From positions 248,001 through 312,000 of the forward strand of contig NZ_JAJISD010000006.1 in the NCBI RefSeq assembly GCF_020880995.1: a DNA stretch of 64,000 bases, written 5' to 3'. Both the position numbers and the translations under genes were made by a program. Below, piece by piece: positions 1 through 64,000 of this stretch. The first letter of the stretch is position 1; every line of letters starts with the position of its first letter. The notes under the pieces are model-generated. The model saw nothing but the letters and a program-made list of their open reading frames with translations. It did no database searches and was not told where the DNA came from. Source of the DNA: Reyranella aquatilis (GTDB lineage: Bacteria > Pseudomonadota > Alphaproteobacteria > Reyranellales > Reyranellaceae).

Positions 1-2
1 AT

Positions 3-1154
3 ATCGAGAAGGAATATCACACGTTTCCGACGCCCCGGAACTTCAACTACTTCTGGAATTTCGGCGCGATCGCCACGGTGATGCTGGTCCTCATGATCGC
101 CACCGGCATCGTGCTCGCGACCAACTACACGCCGCACGTGCTGATGGCCTTCGACTCGGTCGAGCGCATCGACCGTGACGTGCCGCAGGGCTGGCTGATC
201 CGCGACCTGCACATGAACGGCGCCTCGTTCTTCTTCATCGCCGTCTACATCCATATCTTCCGCGGCATGTACTACGGCTCCTACAAGGCGCCGCGCGAAT
301 TGCTGTGGATCCTGGGCGTGGTCATCTTCCTGCTGATGATGGCGACCGCGTTCATGGGCTACGTGCTGCCGTGGGGCCAGATGAGCTTCTGGGGCGCCAC
401 CGTCATCACCAACCTGTTCTCGGCGATCCCGATCGTGGGCGAGTCGATCGTCACCTGGCTGTGGGGCGGCTTCGCCGTCGACAACCCGACGCTCAACCGC
501 TTCTTCGCGCTGCACTACCTGCTGCCGTTCATCATCGTCGGTGTGGTGGCGCTGCACGTCGTCGCGCTGCACGTCCACGGCTCGAACAATCCGACCGGCA
601 TCGATCCGAAGGGCCCGCAGGATACCGTTCCGTTCCATCCGTACTACACGATGAAGGACGGCTTCGGCGTCATGGTGTTCCTGATCGTCTATGCCGGGTT
701 CGTCTTCTTTGCGCCGGACTATCTCGGCCATCCGGACAACTACATCCCGGCAGACCCGCTGGTCACGCCGGCGCACATCGTGCCGGAGTGGTACTTCCTG
801 CCGTTCTACGCCATCCTGCGCGCCATTCCCGACAAGCTGGGCGGCGTGCTGGCGATGTTCGGCGCCATCGCGGTGCTGTTTATCCTGCCGTGGCTGGACA
901 CGTCGCGCGTCCGGTCGTGCACGTTCCGGCCAATCTACAAGTGGTTCATGATGTTCCTGGTCGTGGACGTGATCGTCCTCGGCATCTGCGGCTCCAAGCC
1001 GCCGGAAGGCTTCTGGGTGCCGCTGTCGCAGCTCGCGACTCTGTATTACTTCGCCCACTTCCTCGTCGTGCTGCCGATCCTGGGCAAGATCGAACGGCCG
1101 TTGCCATTGCCTCCCAGCATCGCCGACTCGGTGCTCAAGAAGAAGGCGGTTTAA
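3..1154 (+). CDS. petB: Cytochrome b of the bc1 complex (5' truncated by window edge)
   Basis: This is the quinone-oxidising and -reducing membrane subunit of the ubiquinol:cytochrome c oxidoreductase. The frame is open from base 3, reading [20 protein letters not shown] before the first internal Met at 78, so the true start lies upstream of the window. Family hallmarks are visible: a haem-ligand pair in RDLHMNG and YIHIF, a second pair in FALHYLL and VALHVHG, the Qo-site PEWY motif in [13 protein letters not shown], and about eight hydrophobic helices. The C-terminus is short and ends in KKKAV. The cytochrome c1 gene follows after 5 bp, so this is the usual petABC (fbc) order with petA presumably just outside. 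Known role: quinol to cytochrome c electron transfer with proton translocation at the inner membrane. Confidence 0.97.
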
Positions 1155-1159
1155 GAGCC

Positions 1160-1957
1160 ATGCGCAAGCCGTTCGCCCGCAATCTCCTGGTCTCCGGCGC
1201 CATCGCGCTGGCGTCCTTCACCGTCGGCACCGTGGCCATCGCGGCCGGCGGCACCGAGCATCCGCCGCACAGGCACTGGCATTTCCAGGGCCCGTTCGGC
1301 ACCTTCGATCGCGCTGCCGCGCAGCGCGGCTTCCAGGTCTACCAGGAAGTCTGCGCGGCCTGTCATTCGCTGTCGCTGGTGGCCTACCGCAACCTCACCG
1401 AACTCGGCCTGACCGAGAACCAGGTGAAGGGCCTGATCAAGGACATCACCGTCACCGATCTCAACGACGAAGGCGCACCGGTCGATCGTCCCGCGCGCCC
1501 GTCCGACCGCTTCAAGAAGCCGTTCCCGAACCAGGCCGCCGCGGCCGCCGCCAACAACGGCAAGGCGCCGCCCGACCTCAGCGTCATCGTCAAGGCGCGC
1601 GAGTACGGCCCCGACTACATCTACGGCATCCTCACCGGCTACGTTCCGTACGACAAGCTGACGCCGGCGCAGATCAAGGAGTTCGACGTCAAGAAGGACG
1701 ACAACTTCAACAAGTACTTCCCCGGCCACAAGATCGCCATGGCGCCGCCGCTCAGCGACGACAAGGTGACCTACGCCGACGGCACCAAGGCCACACTCGA
1801 CCAGGAAGCCGCCGACGTCACCGAGTTCCTGGCCTGGGCCTCCGAGCCGCACATGGAAGACCGCAAGCGCACCGGCGTTCGCGTCATCCTTTTCCTGATT
1901 GCGCTGGCGGGCATGATGTACGCCGTGAAGCGCATGGTGTGGGCCGACAAGCACTGA
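1160..1957 (+). CDS. petC: Cytochrome c1 of the bc1 complex
   Basis: A 265-residue membrane-anchored c-type cytochrome that passes electrons from the Rieske centre to soluble cytochrome c. Residues 1-29 form a cleavable signal peptide (RKPFARNLL followed by a hydrophobic stretch and AIAAG). The haem site is CAACH at 65-69 and the sixth ligand is likely Met194 in KIAMAPPLSD. One C-terminal transmembrane helix at about 236-255 precedes a basic tail. The start ATG lies 5 bp after the cytochrome b stop, inside one operon. A longer frame open upstream of this ATG runs antiphase through cytochrome b and is not coding. A GC-rich hairpin follows the stop codon. Confidence 0.97.
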   Translation: MRKPFARNLLVSGAIALASFTVGTVAIAAGGTEHPPHRHWHFQGPFGTFDRAAAQRGFQVYQEVCAACHSLSLVAYRNLTELGLTENQVKGLIKDITVTDLNDEGAPVDRPARPSDRFKKPFPNQAAAAAANNGKAPPDLSVIVKAREYGPDYIYGILTGYVPYDKLTPAQIKEFDVKKDDNFNKYFPGHKIAMAPPLSDDKVTYADGTKATLDQEAADVTEFLAWASEPHMEDRKRTGVRVILFLIALAGMMYAVKRMVWADKH

Positions 1958-1965
1958 TCGTTTTG

Positions 1966-1993
1966 CCGGGCGGGCCTTCGGCTCGCCCGCCGG
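1966..1993. terminator. GC-rich hairpin between convergent bc1 and CitE-like genes
   Basis: CCGGGCGGGC (1966-1975) pairs with GCCCGCCGG (1985-1993) across a CTTCGG-containing loop. It fills the 40 bp between the cytochrome c1 stop and the stop of the oppositely oriented lyase gene, so it can serve both strands. The upstream TTTT gives a T-run for the minus-strand transcript. Confidence 0.6.
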
Positions 1994-1997
1994 ACGA

Positions 1998-2891
1998 TTA
2001 CCGCTTGAGGCGCCGTTCGATCGCCTCGTGACGCTGGATCAGCCGGCGGGCGCGGTCGATCACCGGGATGTCGATCATCTTGCCATCCACCGAGAACGAG
2101 CCGCGGCCCTCAGCCGCGGCTTTTTCGTCGGCCGCGATCAGCTTCCGCGCATAGGCCACTTCGTCGGCCGTCGGCGTGAAGGCACCGTTCAACGCATCGA
2201 CCAGGCCGGGATGGATGCAGGTACCGCCGGAGAAGCCGAAGCGGCGCGCCCGCTCGGCGCTCTTCCTGTACGCATCGGGGTTGGAATAGTCGGCCACCGT
2301 TCCCAGGATGCCGATCATCGACACGCCATGCGCCTGGGCCGCAAACGCCACCATGCGCTTCGGGAACTCGAGCGTCTCGTCGCCCGGCACCGAGCCGGTC
2401 TCGAGCGCGAAATCCTCGCCGCCCAGCATCATGGCCACGACCCTCGGGCCGCGCTCGGCGATGTCGGCCAGTTCGGTGAGCGCCCGCGGATGCTCGATCA
2501 TGGCGGCGAAGCCGACGCTGCCGACCGGCATGCCGCGCTCGCGCTCCAGCTCGCTCACCACCTCGTCGAGCAGACGCAGATGCTGCACGCCCTCGGTCTT
2601 GGTGACGAACAGGGCCGAGAGCCCGGGCCGCACCGCCGCCTCGATGTCGGGGATCGCCAGCCGCAGCGGGCGGTTGATGCGCACCGCGACGTCGGCGCCG
2701 CCACGTACCACCTTCCTCATCGTCTCCGGCAGCATCGCCCGCGCCTCGGGCTTCTGCGCCGGCTGCACGCTGTCCTCGAGATCGACCAGCACGCAATCGG
2801 CGCCGCGCTCGTGCGCCCTGTCGATGAACTTCGGGACGTTGCCGGGAACGTAGAGGATCGAGCGCCAGACGGGCGGGACGGGCCGGTTCAC
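1998..2891 (-). CDS. HpcH/HpaI-family CoA-ester lyase (CitE-like)
   Basis: A 297-residue TIM-barrel lyase of the citrate lyase beta / malyl-CoA lyase group, which cleaves or forms C-C bonds in 3-hydroxyacyl-CoA esters using a divalent metal. Visible family motifs are RSILYVPG near the N-terminus, DLEDSV, RINR, MIEHPRAL, GGEDFALETG (metal and CoA site) and the late CIHPGLVDALN. I place the start at a GTG at 2891 because it overlaps the TGA of the upstream CaiB-like gene in a GTGA junction; the frame also contains an ATG at 2939 inside that gene, which would add 16 unconvincing residues. Translational coupling to a CoA transferase suggests the pair activates an organic acid as its CoA ester and then cleaves it. 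The exact substrate cannot be read from sequence. Confidence 0.88.
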   Translation of the reverse strand: MNRPVPPVWRSILYVPGNVPKFIDRAHERGADCVLVDLEDSVQPAQKPEARAMLPETMRKVVRGGADVAVRINRPLRLAIPDIEAAVRPGLSALFVTKTEGVQHLRLLDEVVSELERERGMPVGSVGFAAMIEHPRALTELADIAERGPRVVAMMLGGEDFALETGSVPGDETLEFPKRMVAFAAQAHGVSMIGILGTVADYSNPDAYRKSAERARRFGFSGGTCIHPGLVDALNGAFTPTADEVAYARKLIAADEKAAAEGRGSFSVDGKMIDIPVIDRARRLIQRHEAIERRLKR

Positions 2892-4138
2892 TTCTTCGTC
2901 CCCGCGGTCCTGCCGTTGGAGATCGCGCCGGAGGCGCACAGCCTGTCGTACTCGGCGGCACCCAGCATCGGCTTCAGCAGCGCCTCGTTGTGTTCGCCGA
3001 CCTTGGGGGCGGCGCTCTTCAGCGCCCCCGGCGTGCCGGACATGCGTGGCACGACCGGATGGGTAGGGATTTCGCCCATGTCGTCGTCGTCGATCTCGAT
3101 CAGCGATTCGCGCTCCAGCACATAGTCGTCCTGCACGATCTGCGAGATGTCATAGACGGGACCGATGGTGACGCCCGCCTCGTCGAAGTAGCGCAGGTTC
3201 TCGGCGAGGTCGCGCGCGCCGACGAACTCGCCGATGATGCGGTCGAGCTCGACACCGTTGCGCACCCGTTCGATGTTGGTCGCGAAGCGCGGATCTTCCT
3301 TCAGTTCCGGCCGGCCAATCTTGTCCAGCACACGCATCGCCATGCCCTGTGTCGAGGCCGACAGGCAGACCCAGCTGCCGTCTTTCGTCTGATAGACGTT
3401 GCGCGGCGCGGCGTTGGTGGAGCGGCTGCCGGTGCGCACCTTTACCTCGCCGGTCAGCTTGTGGTTGGCGGCCTGCGGCCCCAGCATCGAGAAGAGCGGA
3501 TCGAACAGCGGCAGGTCGAGCACCTGACCGTTGCCGCCGTTCATCTCGACCTCGCGCAGCGCCACCATAACGGCGCCGTAGCCGTTCAGCGCGGCCATGC
3601 AGTCGGCGAGATACATCGGCGGCAGCACCGGCTCGCGATCGGCGAAGCCGTTCATCGAGGCGAAGCCGCTATAGCCCTCGATCAGCGTGCCGAAGCCCGG
3701 CTTGTGGCGATAGCGTCCGTCCTGTCCCCAGCCTGAGATGCGCACGATCACCAGCTTCGGGTTGATCGCATGCAATTCGGCGGGCGAGAGGCCCATATCC
3801 TCCATGACGCCCGGCCGGAAGCTCTCGACCAGGATGGCGGCAGTCTTCGCCAGTTCGCGCACGATGGCGCGGCCGGCATTCGAGCGCAGGTCGAGCCCAA
3901 CACTCTTCTTGTTGCGGCTATAGACCTTCCAGGCTGTCTCGACGCCCTTCACGCGCCATGAGCGCAACGTATCGCCCTCGGGTGGCTCGATCTTGATCAC
4001 CTCCGCGCCGAAGTCGGCGAGCTGGAGCGTCAGCACGTTGCCGGCGACCAGCCGCGACAGGTCGACGACCCGGACGCCGTTCAGGGGACCGCGCGCGCTG
4101 GGGGTGAAGGTCTTCTTTGCGGGGCGTTTCGCCGGCAT
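2888..4138 (-). CDS. CaiB/BaiF (family III) CoA transferase
   Basis: A 416-residue family III CoA transferase, moving CoA between acyl-CoA and free acid through an enzyme-bound aspartyl anhydride. The N-terminus has GPLNGVRVVDLSRLVAG, then ADFGAEVIKIEPPEGD, NKKSVGLDL and RPGVMEDMGL, all typical of the family. The candidate nucleophile is Asp179 in PPMYLADCMAAL. The length matches the family (about 400). The first 15 residues are a Lys/Ala-rich lead. The downstream lyase gene overlaps its stop codon, so the two are one transcription unit with linked function. Substrate unknown. Confidence 0.9.
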   Translation of the reverse strand: MPAKRPAKKTFTPSARGPLNGVRVVDLSRLVAGNVLTLQLADFGAEVIKIEPPEGDTLRSWRVKGVETAWKVYSRNKKSVGLDLRSNAGRAIVRELAKTAAILVESFRPGVMEDMGLSPAELHAINPKLVIVRISGWGQDGRYRHKPGFGTLIEGYSGFASMNGFADREPVLPPMYLADCMAALNGYGAVMVALREVEMNGGNGQVLDLPLFDPLFSMLGPQAANHKLTGEVKVRTGSRSTNAAPRNVYQTKDGSWVCLSASTQGMAMRVLDKIGRPELKEDPRFATNIERVRNGVELDRIIGEFVGARDLAENLRYFDEAGVTIGPVYDISQIVQDDYVLERESLIEIDDDDMGEIPTHPVVPRMSGTPGALKSAAPKVGEHNEALLKPMLGAAEYDRLCASGAISNGRTAGTKK

Positions 4139-4154
4139 CTTTGAACAACAATCC

Positions 4155-4225
4155 TGTCATCCCGAGCGCAGCGAGGAACCCTTGGCGATGCCGGGAAAGG
4201 TCCCTCGCCTACGCTCGGGATGACA
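4155..4225. repeat. Long inverted repeat, TGTCATCCCGAGCG family, copy 1
   Basis: The left arm begins TGTCATCCCGAGCGCAGCGA at 4155 and the right arm ends CGCTCGGGATGACA at 4225, with imperfect complementarity over about 24 bp around a loop of about 20 bp. A closely matching element with the arms in the opposite order is present at 47221-47309 and a degraded version at 30601-30650. It sits between the CaiB-like gene and the dienelactone hydrolase gene. It looks like a dispersed intergenic repeat able to form a hairpin in RNA. Confidence 0.75.
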
Positions 4226-4251
4226 ATGGTGGTGGGAACGGCGTCGTTGAG

Positions 4252-4923
4252 TCAGCCGACGTGCTTGGCGAACAGCTGCAGCGTGCGCTCCATCGCCTTC
4301 TTCGAGGCGGCGGCGTCCCAGCTGCCGCGCTCGTCGCAATGGAAGCCGTGGTCGGCCGGATAGTCGAAGATCTCGACGTCGGGATGCAGCGCGCGCAGCT
4401 CGTTCACGTGCGCCATGGGGATGTGCATGTCCTTGTCGCCGAAATGCATCTGCGTCGGCACGGTCGCCTTCTCGTTCCGGGCGCCATGGATGCCGCCGCC
4501 GTAGTAGGCAGATACCGCGTCGGGCTTGAGCCGGGTCGCGGCCAGCCAACTGATCGTGCCGCCCCAGCAGTAGCCGGTCACGCCGACCTTCTTCACGCCC
4601 CGCTTCTTCAGCTCGTCCATCGCGGCCTGCACGTCCTGGACGGCCTTGTCGGTGAAGCCCGGCGTCATGACGTAGCCGCGGCCCTCGGCGATGGTGTCGG
4701 GCGTGTAGCCCAGCTCGATGCCGGGTTTGATGTGGTCGAAGAAGCGCGGCGCGAGGGCCAGGTAGCCCTCCGCGGCGAACTTGTCGGTCACGGCGCGGAT
4801 GTGCTGGTTCACGCCGAAGATCTCCTGGATGACCACGATGCCGCCCCTCGGCGTGCCCGCCGGGGTCGCCAGGTAGGCGCCGATCTCGCCGGCGGCAGAC
4901 TTAAGACGGATATCTTCGCCCAT
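4252..4923 (-). CDS. Dienelactone hydrolase family protein
   Basis: A 223-residue alpha/beta hydrolase of the dienelactone hydrolase family, which opens lactones or hydrolyses related esters in aromatic catabolism. The nucleophile is Cys119 in GYCWGG, with a likely acid at Asp165 (GDKDMHIP) and His192 (ADHGFHC), so the Cys-Asp-His triad is complete. The start at 4923 is preceded by GGAGG with 7 nt spacing; an upstream in-frame ATG at 4950 would add nine unsupported residues. No signal peptide, so cytoplasmic. It is divergent from the PaiB-like gene with an inverted repeat between them. Substrate cannot be assigned. Confidence 0.92.
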   Translation of the reverse strand: MGEDIRLKSAAGEIGAYLATPAGTPRGGIVVIQEIFGVNQHIRAVTDKFAAEGYLALAPRFFDHIKPGIELGYTPDTIAEGRGYVMTPGFTDKAVQDVQAAMDELKKRGVKKVGVTGYCWGGTISWLAATRLKPDAVSAYYGGGIHGARNEKATVPTQMHFGDKDMHIPMAHVNELRALHPDVEIFDYPADHGFHCDERGSWDAAASKKAMERTLQLFAKHVG

Positions 4924-4940
4924 GAATAATCCTCCCTCTG

Positions 4941-4957
4941 TGGTCCGCATTGGACCA
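4941..4957. promoter_or_regulatory. Candidate operator palindrome in the dlh/paiB divergent region
   Basis: TGGTCC-GCATT-GGACCA is a perfect 6-bp inverted repeat in the 67-bp gap between two divergently transcribed genes. Its centre is about 26 bp upstream of one start codon and 42 bp upstream of the other, a position where one dimeric regulator could control both. The binding protein is unknown; PaiB-family proteins have been called negative regulators. Confidence 0.4.
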
Positions 4958-4990
4958 TGCTAAGCCCGCGACGTTCAAGGAATCCGCACC

Positions 4991-5614
4991 ATGTATCTTC
5001 CGAAGCATTTCGCAGGCGACGAGGCGGTCGGTCGGGACGTCATGCAGGCCCATAGCTGGGCGCTGCTGATGACGACCGACGAGGCCGGCGCGCCCTTCGC
5101 CACCCACCTGTCGCTGCTCTGGCAGGACGACGGCAGCGAGCACGGCTCGCTGATCGGCCATCTGGCCCGCGCCAATCCCCACTGGAAGCTGTTCGAGCGA
5201 CCGGCCGAATCGCTGGCGCTGTTCTGGGGCCCGCACGCCTATGTCTCGCCGACCTGGTACACGCCCGGCCCCAAGGTGCCGACCTGGAACTACGTCACCG
5301 TCCATGCCTATGGCCGGCCGGAGGTCGTCGAGGATACGCAGGGTGCGCTCGACGTGCTCGCGAAGCTCGCGGCCGCGTATGAAGGCGCCGATGCTTCTTC
5401 GTGGGGGCTGGATCGCCTGCCGCCGGGAAATGCCGAAGCGCAGACGCGAGGCATCGTCGCCTTCCGCATGCCGCTCGCGCGCCTGCAGACCAAGCTCAAG
5501 CTCAGCCAGAACCGCGACCTGGAGGACGGGCAGCGCGTGATGCAGAAGCTCGCGGAAAGCGACAACCAGGACGCGCAGGCGACGGCCCACTGGATGAAGC
5601 GCGTCCTGCCGTGA
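4991..5614 (+). CDS. PaiB-like FMN-binding split-barrel protein
   Basis: A 207-residue protein of the PaiB family, named after a Bacillus negative regulator of sporulation and protease genes and built on the FMN-binding split barrel. Recognition features are the N-terminal MYLPKHF, the central HLSLLW, HLARANPHWK, and VPTWNYVTVHAYG, which are near-universal in the family, plus a helical tail. It has no classical DNA-binding helix-turn-helix, so a regulatory role in this organism is inferred from family naming only; a flavin-dependent redox or haem/FMN-binding role is equally possible. Length matches the family (about 205). Confidence 0.85.
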   Translation: MYLPKHFAGDEAVGRDVMQAHSWALLMTTDEAGAPFATHLSLLWQDDGSEHGSLIGHLARANPHWKLFERPAESLALFWGPHAYVSPTWYTPGPKVPTWNYVTVHAYGRPEVVEDTQGALDVLAKLAAAYEGADASSWGLDRLPPGNAEAQTRGIVAFRMPLARLQTKLKLSQNRDLEDGQRVMQKLAESDNQDAQATAHWMKRVLP

Positions 5615-5687
5615 CACACGTTCTGCAATCGCTTTACATCGTGTGAACCTTCGGCCAATTTCCTGCGCAAACAGCGGAGGAAATGAA

Positions 5688-6680
5688 ATGACGATTCGTC
5701 GCCGCGGCCTCGTCAAGCGGGGCCTGGGAACTGCGATTGCCGCCGGTGTCGGCATGCCGCTCTATCTGCCGGCGGCGCGCGCGCAGTCCTATCCGAACAA
5801 GCCGATCACCTTCATCGTGCCGTGGCCCGCGGGCGGATCGAGCGACATAACGCTGCGCGCCATGTGCGAGCGCGCCGGCAAGGTGCTGGGCCAGCCCTTC
5901 CAGATCGACAACAAGGGCGGTGCCTCGGGCACGCTGGGGCCGGCCACCATGGCCGCCACGGCGCGGCCGGACGGCTATACCCTCTCTCAGCTGCCGATCT
6001 CGGTGTTCCGTCTGCCGGTCATGCAGAAGACGGCGTTCGATCCGCTGAAGGACTTCACCTACGTCTCGCATCTCAGCGGCTACACGTTCGGCGTCACCAC
6101 CGCGGCCGACCAGCCCTACAAGACCTTCAAGGACGTGATCGAGTACGCCAAGGCCAATCCGGGCAAGGTGACCTACGGTACGCCCGGCGCCGGCACCTCG
6201 CTGCACATCGGCATGGAGCGGATCGCAGCCCAGGCCGGAATCAAGTGGACGCAGGTGCCGTTCAAGGGCGGTGCGGAAACCAACGCGGCCGTGCTGGGCA
6301 AGCACACCACGCTGCAGGCCGATTCGACCGGCTGGAAGCCGCTGGTCGATGCAGGCCAGCTCCGCCTGCTCTGCGTCTGGACCGAGAAGCGTACCAAGAA
6401 CTGGCCGGACGTGCCGACGCTGAAGGATCTCGGCTTCGACATGGTATTCGATTCGCCGTTCGGCATGGGCGGCCCGAAGGGCATGGACCCGGCGGTGGTC
6501 AAGAAGCTCGACGAGGCCTTCAAGGTCGCGCTCGAGGACAAGGAAGTGATCGCGACCCTGGAAAAGTACGACATGTCCCCGCGCTACATGCCGGCGGCGG
6601 AGTACGACAAGTTCGCCCGCCAGCTCTACGTCGAGGAAAAGGCCGCGCTGGAGAAGCTCGGACTGGCCGCCAAGAGCTAG
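5688..6680 (+). CDS. Tripartite tricarboxylate transporter receptor (Bug/TctC family), first copy
   Basis: A 330-residue periplasmic solute receptor. A Tat-like leader (RRRGLVKRGLG, then a hydrophobic run ending in AARAQ) precedes the mature start SYPNKPITFIVPWPAGG, the typical Bug-family opening. GTPGAGTSLHIGMERI and VPFKGG are the ligand-site loops. The start at 5688 is chosen because GGAGG lies 7 nt upstream; the frame begins earlier at 5643 without a ribosome site. It shares well over half its residues by eye with the next gene, so the two arose by tandem duplication. With the following tctB and tctA it forms a complete secondary uptake system for a carboxylate. Confidence 0.92.
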   Translation: MTIRRRGLVKRGLGTAIAAGVGMPLYLPAARAQSYPNKPITFIVPWPAGGSSDITLRAMCERAGKVLGQPFQIDNKGGASGTLGPATMAATARPDGYTLSQLPISVFRLPVMQKTAFDPLKDFTYVSHLSGYTFGVTTAADQPYKTFKDVIEYAKANPGKVTYGTPGAGTSLHIGMERIAAQAGIKWTQVPFKGGAETNAAVLGKHTTLQADSTGWKPLVDAGQLRLLCVWTEKRTKNWPDVPTLKDLGFDMVFDSPFGMGGPKGMDPAVVKKLDEAFKVALEDKEVIATLEKYDMSPRYMPAAEYDKFARQLYVEEKAALEKLGLAAKS

Positions 6681-6725
6681 CACGCCCCGCAAAGCGGGCG
6701 CAGAATGGTGCAGGGGAGGAAAACA

Positions 6726-7706
6726 ATGCGTCGTCGTTCGTTCATCGTGGCATCGGGTGCCGTCGCATCGGCCTTCGCCGCCCCCGCACTCGTACAGGCC
6801 CAGGGCGCGAAGGATTTCCCGAACAAGCCGATCACGCTGATCATGCCGTGGCCGGCGGGCAGCGGCGTCGACCTCTGGCATCGCGCCATGGCCGATGCCG
6901 CCGGCAAGCTGCTTGGCCAGCCGGTGATCGTGGACAATCGCACCGGCGGTGCGGGCACGACCGGTCCGGCCAGCATGGCCGCGACCGCCAAGCCCGACGG
7001 CTACACGATCGCGCAGATGCCGGTGACCGTCTTCCGCCTGCCGCACATGCAGAAGACGCCGTACGATCCGATGAAGGACTTCACCTGGATCCTCCACACG
7101 TCGGCCTACACGTTTGGCGTCGTGGTGCGCGCCGATTCACCCCTGAAGACTTTCCAGGACGTGATCGCCTTCGCCAAGGCGAACCCCGGCAAGTTCACCT
7201 ATGCGACTCCGGGCGCCGGCAGCTCGCTGCACATCGGCATGGAGCAGATCGCACACAAGGCGGGCGTGAAGTTCACCCATGTCCCCTTCAAGGGCGGCCC
7301 CGAGGGCTGGGCGGCGCTCGAAGGCGGCCACGTCATGGCCGACGCCGACGCGACCGGCTGGGCACCGCTGGTGGATTCAGGCAAGTTCCGCCTGCTCTGC
7401 ATCTGGACGCAGGAGCGCAGCCCGCGCTGGCCCGACGTGCCGACGCTGAAGGAGCTCGGCTTCAACCTCACCCTCGATTCGCCGTTCGGTCTCGCGGGGC
7501 CGAAGGGCATGGACCCGGCCGTGGTGCAGAAGCTGCACGACGCCTTCAAGGCTGCCCTCGACGATCCCAAGGTGGCCGAGCTCATGGTCAAGTACGACTA
7601 TCCCAAGCGCTACATGAACACCGCGGACTACGCGAAGTTCGCCAAGCAGCAGTATGACGAGCAGCGCGAGGTCGTGGAGCAGCTCGGGCTCGCCAAGAAG
7701 AGCTGA
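6726..7706 (+). CDS. Tripartite tricarboxylate transporter receptor (Bug/TctC family), second copy
   Basis: A 326-residue paralogue of the preceding receptor. The leader contains RRRSFIVASGAV and a predicted cleavage after VQAQ, giving a mature N-terminus near KDFPNKPITLIMPWPAGSG. GAGSSLHIGMEQI and VPFKGG correspond to the ligand loops of copy one. The start at 6726 follows GGGGAGGAAAACA; an upstream ATG at 6705 is not supported. The 45-bp gap, shared order and 1-nt spacing to tctB place it in the same operon. Having two receptors for one TctAB pair suggests two ligands, or one ligand at two affinities. Confidence 0.92.
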   Translation: MRRRSFIVASGAVASAFAAPALVQAQGAKDFPNKPITLIMPWPAGSGVDLWHRAMADAAGKLLGQPVIVDNRTGGAGTTGPASMAATAKPDGYTIAQMPVTVFRLPHMQKTPYDPMKDFTWILHTSAYTFGVVVRADSPLKTFQDVIAFAKANPGKFTYATPGAGSSLHIGMEQIAHKAGVKFTHVPFKGGPEGWAALEGGHVMADADATGWAPLVDSGKFRLLCIWTQERSPRWPDVPTLKELGFNLTLDSPFGLAGPKGMDPAVVQKLHDAFKAALDDPKVAELMVKYDYPKRYMNTADYAKFAKQQYDEQREVVEQLGLAKKS

Positions 7707-7707
7707 G

Positions 7708-8193
7708 ATGCTGCGTCGCGCGGAATTCTGGGGCGGCCTTTTCTGGCTGGCCCTCGGAGCCTTCGTCACCTGGCAGGGCTGGTTGCTGGAACTCGGCACG
7801 CTGAACGAGCCCGGCTCGGGGTTCGTCTTCTTCTGGCTGGGCCTCTTCATGTCGGCGCTGGCGCTGTCGATCACGGTGGCCGGGGCGCGCGGTGACGGCC
7901 CGTTGCTGGCCGATCTGTGGCGCGGCGCGCGCTGGCGCAACGTGGTGATGGTGATCGCGGCGCTGATCGCCTTCGGCGCGCTGTTCCAGCAGCTGGGCTT
8001 CGTGATCTGCAGCCTGGCGCTGCTGCTCTTCCTGATGACCTTCGTCGATCCGGTGTCGCCCAAGCTCTCCATCCCGATCTCCTTGGTGGCCTCGGTCGGT
8101 GTCTGGTACGTGCTGGAGAAAGTCCTGCTGGTGCAGCTTCCCAAGGGAAGCTGGCTGGAGGACGTGCCTTATCTTTCCTGGCTGGCGGGCTGA
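7708..8193 (+). CDS. tctB: Tripartite tricarboxylate transporter small membrane subunit TctB
   Basis: A 161-residue inner-membrane protein with four hydrophobic segments (about 9-29, 41-61, 81-118 in two parts, 126-145), matching TctB in size and topology. The N-terminus LRRAEFWGGLFWLALGAFV is typical. The ATG begins two bases after the last base of the TGA of the upstream receptor gene, so translation is coupled. TctB works with TctA in the membrane but its exact role is poorly known in the family. Confidence 0.9.
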   Translation: MLRRAEFWGGLFWLALGAFVTWQGWLLELGTLNEPGSGFVFFWLGLFMSALALSITVAGARGDGPLLADLWRGARWRNVVMVIAALIAFGALFQQLGFVICSLALLLFLMTFVDPVSPKLSIPISLVASVGVWYVLEKVLLVQLPKGSWLEDVPYLSWLAG

Positions 8194-8196
8194 TCG

Positions 8197-9705
8197 ATGG
8201 ACGTGCTTTCCGGCCTGGCACAGGGCTTCGCGGTCGCGCTCGACCCGATCAATCTCCTCTACTGCTTCATCGGCGTGTTCATCGGCACTCTGGTCGGAGT
8301 GCTGCCGGGCATCGGCCCGATCTCGGCCATGTCGCTGCTGCTGCCCGTCACGCTCTCCGGCTCACCCGAGTCGGGTATCATCATGATGGCCGGCATCTAC
8401 TACGGCTCGATGTACGGCGGCTCGACGACGGCGGTGCTGGTCAACATCCCGGGCGAGGCGGCGTCGGTCGTCACCTGTCTCGACGGCCACGAGATGGCCA
8501 AGCGCGGTCGTGCCGGCCCGGCGCTGGGCATCGCCGCCCTGGGATCGTTCGTCGCCGGCACCTTCGCCATCGTGGCGCTGATGCTGGTCGCACCGATGCT
8601 GGCCAAGGTCGCGGTGGCGTTCGGCCCGCCCGAGTATTTCAGCCTGATGGTGCTGGGTCTCACCATCCTGTCGTTCCTGACGCAGGGCTCGATGGCCAAG
8701 GCGCTGCTGATGGCGGCGGTCGGTGTCGTCATCGGCCTGATCGGTCTCGACCAGATCAACGCCATGCCGCGCCTCACCTTCGACCGCCTGGAGCTGGTCG
8801 ATGGCATCGGCCTCGTGCCCGTCGTCATGGGCCTGTTCGGCGTGGCCGAGATCCTGGCCAACATCGAGCAGCAGATCCGGCGCGACATCGTGCAGTCGCG
8901 GATCGGCAGCCTGCTGCCCTCGCGCGAGGACCTGAAGGCGAGCGCCGGGCCGGTCGGTCGCGGCACGCTGCTGGGCTTCCTGCTGGGCGTGCTGCCCGGC
9001 GGCGGCGCGGTGATCGCCTCCTTCGCCTCCTACGCGATCGAGAAGAAGCTGTCGCGCACGCCGGAGCGGTTCGGCAAGGGCGCCATCGAGGGTGTGGCCG
9101 GACCCGAGGCGGCCAACAACGCAGCGGCCGGCGGCGCCTTCATCCCGCTGATGACGCTCGGCATCCCGCCCAACGTCATCATGGCGCTGCTGCTGGGTGC
9201 TTTCGTGATCCACGGGCTGCAGCCCGGCCCGCTGATGATGAGCCAGAACCCCAAGGTCTTCTGGGGGATCGTCGCCAGCATGTATGTCGGCAACGTCATG
9301 CTGCTGGTGCTGAACATGCCGCTGATCGGCATGTGGGTTCAGGTGCTGAAGGCGCCCTACAAGATCCTGTTCCCGCTGATCCTGATGTTCTGCATCGTCG
9401 GCGTCTTCGCCTCGGGCAACGCGGTGTTCGACGTGTTCGTGATGATCGGCACGGGCCTGCTGGGCTATCTCATGCGCAAGTTCGGCTACGAGGCGGCGCC
9501 GCTGGTGCTGGCCTTCGTGCTGGGACCGATGCTGGAGAACAACCTGCGCAAGTCGCTGATCCTGAGCCAGGGTTCGTTCGACATCTTCGTCATGCGCCCG
9601 ATCTCGGTGGCCTGCCTTGCGCTCGCCGCGCTGTTGCTGATCGCGCCGCTCCTTCCCGCGCTCCGCAAGAAGCGCGAGAAGGTGGCGCTCGACGTGACCG
9701 AGTAG
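8197..9705 (+). CDS. tctA: Tripartite tricarboxylate transporter large permease TctA
   Basis: A 502-residue permease with about twelve transmembrane helices, the transport channel of the tripartite tricarboxylate system that moves a carboxylate using the ion gradient. Diagnostic stretches are GVLPGIGPISAMSLLLPVT near residue 30, YYGSMYGGSTTAVLVNIPGE, GVLPGGGAVIASFASYAIEKK and PEAANNAAAGGAFIPLMTLG. It starts 3 bp after tctB and ends one base before the convergent phytase-like gene, so no room remains for a separate terminator. Substrate unknown; tricarboxylates, tartrate, terephthalate and others are used by relatives. Confidence 0.95.
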   Translation: MDVLSGLAQGFAVALDPINLLYCFIGVFIGTLVGVLPGIGPISAMSLLLPVTLSGSPESGIIMMAGIYYGSMYGGSTTAVLVNIPGEAASVVTCLDGHEMAKRGRAGPALGIAALGSFVAGTFAIVALMLVAPMLAKVAVAFGPPEYFSLMVLGLTILSFLTQGSMAKALLMAAVGVVIGLIGLDQINAMPRLTFDRLELVDGIGLVPVVMGLFGVAEILANIEQQIRRDIVQSRIGSLLPSREDLKASAGPVGRGTLLGFLLGVLPGGGAVIASFASYAIEKKLSRTPERFGKGAIEGVAGPEAANNAAAGGAFIPLMTLGIPPNVIMALLLGAFVIHGLQPGPLMMSQNPKVFWGIVASMYVGNVMLLVLNMPLIGMWVQVLKAPYKILFPLILMFCIVGVFASGNAVFDVFVMIGTGLLGYLMRKFGYEAAPLVLAFVLGPMLENNLRKSLILSQGSFDIFVMRPISVACLALAALLLIAPLLPALRKKREKVALDVTE

Positions 9706-9706
9706 G

Positions 9707-11077
9707 TTACTTCGCCTTCAGGAGGTCGGTGACCCTCAGGAGGATCAGCTCGTTGTCGTCGGACTTGCCGAGCGCCCGGCCCGACGAGAAGGGCAGGTTG
9801 TTGTCGTTGCCGACGATGATGTGGTCGGCATCGACCACGTCGACGTTCTCGATGGTGAAGAACGGGAAGGTGAGCTTGCCGTCCTTCGCACCGGCGCGCG
9901 CCACCTTGTTCGGGTCCTGGATATCCATCAGGTCGATGTAACCGACCTTCTTCACGAAGCCATCGGCATCGGCCTGGCTCATGTCGATCTTGTAGATGCG
10001 CTTGAACTTGGCCGGCACGTTGAAGCAGTCGGCCTTGATCGCGCCGTCCCTGCAGGCCTGCGCCGCGTCGCCCTCGGTGTCGTCGCGCTCGATGATCAGG
10101 CCGGTGCTGGCGTCGATCATGTTGAAGTCGCCGATGGCGTTGCCCGGCGCTTCGAGCGTGTACTTGAAGCTCCTGCCCGTGTACTCGCCCTTGGCCACGT
10201 CGAACTCGAGGATGCGCAGGAAGCGCTTGCCGTCCCTGGCTTCCATCTCGCCCGATTCGGTCATCAGCGGACCTTCGAGCAGCGGATAGAGGAACCTGCC
10301 GTCGGGCGACTGGGCCATGCCCTCGAAGCCCTTGCTGCGCCGGACTTCGAACTTCACCGCGCCGGGCGCACCCGGCAGGGTCATTGCCGGATGATCGGGT
10401 GAGCGCACGAGCTTGCCGTCGACCTTGGTCTCGAAGACCTGCAGGACCTTGCCGCTCTTGTCCGTCTTGATCAGGTAGGGGCCGAACTCTTCGCCGAACC
10501 AGAGGTAGTCGCCGATCGGCTGCACCGATTCGAGGTCGAAGTCGCCGCCGGTGAGATAGCGCTTCGGCGTGTTCTCATTGACGATGCGGAACGGCACCTT
10601 GCGGTCGGGGTCGCTGAGGAAGCCCGTGGAGACGCGCTCGACCGTTCCCGCCTTCCAGTCCGGCCTGACGATGTGGAACATCAGCATGGCGTCCGGCGAG
10701 TTCGCCTTGCTGCCGAAGCCGTTGTCGCTGATCGTGAGATAGGAGCCGTCCGGCAGCTTGCGGATGCCCGAGAAGCCCTGCACCGGCTGGCCCTTGAACG
10801 GGAGGCTGAGCCCGGTGGGCCGCGGTGCCGCCTTGTCCGACAGCGCCGACATGCCGGGCACGCTCTCGGGCGCGTCGACCCGCTGGCCGGCGGGGCCGGC
10901 GTAGCGGCCGGAGATCTGGAGGTCCTGCGGCGCATCGGCCGGGGCGGGGACGAGGGTCATCGCCGGCAGGATCGCGTGGCCTTCCAGCGTGGCGGAATAC
11001 TTCGTCTGAGCCGAGGCGGGGAGAGCCGCCAGCAGCAGGGCGGTGGCGGAGGTCGCAAGCAGCAGATGGGATTTCAT
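9707..11077 (-). CDS. Secreted esterase-like/phytase-like domain protein
   Basis: A 456-residue exported protein with a clear Sec signal peptide (KSHLLLATSATALLLAALP then ASAQ). The mature part matches the phytase-like beta-propeller family: GFSGIRKLPDGSYLTISDNGFG, GGDFDLESVQPIGDYLWFGEEFGPYLI, KGFEGMAQSPDGRFLYPLLEGPL and DHIIVGNDNNLPFSSGR. These acidic loops suggest metal (calcium) binding. The activity of most members is untested; phosphoester hydrolysis in the periplasm is the usual guess. It lies divergent from a PhoX-like gene, which supports a shared role in organic phosphate use, although I see no convincing Pho box in the spacer. Confidence 0.85.
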   Translation of the reverse strand: MKSHLLLATSATALLLAALPASAQTKYSATLEGHAILPAMTLVPAPADAPQDLQISGRYAGPAGQRVDAPESVPGMSALSDKAAPRPTGLSLPFKGQPVQGFSGIRKLPDGSYLTISDNGFGSKANSPDAMLMFHIVRPDWKAGTVERVSTGFLSDPDRKVPFRIVNENTPKRYLTGGDFDLESVQPIGDYLWFGEEFGPYLIKTDKSGKVLQVFETKVDGKLVRSPDHPAMTLPGAPGAVKFEVRRSKGFEGMAQSPDGRFLYPLLEGPLMTESGEMEARDGKRFLRILEFDVAKGEYTGRSFKYTLEAPGNAIGDFNMIDASTGLIIERDDTEGDAAQACRDGAIKADCFNVPAKFKRIYKIDMSQADADGFVKKVGYIDLMDIQDPNKVARAGAKDGKLTFPFFTIENVDVVDADHIIVGNDNNLPFSSGRALGKSDDNELILLRVTDLLKAK

Positions 11078-11104
11078 GCCTGTCTCTTCATGAGGTGTGA
11101 CGAC

Positions 11105-11119
11105 CGCCTGCTACAGGCG
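11105..11119. promoter_or_regulatory. Inverted repeat in the phytase-like/phoX-like divergent spacer
   Basis: CGCCTG-CTA-CAGGCG is a perfect 6-bp palindrome with further partial symmetry outside it (GTGAC on the left, GTCAC on the right). It lies 28 bp upstream of the phytase-like start codon in the 153-bp divergent region. It could be an operator or a 5'-leader hairpin; nothing identifies the regulator. Confidence 0.3.
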
Positions 11120-11230
11120 TCACGCTACGGTTTGCTGACGGTGCTTGTGGATCGCACCGCAGGCCGGGCAAACTCGTAACGGAAACGCCACGATCGCCGG
11201 TTACCAGACGGGCTGTTTCCGGGAGTGGAC

Positions 11231-13162
11231 ATGGCTGCGCACAGCGACGACTTCATCGATCCCGACTCTATCGGCGTGAATGCCAGCACCGAGCCGTCGA
11301 TCGGCGAGTTGATCGAAAGGCGCCTCAGCCGGCGCGACGCGCTGAGAGGCTTGGCAGGCGTAGGTGTTGCCGCCTCGCTCGGCAGCCCGTTCGCGGTCAC
11401 CGACGCGCAGGCCCAGGTGAACGGACCCTCGACGCTCACCTTCAAGGAACTGGCGCACACGCTCGACGACACGCAGCATGTCGCCGACGGCTACGACATG
11501 CAGGTGCTGATCCGCTGGGGCGATCCCATCATCGGCGGCGGATTGGAATTCGATCCTGCAACCCTGACCGCGGCGGAGCAGGAGAAGCGATTCGGCTACA
11601 ACAACGACTATCTCGGCCTCTATCCGATGCCGGCCGGCAATCGCAGCGGCGACCGTTTCCTGATGGTCGTGAACCACGAATACACCAATCCGAACCTGAT
11701 GTTCGCAGGGCTGGGCAGTGGCCGCGGCGCCGCGCTGAAGGCCACGAAGGAGCAGGTGGCCGTCGAGATGGCGTCGGTCGGCGGCGCGATCATCGAGATC
11801 GCGCGTGAGGGCGCCGGCTGGAAGGTCGTGCCCGACAGCAAATACGCGCGCCGCCTCACCGCCACGACGCCGATGGAGATTTCGGGTCCGGCGGCGGGCC
11901 ATGCCAAGATGAAGACCTCCGCCGATCCGACGGGGACGCGCGTGCTGGGCACCTTCGGCAATTGCGCCGGCGGCAGTACGCCGTGGGGCACCTGGCTCAC
12001 CTGCGAGGAGAATTTCCACTTCTACTTCGACGGAGACGCGGCGCGCCTGGCCGATACCGAGCTCGGCAAGCGCTATGGCGTCGCCAAGGCGACCAACGCC
12101 TGGGGCCAGCATGTCGACCGCTTCAACTTCGACAAGGAACCGAACGAGCCCAACCGCTTCGGCTGGGTGGTCGAGACCGACCCCTACGATCCCGGCTCGC
12201 CGCCGATCAAACGCACGGCGCTCGGCCGCTTCAAGCACGAGGGTTGCACCTATGCGCTGGCAAAGGATGGAAGGGTCGTCTTCTACAGCGGCGACGACGA
12301 GCGCTTCGAGTACGTCTACCGCTTCGTCACGTCGAAGGCGTGGAATCCCAACGATCGCGCGGCCAACAAGAACCTGCTGGACGAAGGCACGCTCTCGGTC
12401 GCGCGGTTCGATGCTGACGGAAAGGTCGCGTGGCTGCCGCTGGTGCAGGGGCAGGGGCCGCTGACGGCGGAGAACGGCTTCGCGACCCAAGGCGACGTGC
12501 TGGTGAAGACGCGGCTGGCGGCCGATCTGCTGAAGCCGACGCCGATGGACCGGCCCGAGGACATCGAGACCAATCCCGTCAACGGCCGCGTCTATGTCGT
12601 GCTGACCAACAACGGTCTGCGCAAGCCGGATCAGGTGGACAAGGCCAACCCACGCGCCACCAACGATCACGGCCATATCCTGGAGATCGCCCCGAAGGAC
12701 GGCGATCACGCCGCGCCGGAGGGCACGTGGTCGATCTTCCTGCTGGCCGGCAAGCCCGGGCAGGATGCCGGCGCCCGCTATCATCGCGCCACGTCGGAGA
12801 ATGGCTGGCTGAGCTGCCCCGACAACATTGCCTTCGACAGCAAGGGTCGCATGTGGATCGCGACCGACGGTGCGCCTTCGGCGGCCGGCGTGGCCGACGG
12901 TGTCTACGCCGCCGACACGCTGGGGTTCGGCCGCGCGCTGACGCGCTGCTTCTACCAGGCGCCGACGGGCGCCGAAGTCTGCGGGCCGATCTTCACACCC
13001 GGTGACACCACCCTGTTCCTTGCCATCCAGCATCCTGGCGAGGACCGGAACTCGACCTTCGAGAAACCTTCGACGCGCTGGCCCGACTTCAAGCCCGGCA
13101 TGCCGCCGCGGCCGTCGGTGATCGCGATCACGAAGAAGGGCGGGGGCGTTATCGGGAGTTAA
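11231..13162 (+). CDS. PhoX-family (DUF839) Tat-exported phosphatase-like protein
   Basis: A 643-residue protein of the PhoX/DUF839 family, alkaline phosphatases using calcium and iron that are exported folded. A twin-arginine motif RRDALRGLAGVG lies at about residues 35-46 after an N-terminal extension, then a hydrophobic core and VTDAQAQ. Family landmarks are VNHEYTNP, NCAGGSTPWGTWLTCEENF, GRFKHEGCTY and RPEDIETNP, including the cysteine in NCAGG expected of PhoX. The ATG at 11231 is preferred over GTG at 11225 because GGGAG ends 5 nt before it. Divergent from the phytase-like gene. Phosphatase activity is inferred from family only. Confidence 0.85.
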   Translation: MAAHSDDFIDPDSIGVNASTEPSIGELIERRLSRRDALRGLAGVGVAASLGSPFAVTDAQAQVNGPSTLTFKELAHTLDDTQHVADGYDMQVLIRWGDPIIGGGLEFDPATLTAAEQEKRFGYNNDYLGLYPMPAGNRSGDRFLMVVNHEYTNPNLMFAGLGSGRGAALKATKEQVAVEMASVGGAIIEIAREGAGWKVVPDSKYARRLTATTPMEISGPAAGHAKMKTSADPTGTRVLGTFGNCAGGSTPWGTWLTCEENFHFYFDGDAARLADTELGKRYGVAKATNAWGQHVDRFNFDKEPNEPNRFGWVVETDPYDPGSPPIKRTALGRFKHEGCTYALAKDGRVVFYSGDDERFEYVYRFVTSKAWNPNDRAANKNLLDEGTLSVARFDADGKVAWLPLVQGQGPLTAENGFATQGDVLVKTRLAADLLKPTPMDRPEDIETNPVNGRVYVVLTNNGLRKPDQVDKANPRATNDHGHILEIAPKDGDHAAPEGTWSIFLLAGKPGQDAGARYHRATSENGWLSCPDNIAFDSKGRMWIATDGAPSAAGVADGVYAADTLGFGRALTRCFYQAPTGAEVCGPIFTPGDTTLFLAIQHPGEDRNSTFEKPSTRWPDFKPGMPPRPSVIAITKKGGGVIGS

Positions 13163-13164
13163 GA

Positions 13165-13245
13165 CTCATTGGAGCGCGCCACTCCAGTGGCGCTTATGCA
13201 CCGTCAGTCCAATGAGATATGAGCGCTACTGGAGTGGCGCGCTCC
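13165..13245. repeat. REP-like inverted pair (palindrome GCGCCACTCCAGTGGCGC), copy 1
   Basis: Two arms, 13171-13195 and 13221-13245, are complementary at 23 of 25 positions. Each arm is itself a hairpin: GCGCCACT-CC-AGTGGCGC at 13176-13193, and GCGCTACT-GG-AGTGGCGC at 13223-13240 with one G-T wobble. CTCATTGGA (13165-13173) and TCCAATGAG (13208-13216) add another inverted pair. The element lies between the convergent phoX-like and ychF genes. A second pair of the same design is at 40208-40287. Confidence 0.8.
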
Positions 13246-13348
13246 GTTGAGAAGCTTCGCGCCTCTGTTCTTGTCCATTCTGCGCCGAGTGAGCTCTCGC
13301 GCTTGGTTACAAGCGCTGCCGCTCACCAATGTTTGACGCGCAAGCGCA

Positions 13349-14446
13349 TTAAACATTGAACCTGAAATGGAAAACGTCGCCGTCCTTCACGGCGTACTCC
13401 TTGCCTTCCAGCCGCAGCTTGCCGGCATCGCGCGCGCCGGCTTCGCCGTTCAGGGCGACGTAGTCGTCGTAGGCGATGGTCTCGGCGCGGATGAAGCCCT
13501 TCTCGAAATCCGTGTGGATGACGCCGGCCGCTTCCGGCGCCTTGGCCTCGCGCCGCACCGTCCAGGCGCGGGCTTCCTTGGGGCCGACCGTGAAGAAGGT
13601 CACGAGGTCGAGCAGCGCGTAGCCCGCGCGCACGACGCGGGCGAGGCCGGTCTCCTCGAGGCCGAGCGACGACAGGTAGTCGCTCTGATCTTCGGCCGGG
13701 AGCTGCGCCACCTCGGCCTCGATGGCGGCGGAGATCACGACCGACGGCATGCCGCGTGACTTTGCGAAGGCCTCCGCCTTGGCGCTGTGCTCGTTGCCGG
13801 TCGCGGCCGAGCTTTCCTCGACGTTGAGCACGTACATCATCGGCTTGGCGGTGATGAGCTGCAGGCGGGAGAACACGGCGCGCTCGTCGTCCGTCAGCTT
13901 GGCCTCGCGGGCCGGCTTGCCGTCGCGCAGCGCGTCGAGCGCCTTCTTCACGACGGGGGCCTCGGCCGCTGCTTCCTTGTCGCCGCCCTTGGCCTTCTTC
14001 TCGAGATTGGGCAGGCGCTTCTCGAGACTGTCGAGGTCCGCCAGCATCAGCTCGGTCTCGACGACCTCGGCATCGCGCACGGGATCGACATTGCCCGAGA
14101 CGTGCGTGACGTCGCCATCCTCGAAGCAGCGCAGCACATGGGCGATCGCATCGACCTCGCGGATGTTGCCGAGGAACTGGTTGCCGAGGCCTTCGCCCTT
14201 CGACGCCCCCTTCACGAGACCCGCGATGTCGACGAATTCGAGCTGCGTGTTGATGATCTTGGCCGAGCCCGCGATCGCGGCGAGCTTGTCGAGCCGCGGG
14301 TCGGGCACCGCGACGCGGCCGACGTTCGGCTCGATGGTGCAGAACGGATAGTTGGCCGCCTGCGCCGCCTGCGTGGCGGTCAGCGCGTTGAACAGGGTCG
14401 ACTTGCCGACATTGGGCAGGCCGACGATTCCGCAGTTGAAACCCAT
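13349..14446 (-). CDS. ychF: Redox-regulated ATPase YchF (Obg-family)
   Basis: A 365-residue P-loop ATPase of the universally conserved YchF/OLA1 group, associated with ribosomes and stress response. The P-loop is GLPNVGKS at about 8-15, followed by NYPFCTIEPNVGRVAVPD. The base-recognition motif reads NVEE in place of NKxD, as expected for the ATP-preferring YchF. VDIAGLVKGASKGEGLGN is the switch II region and the C-terminal TGS-like domain ends in KDGDVFHFRFNV. Length is normal. It lies three bases after pth in the same direction, a common arrangement. Confidence 0.97.
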   Translation of the reverse strand: MGFNCGIVGLPNVGKSTLFNALTATQAAQAANYPFCTIEPNVGRVAVPDPRLDKLAAIAGSAKIINTQLEFVDIAGLVKGASKGEGLGNQFLGNIREVDAIAHVLRCFEDGDVTHVSGNVDPVRDAEVVETELMLADLDSLEKRLPNLEKKAKGGDKEAAAEAPVVKKALDALRDGKPAREAKLTDDERAVFSRLQLITAKPMMYVLNVEESSAATGNEHSAKAEAFAKSRGMPSVVISAAIEAEVAQLPAEDQSDYLSSLGLEETGLARVVRAGYALLDLVTFFTVGPKEARAWTVRREAKAPEAAGVIHTDFEKGFIRAETIAYDDYVALNGEAGARDAGKLRLEGKEYAVKDGDVFHFRFNV

Positions 14447-14449
14447 GAT

Positions 14450-15103
14450 CTACTCTTTGCTGTGCTCTTTGCCGTTCTGGGCGCCCTTGATGTCGAGGCG
14501 GGCCGGAAGGTCGGGAGGCGGCGCGAGATGCGCCACCCGGCTCATGTACTTCTCGTCGGCCTTGGCGCCGCCTTCGACCAGCAGCGCCGCTTCCTCGGCC
14601 AGTGCGCTCAGCACCTTCGGGACCCAGCCGGTGCTGGGATCACGCTCGTCGCGCTCGAAGTCGCGCAGCACCCAGTGCAGCACCAGGTCCTTGTGGCCCG
14701 GATGACCGATCCCGATGCGGACGCGGCGATAGTCCTTGCCGACATGGGCGTCGATGTCGCGCAGGCCGTTGTGTCCGCCGGCGCCGCCGCCCTTCTTCAT
14801 GCGCACCCGTCCGGGCGCGATGTCGAGTTCGTCGTGGAAGACGACCAGACGGTCGAGCGGCACCTTGAGGAAGCGCACGGCTTCGCCCACGGCCTTGCTC
14901 GATTCGTTCATGAACGTCATCGGTTTCAGGGCGATGACGCGCTCGCCGCCCAGATGGCCCTCGGCCACCTCGCCGTTGAAACGCGAACGCCACGGGGAGA
15001 AGACACGGCGGCGGACGATCTCGTCCACCGCCATGAATCCCACATTGTGCCGGTGCCCCGCATAGCGCGGCCCGGGATTGCCGAGCCCGACCAGCAGAAG
15101 CAT
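14450..15103 (-). CDS. pth: Peptidyl-tRNA hydrolase
   Basis: A 217-residue enzyme that releases peptides from stalled peptidyl-tRNA in the cytoplasm. [19 protein letters not shown] places the catalytic His at 19; [10 protein letters not shown] carries the substrate-binding Asn and [20 protein letters not shown] carries the catalytic Asp and the basic loop, with GHNGLRDI following. The C-terminus has about 25 extra residues rich in charged and polar amino acids compared with E. coli Pth (194 aa). It sits between rplY and ychF, a conserved order in many proteobacteria. Confidence 0.97.
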
Positions 15104-15130
15104 CGACGGAGCGGAGCCTTCGCCCGCCCG

Positions 15131-15817
15131 TTACTTCTTCGCCGGAGCGGGCGCCTTGGCGCCTGCCGCCGGAGCTGCCGCCGCGGCCGCACCCGCCGCC
15201 GGCGCCGCGCCGTCGGCCGGAGCCGCTTCCGTCGCGGCCGCTTCGCGCGCCACGGTCGGGGCGGCGATCGAAGCCACCGTCGCGTTCTTGTCGCGCGTCA
15301 CGACCCGAACGCTCTCGGGGATGTTCAGCGTCGACATGTGGATCGAGTGGCCGATCTCGAGACCGGTCAGGTCGACCTCGAAATACTCCGGAATGGAGCT
15401 GGCCTTGGTACGCACGGTGATCTCGTGCAGCACCACGTTCAGCACGCCGCCGCGCTTGATGCCGGGCGACGCCAGCTCGTTGCGGAAGTGCACGGGCACC
15501 TGCACGGTGATGATCGACTCAGGGCCGATGCGCAGGAAGTCGAGATGGAGGGGCTTGTCCGTCACCGGATCGACCTGCACGTCGCGCGGCAGGACGTCGT
15601 AGTCCGTGCCATCGACGGCGATCTTCATCAGGTGGTTGAAGTAGCCTTCCTTGTGAAGCTCGCGCTCGATCGTCTTCGGCTCGACGGCGATCATCACCGG
15701 GGGCTGCTTGTCGCCGTAGATCACTGCGGGAATCAGTCCATCGCGACGGCTGGAACGGGCGCCCCCTTTACCGGCCCGATCCCGCATCTTCGCGACGACT
15801 TTGGTCGTCTCTGCCAT
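15131..15817 (-). CDS. rplY: Ribosomal protein bL25 (general stress protein CTC form)
   Basis: A 228-residue long-form bL25 that binds 5S rRNA in the large subunit. The N-terminal domain contains RDRAGKGGARSSRRDGLIPAVIYG (typical RNA-binding opening) and LPRDVQVDPVTDKPLHLDF; the CTC domain follows at about 95-185 with GLEIGHSIHMSTLNIPESV. From about 190 the tail is almost only Ala, Pro, Gly and Glu and ends APAPAKK, a low-complexity extension common in alphaproteobacteria. RBS and operon position directly upstream of pth support the start at 15817. Confidence 0.96.
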   Translation of the reverse strand: MAETTKVVAKMRDRAGKGGARSSRRDGLIPAVIYGDKQPPVMIAVEPKTIERELHKEGYFNHLMKIAVDGTDYDVLPRDVQVDPVTDKPLHLDFLRIGPESIITVQVPVHFRNELASPGIKRGGVLNVVLHEITVRTKASSIPEYFEVDLTGLEIGHSIHMSTLNIPESVRVVTRDKNATVASIAAPTVAREAAATEAAPADGAAPAAGAAAAAAPAAGAKAPAPAKK

Positions 15818-15893
15818 CTCACATCTCCTTGGGTTGCTCTGTCATCGCGGCGTGGCCTCCAGGGGTGCCCATCGCCGGATCTCTTGAAATTCC

Positions 15894-16826
<933 letters not shown>

Positions 16827-16971
16827 GGATCGCGTCCCTCGCGCCGGGGCGGGATATCGTTAAGCCGTTGATCTAAAACGACAAAACGGCCATCCCTGGC
16901 CGCGACGGGGCGGAACATACCAATGAGTCGGTGGTCTGTAAACGCCCTGAAATACGGGGCTTTCGCTCACC

Positions 16972-17880
16972 TCAGTAGGGCACCTTGTCGTCGATCATGA
17001 TGATGCGATGAAGCCGGCGCACCTGCGTCGCCTCGTCCCATTCGCTGGCCCGGTGCAGGCTGCAGCGGTTGTCCGACATCAGCACGTCCCCCGGCTGCCA
17101 GCGATGCTGGTAGGAGAAGCGGTCCTGGATCATGTGCTGCAGCAGTTCGTCGTAAAGGGCCTGTGCCTCGTCGGCGGGCATGCCGTCGATGCAGGAGCCC
17201 CATTCGCCGCCCAGGTAGAGGCCGCGCTTGCCGATCTCCGGATGGGTGCGGACCAGCGGATGGACGACGTCGGGGATCTTAAGGCGCTCGGCCTCCGCCT
17301 CTTCCTCCGTCGCTTCGGGGAAGAGATTGCGGAACAGGCGGGCGCGGCTGTGCAGCACCTTCAATCCGTCGATCTCCGCGCGCTTGGCGTCGGGCAGGGC
17401 CTCGTAGGCGGCGATGCCGTTTGCATAGCGTGTGTCACCCTGACCCTCGGGCACCTGGATGGCGTGCAGATAGGTGAACAGGCCGGGTTCGGGCAGGTGG
17501 TAGTGGTCGGTGTGCCAGTTGAGGCCGACTTTCGGAGAGCCGACCCTCGCCTGATCCTCGTGCACGTTGCCGACCACGAAGATCTCGTGGTGATCCGGCA
17601 GGCAATAGTGCCTTAGCGAGTGCAGGTCGGGGCGCCCGCCGAAGCGGTTGGCGAAGGCGAGATAGCCGGCCGGCGAGAGCTTTTCCTGGCCGCGGAACAG
17701 CAGCAGCGTGCGCGCCACGCAGGCGGCGCGGATGATCGCGATCATCTCATCGTCATGGTCATCGCTGAGGTCGATGCCCTCGATCGACGTCGCGACATTC
17801 TCGGCGAGATCGGTGACGACGAGCCCGCGCGCGGCAGCGGCGCTGCGCCAATCGAACGACGGATCGACCTGTGCGGTCAT
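16972..17880 (-). CDS. TauD/TfdA-family 2-oxoglutarate-dependent dioxygenase
   Basis: A 302-residue non-haem iron, 2-oxoglutarate-dependent oxygenase. The metal ligands are His123 and Asp125 in NWHTDHYHLP, with the distal His near residue 274 in SDNRCSLHRASEWD, and the Arg for 2-oxoglutarate a few residues later in VRRLHRIIM. The start is set at 17880; the frame is open to 17961 but that extension lies in the promoter gap of the divergent transporter genes. Members open taurine, alkylsulfonates, 2,4-D and similar compounds. The adjacent polar amino-acid ABC genes hint at a nitrogenous or sulfonated substrate, which is inference only. Confidence 0.88.
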   Translation of the reverse strand: MTAQVDPSFDWRSAAAARGLVVTDLAENVATSIEGIDLSDDHDDEMIAIIRAACVARTLLLFRGQEKLSPAGYLAFANRFGGRPDLHSLRHYCLPDHHEIFVVGNVHEDQARVGSPKVGLNWHTDHYHLPEPGLFTYLHAIQVPEGQGDTRYANGIAAYEALPDAKRAEIDGLKVLHSRARLFRNLFPEATEEEAEAERLKIPDVVHPLVRTHPEIGKRGLYLGGEWGSCIDGMPADEAQALYDELLQHMIQDRFSYQHRWQPGDVLMSDNRCSLHRASEWDEATQVRRLHRIIMIDDKVPY

Positions 17881-18011
17881 GGCGGACTCCTTCCGTGGCA
17901 CCGTTATTGCAGTTTCCCAGGGCAGGGACCTGGATCGACCTCTGGGCCAACACCACTGCAAGCGCTGTGCCGCGGACCCTCGTGGCGACAGGCCTATCGA
18001 GGATGGATGTC

Positions 18012-18845
18012 ATGCGTGTTCCACTGATCTCGGCCGTGCTTCTTCCGCTCTGCTTCGCCGCGATGCCCGGGGCAGCCCAGACCTGCAAGCCGGCGATCGC
18101 CGACAGCGATCTCGTCGCGCCCGGCAAGCTTCAGATGTCGATCAACCCGACGCTGCCGCCGCAGCAGTTCGTCGACGAGAAGGGCGAATTGCAGGGGCTG
18201 AACGTCGAGTTGATGCGCGAGATCGCCAAGAAGCTGTGCATCCCGCTCGAGCTGATCCGCATGGATTTCCCGCCGATGATCCCGGCGATGCAGAGCGGCC
18301 GCTTCGACGGCGTGAATACCGGCATGTTCTGGACCGAGGAGCGCTCCAAGATCGCCTACACCGTGCCCTATGCGCAGCAGACCATCGCGCTCACCGTCAC
18401 CGCCAATTCACCGCTGAAGCTCACCGACGCGGCGTCGCTGGCCGGCCGCAAGGCGGGCGTCGAGGTCAATTCCTACCAGGAGCGCTGGCTGCGCGGCGTC
18501 GACAAGGAACAGGTCGCGAAGGGTGCCAAGCCGATCGAGATCCTCACCTTCAAGACCGCCACCGACGTGCTGGCGGCGCTGCGTGCAGGCCAGGTCGAGA
18601 CGGCAATCCTGATCGACGTGACGGCGGTCGAGATCAAGCGTCGCGGCCTGATCGAGATCACCGCAACGGGGCTCGGCAGCGCGCCGACCACGCAGATGTA
18701 TCGCAACAAGAACGTCGCGGAGAAGGTCGCGGCCGCGCTCACCGAACTCAAGAAGGAAGGCTATTACGACAAGCTGTTCGACAGGTACGGCCTCACCAAG
18801 CTGCCGGTCGAGACCTTCGTCATTCGCGGCCCCGGCCCGGCCTAG
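18012..18845 (+). CDS. Polar amino-acid-type ABC transporter substrate-binding protein
   Basis: A 277-residue periplasmic binding protein of family 3 (glutamine/polar amino acid). A signal peptide (RVPLISAVLLPLCFAAMPG, then AAQT) precedes the mature domain. LQMSINPTLPPQQFVDEKGELQGLNVELMREIAKKL is the family opening and RSKIAYTVPYAQQTIALTV is the first hinge. The ATG at 18012 has GAGG 9 nt upstream; an ATG at 18003 is possible. A permease gene follows after 18 bp. No ATPase gene is nearby, so the system must borrow one. Confidence 0.88.
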   Translation: MRVPLISAVLLPLCFAAMPGAAQTCKPAIADSDLVAPGKLQMSINPTLPPQQFVDEKGELQGLNVELMREIAKKLCIPLELIRMDFPPMIPAMQSGRFDGVNTGMFWTEERSKIAYTVPYAQQTIALTVTANSPLKLTDAASLAGRKAGVEVNSYQERWLRGVDKEQVAKGAKPIEILTFKTATDVLAALRAGQVETAILIDVTAVEIKRRGLIEITATGLGSAPTTQMYRNKNVAEKVAAALTELKKEGYYDKLFDRYGLTKLPVETFVIRGPGPA

Positions 18846-18863
18846 TCTCGGCGCGGTCGCATC

Positions 18864-19604
18864 ATGAGAGGCTTCGACGTCGGCGACTTCTACGCGGCGC
18901 TGACCAACCAGTTCCTGCTGGTCGGCGTGCTGGTGACGGCGGGCCTCACCGTGGCGGGCCTGGCGGGCGGGCTGATCCTGGGCCTTGCCATCGCGCTGAT
19001 GCGGGCGTCGCGCCACGGCACGGTCAGCCGGATCGCACAGGGCTACATCTGGTTCTTCCGCGGCACGCCGCTCCTGATCCAGATGGTGATGATCTATTCC
19101 GGCCTGCCGCAGCTCGGCATCAAGTTCGGCGTGCTCACCTCGGTGATCGTGACGCTGGTCCTGAACGAGGCGGCCTACATGGCCGAGATCATCCGCGGCG
19201 GCTTCCTCGCCATCCCCGCCGGCCAGCACGATGCCGCCAAGGCGCTCGGCCTCTCGCGCTCGCTGGCGCTGCGCAAGGTTCTGCTGCCCCAGGCCACGCG
19301 GATCATCCTGCCGGCGCTCGGCAATTCGGTGAACGGCCTGCTCAAGGCCACGTCGATCGCCTCGGTGATCTCGATGGAGGAGCTGATGCGGCGCGCCGAG
19401 ATGATCATGCAGATCAAGTTCGACGTGCTCGAAGTCTTCGCCGCCGCCGCCGTCTACTACCTCGTGCTGACGACCCTGTGGGACCGCGCCCAGCGCTGGC
19501 TCGAACGCCGCTACGATCCGACGCGGACGACGGAGACAAAGGAGAAGACGGCGGGCACCGCTGTCGTAATGCCCGCCGTGGAACAGGCCGCTCTGCCGCG
19601 CTGA
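18864..19604 (+). CDS. Polar amino-acid-type ABC transporter permease
   Basis: A 246-residue HisM/GlnP-type inner-membrane permease with about five helices. The EAA loop that contacts the ATPase reads EAAYMAEIIRGGFLAIPAGQHDAAKALGLS, followed by the typical LPQATRIILPALGNSVNGLLK. A polar C-terminal tail of about 25 residues follows the last helix. It belongs with the binding protein upstream. The next gene downstream is on the other strand, so the cluster lacks an ATPase subunit. Confidence 0.93.
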   Translation: MRGFDVGDFYAALTNQFLLVGVLVTAGLTVAGLAGGLILGLAIALMRASRHGTVSRIAQGYIWFFRGTPLLIQMVMIYSGLPQLGIKFGVLTSVIVTLVLNEAAYMAEIIRGGFLAIPAGQHDAAKALGLSRSLALRKVLLPQATRIILPALGNSVNGLLKATSIASVISMEELMRRAEMIMQIKFDVLEVFAAAAVYYLVLTTLWDRAQRWLERRYDPTRTTETKEKTAGTAVVMPAVEQAALPR

Positions 19605-19625
19605 GGGCTGCTTGCGTCGATCGGC

Positions 19626-21095
19626 TCACGCGTGCGGGTTGGCGACGAAGGGCCACTGCGTCTTGTCGGCCTTCTTGTAGGGCAGCAGCGACCAGTCCGG
19701 CACCAGCGCGCCGGGAGCCGCCACATAGACCACTTCGCTGGCGATCGGCGCATAGGCGGCATGGAAGTGCTGCATCGACTTCACGACCACGACCTTCTTG
19801 GTCGAGGGATCGACGCCGAGCTTGGTGAAGCAGTCGAGACTGTGGCACTGCGAGCGCGTGGAGTTGACGATCACCGTCACGCCCTCGATCTGCAGCGCGG
19901 CGGCATCGCCGATCGGGCTGGTGCCCTTTCGTGCGCCACCGAACTGGATGAACACGTTCTTCTCGAGCTTCAGCACCCTGGCGCGCGCATCAACCGGTGG
20001 ACCCGACTGCGGGCCGAGCTTGCCGCCCAGGCGGATGTCGAGTTCGGCACCTTCGCCCACCTCGAAGGCGAGCTTCACCGCGCCGGGATCCCAGAACATG
20101 GCGATCGCCGCGTCCTTCACCTTGCCGTCGAGCAGGGCCTGCAGGATGAAGGTCGAGTCCGAAGCGGCACCGCCGCCGGCATTGTCCGACACGTCGGCCA
20201 GCACCATGGGCTTGGGCAGGTTGTGCGAGCTGACGCGCGCCATGGCGGCCTCCAGCGTCACATAGGGCGGCTGGGTGGCTTCGCGCATGGCAAAGAATTC
20301 CATGCCCAGCTCCTTGGCGAGCTTTTCGGCCTTGGGCTTGTCGCCGTCGGTGATGGCGATGATGCGGCTGCTCATCTCCCTGATGTCCGACCATGGGAAT
20401 CCGTGGGCGACGGAGAGCGAGAGCACGCCGTCCTTGCCTTCCATCGCCATCAGCTTGTCGACGAAGCCGCGCATCGGCTGGCGCGTCGTGTGGAATACGC
20501 CGATCATGCGGCAGTCCCAGGTGGCCATCACCGGCTTCGTGCGGCCCTCGATGGCGCCTTCCATGACGTTGAACAGGTCGTCGGCACGGTCCGACACGTC
20601 GACGTGGGGATACTCCTTGAACAGGACCAGCGCCGTGGCATCGCGCATCGTGCCTTCGCCGATATTGCAATGCAGGTCGAGCTCGGCGCCCACCGGAACG
20701 TCCGGCCCGACGACCTTGCGCACATGGGCGAGCAGGTCGCTCTCGCAGTCGTCGTAGCCCTCGGCCACCATGGCGCCGTGCATCGACAGGAACACCGCAT
20801 CGACCGGCATCGCCGCCTTCAGGTCGGCAATGATCTCGTCGCGGAACGCCTCGTAGACCTTCTTCACGGTCTTGCCGGCCGGCTGGGCGAAGGCGCAGAG
20901 GCTCTCGACCACCTGCCAGCCCTTGGCCTCGGAGCGCTTGCGCCAGACGTCGAGCGGCGCCCCGAACATCGGCACCTTGTCGCCGTAGCTGCCCTTGCGG
21001 AACAGGCAGGTCTCCTCGAACAGGCCGTGCCCGGTCGGGATGGAGGCAAAGGTATTGGTCTCCGTGCCAAGGCACGCCGTGAAGATCTTTTTCAT
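19626..21095 (-). CDS. M81 family metallopeptidase (MlrC-like)
   Basis: A 489-residue member of the M81 family, named after MlrC, which completes breakdown of microcystin peptides in sphingomonads and probably uses zinc. The opening KKIFTACLGTETNTFASIPT is diagnostic, with FLSMHGAMVAEGYDDCESD, GAELDLHCNIGEGTM, GVFHTTRQPMRGFVD and the glycine-rich DVSDNAGGGAASDSTFIL further on. The start at 21095 matches the conserved N-terminus; an upstream ATG at 21140 adds 15 residues without homology. Family members occur widely in bacteria that do not degrade microcystin, often near dipeptide ABC transporters, so a general peptide role is more likely. Confidence 0.9.
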   Translation of the reverse strand: MKKIFTACLGTETNTFASIPTGHGLFEETCLFRKGSYGDKVPMFGAPLDVWRKRSEAKGWQVVESLCAFAQPAGKTVKKVYEAFRDEIIADLKAAMPVDAVFLSMHGAMVAEGYDDCESDLLAHVRKVVGPDVPVGAELDLHCNIGEGTMRDATALVLFKEYPHVDVSDRADDLFNVMEGAIEGRTKPVMATWDCRMIGVFHTTRQPMRGFVDKLMAMEGKDGVLSLSVAHGFPWSDIREMSSRIIAITDGDKPKAEKLAKELGMEFFAMREATQPPYVTLEAAMARVSSHNLPKPMVLADVSDNAGGGAASDSTFILQALLDGKVKDAAIAMFWDPGAVKLAFEVGEGAELDIRLGGKLGPQSGPPVDARARVLKLEKNVFIQFGGARKGTSPIGDAAALQIEGVTVIVNSTRSQCHSLDCFTKLGVDPSTKKVVVVKSMQHFHAAYAPIASEVVYVAAPGALVPDWSLLPYKKADKTQWPFVANPHA

Positions 21096-21190
21096 CTCGA
21101 TGTCCGACACTCTGCGGTGAATGAAACGCCCAAAAGCCAAGTCTAGTGGCGCACCGCGTCACGGCAAGCACGGGCTTCGTCGAAGGCGGA

Positions 21191-22642
21191 TCATTCGATG
21201 TCGGTCGCGGCGATCACGTCCGCGACCAGCCGCGCCACGGTTGCCATGTCGTTGTCATGACTGTGCGAGATGCCGAAGCGCGCGACGACCAGGCGGCGCG
21301 ACGGCACGACGATGACGTACTGGCCGAACGCACCACGGGCCATGAACGAATCGGTGGGCAGGCCGAGACGGGTGCGATGGCGCGCCCCGGTGCTGTCGCC
21401 GCGATTGGTCCAGAAGCCCGCGGCGTACCCGAACCTTTCGCTGCCCGGTGTCGGGGCTGCCGAATAGTCGACCCAGCCCTCGGGCAGCAGGCGCGTGCCG
21501 CCGACCATGCCATCGTCGAGATAGAGCATGCCGAAGCGCGCCCAGTCGCGGGCCGGCGCCAGCATGTGGCTCGATCCGACGGGCGTGCCGACCGCGTCGA
21601 ATTCGAGGGTGACGTTCGTCATGCCGAGCCGGTCGAACAGTTCGCGGCGCGCAAAGGCGAGCGTTGCCGCGGCATTGCCGCCCGCCCCATTGCTCGCCCC
21701 ATTGCTCGCCCCATTGCTCGCCTTGTCGCGCACCAGGCGCGACAGGAGCAGCGTGTTGCCGTTCGCGTAGGCCCAGCTCGTGCCCGGCGCGGCCTTCAGC
21801 CGGGCGCGCTCGGCGAAGCCCGCCATGTCGCGCTCGTCGAACAGCATCTGCGAGGAGGGATCGATCAGGTCGCTGGGACCCGCGGTCAGCGAATTGCCGA
21901 GATCGAGGCCGCTGGTCATGCGCAGCAGGTTGTCGACCGAGATGGCGTGGCGCGGGTCGTTCGGATCGGACCAGGCCGCGACCGGCGCGGGTCCATGGAG
22001 GCTCAGTCTGCCCTGGCGCACCAGGATGCCGGTCAGGGCGTTCATCACCGACTTGGTGGCCGACCAGCCGATCAGCGGCGTGTCGATCCCGACACCCGGC
22101 GCATAGCGCTCGGCGACGATGCGCCCGTCGCGCACGACCACGATGGCCTTGGTCCGGCGATGCGGCGGCGCCGAGGTCTCCTCGAAGGCGCGGTCGAGCG
22201 CCACCTTCAGGGCGGGTGTCGCCGGCTCGACCAGCGCGGGGCCAGCGATCGGCGGCAGAAGAGGGGCAGCCGGCGGCGTCCGCTCGATCGCTTCCGCCGC
22301 GGGCAGCGGATCATGCAGCACCAGGCAGCCCAGCGGACCGCGATAGGCGGCCCGGCTTTCGGCCATGCCGGCCAGCGTGACCGTGACCTCGCCGCGGTCG
22401 CGGTCGATGCGATGGCTGAGCAGAGGGTCGATCGGCCTCGTCGTGGGCGCGACAGCCTCGCGGTAGAAGGCCTGCGGATCGAGGCCCGAGACGAAGGTGG
22501 CCGAGCACATCTGGTGGCTGACGAAGCCGGTTGCCACCCCGGCCATCCGGCCCGGATCGAAGCGGCCGCAGCCCGCCAGGGACAGCAGGGCGATGCCTGC
22601 CAGCGGCAGCAGGACGACGGGGGGCAAGGGGGAACGGCGCAT
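21191..22642 (-). CDS. Lipoprotein serine hydrolase (beta-lactamase/6-aminohexanoate hydrolase family)
   Basis: A 483-residue serine beta-lactamase-fold hydrolase. Residues 1-25 are a lipoprotein signal with lipobox LAGC (Cys25). An N-terminal region of about 110 residues precedes the catalytic domain: SxxK motif SATK with Ser194 and Lys197, and YxN motif YAN with Tyr292. The C-terminal part contains the FGQYVIVVPSRRLVVARFG strand typical of class C-like and NylB-type hydrolases. A small three-copy NGAS/NGAG repeat interrupts the domain near residues 310-321. It is likely exported and membrane-tethered, acting on an amide or ester; antibiotic hydrolysis is not implied. Confidence 0.88.
   Translation of the reverse strand: MRRSPLPPVVLLPLAGIALLSLAGCGRFDPGRMAGVATGFVSHQMCSATFVSGLDPQAFYREAVAPTTRPIDPLLSHRIDRDRGEVTVTLAGMAESRAAYRGPLGCLVLHDPLPAAEAIERTPPAAPLLPPIAGPALVEPATPALKVALDRAFEETSAPPHRRTKAIVVVRDGRIVAERYAPGVGIDTPLIGWSATKSVMNALTGILVRQGRLSLHGPAPVAAWSDPNDPRHAISVDNLLRMTSGLDLGNSLTAGPSDLIDPSSQMLFDERDMAGFAERARLKAAPGTSWAYANGNTLLLSRLVRDKASNGASNGASNGAGGNAAATLAFARRELFDRLGMTNVTLEFDAVGTPVGSSHMLAPARDWARFGMLYLDDGMVGGTRLLPEGWVDYSAAPTPGSERFGYAAGFWTNRGDSTGARHRTRLGLPTDSFMARGAFGQYVIVVPSRRLVVARFGISHSHDNDMATVARLVADVIAATDIE
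21689..21722. repeat. 12-bp tandem repeat inside the serine hydrolase gene
   Basis: ATTGCTCGCCCC is repeated 2.8 times without a mismatch. It is in frame (four codons) and encodes the NGAS/NGAG run on the minus strand, in a loop just after the YAN motif. Copy-number change by slippage would add or remove four residues without a frameshift. Confidence 0.85.
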
Positions 22643-22685
22643 GGATCTCTCCCGGGGTGTGATGGCCGGGCGTCGCCCGGACCTG

Positions 22686-23894
22686 TCAGGACCCTAGGGA
22701 GGCGGGCGAATCCTTCGCGCCGAATCCGAACGGCGGCTGGCCGATTCCGGAATCGGCCACTGTTTGTTGCGATTTCCCGCCGTGCAGGCGGCGATAGTCG
22801 GTGGGTGTCAGGCCGGTTTCGGCCTTGAACGCCCGGTTGAACGGCCCCAGGGAGCTGAAGCCGGCGTCGAGGGCGATGGTCAGGACCGCCACCTCGGCCT
22901 GGCCGGGGTCGGCGAGGGCCGCCTTCACCTCGGCGATGCGGTAGTGGTTCAGGAAGCTGTTGAAGTTGCGGTAGCCCAGCCCCTGGTTGATCAGGCGCCG
23001 CAGCCGATGCTCCGGCAGGCCGAGCTTCTGACCCAGGGCCGCGATGGTGAGGCCGTCCTGCCGATAGGTTCGCTCGACCGTCATGGCGTGTTCCAGCGAC
23101 GCAAGCAGACCCCCATCGACCGGCTCGGCCTGCGGTGGCTCCCCGCTCCGGGCGGCTGAAGGCGTCGCCTCCGGGACGCGCGCGGGTTCCGCCGGTCGAT
23201 CGGCCGCCGGGATGCCGACGAACAGCGACCGGGCTGCGCCGGGCCGCAGGAGGGACCAAGCGACGCTGGCCGCAATTGCAAGCAGGGCGACGGCGGCCAC
23301 CAGGCTGGCGCGCTCCGGGGCGGCGCGCACCGCACCGAAGAGCTGCGAGAGTGCCATCAGGCCGATGTAGGCGGACGAGCCGACGACGACGAACAGCCGC
23401 AGCCGCCGGCGGCCCTCGACCAGATCCGCCTGCCAGGTGGACAGGGTCCTGGCGACCGCGAGGACGGCGAAGGCGAACGACGACAGCGTGAGGCCGATGC
23501 CCAGCGCGTGTCCGAACGCGGAGTCGCGCGGGCCTGCGAGGAAGCATTCGGCAAGGCCGGCGCCGACGAGCAGCAGCCAGAGGCCGGCGTGCCAGGGGCG
23601 CAGGCGGAAGCCGTCGTCGAACAGCGACGAGGCGAAGAGCCAGAAGACGGTGTTGTTGCCGGCCGAGAGGGCCAGCGCCGGAAACGCCCACCAGCCGCCG
23701 AAGGCCTGGAAGCCGGCAGCCGAAGAAAGCGCGTAGGTGGCGGTCCCGAGTGCGAACAGCGCACCCAGGCGCGCCGACAGTATTCCACCGAAATCGCGCA
23801 GCAGCGTGCCGGCGATCAGCAGCACGAGTGCGATCGTGCCGCCGCGCAGCATCCAGTCGAGGGAGAGGAGGAGCGTGTCGTTCACGGCGATCAA
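22686..23894 (-). CDS. AraC-family regulator with N-terminal membrane domain
   Basis: A 402-residue protein with about seven hydrophobic segments in the first 220 residues and a cytoplasmic AraC/XylS helix-turn-helix domain at about 275-380. The DNA-binding part includes LTIAALGQKLGLPEHRLRRLI (first HTH), YRNFNSFLNHYRIAEVK and ALDAGFSSLGPFNRAFKAETG (second HTH and signature). A Pro/Ala-rich linker joins the two. Membrane-bound AraC proteins are known but uncommon; the input signal is unknown. It lies 43 bp upstream of the serine hydrolase gene in the same direction and may control it. Confidence 0.88.
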   Translation of the reverse strand: MIAVNDTLLLSLDWMLRGGTIALVLLIAGTLLRDFGGILSARLGALFALGTATYALSSAAGFQAFGGWWAFPALALSAGNNTVFWLFASSLFDDGFRLRPWHAGLWLLLVGAGLAECFLAGPRDSAFGHALGIGLTLSSFAFAVLAVARTLSTWQADLVEGRRRLRLFVVVGSSAYIGLMALSQLFGAVRAAPERASLVAAVALLAIAASVAWSLLRPGAARSLFVGIPAADRPAEPARVPEATPSAARSGEPPQAEPVDGGLLASLEHAMTVERTYRQDGLTIAALGQKLGLPEHRLRRLINQGLGYRNFNSFLNHYRIAEVKAALADPGQAEVAVLTIALDAGFSSLGPFNRAFKAETGLTPTDYRRLHGGKSQQTVADSGIGQPPFGFGAKDSPASLGS

Positions 23895-23924
23895 GGGGGC
23901 TCGGTCTGCAAGCGTCGGCCTGGA

Positions 23925-25553
23925 TCACGCCGCCAGCGCGCGATCCATCAGCGCCGTCTCGCTGCCGCCGAGATCGGCGGCACCGAACTGCGCGTAAGGC
24001 GAGCCTCCCAGACGCGTTTCGGCGTAGAGCGCGGCAAAGGGCGAGCAGGCTTCGACCAGCGCCGCCACGGCGGCGAGCTTGGCCAGGCTCTCGCAGACGA
24101 AGCGGGCGCGGCGCTCGGCCTCGCCGGACTTCAATGTCCGTTCCAGCGCCTGCGCCAGCGGGCCGGCCCTGAAGGCAGGGTCGGCGGTGCGCACGAGGCG
24201 CGAGAGTGTGTCGGTCGCGGCTTCGGGATGGCGGCCGGCGGCGCGCAGCACGTCGAGCGCCATGACATTGCCGGAGCCTTCCCAGATGGCGTTGAGCGGC
24301 GATTCGCGGAAGTAGCGCGCCATCGGCAGGTCCTCGGTGTAGCCATTGCCGCCCAGGCACTCGAGCGCTTCGGTGACGAGTTGCGGCGTGCTCTTGCAGA
24401 CGAGGAACTTCACCGCCGGCGTCAGCAGCCGCGCATAGGCCGCCTCGCGCGGATCGTGCGCCGCATGTTCGGCGGCGCGTACGAGACGGAAGACCAGGGC
24501 CACCTGCGCCTCGAGCTCCAGCGCCATGTCGGCGGCGACCGCGCGCATGGCGGGCTGGTCGGCCAGCCGCCGCTGGAAGACCGAGCGATTGCGGATGTGA
24601 TGCAGCGCCTGGCTGAGCGCGATGCGCGACTGGCCGGCCGAGGCGATGGCGCAATCGAGGCGCGTCAGGTTCACCATCTCGATGATGGTGCGAATTCCCG
24701 CACCCTCGGGGCCGACCCGCTCGGCCCAGGCGCCATGGAACTCGACCTCGGAGGAGGCATTCGACTTGTTGCCGAGCTTGTCCTTCAGCCGCTGGAAGCG
24801 GATGGCGTTCTGCGAGCCATCGGGGCGGTGGCGCGGCATCAGGTAACAGGTGAGGCCGCCTTCCGCCTGGGCGAGCACGAGGAAGGCGTCACACATCGGC
24901 GCCGACATGAACCATTTGTGCCCGCTGATCTCGGCATGGTCGCCGTGCGTCGTCGCATTGGTGATGTTGGCGCGCACATCGGTGCCGCCCTGGCGTTCGG
25001 TCATGCCCATGCCCAGGGTCACGCCGTTCTTCTCCCACCACGGCAGCGGCCGGGGGTCGTAGATGCGCGTCTGGATCTTCGGCAGCCACCGGTCGAGCAG
25101 CGCCGGCTCGGAACGCAGCGCGCCCACGCAGGCATGGGTCATGGTGATCGGGCACATGTGCCCGCTCTCGGCTTGCGTCGCGAGATAGAGGCGCACGGCG
25201 CGCGCCGACATCGGCGCCGGCCTGTCGCTGCCATCATGCGCCGAGGCATGGATGCCGTGGCCAATGCTCTTCTGCATCAGCGCGTGGTAGGCGGGGTGGA
25301 ATTCTACACGGTCGAGGCGGTTGCCCTTGCCGTCCATGGTGCGCAGCCGGGGCGGGTTCTCGTTGGCCAGCCGCCCGAGATCGAGCGTGTCGGCCGCGCC
25401 GTAATCCTTTCCGCAGGCCGACAGGGCGGCGAGGTCGAGGCCCGCGCGGCCCGCGGCGTCCGCCAGCGGCCGGTCGGCCGACAAGAGATCGACGTCGCCG
25501 AAGGCCGGCGACTGGTTGAACGAGGCGTCTTCGAGGTAGCCGGACATGCTCAT
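23925..25553 (-). CDS. AidB-like acyl-CoA dehydrogenase family protein
   Basis: A 542-residue flavoprotein of the acyl-CoA dehydrogenase superfamily, close in length to E. coli AidB (541). FAD-site motifs are LGMGMTERQGGTDVRAN and SGHKWFMSAPMCDAFLVLAQ; the AidB-like C-terminal stretch is ECLGGNGYTEDLPMARYFRE followed by SPLNAIWEGSGN. In E. coli AidB is induced by alkylation damage and binds DNA, but many homologues probably act on branched or unusual acyl-CoAs. The start at 25553 (MSMSGYL) fits the family N-terminus. The same frame stays open a further 1.2 kb upstream, antisense to purB, which I treat as non-coding. Confidence 0.9.
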   Translation of the reverse strand: MSMSGYLEDASFNQSPAFGDVDLLSADRPLADAAGRAGLDLAALSACGKDYGAADTLDLGRLANENPPRLRTMDGKGNRLDRVEFHPAYHALMQKSIGHGIHASAHDGSDRPAPMSARAVRLYLATQAESGHMCPITMTHACVGALRSEPALLDRWLPKIQTRIYDPRPLPWWEKNGVTLGMGMTERQGGTDVRANITNATTHGDHAEISGHKWFMSAPMCDAFLVLAQAEGGLTCYLMPRHRPDGSQNAIRFQRLKDKLGNKSNASSEVEFHGAWAERVGPEGAGIRTIIEMVNLTRLDCAIASAGQSRIALSQALHHIRNRSVFQRRLADQPAMRAVAADMALELEAQVALVFRLVRAAEHAAHDPREAAYARLLTPAVKFLVCKSTPQLVTEALECLGGNGYTEDLPMARYFRESPLNAIWEGSGNVMALDVLRAAGRHPEAATDTLSRLVRTADPAFRAGPLAQALERTLKSGEAERRARFVCESLAKLAAVAALVEACSPFAALYAETRLGGSPYAQFGAADLGGSETALMDRALAA

Positions 25554-25622
25554 CGGGCCAGTCTGAACCGGCGCTCCCGGGGAGGGCAAGCAGCCGGCCG
25601 CGGGCTGTGCTATGTGGCCGGC

Positions 25623-27032
25623 ATGCAGCTCGATTCCCTTACCGCCGTCAGCTCCGTCGACGGCCGCTATCGCACCACCTCCGAGGCGCTGGCCGGCTAT
25701 TTCAGCGAGTATGCGCTCATGAAGGCGCGCGTGGTCGTGGAGTGCGAATATCTCGCCGCCCTGTCGGAGACCAAGGGCGTCGGCATGCGCGCGCTCACCG
25801 AGGCCGAAACCGAGATGCTGAAGGCACTGCCCGACATCTCGGTCGAGGACGCGCGCATCATCCGCAAGTTCGAGCGCGAGGGCCATGCCGGAATCCCCGC
25901 TACCAACCACGACGTCAAGGCGGTCGAGTACTTCATCAAGCTGAAGCTCAAGGGATCGAGCCTGGCCGACGTTCTGGAATGGGTGCATTTCGCGCTCACC
26001 TCCGAGGATGTGAACAGCACCGCCCATGCGCTCTGCCTGCGCGGGGCGGTCGAGGCGGTGATGCTGCCGACGCTCGCGAAGGTCGCGAAGGAGATCGAGG
26101 GCCTCGCCCGCCGGCATGCCGACACCGCCATGCTGGCGCGTACGCACGGCCAGAGCGCCACGCCGACGACCTTCGGCAAGGAGATGAACGTCTTCGCGAC
26201 GCGTCTTGCCCGGCAGGTCGCCTATCTTGGCCGCAACCCCGTGCTGGTGAAGTGGGGCGGCCCCACGGCCAACTACAACGCCCAGATGGTGGCGCTGCCG
26301 CAGGTCGACTGGCTGGCGTTCGCGCATGCCTTCGTGGAGCGCCTGAACCGGCCGGGCGCGGGCGGCGAGCACGCCGTGCGCCTCGCGCTCAACGAGGTGA
26401 CGACCCAGATCGAGCCGCACGACACGTTCGCCGAAATGTTCGATGCGCTTCGCCGCATCAACACGATCCTGATCGACCTGTCGCAGGACATGTGGCGCTA
26501 CATCTCGGACGGCTGGGTGACGCAGAAGCCGAAGGAAGGCGAGATCGGCTCGTCGGCCATGCCGCACAAGGTCAATCCGATCGACTTCGAGAATGCCGAG
26601 GGCAATTTCGGCGTCGCCAATGCGCTGTTCGAGCATCTCTCGCGCAAGCTGCCGATCTCGCGCCTGCAGCGCGATCTTTCGGACTCGACGGTCGCCCGCA
26701 CCTTCGGCACCGCCTTCGCGCATGCGCTGATCGGCTATGGCGCGCTGCTGCGCGGCTTCGGCAAGGTGAGCGTCAACGAAGCGGCCCTGCAGGAGGCGTT
26801 GATGGCGCATCCTGAAGTGCTGGCCGAGGCGATCCAGACGATGCTGCGCGTGGCCGAGGTCGAGATGCCCTACGAGAAGCTGAAGGCGCTGACGCGCGGC
26901 CGCCAGGTCACGCTGCAGGATTTCGCGACCTTCATCGACGGGCTCGAAGTGGCTCCCGATCTGAAGGCGCGGCTTCGCGCGCTCCGGCCGGAAACCTATA
27001 CCGGCATGGCAGGCATGCTCGCGAAGAAATAG
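25623..27032 (+). CDS. purB: Adenylosuccinate lyase
   Basis: A 469-residue homotetrameric lyase that removes fumarate from SAICAR and adenylosuccinate in purine synthesis. The N-terminus LDSLTAVSSVDGRY is that of the E. coli-type enzyme. The fumarase-superfamily signature GSSAMPHKVNPIDFENAEGN contains the mobile catalytic Ser, and THGQSATPTTFGKEM holds a catalytic His region. The frame is open for 2.1 kb upstream, antisense to the dehydrogenase and AraC genes, but the conserved start is at 25623. It ends before a strong palindrome shared with the convergent ABC operon. Confidence 0.97.
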   Translation: MQLDSLTAVSSVDGRYRTTSEALAGYFSEYALMKARVVVECEYLAALSETKGVGMRALTEAETEMLKALPDISVEDARIIRKFEREGHAGIPATNHDVKAVEYFIKLKLKGSSLADVLEWVHFALTSEDVNSTAHALCLRGAVEAVMLPTLAKVAKEIEGLARRHADTAMLARTHGQSATPTTFGKEMNVFATRLARQVAYLGRNPVLVKWGGPTANYNAQMVALPQVDWLAFAHAFVERLNRPGAGGEHAVRLALNEVTTQIEPHDTFAEMFDALRRINTILIDLSQDMWRYISDGWVTQKPKEGEIGSSAMPHKVNPIDFENAEGNFGVANALFEHLSRKLPISRLQRDLSDSTVARTFGTAFAHALIGYGALLRGFGKVSVNEAALQEALMAHPEVLAEAIQTMLRVAEVEMPYEKLKALTRGRQVTLQDFATFIDGLEVAPDLKARLRALRPETYTGMAGMLAKK

Positions 27033-27041
27033 ACCGCGTCA

Positions 27042-27076
27042 CGCCGCTCCCTCCCGCGCCGCGGGAAGGAGCGGCG
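27042..27076. terminator. Strong palindrome between convergent purB and ABC operon
   Basis: CGCCGCTCCCTCCCGCG (27042-27058) pairs with CGCGGGAAGGAGCGGCG (27060-27076) with one mismatch in 17, giving a nearly uninterrupted hairpin. No clear T-run follows on either strand. Position between two stop codons of convergent genes supports a bidirectional termination role. Confidence 0.6.
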
Positions 27077-27083
27077 GAGAGGA

Positions 27084-28715
27084 TCAGGCGGCGAACTTGC
27101 CGAATTCCCAGTGGCGGCCAGGTGCGGCGGCGAACAGGGCTTTGGTGTAGTCGTCCTTGGGCGAGCCGAAGACCTGCTCGGCCGAGCCGTACTCGACGAC
27201 CCGCCCCTTGCTCATCACCGCGACGTAGTCGCAGATCTGCGCCGCGACGCGCAGGTCGTGGGTGATGAACAGCACCGCGAGGTTCAGCCGGACGCGGATC
27301 TCGTCCAGCAGCTCGAGCACCTGCTTCTGCACCGACACGTCGAGCGCCGAGACGGCCTCGTCGGCGATCAGCAGCTCGGGCTCCATGGCGAGCGCGCGGG
27401 CAATGCAGATGCGCTGGCGCTGGCCGCCCGAGAACTGATGGGGGTAGCGGTCGAGCGCGTTGGGATCGAGACGCACCGTCTCCATCAGCTTGCGCGCCCG
27501 GGCCATCGCCTCCTCGCGGCCGATGCCGAAGTTCATCGGCCCCTCGATGATGAAGTCGCCCACGGTGATGCGCGGGTTCATCGAGCGATACGGGTCCTGG
27601 AAGACGATCTGCACCCGGCGGCGGTGCGGACGCAGCTTGCGCGCCGACATGGTCGCGATCTCGGTGTCGCCGAGATAGATCTTGCCCTCGGAGGGATCGA
27701 TCAGCCGGGCGATGCAGCGCGCCACGGTCGACTTGCCCGAGCCGGATTCGCCCACGATGCCCAGCGTCTCGCCGCGGCGGATGTCGAGATCGACATCGAC
27801 GGCGGCCTTCACGACGCGCGCCTTCTGGAAGAAGGCGTTGCCGGTGTAGATCTTGCCGAGCTTCTCGGTGCGCAGGACCGTCTTGCCGTCGCGCCGCACG
27901 CCGCGATGGGCGGGTGTGATCGACGGCACCGACGAGATCAGCATCTTGGTGTAGCCCTGCACGGGCCGCGACAGGATCTGCTCGGTCGGGCCCATCTCCA
28001 CCAGCTCGCCCCAGCGCAGCACGGCCACGCGATGGGCGATCTCGGCGACGACGCCGAAATCGTGCGTGATGAACAGCACGCCGGTGCCTTGGCCGGCCTG
28101 CAGCTCGGCGACGAGCTTCAGGATCTCGGCCTGGGTGGTGACGTCGAGCGCGGTAGTCGGCTCGTCGGCGATCAGCAGCACCGGGTCGAGCACCAGCGCC
28201 ATGGCGATCATGATGCGCTGGCGCTGGCCGCCCGAAAGCTGATGCGGGAAGGAGGCGTAGATGCGCTCCGGCTCGGGCAGCTTCACGCGCGCCAGGATCG
28301 CGAGGATCTTGGCACGACGCGCGGCGGCATCGAGCTGGGTGTGCGTGCTCAGCACCTCGTCGATCTGGTCGCCGCAGGTCATGACGGGATTGAGTGCCGT
28401 CATGGGTTCCTGGAAGATCATCGACATGCGCGTGCAGCGCAGCTCGCGCAGCCGGTCCTCGCTGGCCGCGAGGATGTTCTCGCCTTCGAGCAGGATCTCG
28501 CCCGAGGTCGGCTTCAGCGCCTTGGCCAGCAGGCCCATCACCGTGAAGGCGATGACCGACTTGCCCGAGCCGGATTCGCCCACGAGGCAGACGATCTCGC
28601 CGGGATTGACGGTGAAGCTCACCTTCTCGACGGCATGGACGCGGTCGCCGCCCTTGGGCAGGGCGACGCTCAGGTTGCGGACTTCGAGGACGGGTCTCTT
28701 GGTTTCTGTCGACAT
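27084..28715 (-). CDS. Peptide/nickel-type ABC transporter ATPase, fused DppD-DppF form
   Basis: A 543-residue protein with two complete ABC ATPase domains. The first (about 8-255) has Walker A GESGSGKS, LSGGQRQRIMIAMAL and LLIADEPTTALD; the second (about 285-530) repeats GESGSGKSTVARC, FSGGQRQRICIARAL and LLIADEAVSALD. Note that the second Walker B region reads DEAVSALD, which is common for DppF-like domains. In E. coli the two subunits are separate proteins; here they form one chain. It powers the permeases encoded immediately upstream in the operon and overlaps dppC by one base. Confidence 0.95.
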   Translation of the reverse strand: MSTETKRPVLEVRNLSVALPKGGDRVHAVEKVSFTVNPGEIVCLVGESGSGKSVIAFTVMGLLAKALKPTSGEILLEGENILAASEDRLRELRCTRMSMIFQEPMTALNPVMTCGDQIDEVLSTHTQLDAAARRAKILAILARVKLPEPERIYASFPHQLSGGQRQRIMIAMALVLDPVLLIADEPTTALDVTTQAEILKLVAELQAGQGTGVLFITHDFGVVAEIAHRVAVLRWGELVEMGPTEQILSRPVQGYTKMLISSVPSITPAHRGVRRDGKTVLRTEKLGKIYTGNAFFQKARVVKAAVDVDLDIRRGETLGIVGESGSGKSTVARCIARLIDPSEGKIYLGDTEIATMSARKLRPHRRRVQIVFQDPYRSMNPRITVGDFIIEGPMNFGIGREEAMARARKLMETVRLDPNALDRYPHQFSGGQRQRICIARALAMEPELLIADEAVSALDVSVQKQVLELLDEIRVRLNLAVLFITHDLRVAAQICDYVAVMSKGRVVEYGSAEQVFGSPKDDYTKALFAAAPGRHWEFGKFAA

Positions 28716-29650
28716 CAGACTTTCTTGCTCATCTTCGGGTCAAGCGTGTCGCGCAGACCGTCGCCCATGATGTTGATGGCCAGCACCGTCAAGGCAAGGA
28801 AGATGCCGGGATACAGGATGTTGTGCGGGAACACGCGGAACAGCGTGCGGCCCTCGGCCATGATGTTGCCCCAGCTCGGGATCTCGGGCGGAATGCCGAT
28901 GCCGAGGAACGACAGGGCGGCCTCGGTCAGGATCGCCGCGGCGGCGAGGAAGGTGCCCTGCACGATCAGCGGCGCCACCGTGTTGGGCAGAATGTGGCGG
29001 AACATCAGGATCCAGGTCGGCGTGCCCACCGAGATCGCGCCCTCGACATAAGGCTCCTCGCGCACCGTCAGCACGATCGAGCGCACCAGTCGCACCACGC
29101 GTGGAACGTCGGGCACGACGATGGCGAACACCACCGTGATGAGGCCGGCGCGCCAGATCGAGACGAGGGCGATCGCGAGCAATATGCCCGGGATCGCCAT
29201 CAACCCATCCATGATGCGCATGATGATCCCGTCGGCCCACCTGATGTAACCGGAGATCAGGCCGATCACCATGCCGATGGCCACCGAGATGACCGACACG
29301 GCGACGCCCACGGCGAGCGAGACGCGCGCGCCGTACAGCACGCGGCTGTAGACGTCGCGGCCGAGGCTGTCGGTGCCCATGATGGCAACGCGCTTGGCGG
29401 TCTGGCCGTCGTCAAGCCGGTAGGTGATTTCCGTCCCTGGCTTCTTGTTCCTGGCCGCCGGATCGATGCGCTGCGGGTCCACGGTGCCGAGGAACGGCGC
29501 CAGGATGGCGATCATCAGCATGGTCAGCAGGATGACGCCGCCGAAGATCACGTTCGGATTGCGGAGAGCAACGAGCCAGAGGCTCTTGCGCTTGGTCGAC
29601 GCCGCCGCAATGGAGGCAGAATCGACGGCTTCTTCAGTGATCGCGCTCAA
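28715..29650 (-). CDS. Peptide/nickel-type ABC transporter permease (DppC-like)
   Basis: A 311-residue permease with a polar N-terminus, a first helix at about 33-52, and five further helices. The EAA loop is YVEGAISVGTPTWILMFRHILPN. A region of about 70 residues after the first helix carries NKKPGTEITYRLDDGQTAKR and leads into GTDSLGRDVYSRVLYGARVSL, the conserved DppC sequence. Start overlaps the stop of the DppB-like gene by 4 bp, so translation is coupled. Confidence 0.95.
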   Translation of the reverse strand: MSAITEEAVDSASIAAASTKRKSLWLVALRNPNVIFGGVILLTMLMIAILAPFLGTVDPQRIDPAARNKKPGTEITYRLDDGQTAKRVAIMGTDSLGRDVYSRVLYGARVSLAVGVAVSVISVAIGMVIGLISGYIRWADGIIMRIMDGLMAIPGILLAIALVSIWRAGLITVVFAIVVPDVPRVVRLVRSIVLTVREEPYVEGAISVGTPTWILMFRHILPNTVAPLIVQGTFLAAAAILTEAALSFLGIGIPPEIPSWGNIMAEGRTLFRVFPHNILYPGIFLALTVLAINIMGDGLRDTLDPKMSKKV

Positions 29651-30588
29651 TACCGGATCCTCGGGTCGAACAGGGTGTAGCTGATGTCGATGAGCAGGTT
29701 GATCACGACATAGACGACGGAGAACAGAAGAATGACGGTCTGGATCGTCGGGAAGTCGCGGCTCAGCACGGCCTCGACCGTGAGACGGCCGAGACCCGGA
29801 AGGCCGAACACGCTTTCCGTCACCACCGCGCCGCCGATCAGGATGGCGATGCCGAGGCCGATCACGGTCAGGATCGGCACGGCGGCATTGCGCAGCGCGT
29901 GGCGCATCAGCACCACGCGGTTGCTGAGGCCCTTGGCGCGGGCGGTGCGGATATAGTCCTCGTTCAGCACTTCCAGCACCGAGGCCCGCGTGATGCGCGA
30001 GATCAGGGCGATGAAGCCGACCGACAGGGTGAGCGACGGCAACACCATGCGCTCGAGGAACTGCCAGAAATTGACGCCGATGCGGACATAGCCCTGCACC
30101 GGCAGCCAGCCCAGCTCGATGGCGAAGACATAGATGAGGCAGTAGCCGATCACGAAGCCCGGCACCGAGAAGCCGAGGACCGAGAAGCCCATGACCGCAC
30201 GGTCGAACACCGACCCCTGCCGGTAGGCCGCGAGGACGCCGATCGGCACCGAGACGCTGACGGCGAAGAGCAGCGTGCAGATCGCGAGTGCCAGCGTCGG
30301 CTCGACGCGCTGGGCGATCAACTCGGCAACGGTCTTCTTGAAGAAGAAGCTTTCGCCAAAATTGCCCTGCAGCACGTTGCCGATCCAGATCGCGAACTGC
30401 GTCCAGATGGGCTCGTCGAGGCCGAGCTTGTTGCGGATGTCGGCAATCTGGTCGGAGGTGGCGTTGTCGCCGGCGATGACGGCGGCGGGGTCGCCAGGCG
30501 TCAATCGGAGCATAAGGAAGACGAAGATAGCCACCACCGCCAGGACGGGGATGATGGCTATGAGACGACGGGCGATAAAGTCGAGCAT
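29647..30588 (-). CDS. Peptide/nickel-type ABC transporter permease (DppB-like)
   Basis: A 313-residue permease with six helices. Family features are LRLTPGDPA after helix one, FGESFFFKKTVAELI, and the EAA loop DYIRTARAKGLSNRVVLMRHALRNA. The C-terminus LFDPRIRY is nearly invariant in DppB-like proteins. I set the start at 30588 because AGAGGG lies just upstream; the ATG at 30606 lies inside a repeat element. It follows two binding-protein genes and structured spacers, see the entries at 30601-30672. Confidence 0.95.
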   Translation of the reverse strand: MLDFIARRLIAIIPVLAVVAIFVFLMLRLTPGDPAAVIAGDNATSDQIADIRNKLGLDEPIWTQFAIWIGNVLQGNFGESFFFKKTVAELIAQRVEPTLALAICTLLFAVSVSVPIGVLAAYRQGSVFDRAVMGFSVLGFSVPGFVIGYCLIYVFAIELGWLPVQGYVRIGVNFWQFLERMVLPSLTLSVGFIALISRITRASVLEVLNEDYIRTARAKGLSNRVVLMRHALRNAAVPILTVIGLGIAILIGGAVVTESVFGLPGLGRLTVEAVLSRDFPTIQTVILLFSVVYVVINLLIDISYTLFDPRIRY

Positions 30589-30600
30589 TTTCCCTCTACA

Positions 30601-30672
30601 TGTCACCCCGGGCAGAGCGAAAAGAAACCTCCGCTCTGCTCAGGATGACAGCCTGGCCACCGACGGGTGGCC
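30601..30672. repeat. Structured spacer: degraded TGTCATCCC-type repeat plus hairpin
   Basis: Two structures lie between the first binding-protein gene and the DppB-like gene. GGCCACC-GACG-GGTGGCC (30655-30672) is a perfect 7-bp hairpin directly after the stop codon. Then 30601-30650 is an imperfect inverted repeat (TGTCACCCCGGGCAGAGCG against CGCTCTGCTCAGGATGACA) related to the elements at 4155 and 47221. Together they could slow 3' decay or cause partial termination so that more binding protein than permease is made. Confidence 0.65.
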
Positions 30673-30678
30673 CTGCTG

Positions 30679-32259
30679 TCACTTCTTTTCGATGTTCCAC
30701 ATCACCGGAACCGGCGCCTTCAGCCAGCCCGAGACGTTGGAGCGCATGGCGCCGGGTCCGTACCATTGGCCGACCCAGCCATACTGCGCGGTTTGCAAGG
30801 CCCGGGCCTGAACGGCGGCGGCGAGCGCCTTGTTCTTCGCGGGGTCGGTTTCCTTGGCGTAGGCGTCGCGCAGCTTTTCCATCTCCGGATCGGTCGGCCA
30901 GCCGAACCATGCCTTGTCGCCGTTCGCGACCATGTAAGAGGTCGAGATCGGGTTCAGGATGTCCGCCGCCACCGAGAAGGTGTGGAACAGGTTCCAGCCA
31001 CCCTGACTCACGGGACCCTTGTTGGTTCGACGCGTGACGACGGTTTGCCAGTCCATCGACTGCATGTCGACCTTGAAGCCGCCCTGTTCGAGCAGTGCCT
31101 TTGTCACAGGGGCCATGTTGGTGAGAACCGGCAGGGTCGTCGACTGAAGCAGTACGATCGGCGTGCCGTCGTAGCCGGCTTCCTTGAGCAGAGCCTTCGA
31201 CTTCTCGAAGTTCGGCTTCACGAACAGGTCGCCCGGCGCGTCGACGGCGTTCGGCGTGCCGCAGATGAACGCGGCCGTGCAAACCTTGTAGAATTCCGGC
31301 TCGCCGACGGTTGCCTTGAGGTAGTCCTCCTGGCGGATGCTCAGCAGCGCGGCTTCGCGGATCTTCGGATTGTTGAACGGCGGCTGGAGCCAGTTCATGC
31401 GGAAGATGAACTGGTGGCCGAGCGGGTTCCAGTTGAAGAGCGTAACGCCCTTCTCCTTCTTCAGGATCGGGATCAGGTCGTGCGGCGGCTGCTCGATGAC
31501 GTCGATCTCGCCCGCGGCGATGGCATTCACCTGCTGCTGCGGATCTGGCATCTCGATGATCTCGACCCGGTCGACCTTCACGACCTTGCCGCCGGCCAGA
31601 CCCGAGGGCGGCTCGGCGCGCGGCTTGTACTTGGCGTTCTTGTTGTAGACGTGCTTCTCGCCGGGCTTGGACTCGGCGTTCACGTAGATGAACGGGCCGG
31701 AGCCGATCTGGCTGTCGATCTGCTTGAAGGGGTCGGTGTCGGCAATCCGCTTCGGCATCATGAACGGAACCTGCGACGACGGCTTGCCGAGCGAGTCGAG
31801 CACCAGTCCGTAGGGCTCCTTCAGCACCATCTGGAAGGTCTTGGGATCGACTTCCTTGAATTCCTTCACGAAGTCCATGAGCTTCTGGCCCATCGAGTCG
31901 CGCGCGCCCCAGCGCTTGATCGAGGCGATGCAGTCCTCGGACGTCACCGGCTTGCCGTCGTGCCATTCGAGACCGTCGCGCAGGGTGAAGGTCCACACCG
32001 TCTTGTCGGCGGAGACGTCGTACTTGTCGACCATCTGCGGCTTGATGGCATTGTTCTCGTCGGAGGCGAACAGCGTGTCGTAGACGAGGTAGCCGTGGTT
32101 TCGCGTGACGTAAGCCGTCGTCCAGATCGGATCGAGGATCGTCAGGTTGCCGTTCTGGACGAACTTGATGACCTTGCCCTGGGCGAGCGCCGGCCCCGCA
32201 CTCGACAGAATCGCTCCGGCAAGCATCGCCGCAAGCGTACGCTTCATCACTTTCTTCAT
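30679..32259 (-). CDS. Peptide/nickel-type ABC substrate-binding protein, copy A
   Basis: A 526-residue periplasmic receptor of family 5. The signal peptide runs to PALAQG after KKVMKRTLAAMLAGAIL. WTFTLRDGLEWHDGKPVTSEDCIASIKRW is the family signature region and GSGPFIYVNAESKPG begins lobe two. CTAAFICGTPNAVDAPGDL has two cysteines that may form a disulfide. The start at 32259 has AGGGGGA 4 nt upstream. It resembles the next receptor over its full length, so the operon carries a duplicated receptor for one permease-ATPase set. Ligand unknown. Confidence 0.93.
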   Translation of the reverse strand: MKKVMKRTLAAMLAGAILSSAGPALAQGKVIKFVQNGNLTILDPIWTTAYVTRNHGYLVYDTLFASDENNAIKPQMVDKYDVSADKTVWTFTLRDGLEWHDGKPVTSEDCIASIKRWGARDSMGQKLMDFVKEFKEVDPKTFQMVLKEPYGLVLDSLGKPSSQVPFMMPKRIADTDPFKQIDSQIGSGPFIYVNAESKPGEKHVYNKNAKYKPRAEPPSGLAGGKVVKVDRVEIIEMPDPQQQVNAIAAGEIDVIEQPPHDLIPILKKEKGVTLFNWNPLGHQFIFRMNWLQPPFNNPKIREAALLSIRQEDYLKATVGEPEFYKVCTAAFICGTPNAVDAPGDLFVKPNFEKSKALLKEAGYDGTPIVLLQSTTLPVLTNMAPVTKALLEQGGFKVDMQSMDWQTVVTRRTNKGPVSQGGWNLFHTFSVAADILNPISTSYMVANGDKAWFGWPTDPEMEKLRDAYAKETDPAKNKALAAAVQARALQTAQYGWVGQWYGPGAMRSNVSGWLKAPVPVMWNIEKK

Positions 32260-32281
32260 CGTTCCCCCTTCGGGTTTCTTC

Positions 32282-32349
32282 CCCATCGAGAAAGGCGGGG
32301 ATCGCCCGCCTTCGTCGATGGGCGCGCGGGGCTCGGAGACCCCGCGCGC
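32282..32349. other. Two tandem perfect hairpins between duplicated receptor genes
   Basis: The first structure spans 32282-32322: CCCATCGA pairs with TCGATGGG and, inside it, AAGGCGGG with CCCGCCTT. The second is GCGCGCGGGG (32322-32331) with CCCCGCGCGC (32340-32349). The stems are uninterrupted and together fill most of the 97-bp spacer. There is no long T-run, so they are more likely to protect the upstream mRNA or attenuate readthrough than to end transcription fully. Confidence 0.65.
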
Positions 32350-32356
32350 CGCCCGG

Positions 32357-33943
32357 CTACTTCTTGGTGACGTTCCAGAACACCGGAACGGGGGCCGTCA
32401 GGTTGCCGTCGATGTTGTTGCGGCGGGCCAGCGGCGCGTACCACTGGCCGACGTTGATGTGGGTCGGGTAATCGACCCACCGCTTCTGCAGCGCCTCGAC
32501 GATCGCGAGCTGCTTGGCCGGGTCGGTCTCCTTCGAGAACTGGTCGCGCAGCTTCTCGATCTCCGCGTCGCACGGCCAGCCGAACATCGCCTTGTCGCAG
32601 GAGGCGTTGAAGTAGCCGGCCATCACCGGATTGAGGATGTCGGCCGCCACCCACGAGGTGAGGAAGGCGTGCCAGCCGCCCTGCGTCGGCGGGTCCTTCT
32701 TGACGCGGCGGGCGACCAGCGTCTGCCAGTCCATCGACACCATGTCGACCTTGAAGCCGGCCCGCTCCATCTGCGCCTTGGCGACCGGCGCGAGATTGGT
32801 GAGGACCTGGAGGTCGGTCGACTGCATCAGCACGATCGGCGTGCCGTCATAGCCCGCCTCGGTGAGGAGCTGCTTGGCCTTGGCGGCGTTGCCGTTCAGC
32901 ACGTCGGCCATGCCGGCGTCGGTGGCGAGCGGCGTGCCGCAGACGAACGGCGCCTTGCAGACCTTGTACCACTGCGGATCGCCGATCGTGGCCTTGAGGA
33001 AGTCCTCCTGGGCGAAGGCCACGAAGACGGCGTGACGGATCTTGGGATTGTCGAACGGCTTGGCCAGCGAGTTGAAGCGGAAGGCGTACTGGTTGCCGGT
33101 CGGATTGAAGCTCAGCAGCTTCACGTTCTTGTCCTTGGCAAGCAGGGGCAGAAGATCGTGGCCCGGGGACTCGAGCATGTCGATCTCGCCGTTCTGCAGC
33201 GCACCGACCTGGGTCTGCACGTCGGGGATCCAGATCCACTCGACGCGGTCGACCTTGACGACCTTGCCACCCGCCAGACCCGACGGCGCCTCGGCGCGCG
33301 GCTTGTACTTGGCGTTCTTGACGTAGACCGTCTTCTCGCCCGGCTTCCATTCGTCGGCCTTGAAGATGAACGGGCCCGAGCCCACCACGTCCTCGAGCTT
33401 GATCTGCGTGTTGGGGTCCGTCTCCGCGACGCGCTTGGGCATCATGAACGGGACGTTCGACGAGGGCTTGCCGAGCGATTGCAGCACGAGGCCGTACGGC
33501 TCCTTCATCGTCATGACGAAGGTCTTGGGGTCCACCACCTTAAGGTCGGCGACCGAGGCCATCATCTTCTGGCCCATCGAGTCCCTGGCCGCCCAGCGCT
33601 TGATCGAGGCGACGCAGTCCTCGGCCGTGACCGGCTTGCCGTCGTGCCACTCGAGGCCGTCGCGCAGCGTGAAGGTCCAGGTGAGCTTGTCGGCCGACAC
33701 GTCGTACTTGTCGACCATCTGCGGCTTCACTTCGAACTTCTCGTCCATCGCGAAGAGCGTGTCCCACACCATGTAGCCGTGGTTGCGCTGGATGTAGGCG
33801 GTGGTCCAGATCGGATCGAGAATCTTCACGTCCGAATGCATCACGACCTTGAGCGTCTGCGCCTGTGCCGGCGCGGCCGCCGCGAACGCGCCGACGCTGG
33901 CCGCGGCGACGATCGCGAGTGCCGATTTCCTGAACGAAAACAT
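32357..33943 (-). CDS. Peptide/nickel-type ABC substrate-binding protein, copy B
   Basis: A 528-residue receptor of family 5 and first gene of the operon. The signal peptide (FRKSALAIVAAASVGAFAAAA, then PAQAQT) is followed by LKVVMHSDVKILDPIWTTAYIQRNHG, which matches copy A closely. WTFTLRDGLEWHDGKPVTAEDC and GSGPFIFKADEWKPGEKT are the same landmarks as in copy A. The paired cysteines in CKAPFVCGTPLATDAG are also conserved, while an additional Cys near residue 475 (NASCDKAMFGWPCD) is not in copy A. The frame is open for another kilobase upstream, antisense-like through the lipoprotein gene in another frame, and that part is not coding. Confidence 0.93.
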   Translation of the reverse strand: MFSFRKSALAIVAAASVGAFAAAAPAQAQTLKVVMHSDVKILDPIWTTAYIQRNHGYMVWDTLFAMDEKFEVKPQMVDKYDVSADKLTWTFTLRDGLEWHDGKPVTAEDCVASIKRWAARDSMGQKMMASVADLKVVDPKTFVMTMKEPYGLVLQSLGKPSSNVPFMMPKRVAETDPNTQIKLEDVVGSGPFIFKADEWKPGEKTVYVKNAKYKPRAEAPSGLAGGKVVKVDRVEWIWIPDVQTQVGALQNGEIDMLESPGHDLLPLLAKDKNVKLLSFNPTGNQYAFRFNSLAKPFDNPKIRHAVFVAFAQEDFLKATIGDPQWYKVCKAPFVCGTPLATDAGMADVLNGNAAKAKQLLTEAGYDGTPIVLMQSTDLQVLTNLAPVAKAQMERAGFKVDMVSMDWQTLVARRVKKDPPTQGGWHAFLTSWVAADILNPVMAGYFNASCDKAMFGWPCDAEIEKLRDQFSKETDPAKQLAIVEALQKRWVDYPTHINVGQWYAPLARRNNIDGNLTAPVPVFWNVTKK

Positions 33944-34071
33944 GCTTGTTGTGCTCCCTGTCTTGCGCCCCGTTCCTGCGTTCTGAAGTCTAGCAAGAAT
34001 CGAGCCGCCCCACGGGACAGTAGCAGCCGGGAGCCCCCCTCTGACAAGCCGATTCACGCGCTGGGAAGATG

Positions 34072-35049
34072 TCAGCGCGGGCGGTTGATCGCCTTCTCGA
34101 GCAGTTCGAGCACACCCTCGGACGCGGCCGACGCGACGATGTCGCCGAATCCCGCCCAGGATCCCTTGGCCGCGGCCATCGGCACCGGGTTGGACTGTTC
34201 GATGTCGCCTATCGTCTTGCCCGCCGGGTCCTTGACGACCCATTTGACGACGAGCTTTCCGGTGCGCTCGTCGATCTGCGTCAGATTGACGGTACCGGCG
34301 ACGGCGAAGGCTTCGCCGTCCGCCTGGTCGACGATCACCAGCTTGCTCGATCCCAGCGCACGCCGCATGCCCGAGGTGAGCTGTCGATTGCCGTCGGAGG
34401 GTGCACCGGTAACCGGCACGACAAATACCTTTACCTGAGGCTCCGCGGGCTTGGCGGCGACGGGTGTGGGGGTGGTCGTGCTCGTCGGCACGGCGCCGTC
34501 CGGTGGCGGCGCTGCAGCCGGATCGGGCGGAAACTCGTAGGGTATCGTGACGCCGGCGGCGACCTGGCCTGGCGCTTTCGGGATGAAGTTGGGCGGCTTG
34601 CCGATCAGGGTCGCTACCCGCGGGGCGGCCTGTTGCGCGATGCGCGAAACCAGCCGCTCGGCCTGCTCGGCATAGTCCTCGGGCGGTGCGCGCGTCTTGA
34701 TCGTGACGGGCTCGTCGGTGCGCGGCTTGCCGCGGATGCGCCAGTCGACCTGGACCTCGATCGACATGTTGGCGTCGCGCGTGCTCATCACGCCCTCGAG
34801 CTGGATGGGCGCCTCGGCCGGCGCCACGGCGGCGACGATGCCGTAGGATTGCAGTTCGATCGCGAGGGCCGCGGCGACGCGCTCGCCCATCTCCGGGGGC
34901 ATGTTGCGCGGCGGGCTGATCGCCACCTCGACCTTGTCGCGCAGCTGGCGGCCGTAGGAAACCTTCGACGAATCGTGCTCGAAGGGCCTCGGTGTTCCGC
35001 CGCACGCCGCAAGGGCGAGCAGGCAGAGCAGCATCACAACATGGCGCAT
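34072..35049 (-). CDS. Uncharacterised lipoprotein
   Basis: A 325-residue protein I do not recognise. It begins MRHVVMLLCLLALAACGG with a lipobox LAAC at residues 13-16, so it is probably lipid-anchored. Two globular parts (about 25-165 and 205-325) are separated by a Pro/Thr/Ala-rich linker. Both parts look alike in style: short beta-rich stretches such as VEVQVDWRIRGKP and KLVVKWVVKDPAGKTIGDIEQ, the second with NPVPMAAAKGSWAGFGDIVASAASEGV, reminiscent of envelope proteins that measure variants of the same domain. It follows pgeF-midA-lgt in the same direction and may be co-transcribed with them. Confidence 0.8.
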   Translation of the reverse strand: MRHVVMLLCLLALAACGGTPRPFEHDSSKVSYGRQLRDKVEVAISPPRNMPPEMGERVAAALAIELQSYGIVAAVAPAEAPIQLEGVMSTRDANMSIEVQVDWRIRGKPRTDEPVTIKTRAPPEDYAEQAERLVSRIAQQAAPRVATLIGKPPNFIPKAPGQVAAGVTIPYEFPPDPAAAPPPDGAVPTSTTTPTPVAAKPAEPQVKVFVVPVTGAPSDGNRQLTSGMRRALGSSKLVIVDQADGEAFAVAGTVNLTQIDERTGKLVVKWVVKDPAGKTIGDIEQSNPVPMAAAKGSWAGFGDIVASAASEGVLELLEKAINRPR

Positions 35050-35102
35050 GTCGCGACGACCCCGAGCAGGCAGCAGAACATCAGGATGATGAAGTAGGGC
35101 AC
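35034..35102 (-). CDS. Possible 22-residue membrane peptide (GTG start)
   Basis: In the 54 bp between pgeF and the lipoprotein gene a GTG at 35102 opens a 22-codon frame that reads as one hydrophobic segment: PYFIILMFCCLLGVVATCAM. It begins two bases past the pgeF stop and overlaps the first codons of the lipoprotein gene in another frame. A single-helix small protein translated by coupling is possible; so is chance, because nothing but position and composition supports it. Confidence 0.25.
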   Translation of the reverse strand: MPYFIILMFCCLLGVVATCAML

Positions 35103-35103
35103 G

Positions 35104-35871
35104 TCAACCCGCGAGAGCGATGGCCGACAGGCCGCGCCCGTAGTCGCGCACGCCCTGCAGCGTGTTGCGCCGGTAGCTGAAGAAGTCGTCGGTGCCGGAG
35201 AGCGTGTCGTGGCCCGTCGCCGTCACGGCGACGCCATTGCGGGCTATCCGGTGCACGAGATAGCCCGGCAGGTCGAACATGAAGTGACCCGCGCGCGTGG
35301 CGGTGCGGAAGAACTGCGCATTGACCTCGTCCTGCGCCAGGAACGGCGCGGGAAACTCCGGGCCGACTTCATACGATTGCGGGCCGATGCAGGGTCCGAC
35401 AACGACCCGGATGCACTCGCGGCGGGCGCCGAGCTTCTCCATCGCAATGATGGTCTGATCGACGATGCCGCCCAGCGCGCCCTTCCAGCCGGCATGGGCG
35501 GCGCCGATCACCGCGGCATCGCCGTCGGCCAGCAGCACCGGCGCGCAGTCGGCCGCCAGCACGCCCAGCACGACGCCCGGCCGGTCGGTCACCAGCCCGT
35601 CCGCCTTGGGCGCGCCGGGCGAGCTCCAGCGTTCGTCGGCGACCGTCAGCACGTCGGTCGAATGGGTCTGGTGGACGGTCTGCAGGTCGGGCTCGCCGAG
35701 GCCGAACTGTTCGGCTACGCGGCGGCGGTTCTCGCGCACGTTGTCGGGCGAATCGCCCGAGCCGTAGCCGCAGTTCAGCGAGGAATAGAGACCGGCGCTG
35801 ACGCCGCCCTGCCGCGTGAAGAAACGATGCTGCACCCCGTCGAGGGCGGCGAGCGTCTGGGCCTGGATCAT
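35104..35871 (-). CDS. pgeF: Peptidoglycan editing factor PgeF (YfiH/laccase-domain family)
   Basis: A 255-residue protein of the multicopper-oxidase-like YfiH family; in E. coli PgeF acts on misincorporated amino acids in UDP-MurNAc and keeps peptidoglycan composition correct. Visible motifs: FFTRQGGVSAGLYSSLNCGYGSGD at 17-40, QTVHQTHSTDVL, the metal/substrate loop LAADCAPVLLAD, AHAGWKGALGG and CIGPQSYEVGPEF. The conserved Cys, His and Cys of these loops are all present. Part of an lgt-midA-pgeF run. Confidence 0.93.
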   Translation of the reverse strand: MIQAQTLAALDGVQHRFFTRQGGVSAGLYSSLNCGYGSGDSPDNVRENRRRVAEQFGLGEPDLQTVHQTHSTDVLTVADERWSSPGAPKADGLVTDRPGVVLGVLAADCAPVLLADGDAAVIGAAHAGWKGALGGIVDQTIIAMEKLGARRECIRVVVGPCIGPQSYEVGPEFPAPFLAQDEVNAQFFRTATRAGHFMFDLPGYLVHRIARNGVAVTATGHDTLSGTDDFFSYRRNTLQGVRDYGRGLSAIALAG

Positions 35872-35887
35872 TTATGCGTCCGAGGTA

Positions 35888-36961
35888 TCAGTCCGAGGGG
35901 GCATCCGTGAAACCGGCCGGCGGGGCGCTTCTGCCGTCGCCGAGGGCCAGCACACGAAAGAGGGTGCCCATTTGGTCGGGCGCGATCAAGCGGGCCGATG
36001 CCGCATCAATGGCATCGGCCTGGTCCGCCTTTGCGTGCCGCTTCAGCGCCTGCGCCCGCTCGGCGAGCCCGAGGCGTCGCAGGAAGTCGCCCTGGCCCAC
36101 CGGACCGAACGACGCGACACCCGATGCAGCGGCGAGCGCCGCGAAGTCGACGTGGGCGCTGAGGTCGGTCTCGCCGGGCCGGTCGAGGATGCCCGCGCCC
36201 TGGTGCCCGCGCACCGCCTGCAGCGACGCCGCACGACCGGCGCTCTCCAGCCCGTAATCGACGATCAGCGCCCAGCCGCCGTCGCGGGCGATGCGCGCGC
36301 CGATGGCGGCGGCCAAGGCGCGACCGGCTTCGCTCAGTTCCGCCTCGGCGCCTTCCCCGGCATCGGGCAGCACGGCGGCGAAGGGCGTGGCGCCCGGCGC
36401 CAGCGCCAGTCGCAGCCCGCCCTGTTCGTCGAGGCCGACCATGCGCTCGCGCCACCCCTGGGCGGTCCGGTGGAACTGTCGTACCGGCAGGGCGTCGAAG
36501 AACTCGTTGGCGACCAGCAGCAACGGTCCCTCGGGCACCTCGTCGAAGCGCTCGTGCCAGGTCGAGCGATAGGCCTGCAACGCGGCGCGCTGAGCCTCGC
36601 GCATCGGCGCGTTGGTGTCGACCAGGTGAAGGTCTATCGCGGCATGGAAGCCCGGCACGCCGCGCGTCGCGCGCAGCGCATCGGCCATCAGCGTACCGCG
36701 GCCGGGGCCGAGTTCGACCAGCCGCACCCGAGAGGGCCGGCCCATCGCCAGCCAGCGCTCTGCCAGCCAGGCGCCGATCAGCTCGCCGAACATCTGCGAG
36801 ATCTCGGGCGCCGTGGTGAAGTCGCCGGCGGCGCCCAACGGCACGGCACGGCGATAGTAGCCGAGCCGCGGATGGCCCAGCGCCTCGGCCATGAAGTCGG
36901 CCAGCGAGATCGGGCCGGTGAGCGCGATTCGGCGCGCGATCAACTCGCCCAGCTCCGTCAC
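35888..36961 (-). CDS. MidA/NDUFAF7-family SAM-dependent methyltransferase
   Basis: A 357-residue protein of the family whose mitochondrial member NDUFAF7 methylates an arginine of complex I. The N-terminus LADFMAEALGHPRLGYYRRAVPLG and GDFTTAPEISQMFGELIGAW are diagnostic, and VELGPGRGTLMADALRA is the SAM-binding loop. ANEFFDALPVRQF follows the Rossmann fold. No signal peptide. It lies 10 bp after lgt, a widely conserved pair in alphaproteobacteria, whose functional link is unclear. A role in complex I assembly here is inferred from the family. Confidence 0.92.
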   Translation of the reverse strand: MTELGELIARRIALTGPISLADFMAEALGHPRLGYYRRAVPLGAAGDFTTAPEISQMFGELIGAWLAERWLAMGRPSRVRLVELGPGRGTLMADALRATRGVPGFHAAIDLHLVDTNAPMREAQRAALQAYRSTWHERFDEVPEGPLLLVANEFFDALPVRQFHRTAQGWRERMVGLDEQGGLRLALAPGATPFAAVLPDAGEGAEAELSEAGRALAAAIGARIARDGGWALIVDYGLESAGRAASLQAVRGHQGAGILDRPGETDLSAHVDFAALAAASGVASFGPVGQGDFLRRLGLAERAQALKRHAKADQADAIDAASARLIAPDQMGTLFRVLALGDGRSAPPAGFTDAPSD

Positions 36962-36971
36962 GGCGCTTCCG

Positions 36972-37793
36972 TCACGGCAGGGCAGGCTTCCGGTAGGCGC
37001 GCAGGATCACCCAGAGGCCGAACAGCAGCACGGGCAGCGACAGCAGCATGCCCATGGTGATCGGCCCCCACAGGTAGCCCAGATGGGCGTCGGGCTCGCG
37101 GAAGATCTCGCCGACGATGCGCGCGAGGCCGTAGCCGGCGCAGAAAACCCCGGTCAGAAGGCCGGGGCGGCGGCGGCCCTCGGTGAACTTCCACACCGCG
37201 ACCACGAGGAGGGTGAGCAGGACGCCCTCGAAGAAGGCCTGGTAGAGCTGGCTGGGATGGCGCGGCAGCGGCCCGCCGCGCGGGAAGACCATGGCCCACG
37301 GCACGTCGCTGATCCTGCCCCACAGCTCGCCGTTGATGAAGTTGGCCAGGCGGCCGAAGAACAGGCCGAGCGGCGCCACGATCGCCACCAGGTCCGACAG
37401 CATGAAAGGATCGGCCTTGTTGCGCATGGCGAAGAGCAGGATGGCGGCGATGACGCCCAGCAACCCGCCATGGAACGACATGCCGCCTTCCCAAAGGGTG
37501 AGCGCCGCCAGCGGATGCTCGATGTAGAAGCCCGGCTTGTAGAACAGTACGTAGCCCAGCCGCCCGCCCAGGATCACGCCCAGCGCGGCCCACAGCAGGA
37601 AGTCGTCGATCTTGAGCGGCGACAGCACCTTGGGCGGCTGGTCGCAGACGCGGCGCATGACCTGCCAGCCGATCACCAGGCCCGCGATGTAGGCGAGCGC
37701 ATACCAGCGGATGGCGAACGGCCCGAGCTGCACCAGCACGGGGTCGATCTGGGGATAGGGGATCGCGAGGAGGGTCGCGTACAGGGTGTTCAT
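36972..37793 (-). CDS. lgt: Prolipoprotein diacylglyceryl transferase
   Basis: A 273-residue inner-membrane enzyme that attaches diacylglycerol from phosphatidylglycerol to the lipobox cysteine of prolipoproteins. About seven hydrophobic helices; the signature GRLANFINGELWGR is present at about 146-160, and the periplasmic motif MSFHGGLLG contains the essential His. The C-terminal YxGR region appears as YGLARIVGEIFREPD. First gene of the minus-strand run lgt-midA-pgeF. It serves the lipoproteins seen in this window. Confidence 0.97.
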   Translation of the reverse strand: MNTLYATLLAIPYPQIDPVLVQLGPFAIRWYALAYIAGLVIGWQVMRRVCDQPPKVLSPLKIDDFLLWAALGVILGGRLGYVLFYKPGFYIEHPLAALTLWEGGMSFHGGLLGVIAAILLFAMRNKADPFMLSDLVAIVAPLGLFFGRLANFINGELWGRISDVPWAMVFPRGGPLPRHPSQLYQAFFEGVLLTLLVVAVWKFTEGRRRPGLLTGVFCAGYGLARIVGEIFREPDAHLGYLWGPITMGMLLSLPVLLFGLWVILRAYRKPALP

Positions 37794-37837
37794 GAGGGCG
37801 ACCCTTATAGCGGGGGAATCGTGTCCCTAAAATCGTC

Positions 37838-37866
37838 GCGGCGCCGATCCTGGGGACCGGCGCCGC
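37838..37866 (-). terminator. Terminator hairpin downstream of ybjN
   Basis: GCGGCGCCG (37838-37846) pairs perfectly with CGGCGCCGC (37858-37866) around an 11-nt loop. On the minus strand it is followed by GATTTTAGGG, giving a short U-run. It lies about 70 bp after the ybjN stop and 45 bp before the lgt start, separating the two units. Confidence 0.7.
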
Positions 37867-37933
37867 TGGGGACTATCCGAACTGTCGTTTATTGGTTTTG
37901 AGAGAGAGGGGGCGTCGGAAGGTCCTTGTCGGC

Positions 37934-38443
37934 TCAGGCTTCGCCGACCGTCTCGAGGATCGAGGCGGTCAACGCGTCGGCGGGGCTCTTGCCGGCCCAC
38001 ACGACGTACTGAAAGGCGGGGTAGAAGCGCTCGCTCTCGGTGATGGCCACCTCGACGAGGTCGTTCAGCTGCTCGGCCATCAGCCCATTGGTCCCGCGCA
38101 GCGGGATGGCGTGGCGGAACATCGGGAGGCCCTCTTCGCTCCACAGATCGAAGTGACCCAGCCACATCTTCTCGTTGATGAGACCGAGCAGGCAGTGGAT
38201 GTCGGTGTGGCGCTCGGCCGGGATGCGGACGTCGTAGGCGCAGGTGAAGTGCAGCGCCTCCACGTCGTCCCGCCAGCTGAAGAACATGCGGTAATCGCAC
38301 CAGCGGCCCGCGACTTCGACGGCGATTTCCCGGTCCGAAGTCCGGTCGAACGGCCAATCGTTGGCGGAGACGACTCTTTCGATCATTTCGAGGGGGTTCA
38401 GGTCGGCTTTCCGCCTGGTCCGCTCTTGTCGCGTTAACGCCAT
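37934..38443 (-). CDS. YbjN domain-containing protein
   Basis: A 169-residue small cytosolic protein with the alphaproteobacterial YbjN-like domain. WPFDRTSDREIAVEVAGRWCDYRMFFSWR and CAYDVRIPAERHTDIHCLLGLINEKMWLGHFDLW are the conserved stretches, and the C-terminal half has RHAIPLRGTNGLMAEQLNDL. YbjN proteins resemble type III secretion chaperones in fold and modulate motility and stress responses in E. coli, but their mechanism is unknown. The start at 38443 has GGGGAG with 6 nt spacing; the frame is open further upstream without features. Confidence 0.85.
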   Translation of the reverse strand: MALTRQERTRRKADLNPLEMIERVVSANDWPFDRTSDREIAVEVAGRWCDYRMFFSWRDDVEALHFTCAYDVRIPAERHTDIHCLLGLINEKMWLGHFDLWSEEGLPMFRHAIPLRGTNGLMAEQLNDLVEVAITESERFYPAFQYVVWAGKSPADALTASILETVGEA

Positions 38444-38818
38444 CGACCCGCTCCCCAACCATTCCGCCGTGCGGCCCATCGGAGCCATTCTTGAGGCGGG
38501 TGGTCGACATATCGTGGTGGGCACCCAACAACCCACTAGCGGTAGCCTGCCATAAGCCGATCTTGCCACGCAATAACAAAGGTCCGTGTAAAACGGGGAA
38601 AGAGTCAGGGATTCCATGAATTTAATCCCCAACGTTAAGATTCGAGTCCGGAGATTCCGCAGGACGAATCGGGATTTGCTGCTGAATTTTTGAGCAAAAC
38701 CGCGTCGCTGACCGTGCCTGACCCGTGTTTACGCAGATTCCGGGCAGTTGGCACAGGCCTTGCCTCCTTCCTGCCCAAGCACCCGGCGCCGACCGGAAAA
38801 GACGTGGTGGAGGCTTCT
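38444..38818. promoter_or_regulatory. 375-bp divergent intergenic region before the cyanate cluster
   Basis: No convincing gene is present. The ybjN side (38444-38600) holds its promoter. The AT-richer stretch 38600-38700 includes TTTGCT-N12-AGCAAA (38675-38698), an inverted repeat about 50-75 bp upstream of the sigma-54 element listed next and a candidate activator site. A Shine-Dalgarno-like GGTGGAGG lies before the ATG at 38819. Confidence 0.6.
38749..38763 (+). promoter_or_regulatory. Sigma-54 (RpoN) promoter, -24/-12
   Basis: TGGCAC-AGGCC-TTGC matches the sigma-54 consensus TGGCAC-N5-TTGC exactly in both blocks and in spacing. Transcription would start near 38775, leaving a leader of about 44 nt before the ATG of the binding-protein gene. 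The presence of a nitrogen-source operon directly downstream fits NtrC-type activation. The sequence is a direct observation; activity and activator are inference. Confidence 0.75.
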
Positions 38819-40186
38819 ATGTTCAAGGACCCGTTCGATCCGAAGACCCTGCTCGGCCGCCGGCCCTGCAGCTGCGGCGGCAATCATGCCCAGCGCGACC
38901 ACGACCGGCTGAGCGCCGCCGCCGTGCCGGCCGGCGAGGAGGATCGCTGGAACCGGGTGGTCGATGCCGCCGTCCTGCGCGCCGTGTTCCCGGTCGACGC
39001 CCAGCGCCGCCAGTTCCTGAAGACGGTCGGCGCCGCCACCGCGATGGCCGCCATCTCGTCCGTCCTGCCGCTGGGCGCGGCGCGCGAGGCCTTCGCCCAG
39101 GGCGGCGCGCCGGAGAAGAAGGACCTTAAGGTCGGTTTCATTCCGATCACCTGCGCCACCCCGATCATCATGGCCCATCCGATGGGCTTCTATTCCAAGC
39201 AGGGCCTGAACGTCGAAGTGGTGAAGACGGCCGGCTGGGCAGTGATCCGCGACAAGTCGCTGGCCAAGGAATACGACGCCTCGCACATGCTCTCGCCGAT
39301 GCCGATCGCTATCTCGCTGGGGGTCGGTTCCAATCCGGTTCCGTGGACCATGCCGGCGATCGAGAACATCAACGGCCAGGCGATCACGCTCGCCAACAAG
39401 CACAAGGACAAGCGCAACCCGAAGGACTGGAAGGGCTTCCGCTTCGCCGTTCCCTTCGACTATTCGATGCACAACTATCTGCTGCGCTACTACGTGGCGG
39501 AGCACGGGCTCGACCCCGACAAGGACATCTCGATCCGCTCGGTGCCGCCGCCGGAGATGGTCGCCAACCTGCGCGCCGACAATATCGACGGCTATCTCGG
39601 GCCCGATCCCTTCAACCAGCGCGCGGTGTTCGACGGCATCGGCTTCATCCACCTGCTGACCAAGGAGCTGTGGGACGGCCATCCCTGCTGCGCCTTCACC
39701 GTCAGCAAGGAATTCGCGACCCAGAATCCCAACTCCTATCGTGCGCTGCTGAAGTCGATCATCGACGCGACCGCTTATGCGCACAAGCAAGAGAACCGGA
39801 AGGAGATCGCCAAGGCGATCGCCCCGGCCAACTACCTGAACCAGCCCGAGACGGTGCTGGAGCAGATCCTGACCGGCACCTATGCCGACGGGCTGGGCGG
39901 CGTGAAGAAGGATCCGGAGCGCATCGACTTCGACCCGTTCCCGTGGAACCAGTTCGCGATCTGGATCATGACCCAGATGAAGCGCTGGGGTCAGCTCAAG
40001 GCCGACGTCGACTACGCCAAGGTCGCCTCGGAGGTCTATCTCGCCACCGATACCGCAAGCATGATGAAGGAGATGGGCCTGACGCCGCCCGATCCGTCGA
40101 AGAAGACGATCGTGGTGATGGGCAAGCCGTTCGATGCCTCCAAGCCGGACGACTACGTAAACAGCTTCGCCATCAAGCGGACCTGA
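38819..40186 (+). CDS. CmpA/NrtA-type ABC substrate-binding protein (probable cyanate)
   Basis: A 455-residue Tat-exported receptor of the nitrate/bicarbonate/cyanate group. An N-terminal cytosolic part of about 60 residues contains a Cys-His motif CSCGGNHAQRDHD (about residues 18-30), then the twin-arginine leader RRQFLKTVGAATA and a cleavage near EAFAQG. The mature part has KVGFIPITCATPIIMAHPMGFYSKQG and GPDPFNQRAVFDGIGFI, typical of NrtA-like receptors. Permease, ATPase and cyanase follow, so cyanate is the likely ligand. The start at 38819 has GGAGG 6 nt upstream. The function of the Cys-His segment is unknown. Confidence 0.88.
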   Translation: MFKDPFDPKTLLGRRPCSCGGNHAQRDHDRLSAAAVPAGEEDRWNRVVDAAVLRAVFPVDAQRRQFLKTVGAATAMAAISSVLPLGAAREAFAQGGAPEKKDLKVGFIPITCATPIIMAHPMGFYSKQGLNVEVVKTAGWAVIRDKSLAKEYDASHMLSPMPIAISLGVGSNPVPWTMPAIENINGQAITLANKHKDKRNPKDWKGFRFAVPFDYSMHNYLLRYYVAEHGLDPDKDISIRSVPPPEMVANLRADNIDGYLGPDPFNQRAVFDGIGFIHLLTKELWDGHPCCAFTVSKEFATQNPNSYRALLKSIIDATAYAHKQENRKEIAKAIAPANYLNQPETVLEQILTGTYADGLGGVKKDPERIDFDPFPWNQFAIWIMTQMKRWGQLKADVDYAKVASEVYLATDTASMMKEMGLTPPDPSKKTIVVMGKPFDASKPDDYVNSFAIKRT

Positions 40187-40207
40187 GACGATGACGCAGG
40201 TTGAGGT

Positions 40208-40287
40208 GCTGGGGGCGCGCGACTCCAGTCGCGCGTCATGCTTTGAAGCCAGAGAAGATCGCGCCACGGAAGTGGCGTGCCCCCAGC
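40208..40287. repeat. REP-like inverted pair (palindrome GCGCGACTCCAGTCGCGC), copy 2
   Basis: Arms 40208-40234 and 40261-40287 pair at 22 of 27 positions. The left arm holds a perfect hairpin GCGCGACT-CC-AGTCGCGC (40217-40234); the right arm holds GCGCCAC-GGAA-GTGGCGT (40261-40278) with one wobble. It has the same design as the pair at 13171-13245. It separates the binding-protein and permease genes of the cyanate operon, ending directly before the permease start. Confidence 0.75.
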
Positions 40288-40288
40288 G

Positions 40289-41134
40289 ATGAAAGCCTCG
40301 CTCGGAATGCGGGCCGGCCTGCTGTCGGTCCTGATCTTCGCGGTCATCGTCGGCATCTGGCACGTCGCCACGCTGCCCACCGCGGCCAGCGGTCCGGCGG
40401 TCGATCCGGAATACGCCAAGCTGGTCGGCGCCGCGGCCGCCACCGGCTCGAAGTCGGCGATGCCGACGCCGGCCGACATCGGCGCCACGATCTGGAAGCA
40501 TCTCGCCGATCCGTTCTATGTGCGCGGCAGCAACGACAAGGGCATCGGCATCCAGCTCGCTTATTCGCTGGGCCGGGTGCTGCTGGGCTTCGGCCTCGCC
40601 GCCCTCTTCGCCATTCCGCTCGGCTTCCTGATCGGCATGTCGCCGCTGGTCTATCGCGCGCTCGATCCGTTCATCCAGATCCTGAAGCCGGTCTCGCCGC
40701 TCGCCTGGATGCCGCTCGCGCTCTACACGATCAAGGACAGCGCCATCTCCTCGATCTTCGTGATCTTCATCTGTTCGGTCTGGCCGATGTTGATCAACAC
40801 CGCCTTCGGCGTGGGCAGCGTCCGCAAGGAATGGCTGAACGTGGCGCGCACGCTCGAGGTCGGGCCGTTCCGCACCGCGTTCAAGGTGATCCTGCCGGCG
40901 GCGGCGCCCACCATCATGACCGGCATGCGCATCTCCGTCGGTATCGCCTGGCTCGTGATCGTGGCGGCCGAGATGCTCGTGGGCGGCACCGGTATCGGCT
41001 ACTTCGTATGGAACGAGTGGAACAACCTCTCGATCGCCAACATCGTGACCGCGATCCTGCTGATCGGCCTCGTCGGTCTCCTGCTCGACCAGGGCCTGGC
41101 CTATCTGGCCAGGCTCGTCACCTATCCGGAATAG
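40289..41134 (+). CDS. ABC transporter permease (nitrate/cyanate type)
   Basis: A 281-residue inner-membrane permease related to NrtB/CynB. Six hydrophobic helices; the EAA loop is EWLNVARTLEVGPFRTAFKVILPAAAPTIMTGMR. LKPVSPLAWMPLALYTIKDSAISSIFVIF is the conserved family core. I start at ATG 40289; an in-frame GTG at 40277 lies inside the repeat arm. No good ribosome site precedes it, so translation may depend on the upstream hairpin context. Partner of the ATPase that starts 7 bp after its stop. Confidence 0.93.
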   Translation: MKASLGMRAGLLSVLIFAVIVGIWHVATLPTAASGPAVDPEYAKLVGAAAATGSKSAMPTPADIGATIWKHLADPFYVRGSNDKGIGIQLAYSLGRVLLGFGLAALFAIPLGFLIGMSPLVYRALDPFIQILKPVSPLAWMPLALYTIKDSAISSIFVIFICSVWPMLINTAFGVGSVRKEWLNVARTLEVGPFRTAFKVILPAAAPTIMTGMRISVGIAWLVIVAAEMLVGGTGIGYFVWNEWNNLSIANIVTAILLIGLVGLLLDQGLAYLARLVTYPE

Positions 41135-41141
41135 GCGCGCC

Positions 41142-42041
41142 ATGGAGAACCGTCCGCTCATCAGCGTCGAAGGGCTGGCACGCCGCTTCGGCGAGACCGG
41201 CCAGCCGGCCGTGTTCGAGGACATCTGGTTCGGCATCGACAGGGGCGAGTTCTGCTGCCTGATCGGCCATTCCGGCTGCGGCAAGACCACGATCCTGAAC
41301 GTGCTGGCCGGCCTCGACAGTCCGAGCGGCGGCGCCGTCATCGTCGACAATCGCGAGATCGACGGGCCGAGCCTCGACCGCGCCGTGATCTTCCAGGGCC
41401 ATGCGCTGCTGCCGTGGATGACGGTGATCGGCAACATCGCCTTCGCCGTCTCGTCTCGCTGGCCGACCTGGGATCGTGCACGCGTCCAGGCGCACGCGCG
41501 AAAGTTCATCGAGCTGGTCGGGCTCGCCGGTGCGGAGAACAAGCGGCCGGCACAGCTCTCCGGCGGCATGAAGCAGCGGGTCGGCATCGCCCGCGCGCTC
41601 TCAATCCAGCCCAAGATGCTGCTGATGGACGAGCCGTTCAGCGCGCTCGACGCGCTGACGCGCGGCATGCTGCAGGACGAGGTGCTGCGCATCTGCGCCG
41701 ACACGCAGCAGACCGTTTTCATGATCACCCACGATGTCGACGAGGCGATCCTGCTCGCCGACAAAATCGTGCTGATGACCAACGGGCCGGGCGCCCGCAT
41801 CGCCGAGATCGTGGTCAACACCATGCCGAAGAACGAGCGGCACCGGAACGACCTGCACCGGCATCCTCAGTATTACGCGATCCGCAACCATCTGGTGGAG
41901 TTCCTCGTGAACCGCTCGAAGGCGTTCGATCGAGAGATCGCCGAGCACGGTTTCGACCCGCGGCGGCCGAAGCTGGTGAAGCCCGGATTGTCGGCGGTCA
42001 ATCCGCCGGCCGACGTGGTGCCCCTGCGGCACAGCAACTGA
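41142..42041 (+). CDS. ABC transporter ATPase (nitrate/cyanate type)
   Basis: A 299-residue ATPase of the NrtD/CynD/TauB group. Walker A is GHSGCGKTT, the ABC signature LSGGMKQRVGIARAL, Walker B MLLMDEPFSALD and the switch His lies in MITHDVDEAILLADKI. It carries a C-terminal extension of about 60 residues beyond the core domain (RSKAFDREIAEHG onward). Between the permease and the cyanase gene; energises cyanate (or nitrate-like anion) uptake. Confidence 0.95.
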   Translation: MENRPLISVEGLARRFGETGQPAVFEDIWFGIDRGEFCCLIGHSGCGKTTILNVLAGLDSPSGGAVIVDNREIDGPSLDRAVIFQGHALLPWMTVIGNIAFAVSSRWPTWDRARVQAHARKFIELVGLAGAENKRPAQLSGGMKQRVGIARALSIQPKMLLMDEPFSALDALTRGMLQDEVLRICADTQQTVFMITHDVDEAILLADKIVLMTNGPGARIAEIVVNTMPKNERHRNDLHRHPQYYAIRNHLVEFLVNRSKAFDREIAEHGFDPRRPKLVKPGLSAVNPPADVVPLRHSN

Positions 42042-42076
42042 CAGTCAACTGAAGCCAACATCGACGGGAGAAGACA

Positions 42077-42523
42077 ATGAAGCGGGCTGAAGTCACCGAG
42101 AAGATCCTCACGGCCAAGCGCCTGAAGGAGCTGACCTGGGAGGAGATCGCCAAGAAGATCGGCGGCGCCTCCAAGATCATCGTCACCGCGGCCTGCATGG
42201 GCCAGATGAAGATGACCAAGGAGCAGGCCACCAAGGCCGGCAAGCTGTTCGGTCTGGGCAAGGAAGAAGTCCTGCTGCTCCAGGAAGTGCCCTATCGCGG
42301 CTCGCTGCCCCAGATCCCTCCGACCGACCCGCTGATCTACCGCTTCTACGAGCTGGTCCAGGTCTACGGCACGACCTGGAAGGAACTGATCCAGGAGGAA
42401 TTCGGCGACGGCATCATGAGCGCCATCGACTTCGACATGACCATGGAGCGCCAGCCCGACCAGAAGGGCGACCGCGTGAAGATCGCGATGTCCGGCAAGT
42501 TCCTGGGGTACAAGAGCTACTGA
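42077..42523 (+). CDS. cynS: Cyanase (cyanate hydratase)
   Basis: A 148-residue enzyme that converts cyanate and bicarbonate to ammonia and CO2, acting as a decamer in the cytoplasm. Catalytic residues align as Arg89, Glu92 and Ser115 (E. coli 96, 99 and 122) in IYRFYELVQVYG and DGIMSAIDF. The N-terminal helical part (KRAEVTEKILTAKRLKELTWEEIAKKIGG) is the cyanase DNA-binding-like fold. GGGAGAAGAC precedes the ATG. It closes the cyanate cluster and is followed by a textbook terminator. Confidence 0.98.
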   Translation: MKRAEVTEKILTAKRLKELTWEEIAKKIGGASKIIVTAACMGQMKMTKEQATKAGKLFGLGKEEVLLLQEVPYRGSLPQIPPTDPLIYRFYELVQVYGTTWKELIQEEFGDGIMSAIDFDMTMERQPDQKGDRVKIAMSGKFLGYKSY

Positions 42524-42529
42524 TCGGCC

Positions 42530-42556
42530 GGCCGCCGCACTCCTTGTGCGGCGGCC
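42530..42556 (+). terminator. Rho-independent terminator after cynS
   Basis: GGCCGCCGCAC (42530-42540), loop TCCTT, GTGCGGCGGCC (42546-42556) is a perfect 11-bp stem followed by TTTCGCTGTG. It lies 7 nt after the cynS stop. The right arm overlaps the GTG that opens the longest frame of the next gene, which argues against using that GTG as its start. Confidence 0.85.
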
Positions 42557-42608
42557 TTTCGCTGTGCCAGATTGTCAACAATCGACCATCAAGCCTGAAA
42601 GGACAGTT

Positions 42609-43343
42609 TTGGCGTTTTCCGATGTCTCGACGCCCGACGTCGGCGCGCTCTTCGAGCGCGTGCCGAAAGCGACGTTGCGGGCGCATGTGGTCGAGCGGCT
42701 GCGAGGGGCGATCCTCGCGGGGGACATTCCGCCCGGCGCGCCGCTGGTCGAGACGTCGCTGTCGGAGCGGTTCGAGGTCAGCCGCGGACCGTTGCGCGAG
42801 GCGCTCCGGCAGCTGATCGAGGAGGGGCTGGTGGTGACCGTGCCCTACACCGGCACGCGCGTCGCCGAACTCTCGGTCGAGGACGTGCACGAGATCTATT
42901 CGTTGCGCACCGTGCTCGAGACCTTCGCCTTCGAGCAGGTCTGGCCACGCCGCGACGATCGCTTCCGCGCCGAACTTAGGCGCCGCAACGAGGCGCTGAT
43001 CGCCTCGATCGATGCCGGTGACGACCGCGCCAGCATCCTGAACGAACTCGAATTCCACGGCCTCGTTTACGAGGTGAGCGGCCACAGACTGCTACAGCGC
43101 GCCTGGAACGGCTTGCGCGGCCGGCTGCAACTGTACTGGGCGGCGCATCATCGCGCGCACGGACGCCGCGGTCCGAAGCGCGACAGTCACGACAGCTACA
43201 TCAAGGCGGCGTTCGGCGCCGACCTGGAGGCGATGAGGCGCGAGATCGCCGATCACATGCGACGCGGCGTGGAAACGACGGAGAGGTTCCTGCGCACGAT
43301 GCCGACTTCGTCCGGGAAGCCAAAAAGGGGAGACAATTCATGA
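42609..43343 (+). CDS. GntR-family regulator (FCD type)
   Basis: A winged-helix GntR domain (about residues 20-85, LSERFEVSRGPLREALRQLIEEGLV) joined to an all-helical FCD ligand domain. I prefer a TTG start at 42609 (244 aa) because AAAGGA lies 5 nt upstream; the frame is open from a GTG at 42546 but that codon sits inside the cynS terminator. ATG of the downstream binding-protein gene overlaps the stop (ATGA), so regulator and transporter are one operon. FCD proteins usually sense carboxylic or amino acids. Confidence 0.85.
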   Translation: MAFSDVSTPDVGALFERVPKATLRAHVVERLRGAILAGDIPPGAPLVETSLSERFEVSRGPLREALRQLIEEGLVVTVPYTGTRVAELSVEDVHEIYSLRTVLETFAFEQVWPRRDDRFRAELRRRNEALIASIDAGDDRASILNELEFHGLVYEVSGHRLLQRAWNGLRGRLQLYWAAHHRAHGRRGPKRDSHDSYIKAAFGADLEAMRREIADHMRRGVETTERFLRTMPTSSGKPKRGDNS

Positions 43344-44173
43344 GCATCAATCGACGTTCGTTGCTGACCGTCGCGGCCGCCAGTGCCGCCGCACTCGCCA
43401 TTCCGTTCGCCGCGCGCGCCCAGGGCACGCTAGACGAGGTGAAGAAGCGCGGCGTGCTGAGGGTCGGCGTCACCCAGGCGCCGCCCTGGTATTCCAAAGA
43501 TCCCAAGACCGGCGAATGGTCGTCGGGCCTCGGCATCGCGATGGGCAAGGCGATGGCGCAGACGCTGGGTGTGAAGTTCGAGCCGGTCGAGGTGACGTGG
43601 GGCAACGCGATCGCCGCGCTCCAGGGCGACAAGATCGACCTGATGTTCATGCTCGATGCCACCGCCGAGAGGAAGCAGGCCGCCAACTTCCCCGAGTCGC
43701 CGCTGCTCTGGTACTCGCTGGCCGTGCTGGCGCGCGACGACCTCGATGCCAAGACCTGGGAGGACCTCAACAAGCAGGGCGTGCGCATCGCCGTGCCGCA
43801 GGCTTCGACCATGGACCGCTGGGCGACGCAGCACACGCCCAAGGCCGACATCCAGCGCTTCCCCGGCAATGCCGAGGCGATCGCCGCCTTCCAGTCGGGC
43901 CGCGTCGATGCCGTGCTGCTCTTTCATCCGCCGCTACTCGCCGCGCGCCAGCGTCTCGGCAAGGGCAAGATCGTCGTGCCGCTGCCCGCGGAATCGCAGC
44001 CTTCCAGCGTGGCGCTGCGCAAGGGCGACACCGCCTTCACCGAATGGGTCGATAGGCAGATCGCGGACTACTACAAGAGCGGCCAGACGCAGAAGTATTA
44101 CGATCAGGCCCTGGCGGACTTCGGCCTCGATCCGAAGCTCGCGCCACCGGTCATGAAGGAAATGATCAAGTAG
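43340..44173 (+). CDS. Polar amino-acid ABC transporter substrate-binding protein
   Basis: A 277-residue family 3 periplasmic binding protein with a Tat-like leader (NRRSLLTVAAASAAALAIPFAARA, then QG). TLDEVKKRGVLRVGVTQAPPWY is the family opening; VTWGNAIAALQGDKIDLMFMLDATAERKQAANF is the ligand-site strand and helix. Overlaps the GntR stop by four bases. Forms a full importer with the two permeases and ATPase downstream. Confidence 0.92.
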   Translation: MSINRRSLLTVAAASAAALAIPFAARAQGTLDEVKKRGVLRVGVTQAPPWYSKDPKTGEWSSGLGIAMGKAMAQTLGVKFEPVEVTWGNAIAALQGDKIDLMFMLDATAERKQAANFPESPLLWYSLAVLARDDLDAKTWEDLNKQGVRIAVPQASTMDRWATQHTPKADIQRFPGNAEAIAAFQSGRVDAVLLFHPPLLAARQRLGKGKIVVPLPAESQPSSVALRKGDTAFTEWVDRQIADYYKSGQTQKYYDQALADFGLDPKLAPPVMKEMIK

Positions 44174-44186
44174 GCGGCGGCGCCTC

Positions 44187-44867
44187 TTGGCCTACCAGTG
44201 GGACTTCTCGCCGGTCCTCGCCAATGCACCGTTGTTGGCGCAGGGTCTGGCGAACACGCTCAAGGTGACGGGCACGGCGCTGGTCTGCGGCGTCGCGCTC
44301 GGCCTGGTGCTGGCGCTGCTGCGTCTGTCGCCGCGGCGGTTCCTGTCGTGGCCCGCCGGCTTCGTCATCGAAGTGTTTCGCACGACGCCGCCGCTGGTCC
44401 AGCTCTTCTGGTTCTTCTTCGCCCTGCCGATCCTGGTCGGCATCGAGATGACACCGTTCGTGGCCGGCGCCGTCACCTTCTCAATCCAGTCGGCATCCTT
44501 CTTCGCCGAGGTCTTCCGCGCCGGCATCCAGTCGATCGAGCGCGGCCAGTGGGATGGCGCGCGCGCGATCGGCATGCGCCACGACCAGGCGTTGCGCCGG
44601 ATCATCCTGCCCCAGGCGGTGAAGCGCATGATCCCGGCCTTCATGGAGCGCGCCATCGAACTCATGAAGACGACGACGCTGATCGCTACCATCTCCTACG
44701 CCGACCTTCTGTTCGCCGCCAACGAGGTCTCGCAGAAGACGTTCCGGCCGCTCGAGACCTACACCGTCGTGGCGCTGATCTACTTCGTCGTGATCTTCCT
44801 CGCGAGCCAGGTCGCGCGGCTCGTCGAGCTGCGGCTGGCCCGTAGCGGCGAATCGACTGTCCACTGA
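44187..44867 (+). CDS. Polar amino-acid ABC transporter permease, first subunit
   Basis: A 226-residue HisM-type permease. It starts with TTG at 44187, 13 bp after the previous stop, as no ATG fits the conserved N-terminus WDFSPVLANAPLLAQGLANTLKVT. The EAA loop is SFFAEVFRAGIQSIERGQWDGARAIGMRHDQALRRIILPQAVKRM. Its stop overlaps the next start (TGATG), so translation is coupled. Confidence 0.93.
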   Translation: MAYQWDFSPVLANAPLLAQGLANTLKVTGTALVCGVALGLVLALLRLSPRRFLSWPAGFVIEVFRTTPPLVQLFWFFFALPILVGIEMTPFVAGAVTFSIQSASFFAEVFRAGIQSIERGQWDGARAIGMRHDQALRRIILPQAVKRMIPAFMERAIELMKTTTLIATISYADLLFAANEVSQKTFRPLETYTVVALIYFVVIFLASQVARLVELRLARSGESTVH

Positions 44868-45526
44868 TGCGCTGGGATTTCGCCTCCGTCTTCGACAACA
44901 CCGATGCGCTGCTCGTCGGCGCCGTCGGTACATTGCGCATCTTCGCCATCTGCCTCGTGCTGGGCCTGAGCCTCGGCCTGATCGTCGGGCTTGGCCGTTA
45001 CTCCCGCAATCGCCTGCTCCACATACCGGCCACGATCTTCGTGGAATTCTTCCGCAACACGCCGGTGCTGGTGCAGATCCTGTGGTTCTACTTCGCCCTG
45101 CCGATCCTGCTGCCCTTCCAGATCTCGCCGCTGGCCGCCGCCTCGCTCGGCATCTCGCTCAATTCGGCGGCCTTCTCGGCCGAGATCTATCGCGGCGGCA
45201 TCCAGTCGATCGAGACCGGCCAGTGGGACGGGGCGCGGGCGCTGGGCATGCGCTGGGGCCAGGCGATGCGGCGCATCATCCTGCCCCAGGCGTTGAAGCG
45301 CATGCTGCCGGCGCTGACCAACCGCGCCATCGAGATCTTCAAGATGTCGACGCTCGCCTCGGCCGTGGCCTATGTCGAGCTGCTGCAGCAGGGCAAGCTG
45401 ATCGCCTCGCTCAACTACAATCCGATCGAGGCCTACACCGCCGTCGCGGTGATCTTCTTCGTCTTCCTGTGGCCGCTGGTCCAGTTCAGCTATTTCCTCG
45501 AACGGCGACTGAGGCGGGACGAATGA
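44867..45526 (+). CDS. Polar amino-acid ABC transporter permease, second subunit
   Basis: A 219-residue paralogue of the first permease with the same EAA loop pattern (FSAEIYRGGIQSIETGQWDGARALGMRWGQ). MRWDFASVFDNTDALLVGAVGTLRI forms the N-terminus and first helix. Overlaps both neighbours by 1 to 3 bases. The two subunits probably make a heterodimeric channel. Confidence 0.94.
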   Translation: MRWDFASVFDNTDALLVGAVGTLRIFAICLVLGLSLGLIVGLGRYSRNRLLHIPATIFVEFFRNTPVLVQILWFYFALPILLPFQISPLAAASLGISLNSAAFSAEIYRGGIQSIETGQWDGARALGMRWGQAMRRIILPQALKRMLPALTNRAIEIFKMSTLASAVAYVELLQQGKLIASLNYNPIEAYTAVAVIFFVFLWPLVQFSYFLERRLRRDE

Positions 45527-46290
45527 CCATCCTTCGCGTCTCCGGTCTCACCAAGCGCTTCGGCGCCACCGAGGTGCTGCGCGGCATCGATCTCGAGGTG
45601 GCGCGCGGCGAACGCATCGCGATCCTGGGCGCTTCGGGCTCGGGCAAGAGCACCTTGCTGCGCTGTCTCAACTTCATGGAGCGCCCCGGCGGCGGCACGA
45701 TCGCGCTCGACGGCCAGATGCTGGGCCGCGAGGGTCGCGCGGGCGAGCGGATCTATCGTGAGAACGAGCTGATCCAGGTGCGGCAGCGCGTCGGAATGGT
45801 ATTTCAGCAGTTCAATCTCTTCCCGCACATGACGGCGATCGGCAACGTGATGGAGGGGCTGCGCACCGTGCGTGGCATGCCGAAGCCGGAAGCCGAGGCG
45901 CGGGCGCGGAAGGAGCTGGCGCGGGTCGGCCTTGCGGAGAAGGCGGACACCTATCCGGCCCATCTCTCGGGCGGCCAGAAGCAGCGGGTCGCCATCGCGC
46001 GGGCACTGGCCATGGACCCCGAGATGCTGCTGTTCGACGAGCCGACCTCGGCGCTCGATCCGGAACTGGTGGGCGAGGTGCTGGCCGTCATCCTGGCCCT
46101 CGCCGAAGAGGGTCGCACCATGCTGCTGGTCACGCACGAGCTGGGCTTCGCCTATCACGTCGCGACGCGGATCATCTTCCTGGCCGACGGCGCGATCCAC
46201 GAGCAGGGCACGCCGGACGAGGTCCTCAAGAACCCGAAGAAGGAGCGCACCCGCGCCTTCCTCGCCAGCCACAGGCAATTCAGCTTCTAG
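45523..46290 (+). CDS. Polar amino-acid ABC transporter ATPase
   Basis: A 255-residue ATPase of the GlnQ/HisP type. Walker A GASGSGKSTLL, Q-loop GMVFQQFNLFPHMT, signature LSGGQKQRVAIARAL, Walker B MLLFDEPTSALDPE and switch VTHELGFAYHVATRI are all intact. The ATG at 45523 overlaps the previous stop in an ATGA junction; the frame is open upstream but in a shadow of the permease. The aminotransferase-like gene begins 9 bp downstream. Confidence 0.97.
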   Translation: MTILRVSGLTKRFGATEVLRGIDLEVARGERIAILGASGSGKSTLLRCLNFMERPGGGTIALDGQMLGREGRAGERIYRENELIQVRQRVGMVFQQFNLFPHMTAIGNVMEGLRTVRGMPKPEAEARARKELARVGLAEKADTYPAHLSGGQKQRVAIARALAMDPEMLLFDEPTSALDPELVGEVLAVILALAEEGRTMLLVTHELGFAYHVATRIIFLADGAIHEQGTPDEVLKNPKKERTRAFLASHRQFSF

Positions 46291-46299
46291 GGATACGTC

Positions 46300-47214
46300 A
46301 TGAGCAACGAGCAGGCGAGCGCCCAGGCCTATCTGGCCGATGCGCGCAACGATCAGGTGCTGGTCTACGTGAACGGGGAGTTCTTCCCGCGCAATGAGGC
46401 GAGGGTCTCGGTGTTCGATTCCGGCTTCGTGCTGGGCGACGGCGTGTGGGAAGGCCTGCGCCTCGTGAAGGGCAAGTTGATCAGCCTAGAGGCTCATCTC
46501 GACCGCCTGTTCGAAGGCGCGCGCTCGATCGATCTCGACATCGGGCTCGACCGCGCGGACGTGACGAAGGTCGTGACCGATACGCTGGCGAAGAACGGCA
46601 TGACCGACGGCGCGCACATCCGCCTCATGATCACGCGCGGCCTCAAGAAGACGCCCAATCAGGATCCGCGCTTCGTGATCGGCAAGGCCACGATCGTCTG
46701 CGTCGCCGAATACAAGACGCCGATCCCGGAGGCCAAGGCCAAGGGCTATTCGCTCTTCACCTCGACCTTCCGCACGACCCAGCCCGACCAGTTCGACCTG
46801 CGCCTCAACTCGCATTCGCGGCTGAACCTCATCCAGGCGCTGATCCAGGCCATCAAGGCCGGCGCCGACGAGGCGCTGATGCTCGACCCGCGCGGCTTCG
46901 TGGCCTCGTGCAACTCGACCAACTTCTTCATCGTACGCGGCCGCGAACTGTGGACCTCGACCAGCCTCTATAGTTTCAAGGGCATCACCCAGCAGAACGT
47001 GATCGACGCCTGGCGCGCGGCCGGCAACGTCGCGAAAGAATGCGACTTCACCCTGGCGCAGGTCTATTCCGCCGACGAGGCCTTCGTGACCGGCACCCTG
47101 GGCGGCGTCACCCCGGTGACGAAGGTCGACGGCCGCCTCATCGCCGACGGCAAGGCGGGCAAGGTCACGAAGGAAGCCAGCGACCTCTATCTGAGGTCGG
47201 TCGGGGCGCTGTAA
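46300..47214 (+). CDS. Class IV aminotransferase-like protein lacking the PLP lysine
   Basis: A 304-residue protein with the fold type IV pattern: NGEFFPRNEARVSVFDSGFVLGDGVWEGLR at the N-terminus and GADEALMLDPRGFVASCNSTNFFIV in the C-terminal domain. In active relatives a Schiff-base lysine lies 21-22 residues before the conserved E of that stretch. Here this position falls in LRLNSHSRLNL and reads Asn170; no Lys lies between about residues 150 and 185. So the usual PLP chemistry looks impaired. It shares an operon with the amino-acid ABC genes and may have another activity or a binding role. The lysine alignment was done by eye. Confidence 0.85.
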   Translation: MSNEQASAQAYLADARNDQVLVYVNGEFFPRNEARVSVFDSGFVLGDGVWEGLRLVKGKLISLEAHLDRLFEGARSIDLDIGLDRADVTKVVTDTLAKNGMTDGAHIRLMITRGLKKTPNQDPRFVIGKATIVCVAEYKTPIPEAKAKGYSLFTSTFRTTQPDQFDLRLNSHSRLNLIQALIQAIKAGADEALMLDPRGFVASCNSTNFFIVRGRELWTSTSLYSFKGITQQNVIDAWRAAGNVAKECDFTLAQVYSADEAFVTGTLGGVTPVTKVDGRLIADGKAGKVTKEASDLYLRSVGAL

Positions 47215-47220
47215 GGGAAG

Positions 47221-47309
47221 GGTCCCTCGCTACGCTCGGGATGACAATGTTGTTGGAACGCACGCTGTGCGCCAGGGCAAAATTGTCATCCCGAGCGTAG
47301 CGACGGACC
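47221..47309. repeat. Long inverted repeat, TGTCATCCCGAGCG family, copy 2
   Basis: GGTCCCTCGCTACGCTCGGG begins the left arm (47221-47248), and the right arm (47282-47309) is its complement starting ATTGTCATCCCGAGCGTAGC with one mismatch near the end. The loop is 33 bp. It is the same element as at 4155-4225 with its halves exchanged. It fills most of the 205 bp between the aminotransferase-like gene and the GST gene; the remainder 47310-47419 shows nothing beyond a possible promoter. Confidence 0.8.
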
Positions 47310-47419
47310 TTTGCTTGCTGTCTGCGACAGCGTGAGCATCGTCTCTAGGCAAATTTCTTTCATCCACGACTTACCGAACTCCATTCGGCGGAGCGGCCGG
47401 GACGGTCTAGGATGGCGAC

Positions 47420-48076
47420 ATGAGCCAATCGTCGCCGACCTATCGCCTCCATTACTTCCCCGAGTCGGGCAACAGCTACAAGCTGGCGCTGATGCTGACC
47501 CTGTGCGGCCAGAGCTTCGAGCCGGTCTGGACGGACTTCGGTGGCGGCGTCACGCGAACGCCGGAATGGCGCGCCACGGTCAACGAGATGGGGGAGATCC
47601 CCGTGCTCGAGGAGAATGGCGAGCGTCTGACCCAGACCGCGCCGATCCTGCTGCGCCTTGCGGAGCGCCATGGCCGCTTCGGTGCGAAGAGCGAGGCGGA
47701 GAAGTTCGAGATCCTGCGCTGGTTGTTCTGGGACAACCACAAGCTCACCGGCTTCATGGCGACCTACCGCTACAACCGCGCCTTCCTTCGTTCGGTCGAT
47801 CCCGTGGTCCTCGACTTCATGCGCAGGCGCATCGACGACTATCTCGGCATCCTGAACGGCCACCTCGAGAAGCGGGCCTTCGTGATCGGCGACCGGCCAA
47901 CCATCGCCGACATCTCGATGATGGCCTACCTGTCGTTTCCCAAGAACGAGGCCGGCTACGACTTCGCGGTCAGTCATCCCGCCGTCAATGAGTGGCTTCT
48001 GCGCATGGCCGCGCTCCCCGGCTGGAAGGCGCCGTACGACCTGCTCCCCGGCAAGCGGCTGCACTGCTACGTGTAG
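47420..48076 (+). CDS. Glutathione S-transferase family protein
   Basis: A 218-residue two-domain GST. The thioredoxin-like N-terminal domain opens YRLHYFPESGNSYKLALML, with the Ser of SGNS in the position of the catalytic residue, and MGEIPVLEENGERLTQTAPIL carries the cis-Pro and the glutathione gamma-glutamyl contact. The C-terminal helical domain contains VIGDRPTIADISMMAYLSF, the usual N-capping box with Asp. Its role and substrate are unknown. Immediately followed by the convergent hyuB gene with no gap. Confidence 0.92.
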   Translation: MSQSSPTYRLHYFPESGNSYKLALMLTLCGQSFEPVWTDFGGGVTRTPEWRATVNEMGEIPVLEENGERLTQTAPILLRLAERHGRFGAKSEAEKFEILRWLFWDNHKLTGFMATYRYNRAFLRSVDPVVLDFMRRRIDDYLGILNGHLEKRAFVIGDRPTIADISMMAYLSFPKNEAGYDFAVSHPAVNEWLLRMAALPGWKAPYDLLPGKRLHCYV

Positions 48077-49744
48077 CTACTCCGCCGCCAGCTTTCGCGC
48101 GCTCCTGGGATCGCGCGTGAGCAGTCCGTCGGCCAAATCCCGCTCGATCATGGCGTCGGGACGCTCCACCACGCGACCAAAGCCGGCGCCGCCGCCCACG
48201 AACATCTCGACGATGTCGCCCTTGCCGAGATCGAGGGCGGCCTTGCTCTTCAGCTCCTCGACGCTGCCGTCGGCGCGGAAGACGCGGCAGTAGCCGCGCT
48301 GGCCGGGCTCGCCGCCCAGAAGGCCTTCGGGGGCAAGGCGGAAGCGGTCGGAGTAGATGGCGAGCTGGACGTCGTCGTGCAGGATCTCGCAGCGGCGCGT
48401 GAAGCCCGCGCCGCCGCGCCGGGCGCCCAGGCCAAACGAGTCGGGCGCCAGCTCGTAGCCGACGATGCGGAAGAAGCCGTAGTCGATGTCGAGCGATTCG
48501 ACGGGCGCGTTGGAACAGTTGCTGAGCGGCGAATCGACGGCGTCGCAGCCGTCCGCGTCCTTCGAGGCGCCGTAGCCGCCGCCGAAGATCTCGAGATAGA
48601 CGCTGTAGCCCTTCTCCCCGAGATGGGAGAGGCAGAACGCGGTGGTGCAGTCGAAGCCGGTGGCGATCACCTTGTCGGGCAGCGCCTGGGCCAGCGCCTT
48701 CATCACCGCGTTGAAGACGCGATAGGCCGGGATCATGCGCGCCCGCACCGGCGCCGGCGGCCGCGGATTGAGCAGCGAGCCGTAGGGCACCTTGATGGTG
48801 ATCGGCCGTGCCATGCCCTCGTTGTAGGGAATGTCGGGGCTGGTCAGCACCGACTTCACGCAGCTGAGCGCCGCCGACAGCGTGCTGGAGTAGGGACAGT
48901 TGAGGTTGCGCTTCACCTGCGCGCAGGTGCCCTCGAAATCGATCTCGACGGAATCCTCGGCGATCGTGACCTTGGCCTTCACCACCAGCGGCTCGTCGCT
49001 CAGCCCGTCGTCGTCGACCGCATCCTCGCCGTAGTAGGTGCCCTTCGGTGCCTGTGCGATGGCGGCACGGACACGGCGCTCGGAGTAATCCTGCATCTCG
49101 CGCATCGCCGTCTCGACCTTGTCGGTGCCGTAGCGTTCGCAGAGCTGCTTCACCCGCATCACGCCGATCGCATTGGCCGCGAACTGGGCGTTGAAATCGC
49201 CGATGGTGAGGTCGGGCACGCGCACGTTGGCCGTTACCAGCCGCTCGAACGAGCCGCCGTTCCAGTCGTGTTCGAAACTGTAGCGCGAGGGCGGGAAGCG
49301 CAGCCCTTCCTGGTAGACGTCGGAGGCGTGGATGTTGAGGCCAGGCGCGCCGCCGCCGAGGTCCAGGTGATGCGCCACCGAGGCGCCGAAGCCCACCACG
49401 CGGCCTGACACGAAGATCGGCGTGAAGATGAAAACGTCGGGGATGTGCTGGCCACCCTCGAACGGGTCATTGTTGATGAGGAAATCACCTTCCTTCAGCG
49501 TCTCGACGGGATGGCGCCGGAGGCAGGCCCGCAGGGTCTCGCCGATCGGGCCGAGCTGCATCGGGATCAGCTCGGCCTGCGCCACCGTGTTGCCGTCGCG
49601 GTCCATCAGGCCGGCCGATCCGTCGCGCGCCTCGCGCAGGATGGTCGAGTAGGCGGAGCGGATCAGCTTCACGCCCATCTCGCGGGCGCCGGCGATCAGC
49701 GCCTGGCTGATCACGGCATAGTCGATCGGACCGAGTTGGCTCAT
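48077..49744 (-). CDS. hyuB: Hydantoinase B / oxoprolinase beta subunit
   Basis: A 555-residue HyuB-family subunit. It pairs with HyuA for ATP-dependent opening of hydantoins, 5-oxoproline or related cyclic amides, or acetone-carboxylase-type chemistry. Landmarks: SAYSTILREARDGSAGLMDRDGNTVAQAELIPMQLG, NDPFEGGQHIPDVFIFTPIF, and GGYGASKDADGCDAVDSPLSNCSNAPVESLD. The start overlaps the hyuA stop in ATGA. Substrate not decided by sequence; many such pairs act on N-methylhydantoin or oxoproline. Confidence 0.92.
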   Translation of the reverse strand: MSQLGPIDYAVISQALIAGAREMGVKLIRSAYSTILREARDGSAGLMDRDGNTVAQAELIPMQLGPIGETLRACLRRHPVETLKEGDFLINNDPFEGGQHIPDVFIFTPIFVSGRVVGFGASVAHHLDLGGGAPGLNIHASDVYQEGLRFPPSRYSFEHDWNGGSFERLVTANVRVPDLTIGDFNAQFAANAIGVMRVKQLCERYGTDKVETAMREMQDYSERRVRAAIAQAPKGTYYGEDAVDDDGLSDEPLVVKAKVTIAEDSVEIDFEGTCAQVKRNLNCPYSSTLSAALSCVKSVLTSPDIPYNEGMARPITIKVPYGSLLNPRPPAPVRARMIPAYRVFNAVMKALAQALPDKVIATGFDCTTAFCLSHLGEKGYSVYLEIFGGGYGASKDADGCDAVDSPLSNCSNAPVESLDIDYGFFRIVGYELAPDSFGLGARRGGAGFTRRCEILHDDVQLAIYSDRFRLAPEGLLGGEPGQRGYCRVFRADGSVEELKSKAALDLGKGDIVEMFVGGGAGFGRVVERPDAMIERDLADGLLTRDPRSARKLAAE

Positions 49745-51756
49745 GGCGATCTCCGGAGGATCAGATTGTCCGCTGCGTCGAGCCCGGCCGTCCAGCCGGG
49801 CGGCACCCAGGTCGTGGCGGTGTAGCCTTCGATGACGGCGGGGCCTGCGATCTCCTGGCCCGCGTTCAGCGCCTCGGCGGTGTGGCGCGCGCAGTCGAGC
49901 CAGGCTTCACCGTGGAAGATCTGCGCCTGTTCGGGCGCGCGGGCTTCGAGCTTCTCGCGGTCGAGTTTCGGCGCGCCGCCGATCGGCAGGGTGGCGCCGA
50001 CGCGGAGCGTCACGATCTCGACGGGACGGTCGAGATTGGCGCCGTGCATGAAGGTGCGGTGATGGGCGTCGGCAAACAGTTCCGCGAGATAGGCGGCATC
50101 GAGCGAACCCAGGCGATTCGCGGGGATCTCGACGCCGACCTCGAAGGCCTGGCCCACGAAGCGCATGTCGAGCGTGTGGGTGTAGTCGAGCGTGCCCGGC
50201 AGCTTCATGTCGGCGAACTGCGCCGCCAGCCGCGCGCGCATCTCGGCGAATATGCGACCGGCTTCGCGTGCCGCTGTCTCGTCGAGCTTCATCTTGCGCG
50301 TGACGGCGTCGAACTTGGTGTAGTCCGAGGCCACCAGCCCGTAGGCCGAGATCACGCCGGCATTGGGCGGCACGACGATGGTCGAAATGCCGAGTTCCTC
50401 GGCGATGCGCGCGGCATGGAGCGGGCCGGCGCCGCCGAACGGCACCAGCGCATAGTCGCGCGGATCGCGGCCGCGCTCGGTCGAGACGAGCTGGATGGCG
50501 CGCACGATGTTGGCGTCGGCGAGCTGCAAGGCCGAGGCGGCGGCCTGCTCGATGCTGAGCGAGAAGCGCTCCGCGAGTGGCTCGAAGGCGCGGCGCGCGG
50601 CTTCGCCGTCGAGCTGCATGCGGCCGCCCAGGAAGGCGCCGGGCCGGATCGTGCCGATCACGATATGCGCATCGGTGGTCGCGGGCTCGGTGCCGCCGCG
50701 GCCGTAACAGGCGGGGCCGGGATCGGCGCCCGCGCTCTGCGGGCCCACCCTCAGCATGCCGCCATCGTCGACCCAGGCCAGCGAGCCGCCGCCCGCGCCG
50801 ACTGAAACGATGTCGAGCACGGGCGTGCGGATCGGCAAGCCGTCGATCTCGGTCTCGGCGGCGAGCGAGGGCCGGCCGTCCTGCACCAGGCACACGTCGG
50901 TCGAAGTGCCGCCCATGTCGAAGGTGATGAGGTCCTTGTAGCCCGAGCGCGCGGCCTGGCGCGTGGCGCCGACCACGCCGGCCGCGGGACCGGAATAGAG
51001 CGCAGTGATCGCGCTCTGCCGCATCGCCTCGGCGGGCAGGCGTCCGCCGTTGGACTGCATCACCGTGAAGCGGCCCTTGAAGCCCGCGTCGGCGAGCTTG
51101 TGCTCGAAGCGGTGCAGGTAGCCGTCGATCACCGGCTGCACATACGCGGAGAGCAGCGTCGTCGAGGCACGCTCGAATTCGCGGAACTCGCGCGCCACCT
51201 GGTGGCTGCAGGTCACGAGCACGCCGGGCAGCGCCTCGCCGATCAGGGCGGCGAGCCGCTTCTCATGCACCGGATCGGCATAGGCGTTGAGCAGGCAGAT
51301 CGCGATCGCGCGGTAACCGCCGTCCCGGAGGGCGGGCAGCAACTCGGCGCGCACCTTCGCCTCGTCGAGCGGCGTCTCGACCGAGCCGTCGGCGCGCAGG
51401 CGCTCGACCGCCTCGAAGCAGTCCTTGCGGCGCACCGGCGGTGCGGGCTTGGCGTAGAAGAGGTCGTAGATGTTGCGCCGGTCGTGGCGCTGCATGAACA
51501 GCAGGTCGCGGAACCCCGCCGTCGCGATGAAGGCGACCGTCGCGCCCTTGCGCTCCAGCACGGCGTTGGTGGCGACGGTCGAGCCGTGACCCAGATCCTC
51601 GATCCGGGCGAGATCGATGCCCGAGGCCGTGAGCGCCGCGAAGGCGCCGACATCGGGCGATTTCGGCGTGCTCGGCACCTTGGTGACGACGACCCGGCCG
51701 CCCTCGACGGCGACAAGGTCGGTGAACGTTCCTCCCACCTCGACGCCGACGCGCAT
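49741..51756 (-). CDS. hyuA: Hydantoinase A / oxoprolinase alpha subunit
   Basis: A 671-residue ATP-binding subunit of the HyuA/oxoprolinase family with actin-like ATPase fold. VGVEVGGTFTDLVAVEGGRVV at the N-terminus and ITFDMGGTSTDVCLVQDG are the two phosphate-binding motifs; GSTVATNAVLERKGATVAFI and YGLVASDYTKF follow the family pattern. The frame is complete and normal in length. First gene of the hyuAB pair; partner overlaps by 4 bp. Confidence 0.93.
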   Translation of the reverse strand: MRVGVEVGGTFTDLVAVEGGRVVVTKVPSTPKSPDVGAFAALTASGIDLARIEDLGHGSTVATNAVLERKGATVAFIATAGFRDLLFMQRHDRRNIYDLFYAKPAPPVRRKDCFEAVERLRADGSVETPLDEAKVRAELLPALRDGGYRAIAICLLNAYADPVHEKRLAALIGEALPGVLVTCSHQVAREFREFERASTTLLSAYVQPVIDGYLHRFEHKLADAGFKGRFTVMQSNGGRLPAEAMRQSAITALYSGPAAGVVGATRQAARSGYKDLITFDMGGTSTDVCLVQDGRPSLAAETEIDGLPIRTPVLDIVSVGAGGGSLAWVDDGGMLRVGPQSAGADPGPACYGRGGTEPATTDAHIVIGTIRPGAFLGGRMQLDGEAARRAFEPLAERFSLSIEQAAASALQLADANIVRAIQLVSTERGRDPRDYALVPFGGAGPLHAARIAEELGISTIVVPPNAGVISAYGLVASDYTKFDAVTRKMKLDETAAREAGRIFAEMRARLAAQFADMKLPGTLDYTHTLDMRFVGQAFEVGVEIPANRLGSLDAAYLAELFADAHHRTFMHGANLDRPVEIVTLRVGATLPIGGAPKLDREKLEARAPEQAQIFHGEAWLDCARHTAEALNAGQEIAGPAVIEGYTATTWVPPGWTAGLDAADNLILRRSP

Positions 51757-51768
51757 CGTCCGGGCGCC

Positions 51769-52032
51769 TTAGGCTTCGGGGCTCGAGGAGCCGAGCTTGG
51801 CCTGCAGCTCGGCGATCTGCTTCTTCAGCTCCTCGTTCTCCTCGCGCGCCTTGGCGGCCATCGCCTTCACGGCGTCGAACTCGTCGCGGCGCGGAATGTC
51901 CATGCCGTCGAGGATCTTGGCGATCTGGTCGCGCACCCGCGCTTCCATCTCGTCCTTCATGCCGGTGAGCGCGCCCATGGCGCCGTTGGCCACCTTGGTC
52001 AGGTCGTCGATGAAGGGATTGCGGGTCTGCAT
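51769..52032 (-). CDS. UbiK/YqiC-like coiled-coil accessory protein
   Basis: An 87-residue protein of the membrane fusogenic (BMFP) family. N-terminal QTRNPFIDDLTKVANGAMGAL is the amphipathic helix; a coiled coil of about residues 35-82 (RRDEFDAVKAMAAKAREENEELKKQIAELQAK) follows. In gammaproteobacteria UbiK assists ubiquinone biosynthesis by binding UbiJ. GGAGCGATCC precedes the ATG at 52032; the frame is open upstream but without a family match. Its neighbour hyuA is 12 bp away in the same direction, which is probably coincidental. Confidence 0.85.
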   Translation of the reverse strand: MQTRNPFIDDLTKVANGAMGALTGMKDEMEARVRDQIAKILDGMDIPRRDEFDAVKAMAAKAREENEELKKQIAELQAKLGSSSPEA

Positions 52033-52117
52033 GGATCGCTCCTGTTGCGGGCCGGTCTTGGGATGCGGCGAGTATGGGCGGCTGCTAGCATCCGGCGCAA
52101 GAGAAGTGGAGGACGCC

Positions 52118-52852
52118 GTGAGCCTGGTCAAAGTCGAGTCGAGCGAGGGAATCACCACCATAACGATGGCGCGCCCGGAGAAGCGCAACGCGCTGACCCA
52201 GGAGCTGTGCGACGGCCTGTACGACGCCTACCGCGCCTTCGAGGCCGGCGACGACCAGGTCGCCGTGCTGCAGGCCGACGGCCCGGCCTTCTGCGTCGGC
52301 GCCGACCTCATGGCTCCGCCCGCCGCCATGTGGAAGGCCGTGCCGCATGTCAGCCACGCGCTGACTAAGCCGGTCATCGCCGCCACCCAGGGCTGGGTGA
52401 TCGGCGGTGGCATCTGCCTGGTCATGACCTGCGACCTCATGGTGTCTGCGGATACGACGAAGTTCATGTATCCCGAGGCCAAGGTCGGCGTGTTCGGTGG
52501 CCTGATGCCGGGCATCGTCTCGCGCATGCCGCACAAGGTTGCCATGGAACTGCTGCTGCTCGGCGAGGAGATTTCGGTGAAGCGCGCCTACGACGTGGGC
52601 TTCGTGAACAAGGTCGTGCCGCTGGGCGAGGAGCGCGCCGAGGCGCGGCGGATGGCGACGGTCATCGCGCAGTCCGCGCCGCTGGTGATCCGCACCCTGC
52701 GCGACTTCGCCAACCAGACGCTGCCGCGCGGCCCCGCGGAGATCTTCGTGCCGGAGCGCTACAAGCTCGAGACCATCGCCAACTCCGCCGACCGCAAGGA
52801 AGGCGCCGCCGCCTTCCGCGAGAAGCGGCCCGCGCAGTTCAAGGGACGCTGA
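52118..52852 (+). CDS. Enoyl-CoA hydratase/isomerase family protein
   Basis: A 244-residue crotonase-fold protein. GVADLM-type oxyanion loop appears as FCVGADLMAPP and the second as TQGWVIGGGICLVMTCDLM, giving the two backbone NH oxyanion donors. The usual catalytic Glu positions around PEAKVGVFGGLMPG are not clearly both present, so hydratase versus isomerase or hydrolase activity is uncertain. It starts with GTG at 52118, with GGAGG 5 nt upstream. Followed within 4 bp by proC. Confidence 0.88.
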   Translation: MSLVKVESSEGITTITMARPEKRNALTQELCDGLYDAYRAFEAGDDQVAVLQADGPAFCVGADLMAPPAAMWKAVPHVSHALTKPVIAATQGWVIGGGICLVMTCDLMVSADTTKFMYPEAKVGVFGGLMPGIVSRMPHKVAMELLLLGEEISVKRAYDVGFVNKVVPLGEERAEARRMATVIAQSAPLVIRTLRDFANQTLPRGPAEIFVPERYKLETIANSADRKEGAAAFREKRPAQFKGR

Positions 52853-52856
52853 CGCC

Positions 52857-53654
52857 ATGGGCAAGCTGCTGCTGGTCGGATGCGGCAAGATGGGCGGCGC
52901 CATGCTCGACGGCTGGCTGGCGCGTGGCCTCGTGGCCGCCGACATCGTCGTGGCGGAGCCGGTCGAGGCGATCCGCCCCCGGCATGCGGGCGTCCGTGTG
53001 GTTTCCTCCTCGACCGAGATGACGGAGACGCCCGAGATCGTGGTGCTGGCGGTGAAGCCGCAATCGATGGACGAGACGCTGATCGACCTGCGGCGCTTCG
53101 CCGGCCAGGGCTCGGTGTTCCTCTCGATCGCGGCCGGCAAGACGCTGGGCTATTTCGCGGCCCGCCTCGGCCATAGCGCCAAGATCGTCCGCTCCATGCC
53201 CAACACGCCGGCGGCGGTGCGACAGGGCATAACCGTCGCGACTGCGGCGGCCAGCGTCACGGCGGCCGAGAAGAAGCGCTGCCATGAACTGCTGGAAGCG
53301 GTCGGCCAGGTCCTGTGGGCCGACGACGAGGCGCTTCTGGATCCGGTCACGGCCCTGTCGGGCAGCGGGCCGGCCTATGTCTTTCTGCTGGTCGAGGCGA
53401 TGGCCGCGGCGGGCGAGAAGGCGGGTCTCCCCGCCGACATGGCCATGCAGCTTGCCCGGGCAACCGTGGCCGGCAGCGGCGAACTGCTGCGGCAATCGAA
53501 GGAGCCGGCCTCGCAGCTTCGCGTTAATGTGACCAGCCCCGGCGGCACGACCGCTGCCGCCCTGCAGGTTCTGATGGCAAAAGACGGTATCCAACCTGTG
53601 TTCGACAAGGCGCTGGCCGCGGCCTCGAATCGATCGAAGGAGCTGGCGGGATGA
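52857..53654 (+). CDS. proC: Pyrroline-5-carboxylate reductase
   Basis: A 265-residue NAD(P)H-dependent reductase that makes L-proline from pyrroline-5-carboxylate. Rossmann loop LLVGCGKMGGAMLDGWL, then VLAVKPQSM, MPNTPAAVRQGITV and the signature VTSPGGTTAAALQVL near residues 222-236. GSGPAYVFLLVEAM lines the active site. Length normal. The TetR-type gene overlaps its stop in ATGA. Confidence 0.97.
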   Translation: MGKLLLVGCGKMGGAMLDGWLARGLVAADIVVAEPVEAIRPRHAGVRVVSSSTEMTETPEIVVLAVKPQSMDETLIDLRRFAGQGSVFLSIAAGKTLGYFAARLGHSAKIVRSMPNTPAAVRQGITVATAAASVTAAEKKRCHELLEAVGQVLWADDEALLDPVTALSGSGPAYVFLLVEAMAAAGEKAGLPADMAMQLARATVAGSGELLRQSKEPASQLRVNVTSPGGTTAAALQVLMAKDGIQPVFDKALAAASNRSKELAG

Positions 53655-54286
53655 CAGAAGCGGAGGAGCAGATTCGCGACCGGGCACTCGACGCCTTTCT
53701 CGGGCTGATCGCGGAGAAGGGCTTCGCGGACGTGTCCCTGCGCGAGGTCGCCCAGGCGGCCGGGCTGGGCTTTGCCGATCTCTATCGGCTCTATCCAGAC
53801 AAGATGTCCCTGGCTGCCGCCTTCATGGCCCGGATCGATGCGGAGGTCCTTGAGGGAACGCCGTCGACAACAGATCCGGAGGAGACCGTCCGCGACCGCC
53901 TGTTCGACGTGATGATGCGCCGTTACGACGCGCTGAAGCCGCATCGCGCGGCCCTGCGGGCGCTGCGCCGCGCCGGCACGCGCGATCCGATGGTCGCGCT
54001 CTCCATGGGGCCGGCCCTGCGCCGATCGATGTCGGCCATGCTGGAGGCCGCATCGGTGCCGAGCGAAGGCCTGCCTGGTGCATTGCGGCAGAACGGGCTG
54101 CTGGCCATCCATTATGCCGTGTCGCGGGTCTTCGACGGCGACGAGTCGGGCGATCTCTCAAAGACCATGGCGGCTCTCGACGGCCGCCTCAAGACCGCGG
54201 AACATTGGTCCCAACTCTTTGATAAATATACCAAATCCCCGATGGCGCGAGGACCGCAGGAACCGCCGGTTTCGCCTGCTCCGTGA
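53651..54286 (+). CDS. TetR-family transcriptional regulator
   Basis: A 211-residue regulator with an N-terminal TetR helix-turn-helix (GFADVSLREVAQAAGLGFADLYRLYPDKMSL, residues 24-54) and an unrelated helical ligand domain. Translation is coupled to proC. The downstream phasin promoter contains operator-like sequences, so this protein is one candidate regulator, although PhaR-type sites there suggest another. Ligand unknown. The C-terminal 25 residues are Pro-rich and disordered. Confidence 0.88.
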   Translation: MTEAEEQIRDRALDAFLGLIAEKGFADVSLREVAQAAGLGFADLYRLYPDKMSLAAAFMARIDAEVLEGTPSTTDPEETVRDRLFDVMMRRYDALKPHRAALRALRRAGTRDPMVALSMGPALRRSMSAMLEAASVPSEGLPGALRQNGLLAIHYAVSRVFDGDESGDLSKTMAALDGRLKTAEHWSQLFDKYTKSPMARGPQEPPVSPAP

Positions 54287-54288
54287 AG

Positions 54289-54363
54289 ATTTTGTGCGGT
54301 GCACAAAATCACCCCTTGACTCGCTGCAGCGCATCCTTAAATTGAGCCTCGTTGTGCACCGCA
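54289..54363 (+). promoter_or_regulatory. Phasin promoter with three TGC-N3-GCA sites 30 bp apart
   Basis: TGCGGTGCA at 54295, TGCAGCGCA at 54325 and TGCACCGCA at 54355 share the half-site TGC-N3-GCA at an exact 30-bp interval. The first also lies inside ATTTTGTGC-GGT-GCACAAAAT (54289-54309). Between sites one and two is TTGACT (-35, 54316-54321), and TTAAAT (-10, 54337-54342) follows site two, spacer 15 bp (or TAAATT with 16 bp). Site three overlaps the expected start of transcription. The arrangement is typical of a repressor such as PhaR, whose known targets carry TGC/GCA half-sites. Confidence 0.7.
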
Positions 54364-54416
54364 GCAAAGGCGGGGCACCCAGCTCAGCCTTTGTTCGACC
54401 CTGCAGGAGAATTCCC

Positions 54417-54851
54417 ATGTACGCCAACGGCGCCTTCAAGAACCCCTTCGCCGACTTCGACTTCAGCAAGATCTCCAGCGAGTTCAAGCTGCCGGCCATG
54501 AACGTCGAGAGCTTCGTCGAGACCGCGCGCAAGAACTTCGCGACCATCACCTCGGTCAACACCGCCGCCGTCGAGTCGATGAAGACGATCGCGCAGCGCC
54601 AGGGCGACATGGTCCGCGCCGCGATGGAAGACCTCTCCAAGCATGGCAGCGAAGTCCTCGCCGCCGCGACCGTCGAGGAGAAGGCCGCCAAGCAGATCGA
54701 CTTCATGAAGAAGACCTACGAGTCGGCGATCACCAACTCGAAGGAGCTGGCCGAGCTCTACACCAAGGGCCAGACCGACGCCGTGACGGCGCTGAGCGCC
54801 CGCGTCGCCGAGCTGACCGAAGAGGTCAAGGCCGCGATCGCCAAGAAGTAA
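54417..54851 (+). CDS. Phasin-family protein
   Basis: A 144-residue helical protein of the phasin_2 family that coats polyhydroxyalkanoate granules. The N-terminus reads MYANGAFKNPFADFDFSKISS, then long amphipathic helices (MNVESFVETARKNFATITS and EDLSKHGSEVLAAATVEEKAAKQIDFMKKTYESAI). CAGGAG precedes the ATG with 7 nt spacing. It has its own strong promoter and ends at a strong terminator, a monocistronic layout common for phasins. No PHA synthase is in the window. Confidence 0.93.
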   Translation: MYANGAFKNPFADFDFSKISSEFKLPAMNVESFVETARKNFATITSVNTAAVESMKTIAQRQGDMVRAAMEDLSKHGSEVLAAATVEEKAAKQIDFMKKTYESAITNSKELAELYTKGQTDAVTALSARVAELTEEVKAAIAKK

Positions 54852-54893
54852 GCGTTTCAGAGCAAGCGTGGATCGGCCTGTCGCCGATCCGGA

Positions 54894-54926
54894 AAAAGGG
54901 GCCGCGTACGGGGCCCCTTTTCTTTT
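54894..54926 (+). terminator. Rho-independent terminator after the phasin gene
   Basis: AAAAGGGGCC (54894-54903), an 8-nt loop, GGCCCCTTTT (54912-54921), then CTTTT. Immediately upstream a second hairpin GGATCGGC-CTGTC-GCCGATCC (54870-54890) stands in tandem. A perfect stem with U-rich tail makes this a confident terminator. Confidence 0.9.
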
Positions 54927-54951
54927 GCGCGCGCGACTCTACTGTCGGCGC

Positions 54952-55290
54952 ATGGCCACCATCGCTTACGAAGATTTCGAGCGCGTCGACATCCGTGTCG
55001 GCACCATCATCGAAGCCGCACCGCTCGAGGGGGCACGCAAGCCGGCCTACCGGCTGCTGATCGATTTCGGCGAGGCGATCGGCACGAAGAAGTCCTCGGC
55101 CCAGATCACCGTCCACTACACGCCACAGGAGCTGGTCGGCCGCCAGGTCGCCGCGGTCGTGAACTTCCCGCCGCGCCAGATCGGCAAGTTCATGTCGGAA
55201 GTGCTGACGCTGGGCTTTCCCGCGGCCGACGGCAGCGTCGTGCTGATCGCACCGACCAAGCCGGTGCCCAACGGCGGCAAGCTTTTCTAG
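54952..55290 (+). CDS. CsaA-like tRNA-binding domain protein
   Basis: A 112-residue OB-fold tRNA-binding protein of the CsaA family. YEDFERVDIRVGTIIEAAPLEGARKPAYRLLIDFGEAIGTKKSSAQ is the hallmark, ending in LGFPAADGSVVLIAPTKPVPNGGKLF. CsaA has been described as an export-related chaperone in Bacillus and also binds tRNA-like structures. I start at 54952; the frame is open from 54868 within the terminator. Cytosolic. Confidence 0.93.
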   Translation: MATIAYEDFERVDIRVGTIIEAAPLEGARKPAYRLLIDFGEAIGTKKSSAQITVHYTPQELVGRQVAAVVNFPPRQIGKFMSEVLTLGFPAADGSVVLIAPTKPVPNGGKLF

Positions 55291-55299
55291 AAATTCCAA

Positions 55300-55332
55300 G
55301 CCTGCCCCTTGGGACGGGGGAAGTGAGGGGCC
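55300..55332. repeat. Hairpin element at csaA/lyase convergent junction
   Basis: GCCCCTTGGGACGGGGG (55304-55320) can fold with CCCC against GGGG, and its right part resembles the element at 59199-59230 (GGACGGGGGA, then GTGAG against ATGAG). Both occur between convergent genes and likely end transcription from both sides. Confidence 0.45.
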
Positions 55333-55336
55333 GGGG

Positions 55337-56212
55337 CTACTCCGCCGCTTTTGGCAGGGGCTCGCGGAACCTCGTGCGGTACCCGTCCCATTCGTCGGCG
55401 CCGGACAGGCGGAAGCCCTGTTGTGGCGTGATGTCGGAGAGCGGGGCGGGATGGCGGCCCTTGGCCTTGAGATCGGCGAGTGCCGCATCGCAGGCCCCGA
55501 CCACGGTGCGCGTGAGCACGCCCGGCAGGATCATCACCGCGTAGTTCATTTTGCCCGCCTCGTCGATCGACAGGTCCGGCGTCTTGCCCTTCCACACCAT
55601 GTTGAGCAGGCACGGTCCCTTCACCAGCTTCGGCACCGAGGCCGTTTCCTCCAGCGTCTGCGGCGCCTCGACGAACGCCATGTCGGCGCCGGCCTCGATG
55701 GCGGCGTTGGCGCGGCGGATCGCCTCCTCGAAGCCCAGTGAGGCACGTGAATCAGTGCGCGCGATGATCAGGAAGTCCGGATCGACCTTGGCGCTCACCG
55801 CGGCGCGGATCTTGGCGACGTAGTCCTCGATCGGCACGATGGTCTTGTCCTCGAGATGGCCGCACTTCTTGGGGAAGCCCTGGTCCTCGATGTGGATGCC
55901 GGCGACGCCGCGCTTCTCGTATTCGCGCACGGTGCGGATGGCGTTCAGCTCGTTGCCGTAGCCGGTGTCGGCGTCGGCGATCACCGGCAGCCTGATCGCG
56001 GTGGCGATGCGGCCGGCATTGTCGGCCATCTCCGACATGGTGACGAGACCGTAGTCGGGATAGCCGAGGCTCGCTGCGGTGCCGGCGCCGGTCATGTAGA
56101 CCGCCTCGAAGCCCGCGCGTTCGATCGAGCGCGCGGTGATGCAGTCGAAGCAGCCCGGTGCGGCCACCATCCCGCGCTTCATGGCGTCGCGGAAGATCTT
56201 GCCCTTTGACAT
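55337..56212 (-). CDS. Isocitrate lyase/PEP mutase family protein (2-methylisocitrate lyase-like)
   Basis: A 291-residue TIM-barrel enzyme of the PEP mutase/isocitrate lyase superfamily. APGCFDCITARSIERAGFEAVYMTGAG is the conserved N-terminal strand and helix, with ADADTGYGN binding metal, IEDQGFPKKCGHLEDK carrying the catalytic KKCGH loop, and IIARTDSRASLGFEEAI following. The Cys of KKCGH marks lyase rather than mutase activity. The start at 56212 has GAGGAG 7 nt upstream. It is the last gene of a three-gene operon and likely cleaves an alpha-hydroxylated acid made in the pathway. Confidence 0.92.
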   Translation of the reverse strand: MSKGKIFRDAMKRGMVAAPGCFDCITARSIERAGFEAVYMTGAGTAASLGYPDYGLVTMSEMADNAGRIATAIRLPVIADADTGYGNELNAIRTVREYEKRGVAGIHIEDQGFPKKCGHLEDKTIVPIEDYVAKIRAAVSAKVDPDFLIIARTDSRASLGFEEAIRRANAAIEAGADMAFVEAPQTLEETASVPKLVKGPCLLNMVWKGKTPDLSIDEAGKMNYAVMILPGVLTRTVVGACDAALADLKAKGRHPAPLSDITPQQGFRLSGADEWDGYRTRFREPLPKAAE

Positions 56213-56226
56213 GTCGCTTCTCCTCC

Positions 56227-57297
56227 TCACGCCGCCTTCATGCCCATCGCCGCGGCCTGGCGGGCATCGAAGTCCTGGCGCACCGTGTCGTAGTTGTGGC
56301 CCTTCATGACGCCGCGGACGGTACCGGGTTCGACGGTGCCGTAGAACACCTCCCAGCTCTGCGGCAGGCGCCGCGAATCGGGGCGGGCCAGCCACAGCCG
56401 GTAGAGCGTGCGCTTCTTCGTCTCGTCGTCATGGTCCTCGAAGCCGGTGCGAGAGTGCAGCATCGTCTGGTTGCACAGGATCTGGAGATCGCCCGGCTCC
56501 AGGTTCATGCAGAACATGTTCTCCGGCCGGCGCAGCACCGTGTCGAAATACTCCATCGCCTCCCGCTGCAGCGGCGTGAGGGGCGTCGCGCCGTCGAGCT
56601 TCAGGGCGTTGACGATGCGGTTGCGGTTCCACTTGCAGAAGACCCGGCCGTTCTCCTCGGTGACGATCGGTGCCGGATACCACGGCGCCTCGCCCTCGGA
56701 CTGCTCGCCGTTGCGGCTGAACGGATAGTCGGTGGTCAGGGCCGCGGCGTAGTCGGGCCGCTCCCGCTTGAGGATCTCGTAGGCGGTGGCGGCGCTTGCG
56801 CACATGCTCATGCCGCCGACCGGCGCCTGATTGTAGCAGGAGAGCAGCACGACGTCGGAGCCGTCGACATGGAAGTCGAGCTCGGCGTTGGAATTGTAGC
56901 CGCGGCCGGTCGGGCTGCGGTAGTTCATGCCGGCGTTCTTCACCTCGGTGATGTAGTCGCTGGCCTTGTTCTGCGGCCGCGCCACGCCGAAATGCAGGCC
57001 GATCGCCCAGGTCATCAGCCGGAACTCGTCGGGCGTCACGCCCTCGCGCGGCAGGTTCTTCACCAATGCCATGCCGCGCCCGTCGCGCACCTCGCGGAAC
57101 GCCGCGGCGAGCGTCGGCACGGCGGCGCCGAGATCGAAATCCTGGCGGCGCCACGACAGGATGGGCCGGTCGGCCGGGCCGGCCTTGCGCACCGTCGCGA
57201 GCAGGTCAGCGCTCTCGCGCGCCGAGAGGGCATGGACCCAGCCTCTGTCCGCCTCGACGTCGGCGACGGTCCAGGCAATGGGAGCGGTGATTGCCAT
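56227..57297 (-). CDS. TauD-like 2-oxoglutarate dioxygenase
   Basis: A 356-residue non-haem iron oxygenase related to clavaminate-synthase-like and gamma-butyrobetaine/TauD enzymes. Iron ligands are His143 and Asp145 in DFHVDGSD, with the second His in MLHSRTGFEDHDD and the 2-oxoglutarate Arg in RLWLARPDSRRL. LPREGVTPDEFRLMTWAIG and GRVFCKWNRNRIVNALKLDG are further conserved stretches. The ATG at 57297 is 5 nt after GGAGG; an ATG at 57300 is equally close. The frame is open to 58101 across the upstream gene. Predicted to hydroxylate a carboxylate imported by the adjacent TctC system. Confidence 0.85.
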   Translation of the reverse strand: MAITAPIAWTVADVEADRGWVHALSARESADLLATVRKAGPADRPILSWRRQDFDLGAAVPTLAAAFREVRDGRGMALVKNLPREGVTPDEFRLMTWAIGLHFGVARPQNKASDYITEVKNAGMNYRSPTGRGYNSNAELDFHVDGSDVVLLSCYNQAPVGGMSMCASAATAYEILKRERPDYAAALTTDYPFSRNGEQSEGEAPWYPAPIVTEENGRVFCKWNRNRIVNALKLDGATPLTPLQREAMEYFDTVLRRPENMFCMNLEPGDLQILCNQTMLHSRTGFEDHDDETKKRTLYRLWLARPDSRRLPQSWEVFYGTVEPGTVRGVMKGHNYDTVRQDFDARQAAAMGMKAA

Positions 57298-57308
57298 CAT
57301 GTCCTCCA

Positions 57309-58298
57309 TCAGTCCGCGGTCATGCCGAGCCGGCGGATCGTCTCGCCGGACTCCTTGATGTCGCGCTGGAAGCGTGCGCTGAACGCGGTCGGCGTATCGC
57401 CGCCGGGCAGCGAGCCGTATTCGATGATCTTGGCGCGGAACTCCGGCACGGCGAGCACGCTGGCGATGTCCTTCTGGATCGCCTCGACGGTCGCGGGCGG
57501 CGTGCCGGCCGGCGCGAACAGCCCGTACCAGGAATTCTCGTCGAGGCCCGCGAAGCCCTGCTCCTTGAAGGTCGCGACGTTGGGCAGAGCGGGGATGCGC
57601 TGCGTGCCCATGATGCCCAGCGCCTTGAGCTTGCCGGCGTTGATCAGCGCCAGGCCCGAGGTGACGCTGGCGATGCCGACATCGACGCGACCAGCGGAGA
57701 TGTCGCCGACGAAGGAGGCGGCGCCCTTGTAGGGCACGTTCATCAGCTTGATGCCGCCGCTGTCGAAGATGCGTTCCGCCATCAGCCGGCTGCCCGGATC
57801 GGGGCTGGCCGAGGTCCGCTTGTCGGGACCTTCCTTGCGCACCAGCTCGACCAGGCCCTTGAAGTCGTTGGCCGGAAGGGTCGGAGTCGCCAGCAGTGTC
57901 GCGACGGGATAGGCGACCGCGGTGACCGGCGCGAAGGCCGTCGCCGTGTCGTAGGGCAGCTTCATCAGATGGGCGTTGATGGCGATGCCCGACACCGCCA
58001 GCACCATCGTATGGCCGTCGGGCTGGGCGCGGGCGACGAGCGCCGCGCCGACCGATCCGTTGCCGCCGGTGCGGTTGTCGACGATCACCGTCTGGCCCCA
58101 CTTCTCTTCCAGGGCCTTGGCCATCAGTCGGCCGACCGCGTCGGTGCCGCCGCCGGGGCTGTAGGGAACGATGATGGTGACGGTCCTGGTGGGGGCGAAG
58201 GCCGGCTTGGACGGGGCGGCAGTCTGCGCGGTGGCCGTGGCCGCGACCCCGAACGCGAGAGCGATGCCGGCGAATGCAGCTGTGATACTCCTAGCCAT
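57309..58298 (-). CDS. Tripartite tricarboxylate transporter receptor (Bug/TctC family), third copy
   Basis: A 329-residue periplasmic receptor. Signal peptide ARSITAAFAGIALAFGVAA to about ATATAQ, then TVTIIVPYSPGGGTDAVGRLMAK. It is more distant from the pair at 5.7-7.7 kb than those are from each other. GGAGGGAACGAGG is a good ribosome site. The tctAB membrane genes are not adjacent, so an orphan receptor or use of the permease at 7.7 kb is possible. First gene of the operon with the dioxygenase and lyase. Confidence 0.92.
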   Translation of the reverse strand: MARSITAAFAGIALAFGVAATATAQTAAPSKPAFAPTRTVTIIVPYSPGGGTDAVGRLMAKALEEKWGQTVIVDNRTGGNGSVGAALVARAQPDGHTMVLAVSGIAINAHLMKLPYDTATAFAPVTAVAYPVATLLATPTLPANDFKGLVELVRKEGPDKRTSASPDPGSRLMAERIFDSGGIKLMNVPYKGAASFVGDISAGRVDVGIASVTSGLALINAGKLKALGIMGTQRIPALPNVATFKEQGFAGLDENSWYGLFAPAGTPPATVEAIQKDIASVLAVPEFRAKIIEYGSLPGGDTPTAFSARFQRDIKESGETIRRLGMTAD

Positions 58299-58320
58299 CC
58301 TCGTTCCCTCCTTTTATTGG

Positions 58321-58337
58321 TATAAAGTTAGTACAAC
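58321..58337. promoter_or_regulatory. Compact divergent promoter/operator of the GntR gene
   Basis: Only 39 bp separate the two divergent start codons. TATAAA at 58321-58326 ends 11 nt before the ATG, which would put the GntR transcript start about 5 nt before the codon and make the message nearly leaderless. GTA-N9-TAC (58319-58333) in the same stretch is a weak candidate operator for autoregulation. Confidence 0.35.
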
Positions 58338-59180
58338 ATGGTGTCAGACGCTGAGGCAAGCCGGCCGCGCGGCACGGTCCGGGGGGCGAAACCGGATGCA
58401 TCCGGTGTGAAGCTCAGTGCCGACGGGGCGCTGTTGCATCGCCAGCTCTATGTCCTGCTGAAGGAGCAGATCGTTTCGGGCCGCTATCGCCCTGGCGACG
58501 CCCTGCCGACGCAGGAGGCGCTCTGCCGCCAGTTCTCGATCTCGCGCATCACGGTACGACGGGCGCTTTCCGATCTCGCCGACGACGGTTTCGTGCGCAA
58601 TCGCCAGGGGGTCGGCGCCTTCGTCACGGCCAAGACGATCGACACGAAGCATGGGCCGGACTTCGGTTTCATCGGCGACCTCAGGCGCACAATCAAGGAA
58701 ACGACGATGCGGATCCTGGCGCTCGAGGTCGAGCGATGCCCCCGGCCGATCGCCGCCCATCTCGGCATTGCCGACGGCGAGCAGGCGCTCCACCTGGTGC
58801 GCGTGAGGTCGTTCGAGAACAAGCCCGTGACCCTGCTCGACGGCTGGATCCCGATGCCTTTTGCGCGCGCCGTCACCGAGGAGGGGCTGAAGACGACGTC
58901 GCTGCACGAGCTGATCGCCGGCAGCTTCGAAAAGCTCGGCGGGGTGGCGCAGGAGGTCAACGCCGCGCTCGCCGATCCGTTCGTCGCACGGGCGCTCGAC
59001 ATCGAGATCAATTCGGCGACGCTCAAGATCGATCGGCTGGTGCACAACCGAGACGGCGCGCCGGTGCACTACGTCACGGTCTGGACGACGCCCCGCCGCA
59101 CGCGCCTGGTGATGGAGGTGAGCGCCGACGACATCGACGGCTACAATGTCGGACGGCTGCTGCACGACGTGCAGAAGTGA
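58338..59180 (+). CDS. GntR-family regulator with UTRA ligand domain
   Basis: A 280-residue regulator: winged HTH at about 28-100 (TQEALCRQFSISRITVRRALSDLADDGFV) followed by a UTRA chorismate-lyase-like sensor domain that includes LHLVRVRSFENKPVTLLDGWIPM. It is divergent from the TctC-dioxygenase-lyase operon and is the obvious local controller. Start ATG 58338 lies directly after the promoter with no ribosome site. UTRA proteins usually bind the uptake substrate or its first metabolite. Confidence 0.92.
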   Translation: MVSDAEASRPRGTVRGAKPDASGVKLSADGALLHRQLYVLLKEQIVSGRYRPGDALPTQEALCRQFSISRITVRRALSDLADDGFVRNRQGVGAFVTAKTIDTKHGPDFGFIGDLRRTIKETTMRILALEVERCPRPIAAHLGIADGEQALHLVRVRSFENKPVTLLDGWIPMPFARAVTEEGLKTTSLHELIAGSFEKLGGVAQEVNAALADPFVARALDIEINSATLKIDRLVHNRDGAPVHYVTVWTTPRRTRLVMEVSADDIDGYNVGRLLHDVQK

Positions 59181-59198
59181 CGGCTTCGCCTCTCTTTC

Positions 59199-59219
59199 CT
59201 CCCCCGTAGGACGGGGGAG
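59199..59219. terminator. Perfect hairpin between GntR and aminotransferase genes
   Basis: CTCCCCCGT-AGG-ACGGGGGAG is a perfect 9-bp stem with a 3-nt loop, flanked by CCTCTCTT on the left and AGAAGAGG on the right which extend the symmetry. It lies between convergent genes. The sequence is related to the element at 55304-55332. Confidence 0.7.
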
Positions 59220-59242
59220 ATGAGAAGAGGTGGCAGACCTCT

Positions 59243-60349
59243 CTAGTAAACCCGGTGGATCCAGCCGTGCGGGTCGGCGGTGCGGCCGCGCTGGATGCCC
59301 ACCAGGGCGGCCTTAAGTTCCTCGGTCTTGGCGCCCGAGCCGCCGTTGCCGATCCTGAACTCGCCGTCGTTGCTGCGGACGGTGCCGATCGGCGTGACGA
59401 CCGCAGCGGTGCCGCAGGCGAAGGCCTCTCGCAGGCGGCCGCTGGCGGCATCCTTGCGCCACTGGTCGATCGAGTAGCGCTCCTCGCTCACCTTGATGCC
59501 CTTGTCCTTGGCCAGCGTCAGCAGCGAGTTGCGGGTGATACCCGGCAGGATCGTGCCGCCGAGCGGCGGGGTGATCATCGAGCCGTCGTCGAACACGAAG
59601 AAGATGTTCATGCCACCCAGCTCCTCGATCCAGCGCTGCTCGACGGCGTCGAGGAACACGACCTGGTCGCAGCCGTGGCGTGTCGCCTCGGCCTGCGCCT
59701 GCAGGCTGGAGGCGTAGTTGCCGCCGCACTTCGCCGCGCCCGTGCCGCCGGGCGCGGCGCGGGTGTAGTCCTGCGAGACCCACACCGATACCGCGGGCGC
59801 ATCGGTCTTGAAGTAGGCACCCACCGACGAGGCGATGACGATGAACAGGTAGTCCGACGAGGGCTTCACGCCGAGGAAGATCTCGTTGGCGAACATGAAG
59901 GGCCGGATATAGAGGCTGCCATCGCCCTCGGGGATCCAGGCGCGGTCTATCTTCACCAGCTGGTCGACCGCCTCGAGGAAGACGTTCTCCGGCAGGATCG
60001 GCATGGCGAGGCGCTCGGCCGACTGCTGGAAGCGGCGGGCGTTCTCCAACGGCCGGAACAGGGTCGCGCCGCCATCGGCGGTGCGATAGGCCTTCAGCCC
60101 CTCGAAGATCTCCTGGGCGTAGTGCAGGACCGCCGCGGCCGGATCCATCGGGATCGGCGCGCGCGGCTCGACCTTCGCATCGTACCAGCCCTTGGTCTCG
60201 TGATAGCGGATCGTGACCATGTGGTCGGAGAACACCCGGCCGAAGCCTGGATTCTTCAGCAGTTCCGCGCGCTTCTCGGCGGAGACCGGCGACGGGTGCG
60301 GGACATGGGCGAACGAAAGCGACGAGGTCGTGGACGTTGTCTTGGACAT
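59243..60349 (-). CDS. Branched-chain amino acid aminotransferase
   Basis: A 368-residue class IV aminotransferase of the large BCAT type, interconverting Val, Leu, Ile and their 2-oxo acids with PLP. The Schiff-base Lys is Lys207 in GTGAAKCGGNYASS; LHYAQEIFEGLKAYR and RPFMFANEIFLGVKP are other signatures, and GGMNIFFVFDDGSMITPPLGGTILPGITRNS carries the phosphate and substrate sites. The start at 60349 is set by the family N-terminus; the frame is open to 60373. Intact lysine contrasts with the protein at 46300. Confidence 0.95.
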   Translation of the reverse strand: MSKTTSTTSSLSFAHVPHPSPVSAEKRAELLKNPGFGRVFSDHMVTIRYHETKGWYDAKVEPRAPIPMDPAAAVLHYAQEIFEGLKAYRTADGGATLFRPLENARRFQQSAERLAMPILPENVFLEAVDQLVKIDRAWIPEGDGSLYIRPFMFANEIFLGVKPSSDYLFIVIASSVGAYFKTDAPAVSVWVSQDYTRAAPGGTGAAKCGGNYASSLQAQAEATRHGCDQVVFLDAVEQRWIEELGGMNIFFVFDDGSMITPPLGGTILPGITRNSLLTLAKDKGIKVSEERYSIDQWRKDAASGRLREAFACGTAAVVTPIGTVRSNDGEFRIGNGGSGAKTEELKAALVGIQRGRTADPHGWIHRVY

Positions 60350-60413
60350 TTTTCTCTCGACTATTTGCTTCACTCTATCACAGGCGGCGGCCCGGCAAGT
60401 CCCGGTGCGCCGC

Positions 60414-61769
60414 TCATAGCGGAATTCGCACGATCACACGCAGGCCGCCGAACGGCGAGGCGGCCAGGGTGACGTCGCCGCCGTGGCTGCGCGCCACGTC
60501 GCGGGCGATGCTGAGCCCCAGGCCCACGCCGCCGGTGTCGGCGTTGCGCGACTCGTCCAGCCGGTAGAAGGGGCGGAACACGTCCTCGTACCTTTCGGGC
60601 GGAATGCCGGGGCCGTTGTCGTCGACCGTGACCTCGATCGAGGTCCGGCCGCGCACCGCCTCGACCTTCACGTGATTGGCGTAGCGCAGCGCGTTCGACA
60701 CGATGTTGGTCAGGCAGCGCTTCATGGCGATCGGCCGCAGCTCGACCGCCATGTCGCCCTTCCAGCCGAGGTCGAGGCCGGCATTGTCGCGCCGCACGCC
60801 TGCTGCGACGTCCTCGAGGATCTCGGACAGGTCGGTCATCACCGGTTCCTCGTCGCCCTCGCCGCGGGCGAAGGCGAGATAGCCCTCGATCATGCGCTGC
60901 ATGTCGGCGACGTCGTCGGCCAACTCCTTCGTCTCGGGAGAGTCCGGCAGCAGCGCCAGGGAGAGCTTCATGCGCGTGAGCGGCGTCCGCAGGTCATGGC
61001 TGACCCCGGCCAGCATCTCGGTGCGCTGCTGGATCGACCGGCGCAGCCGGATGCGCATCGTGTGGAAGGCGGTGGCGGCGTTGCGCACTTCGCGCGTGCC
61101 GCCGGAGAAGGCGAAGTCGGGCACGTCGCGGCCCTTGCCCAGCGCGTCGGCCGCAACGCCGAGATGCTCGATGGGCACCAGCTCGCGCCGCATGAACCAG
61201 ATGGCGAGGCCGAACAGCACGAGCGCAAGCCCGAGCTGCGCCACGACGTAGGCGAAGCTCGATCCGAAGGTCAGGCGCACGTGCGGCACCAGGACCTCCA
61301 TGACATCCCCGTCGGAAAGCTGGATCTCGATCAGCAGCTGGCCGCCGCCGATGTTGTTGTCGAGGAAGAAGGGCCGCTTGAGGTCGGCGTTGAGCGCACC
61401 CTGGACTTCGCGCGCCACGATGTCGAAATACTCCGGCTCCTTGAAGGGCCGAACGATGCCCTTGCGGAACGAGACGAACAGCAGAAGGTCCTGCGCCGAG
61501 CGCCGCAGGATCCAGTTGCGATGCTCGTCGTCGGGAAAGTCCGACCGAAGCGAGATCAGCAGGCGCAGGTCGCGGACCAGCAGGATGGCCAGCCGGTTGG
61601 TCACGTTGTCGCCGCGCTGGCTGTAGAACCACCAGGCCGACAGGGCCTGCAGCAGCAGCATCGGCACCACGATGATGATCAGCGCGCGCGCGAACAGGGT
61701 CTGCGGCGAATGCTTGTCCGACCATTGCGCGATGCGCTCGAAGACGTCGCTGATGGCGCTCCACCTCAT
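60414..61769 (-). CDS. EnvZ-like sensor histidine kinase
   Basis: A 451-residue membrane kinase. TM1 at 27-47, a periplasmic sensor of about 120 residues, TM2 at 171-193, HAMP 194-245, dimerisation and phosphoacceptor His258 in VSHDLRTPLTRMKL, then ATPase N-box NIVSNALRYAN, DNGPGIPPE and GVGLGLSIA. It resembles EnvZ and RegB-like members in layout. The start overlaps the OmpR-type regulator stop (ATGA), so the two are coupled and are cognate partners. Confidence 0.95.
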   Translation of the reverse strand: MRWSAISDVFERIAQWSDKHSPQTLFARALIIIVVPMLLLQALSAWWFYSQRGDNVTNRLAILLVRDLRLLISLRSDFPDDEHRNWILRRSAQDLLLFVSFRKGIVRPFKEPEYFDIVAREVQGALNADLKRPFFLDNNIGGGQLLIEIQLSDGDVMEVLVPHVRLTFGSSFAYVVAQLGLALVLFGLAIWFMRRELVPIEHLGVAADALGKGRDVPDFAFSGGTREVRNAATAFHTMRIRLRRSIQQRTEMLAGVSHDLRTPLTRMKLSLALLPDSPETKELADDVADMQRMIEGYLAFARGEGDEEPVMTDLSEILEDVAAGVRRDNAGLDLGWKGDMAVELRPIAMKRCLTNIVSNALRYANHVKVEAVRGRTSIEVTVDDNGPGIPPERYEDVFRPFYRLDESRNADTGGVGLGLSIARDVARSHGGDVTLAASPFGGLRVIVRIPL

Positions 61770-62476
61770 GCGTCGACCAGCCGGTAGCCCTGGCCGCGCA
61801 CGGTGCGCAGATAGCGCGGAAAAGACGGATCGGGCTCGATCTTGCGGCGCAGCCGCGTCACCTGCACGTCGATGGCGCGCTCGTTCACGTTGGCGCCGAT
61901 GGTCTTGCACAGCGTCTCGCGGCTCAGCACCTCGCCGATCCGGCCGGTGAAGGCGCGCATCAGCGAGATCTCGGCGTCGGTCAGCGCCACGCGCCTGCCC
62001 TTGTCGGTGAGCTCGCCCAGCTCGAGGTCGAACTGCATGGGGCCGAACGTCACCTGTCGCGGCGTCTCGGGCGTGGGGGCTGCGGTGGCGGCCGAGGGGC
62101 GGCCGCGGCGCAAGACGCTCTGGATCCGCAGCAGCAGTTCGCGCGGCTCGAACGGCTTGCCGAGATAGTCGTCGACGCCGGTTTCGAGGCCGGCGATGCG
62201 ATCCTTGGTCTCGACCATGGCGGTCAGCATCAGGATCGGCACGTCGTCGGTGCGGCGCAGCTCGGCGGCGAATTCGAGGCCCGTCTCGCCCGGCATCATG
62301 ACGTCGAGCACGATAAGGTCGAAGTCGAGGGAGCCCAGCCGCTGGCGAGCCTCGGCGGCGCTGGCCGCGGTCGTGACGCGAAAATCGTGGCGCGACAGGA
62401 AGGATTTGAGGAGTTCGCGCAGGCGCGTGTCGTCGTCGACGACAAGAATGTGCGGCTTGTCGGACGAAGCGTCCAT
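61766..62476 (-). CDS. OmpR-family response regulator (PetR-like)
   Basis: A 236-residue regulator: receiver domain with the acidic pair Asp14-Asp15, phosphoacceptor Asp58 in LIVLDVMMPG and GKPFEPRELLLRI near 107, then an Ala/Pro-rich linker and an OmpR winged helix (LTDAEISLMRAFTGRIGEVLSRETLC, VTRLRRKIEPD). It lies 6 bp downstream of a MarR-type gene, the same order as petP-petR of Rhodobacter capsulatus, where PetR controls bc1 and cytochrome expression. The kinase follows directly. Confidence 0.95.
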   Translation of the reverse strand: MDASSDKPHILVVDDDTRLRELLKSFLSRHDFRVTTAASAAEARQRLGSLDFDLIVLDVMMPGETGLEFAAELRRTDDVPILMLTAMVETKDRIAGLETGVDDYLGKPFEPRELLLRIQSVLRRGRPSAATAAPTPETPRQVTFGPMQFDLELGELTDKGRRVALTDAEISLMRAFTGRIGEVLSRETLCKTIGANVNERAIDVQVTRLRRKIEPDPSFPRYLRTVRGQGYRLVDA

Positions 62477-62482
62477 CGGGGG

Positions 62483-62980
62483 CTAGCGGTTGCCGCCGCG
62501 CATTCGCTTGTCGACCACCTGCCGCTCTTGGGGGTCGAGCAGCCCGAGCAGGACCTTGCGGAAGCCTTCCACCGCCTCGGCACCGGTCTCGCGATAGGCG
62601 CGGGCGAAACGCTGGCTCTGGCGGTCGGTGAGGTCGCGCTCCAGCTCCTGGCCCTTGGGGGTCAGCCACAGCAGGCGCTCGCGCCGGTCGCGCGCGCCGC
62701 TCTTCTGCTCGACATAGCCCTGTTCGAGCAGGTCCTTCAGCACGCGGCTGATCGACTGCTTGGTCACCTTCAGGATCGACAGGAGGTGCCCGACCGTCTG
62801 CCCGGGATGGCGGCCGATGAAGTAGAGCGCGCGGTGATGGGCGCGGCCGAGCTGGTAGTGCCGCAGTTGCTCGTCGGACTCGAACGTGAAGTCGCGATAG
62901 GCGTAGAACATCAGCTCGATGCCCTGACGCAGCTCTTCGTCGCGCAGGAACAGGGGATTGGCGGGGGGTCTGGATTCCAC
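62483..62980 (-). CDS. MarR-family regulator (PetP-like)
   Basis: A 165-residue winged-helix regulator. LGRAHHRALYFIGRHPGQTVGHLLSILKVTKQSISRVLKDLLEQGYVEQ covers the helix-turn-helix and RDRRERLLWLTPKGQELE the wing. The size and FTFESDEQLRHYQLGRAHHRAL match PetP of Rhodobacter capsulatus, which with PetR is required for cytochrome bc1 and c2 synthesis. The adjacent OmpR-type gene supports the assignment. Effector unknown. Confidence 0.9.
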   Translation of the reverse strand: MESRPPANPLFLRDEELRQGIELMFYAYRDFTFESDEQLRHYQLGRAHHRALYFIGRHPGQTVGHLLSILKVTKQSISRVLKDLLEQGYVEQKSGARDRRERLLWLTPKGQELERDLTDRQSQRFARAYRETGAEAVEGFRKVLLGLLDPQERQVVDKRMRGGNR

Positions 62981-63082
62981 GCCGTCTTTATAGAGCGGGT
63001 GCGTTGCGTTGACACCCCGCGCGGGCCGATGTTACGGCGCGACGCTTTTTCCCGACATTTTCTTACGCTGCGCGAGGCTGCC

Positions 63083-63724
63083 ATGCTGACGGTCCATCAT
63101 CTCGGCCAGTCGCAATCCGAGCGAGTCGTCTGGCTCTGCGAGGAACTCGGCATCCCCTACGATCTGAAGATCTATGATCGCGATGCCGTCACGCGGCTGG
63201 CGCCGCCCGAATACAAGGCGCTGCATCCGCTGGGCGCGGCGCCGGTGATCCAGGACGGCGACGTGCTGCTGGCCGAATCCGGCGCCATCGTCGAGTACAT
63301 CGTGGCCAAGCATGGCGAGGGCCGCCTCGTGCTGGCGCCCGACCATCCCGACTTCGCCCAGTTCCTCTACTGGTTTCATTTCGCCAACGGCACGCTGCAG
63401 CCGGCGACCGGCCGCAACATGATCCTCGGACGACTGGATCTCCCGGCCGACAATCCGCTGCTCAAGGCGATGACGGCGCGTCTCGGTCTGGCGCTCGGTC
63501 TGCTGGAAGCCCGCCTCGCCAAGGCCGACCATCTGGCCGGACGCGAGTTCACGACCGCCGACATCATGGCCGTCTTTTCCCTGACGACCATGCGCTACTT
63601 CCTGCCGTTCGACCTTTCGCCCTATCCCGCGATCCTCGCCTACCTGCAGCGCATCGCGGCTCGCCCGGCCTACCGCCGCGCGATGGAGAAGGGCGATACC
63701 GGGATGCCGCTCCTCCTCACCTGA
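63083..63724 (+). CDS. Glutathione S-transferase family protein
   Basis: A 213-residue GST. The opening LTVHHLGQSQSERVVWLCEELG places the catalytic Ser in SQSER; LGAAPVIQDGDVLLAESGAIVEYI is the glutathione site. The C-terminal domain has LAGREFTTADIMAVFSL, the N-capping box. GAGGCTGCC precedes the ATG. Divergent from the petP-like gene; no evident functional link. Substrate unknown. Confidence 0.92.
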   Translation: MLTVHHLGQSQSERVVWLCEELGIPYDLKIYDRDAVTRLAPPEYKALHPLGAAPVIQDGDVLLAESGAIVEYIVAKHGEGRLVLAPDHPDFAQFLYWFHFANGTLQPATGRNMILGRLDLPADNPLLKAMTARLGLALGLLEARLAKADHLAGREFTTADIMAVFSLTTMRYFLPFDLSPYPAILAYLQRIAARPAYRRAMEKGDTGMPLLLT

Positions 63725-63755
63725 ACTTTCCGGTCGCAAGCCCGAACAGGGTCAG

Positions 63756-63806
63756 TGCGATTGACAATGTCAGTAATATTGACCTAAAGCGGCAGATAGT
63801 TATAGA
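63756..63806 (+). promoter_or_regulatory. Promoter with palindrome before the ilvE-like gene
   Basis: TTGACC (-35, 63779-63784) and TATAGA (-10, 63801-63806) are 16 bp apart. Upstream is TGACA-A-TGTCA (63762-63772), a perfect 5-bp palindrome, and the motif ATTGAC recurs at 63760 and 63778. This looks like a regulated promoter 51 bp before the start codon. Confidence 0.55.
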
Positions 63807-63856
63807 ATGACGGTCTGTAACGACCTGATCGGAATCAAGGGAAGGGGGATATCGCA

Positions 63857-64000
63857 ATGTCCTTAACCATGGACGACCGCGACGGTTTCATCTGGCTGGA
63901 CGGCAAGCTGGTGGCGTGGCGCGACAGCCGCATGCACGTGCTGACCCATGCACTGCACTACGGCTCGGCCGTCTTCGAGGGCGAGCGCATCTATGACGGC
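63857..64000 (+). CDS. ilvE: Branched-chain aminotransferase IlvE-like, 3' truncated by window edge
   Basis: The first 48 codons of a class IV aminotransferase: MSLTMDDRDGFIWLDGKLVA then WRDSRMHVLTHALHYGSAVFEGERIYDG, typical of the IlvE small form. GAAGGGGGATATCGCA precedes the ATG. The rest is beyond the window. With the gene at 59243 this gives two branched-chain-type aminotransferases plus one atypical one within 18 kb. Confidence 0.9.
   Translation, partial: MSLTMDDRDGFIWLDGKLVAWRDSRMHVLTHALHYGSAVFEGERIYDG

Follow-up and report, generated by a model that had tools for sequence, protein, structure and literature searches.

Three evenly spaced motifs at the promoter of a phasin gene in Reyranella aquatilis are very probably operators of PhaR, through which the gene would be subject to PHB-responsive repression. 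We analyzed a stretch of 64,000 nucleotides (the window), in which TGCN3GCA was found at 54295-54303 (TGCGGTGCA), 54325-54333 (TGCAGCGCA) and 54355-54363 (TGCACCGCA), with start-to-start distances of exactly 30 and 30 bp. The first-pass annotation of this DNA had described three TGC-N3-GCA sites with a 30-bp period across the phasin promoter, and both the positions and the spacing were verified. The features of the region are listed below, with the strand where one applies; the 58 orthologous promoters are defined further on.

53651..54286, plus strand: TetR_N protein, 211 aa (PF00440, E = 5e-7)
54289..54309, core 54295-54303, no strand: predicted operator 1, a perfect palindrome upstream of the -35
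54316..54321, plus strand: -35 element TTGACT; TTGAC is near-invariant in 58 orthologous promoters
54325..54333, no strand: predicted operator 2, a PhaR-type core in the promoter spacer, without AT-rich arms
54338..54343, plus strand: -10 element TAAATT, 16-bp spacer; T1, A2, T5 and T6 are invariant in 58 promoters
54352..54367, core 54355-54363, no strand: predicted operator 3, TTGTGCACCGCAGCAA, at the expected transcription start
54405..54409, plus strand: Shine-Dalgarno sequence AGGAG; columns near-invariant to invariant
54417..54851, plus strand: phasin gene (Phasin_2, 144 aa; PF09361, E = 7e-19)

The predicted promoter is of the sigma-70 type and is well supported by its conserved -35 and -10 elements; its transcript would be expected to begin near 54350-54351. 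The -35 had already been recognized as TTGACT, but the -10 had been given as TTAAAT. We read it as TAAATT because the four positions listed above are invariant, whereas T54337 of TTAAAT is variable. Operator 1 is built of 9-bp arms (ATTTTGTGC-GGT-GCACAAAAT) centred on site 1; this palindrome, which was absent from the first-pass annotation, begins just past the TetR stop codon (54284-54286). The closest named relatives of the phasin were from Reyranella, including R. massiliensis and R. soli, and Enhydrobacter aerosaccus ATCC 27094 was also among the matches.

The motifs were compared with binding sites published for PhaR. Footprints in Bradyrhizobium diazoefficiens gave the consensus TGCRNYGCASMA (PMC6201568), the PhaR regulon of Sinorhizobium meliloti has the consensus WNWD2NYGCRNYGCRNH2WNW, whose mutation abolishes binding (PMC12542648), and the consensus in Ralstonia eutropha is YTKNTGCRNYGCANMAR (PMC12849132). 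All three sites in the window fit the core TGCRNYGCA (YGCRNYGCR). Read on either strand, site 1 matched all three of these consensus sequences with 0 mismatches, site 3 had 0 mismatches to the footprinted B. diazoefficiens sequence and 0 to 2 over the three consensus sequences, and site 2 had 1 to 3 mismatches to the published sequences. The AT-rich arms that complete the longer palindrome were lacking at site 2. PhaR-type operators bracketing the phasin promoter had been proposed before; as predicted sites, they match the published consensus and are conserved.

The same genome encodes PhaR as a protein of 213 aa, in which PF07879 and PF05233 occur together (PHB_acc_N, 6e-30; PHB_acc, 5e-19). 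A search of 37 Reyranella genomes found PhaR in 36, and the one in which it was not found is 75% complete. All Reyranella phaR loci that we examined have a CGCA[CG]TGCG box some 55-86 bp upstream of the gene, and this conserved arrangement is consistent with autoregulation. In the phaR upstream region L053 the box reads CTTGTCGCACTGCGGCAT and is located about 82 bp before phaR. The phaR box lies in the gap between phaR and a divergent pair of genes, among them one for an alpha/beta-hydrolase (PhaC-like). Two PhaR-type boxes, spaced 20 bp apart, were also found upstream of a third phasin gene in the R. aquatilis genome (L054, G000:C1, 1084909-1085208), roughly 77-97 bp from the probable start of the gene, beside which no TetR gene was seen.

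We also asked how the full box is distributed among 240 genomes of the class. The pattern TTGTGCRNYGCACAA was found in 61 of 140 genomes with PhaR versus 8 of 100 without (p = 3e-10), so that eight genomes without detected PhaR still carry the full box. When genomes were matched for size (1.0-2.9 Mb), the corresponding numbers were 14 of 45 and 8 of 81 (p = 0.003). The reversed form of the pattern, used as a control, was found in 5 of the 240 genomes. A genome-wide search with the loose 21-bp S. meliloti consensus yielded 17 palindromic matches versus 24 for its reversed control, i.e. no enrichment of this consensus. Because of this, the identity of the boxes rests on their location and conservation, not on counts.

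Conservation was examined in 58 promoters, comprising 57 orthologous loci from one-per-species genomes and the window itself. The site 1 core TGC-RNY-GCA and the site 3 core TGC-RNY-GC[AG] were each present in 58 of 58 promoters, and the TTG arm of site 3 was invariant. At site 2, YGCN3GCR was detected in 43 of 58 promoters at a fixed register, 9 bp from the start of the -35; 41 of these 43 had R-N-Y, and the strict TGCN3GCA form occurred in 35 of 58. Site 2 was missing or degenerate in the other 15 promoters, sites 1 and 3 in none; in one promoter (L134) site 2 was displaced by one base. Conservation in relatives was the check that the first-pass annotation had put forward for its own proposal, and the PhaR-type boxes were indeed kept. 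The triplet it described is conserved as regards sites 1 and 3, but the exact 30-bp triplet is not universal.

The inner triplet varies, with 12 sequences among the copies of site 1 and 13 among those of site 2, and the R-N-Y rule is therefore not a mere consequence of shared ancestry. Changes were counted by parsimony on a tree built from flanking coding DNA and were treated as independent events. Site 1 had 25 changes at its R and Y positions, all 25 of them transitions; site 2 had 17, of which 14 were transitions, and site 3 had 4, again all transitions. Overall, 43 of the 46 inferred changes were transitions, compared with 320 of 661 changes (48%) in background promoter columns. With changes taken as independent, the binomial p for this excess was 6e-11 overall, 1e-8 for site 1 and 0.004 for site 2. 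A protein with two-fold symmetry that contacts the sites would be expected to leave such a pattern of transitions.

The triplet with the R-N-Y core was found once in the R. aquatilis genome, and the strict R-N-Y triplet occurred in 2 of 385 genomes of the class (276 genera sampled), both of them Reyranella. The strict pattern missed a looser triplet in genome G222, which represents another genus of the same family, and thus the strict search understates the spread. In this genome (locus L164), the phasin promoter has three boxes with spacings of 27 and 30, and the middle box, CGCATCGCA, is located inside the promoter spacer. The G222 triplet suggests that promoters with three operators probably predate the genus Reyranella.

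A trivial origin of the triplet, by chance or as an artefact of base composition, has to be considered, as TGCN3GCA is common in this GC-rich genome: single motifs numbered 40 in the window versus 30.9 +/- 6.3 expected, and enrichment was not clear. However, a triplet of equal period, with any period of 12-60 bp allowed, was found in 0 of 300 windows simulated with a first-order Markov model, which agrees with the first-pass view that the arrangement is unlikely by chance. In addition, the sites have been kept in 58 genomes, where their substitutions follow a palindromic pattern, and we regard a chance origin as refuted by this conservation and as having practically no probability left. Alternatively, the boxes could serve as operators for the TetR-family protein encoded next to them (53651-54286) in place of PhaR. 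TetR proteins bind palindromes too, and a TetR-type gene immediately precedes phasin not only in the window but also in a second genus of the family and in several families besides. However, co-occurrence of the boxes with the TetR gene failed in both directions. Boxes were found without TetR in G047, where an S4-domain gene takes its place, and at the third phasin gene described above. Conversely, in G050, where TetR and phasin are paired and PhaR was not detected, the phasin promoter lacks a box, and G051 has TetR 27 bp before phasin, with PhaR present and no RNY-type box between them. Moreover, the start of the TetR gene overlaps the proC stop, which leaves it no promoter of its own there, and the motif is the one published for PhaR. 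Although decisive cases are few, they favour boxes that follow PhaR rather than TetR; the TetR_N protein is probably not the regulator that reads the phasin boxes, and we consider control by TetR very unlikely.

A further reading, compatible with PhaR operators and refining that explanation, is that the fixed 30-bp register is itself a functional unit, with three PhaR oligomers placed side by side in an all-or-none switch. Among the 43 promoters with site 2, the distance between sites 1 and 2 was 30 bp in 36, 29 in 6 and 28 in 1, and that between sites 2 and 3 was 30 bp in 41 and 31 in 2. Sites 1 and 3 were 60 bp apart in 38 of these 43 promoters versus 7 of the 15 without site 2 (kinship ignored), and a sigmoid PhaR binding curve was reported for the phaP promoter of R. 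eutropha (PMC3570403). On the other hand, spacings of 28-31 bp occur in the promoter set and of 27 bp in G222, and the distance from site 1 to site 3 was 55-60 bp whether site 2 was present or not. Two sites without a middle one were also found at 56 bp in G037 (same order) and at 60 bp in G052 (same class). In most promoters lacking site 2, its position is still 30 bp from site 3, i.e. the promoter sets this distance, and much of the period therefore follows from the positions that the sites take with respect to the -35 and the start. Site 1-2 spacing changed 5 times on 4.66 branch-length units with site 2 and 5 times on 2.71 without, too few events to separate the two classes. The three sites are also not on one helical face, as the first-pass annotation had assumed: at 10.5 bp per turn, 30 bp corresponds to 2.86 turns, or about -51 degrees per step, and 60 bp to 5.71 turns, which places sites 1 and 3 about -103 degrees apart. 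Helical phasing was accordingly rejected as the cause of the period. Taken together, we find the fixed-register unit unlikely; cooperative assembly of PhaR on the triplet is possible.

PhaR operators, the preferred reading, have counterparts at phasin promoters of other bacteria. In B. diazoefficiens, phaP1 has two footprinted PhaR sites 6 bp on either side of the -35 and 29 bp apart (PMC6201568, PMC10888616). These correspond to Reyranella sites 1 and 2, with the same TGCRNYGCA core and the same gene type, but no third site was reported at the transcription start, where Reyranella has one. In R. eutropha, a betaproteobacterium, footprints at phaP1 placed BS1 immediately before the -35 and BS2 around the transcription start (PMC12849132). 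Both are of the same palindrome type and correspond to Reyranella sites 1 and 3, whereas the predicted third site of R. eutropha is in the coding region and that of Reyranella in the promoter spacer. The phaP1 and phaP2 promoters of S. meliloti contain the same 21-bp palindrome with AT-rich arms, in two copies that flank the -35 and that were confirmed by mutation and gel shift (PMC12542648). The two copies are 18 or 28 bp apart, whereas Reyranella has three sites at 30 bp. The PhaR phasin switch is well known, and the Reyranella promoter has one operator beyond the one or two reported in relatives; with all three published positions together, it is a small elaboration of the known switch.

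In these relatives, PhaR occupies such sites and PHB prevents its DNA binding (PMC6201568). For B. diazoefficiens, binding of purified PhaR and its release by PHB were demonstrated (PMC6201568), and binding of PhaR to its site was shown in S. meliloti (PMC12542648). By analogy, we infer that PhaR binds and represses the Reyranella promoter and is released from it by PHB. In the absence of PHB, free PhaR would sit on operator 1, the strong palindrome that closely precedes the -35, and on operator 3 at the start, and the weaker operator 2, between the -35 and the -10, might assist in R. aquatilis. RNA polymerase would be excluded from the occupied promoter. As PHB granules grow, PhaR would bind the polymer, leave the DNA and be titrated away, so that phasin could be made and could coat the granules. 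Phasin would then displace PhaR from the granules, returning it to the promoter, and repression would resume. Operator 2 may act in an accessory way, by increasing occupancy. Of all parts of this scheme, the role of operator 2 is the least certain, because it lacks AT arms and several lineages do without it.

Outside the phasin promoter, the only other full TTGTGCRNYGCACAA in the R. aquatilis genome was found about 27 bp before dusB (nifR3). This box, TTATTGTGCACTGCACAAGAT, is a full PhaR-type palindrome (L159:2006-2026; G000:C1:267005-267025). Behind dusB are NtrB-, NtrC- and NtrY-like genes, named here from sequence features of their translations. The box was present in all 25 of the Reyranella dusB loci retrieved and absent in all four of the readable dusB loci outside the genus. 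No report of PhaR control of ntrBC was found in the literature searched; in Azospirillum, ntrBC mutants show altered PHB accumulation (PMC9049629). We tentatively suggest, with somewhat less than even confidence, that the PhaR code extends beyond granules: three graded phasin operators would be accompanied by the palindrome at dusB-ntrB-ntrC-ntrY, through which PHB status would directly set how strongly the nitrogen regulators are expressed, and the tightness of phasin shut-off would depend on the spacer operator, as a site that evolution can adjust.

These data extend the PhaR operator code to Reyranella, a genus for which we found no PhaR study in the literature searched. The promoter unites the Bradyrhizobium layout, in which sites flank the -35, with the Ralstonia layout, in which one site lies before the -35 and the other at the start. 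The box before dusB-ntrBC, if bound, would tie carbon storage to nitrogen control via one regulator. Finally, with one core in 58 promoters that either have or lack the spacer operator, the set offers a natural series from which one may learn what extra operators add to repression.
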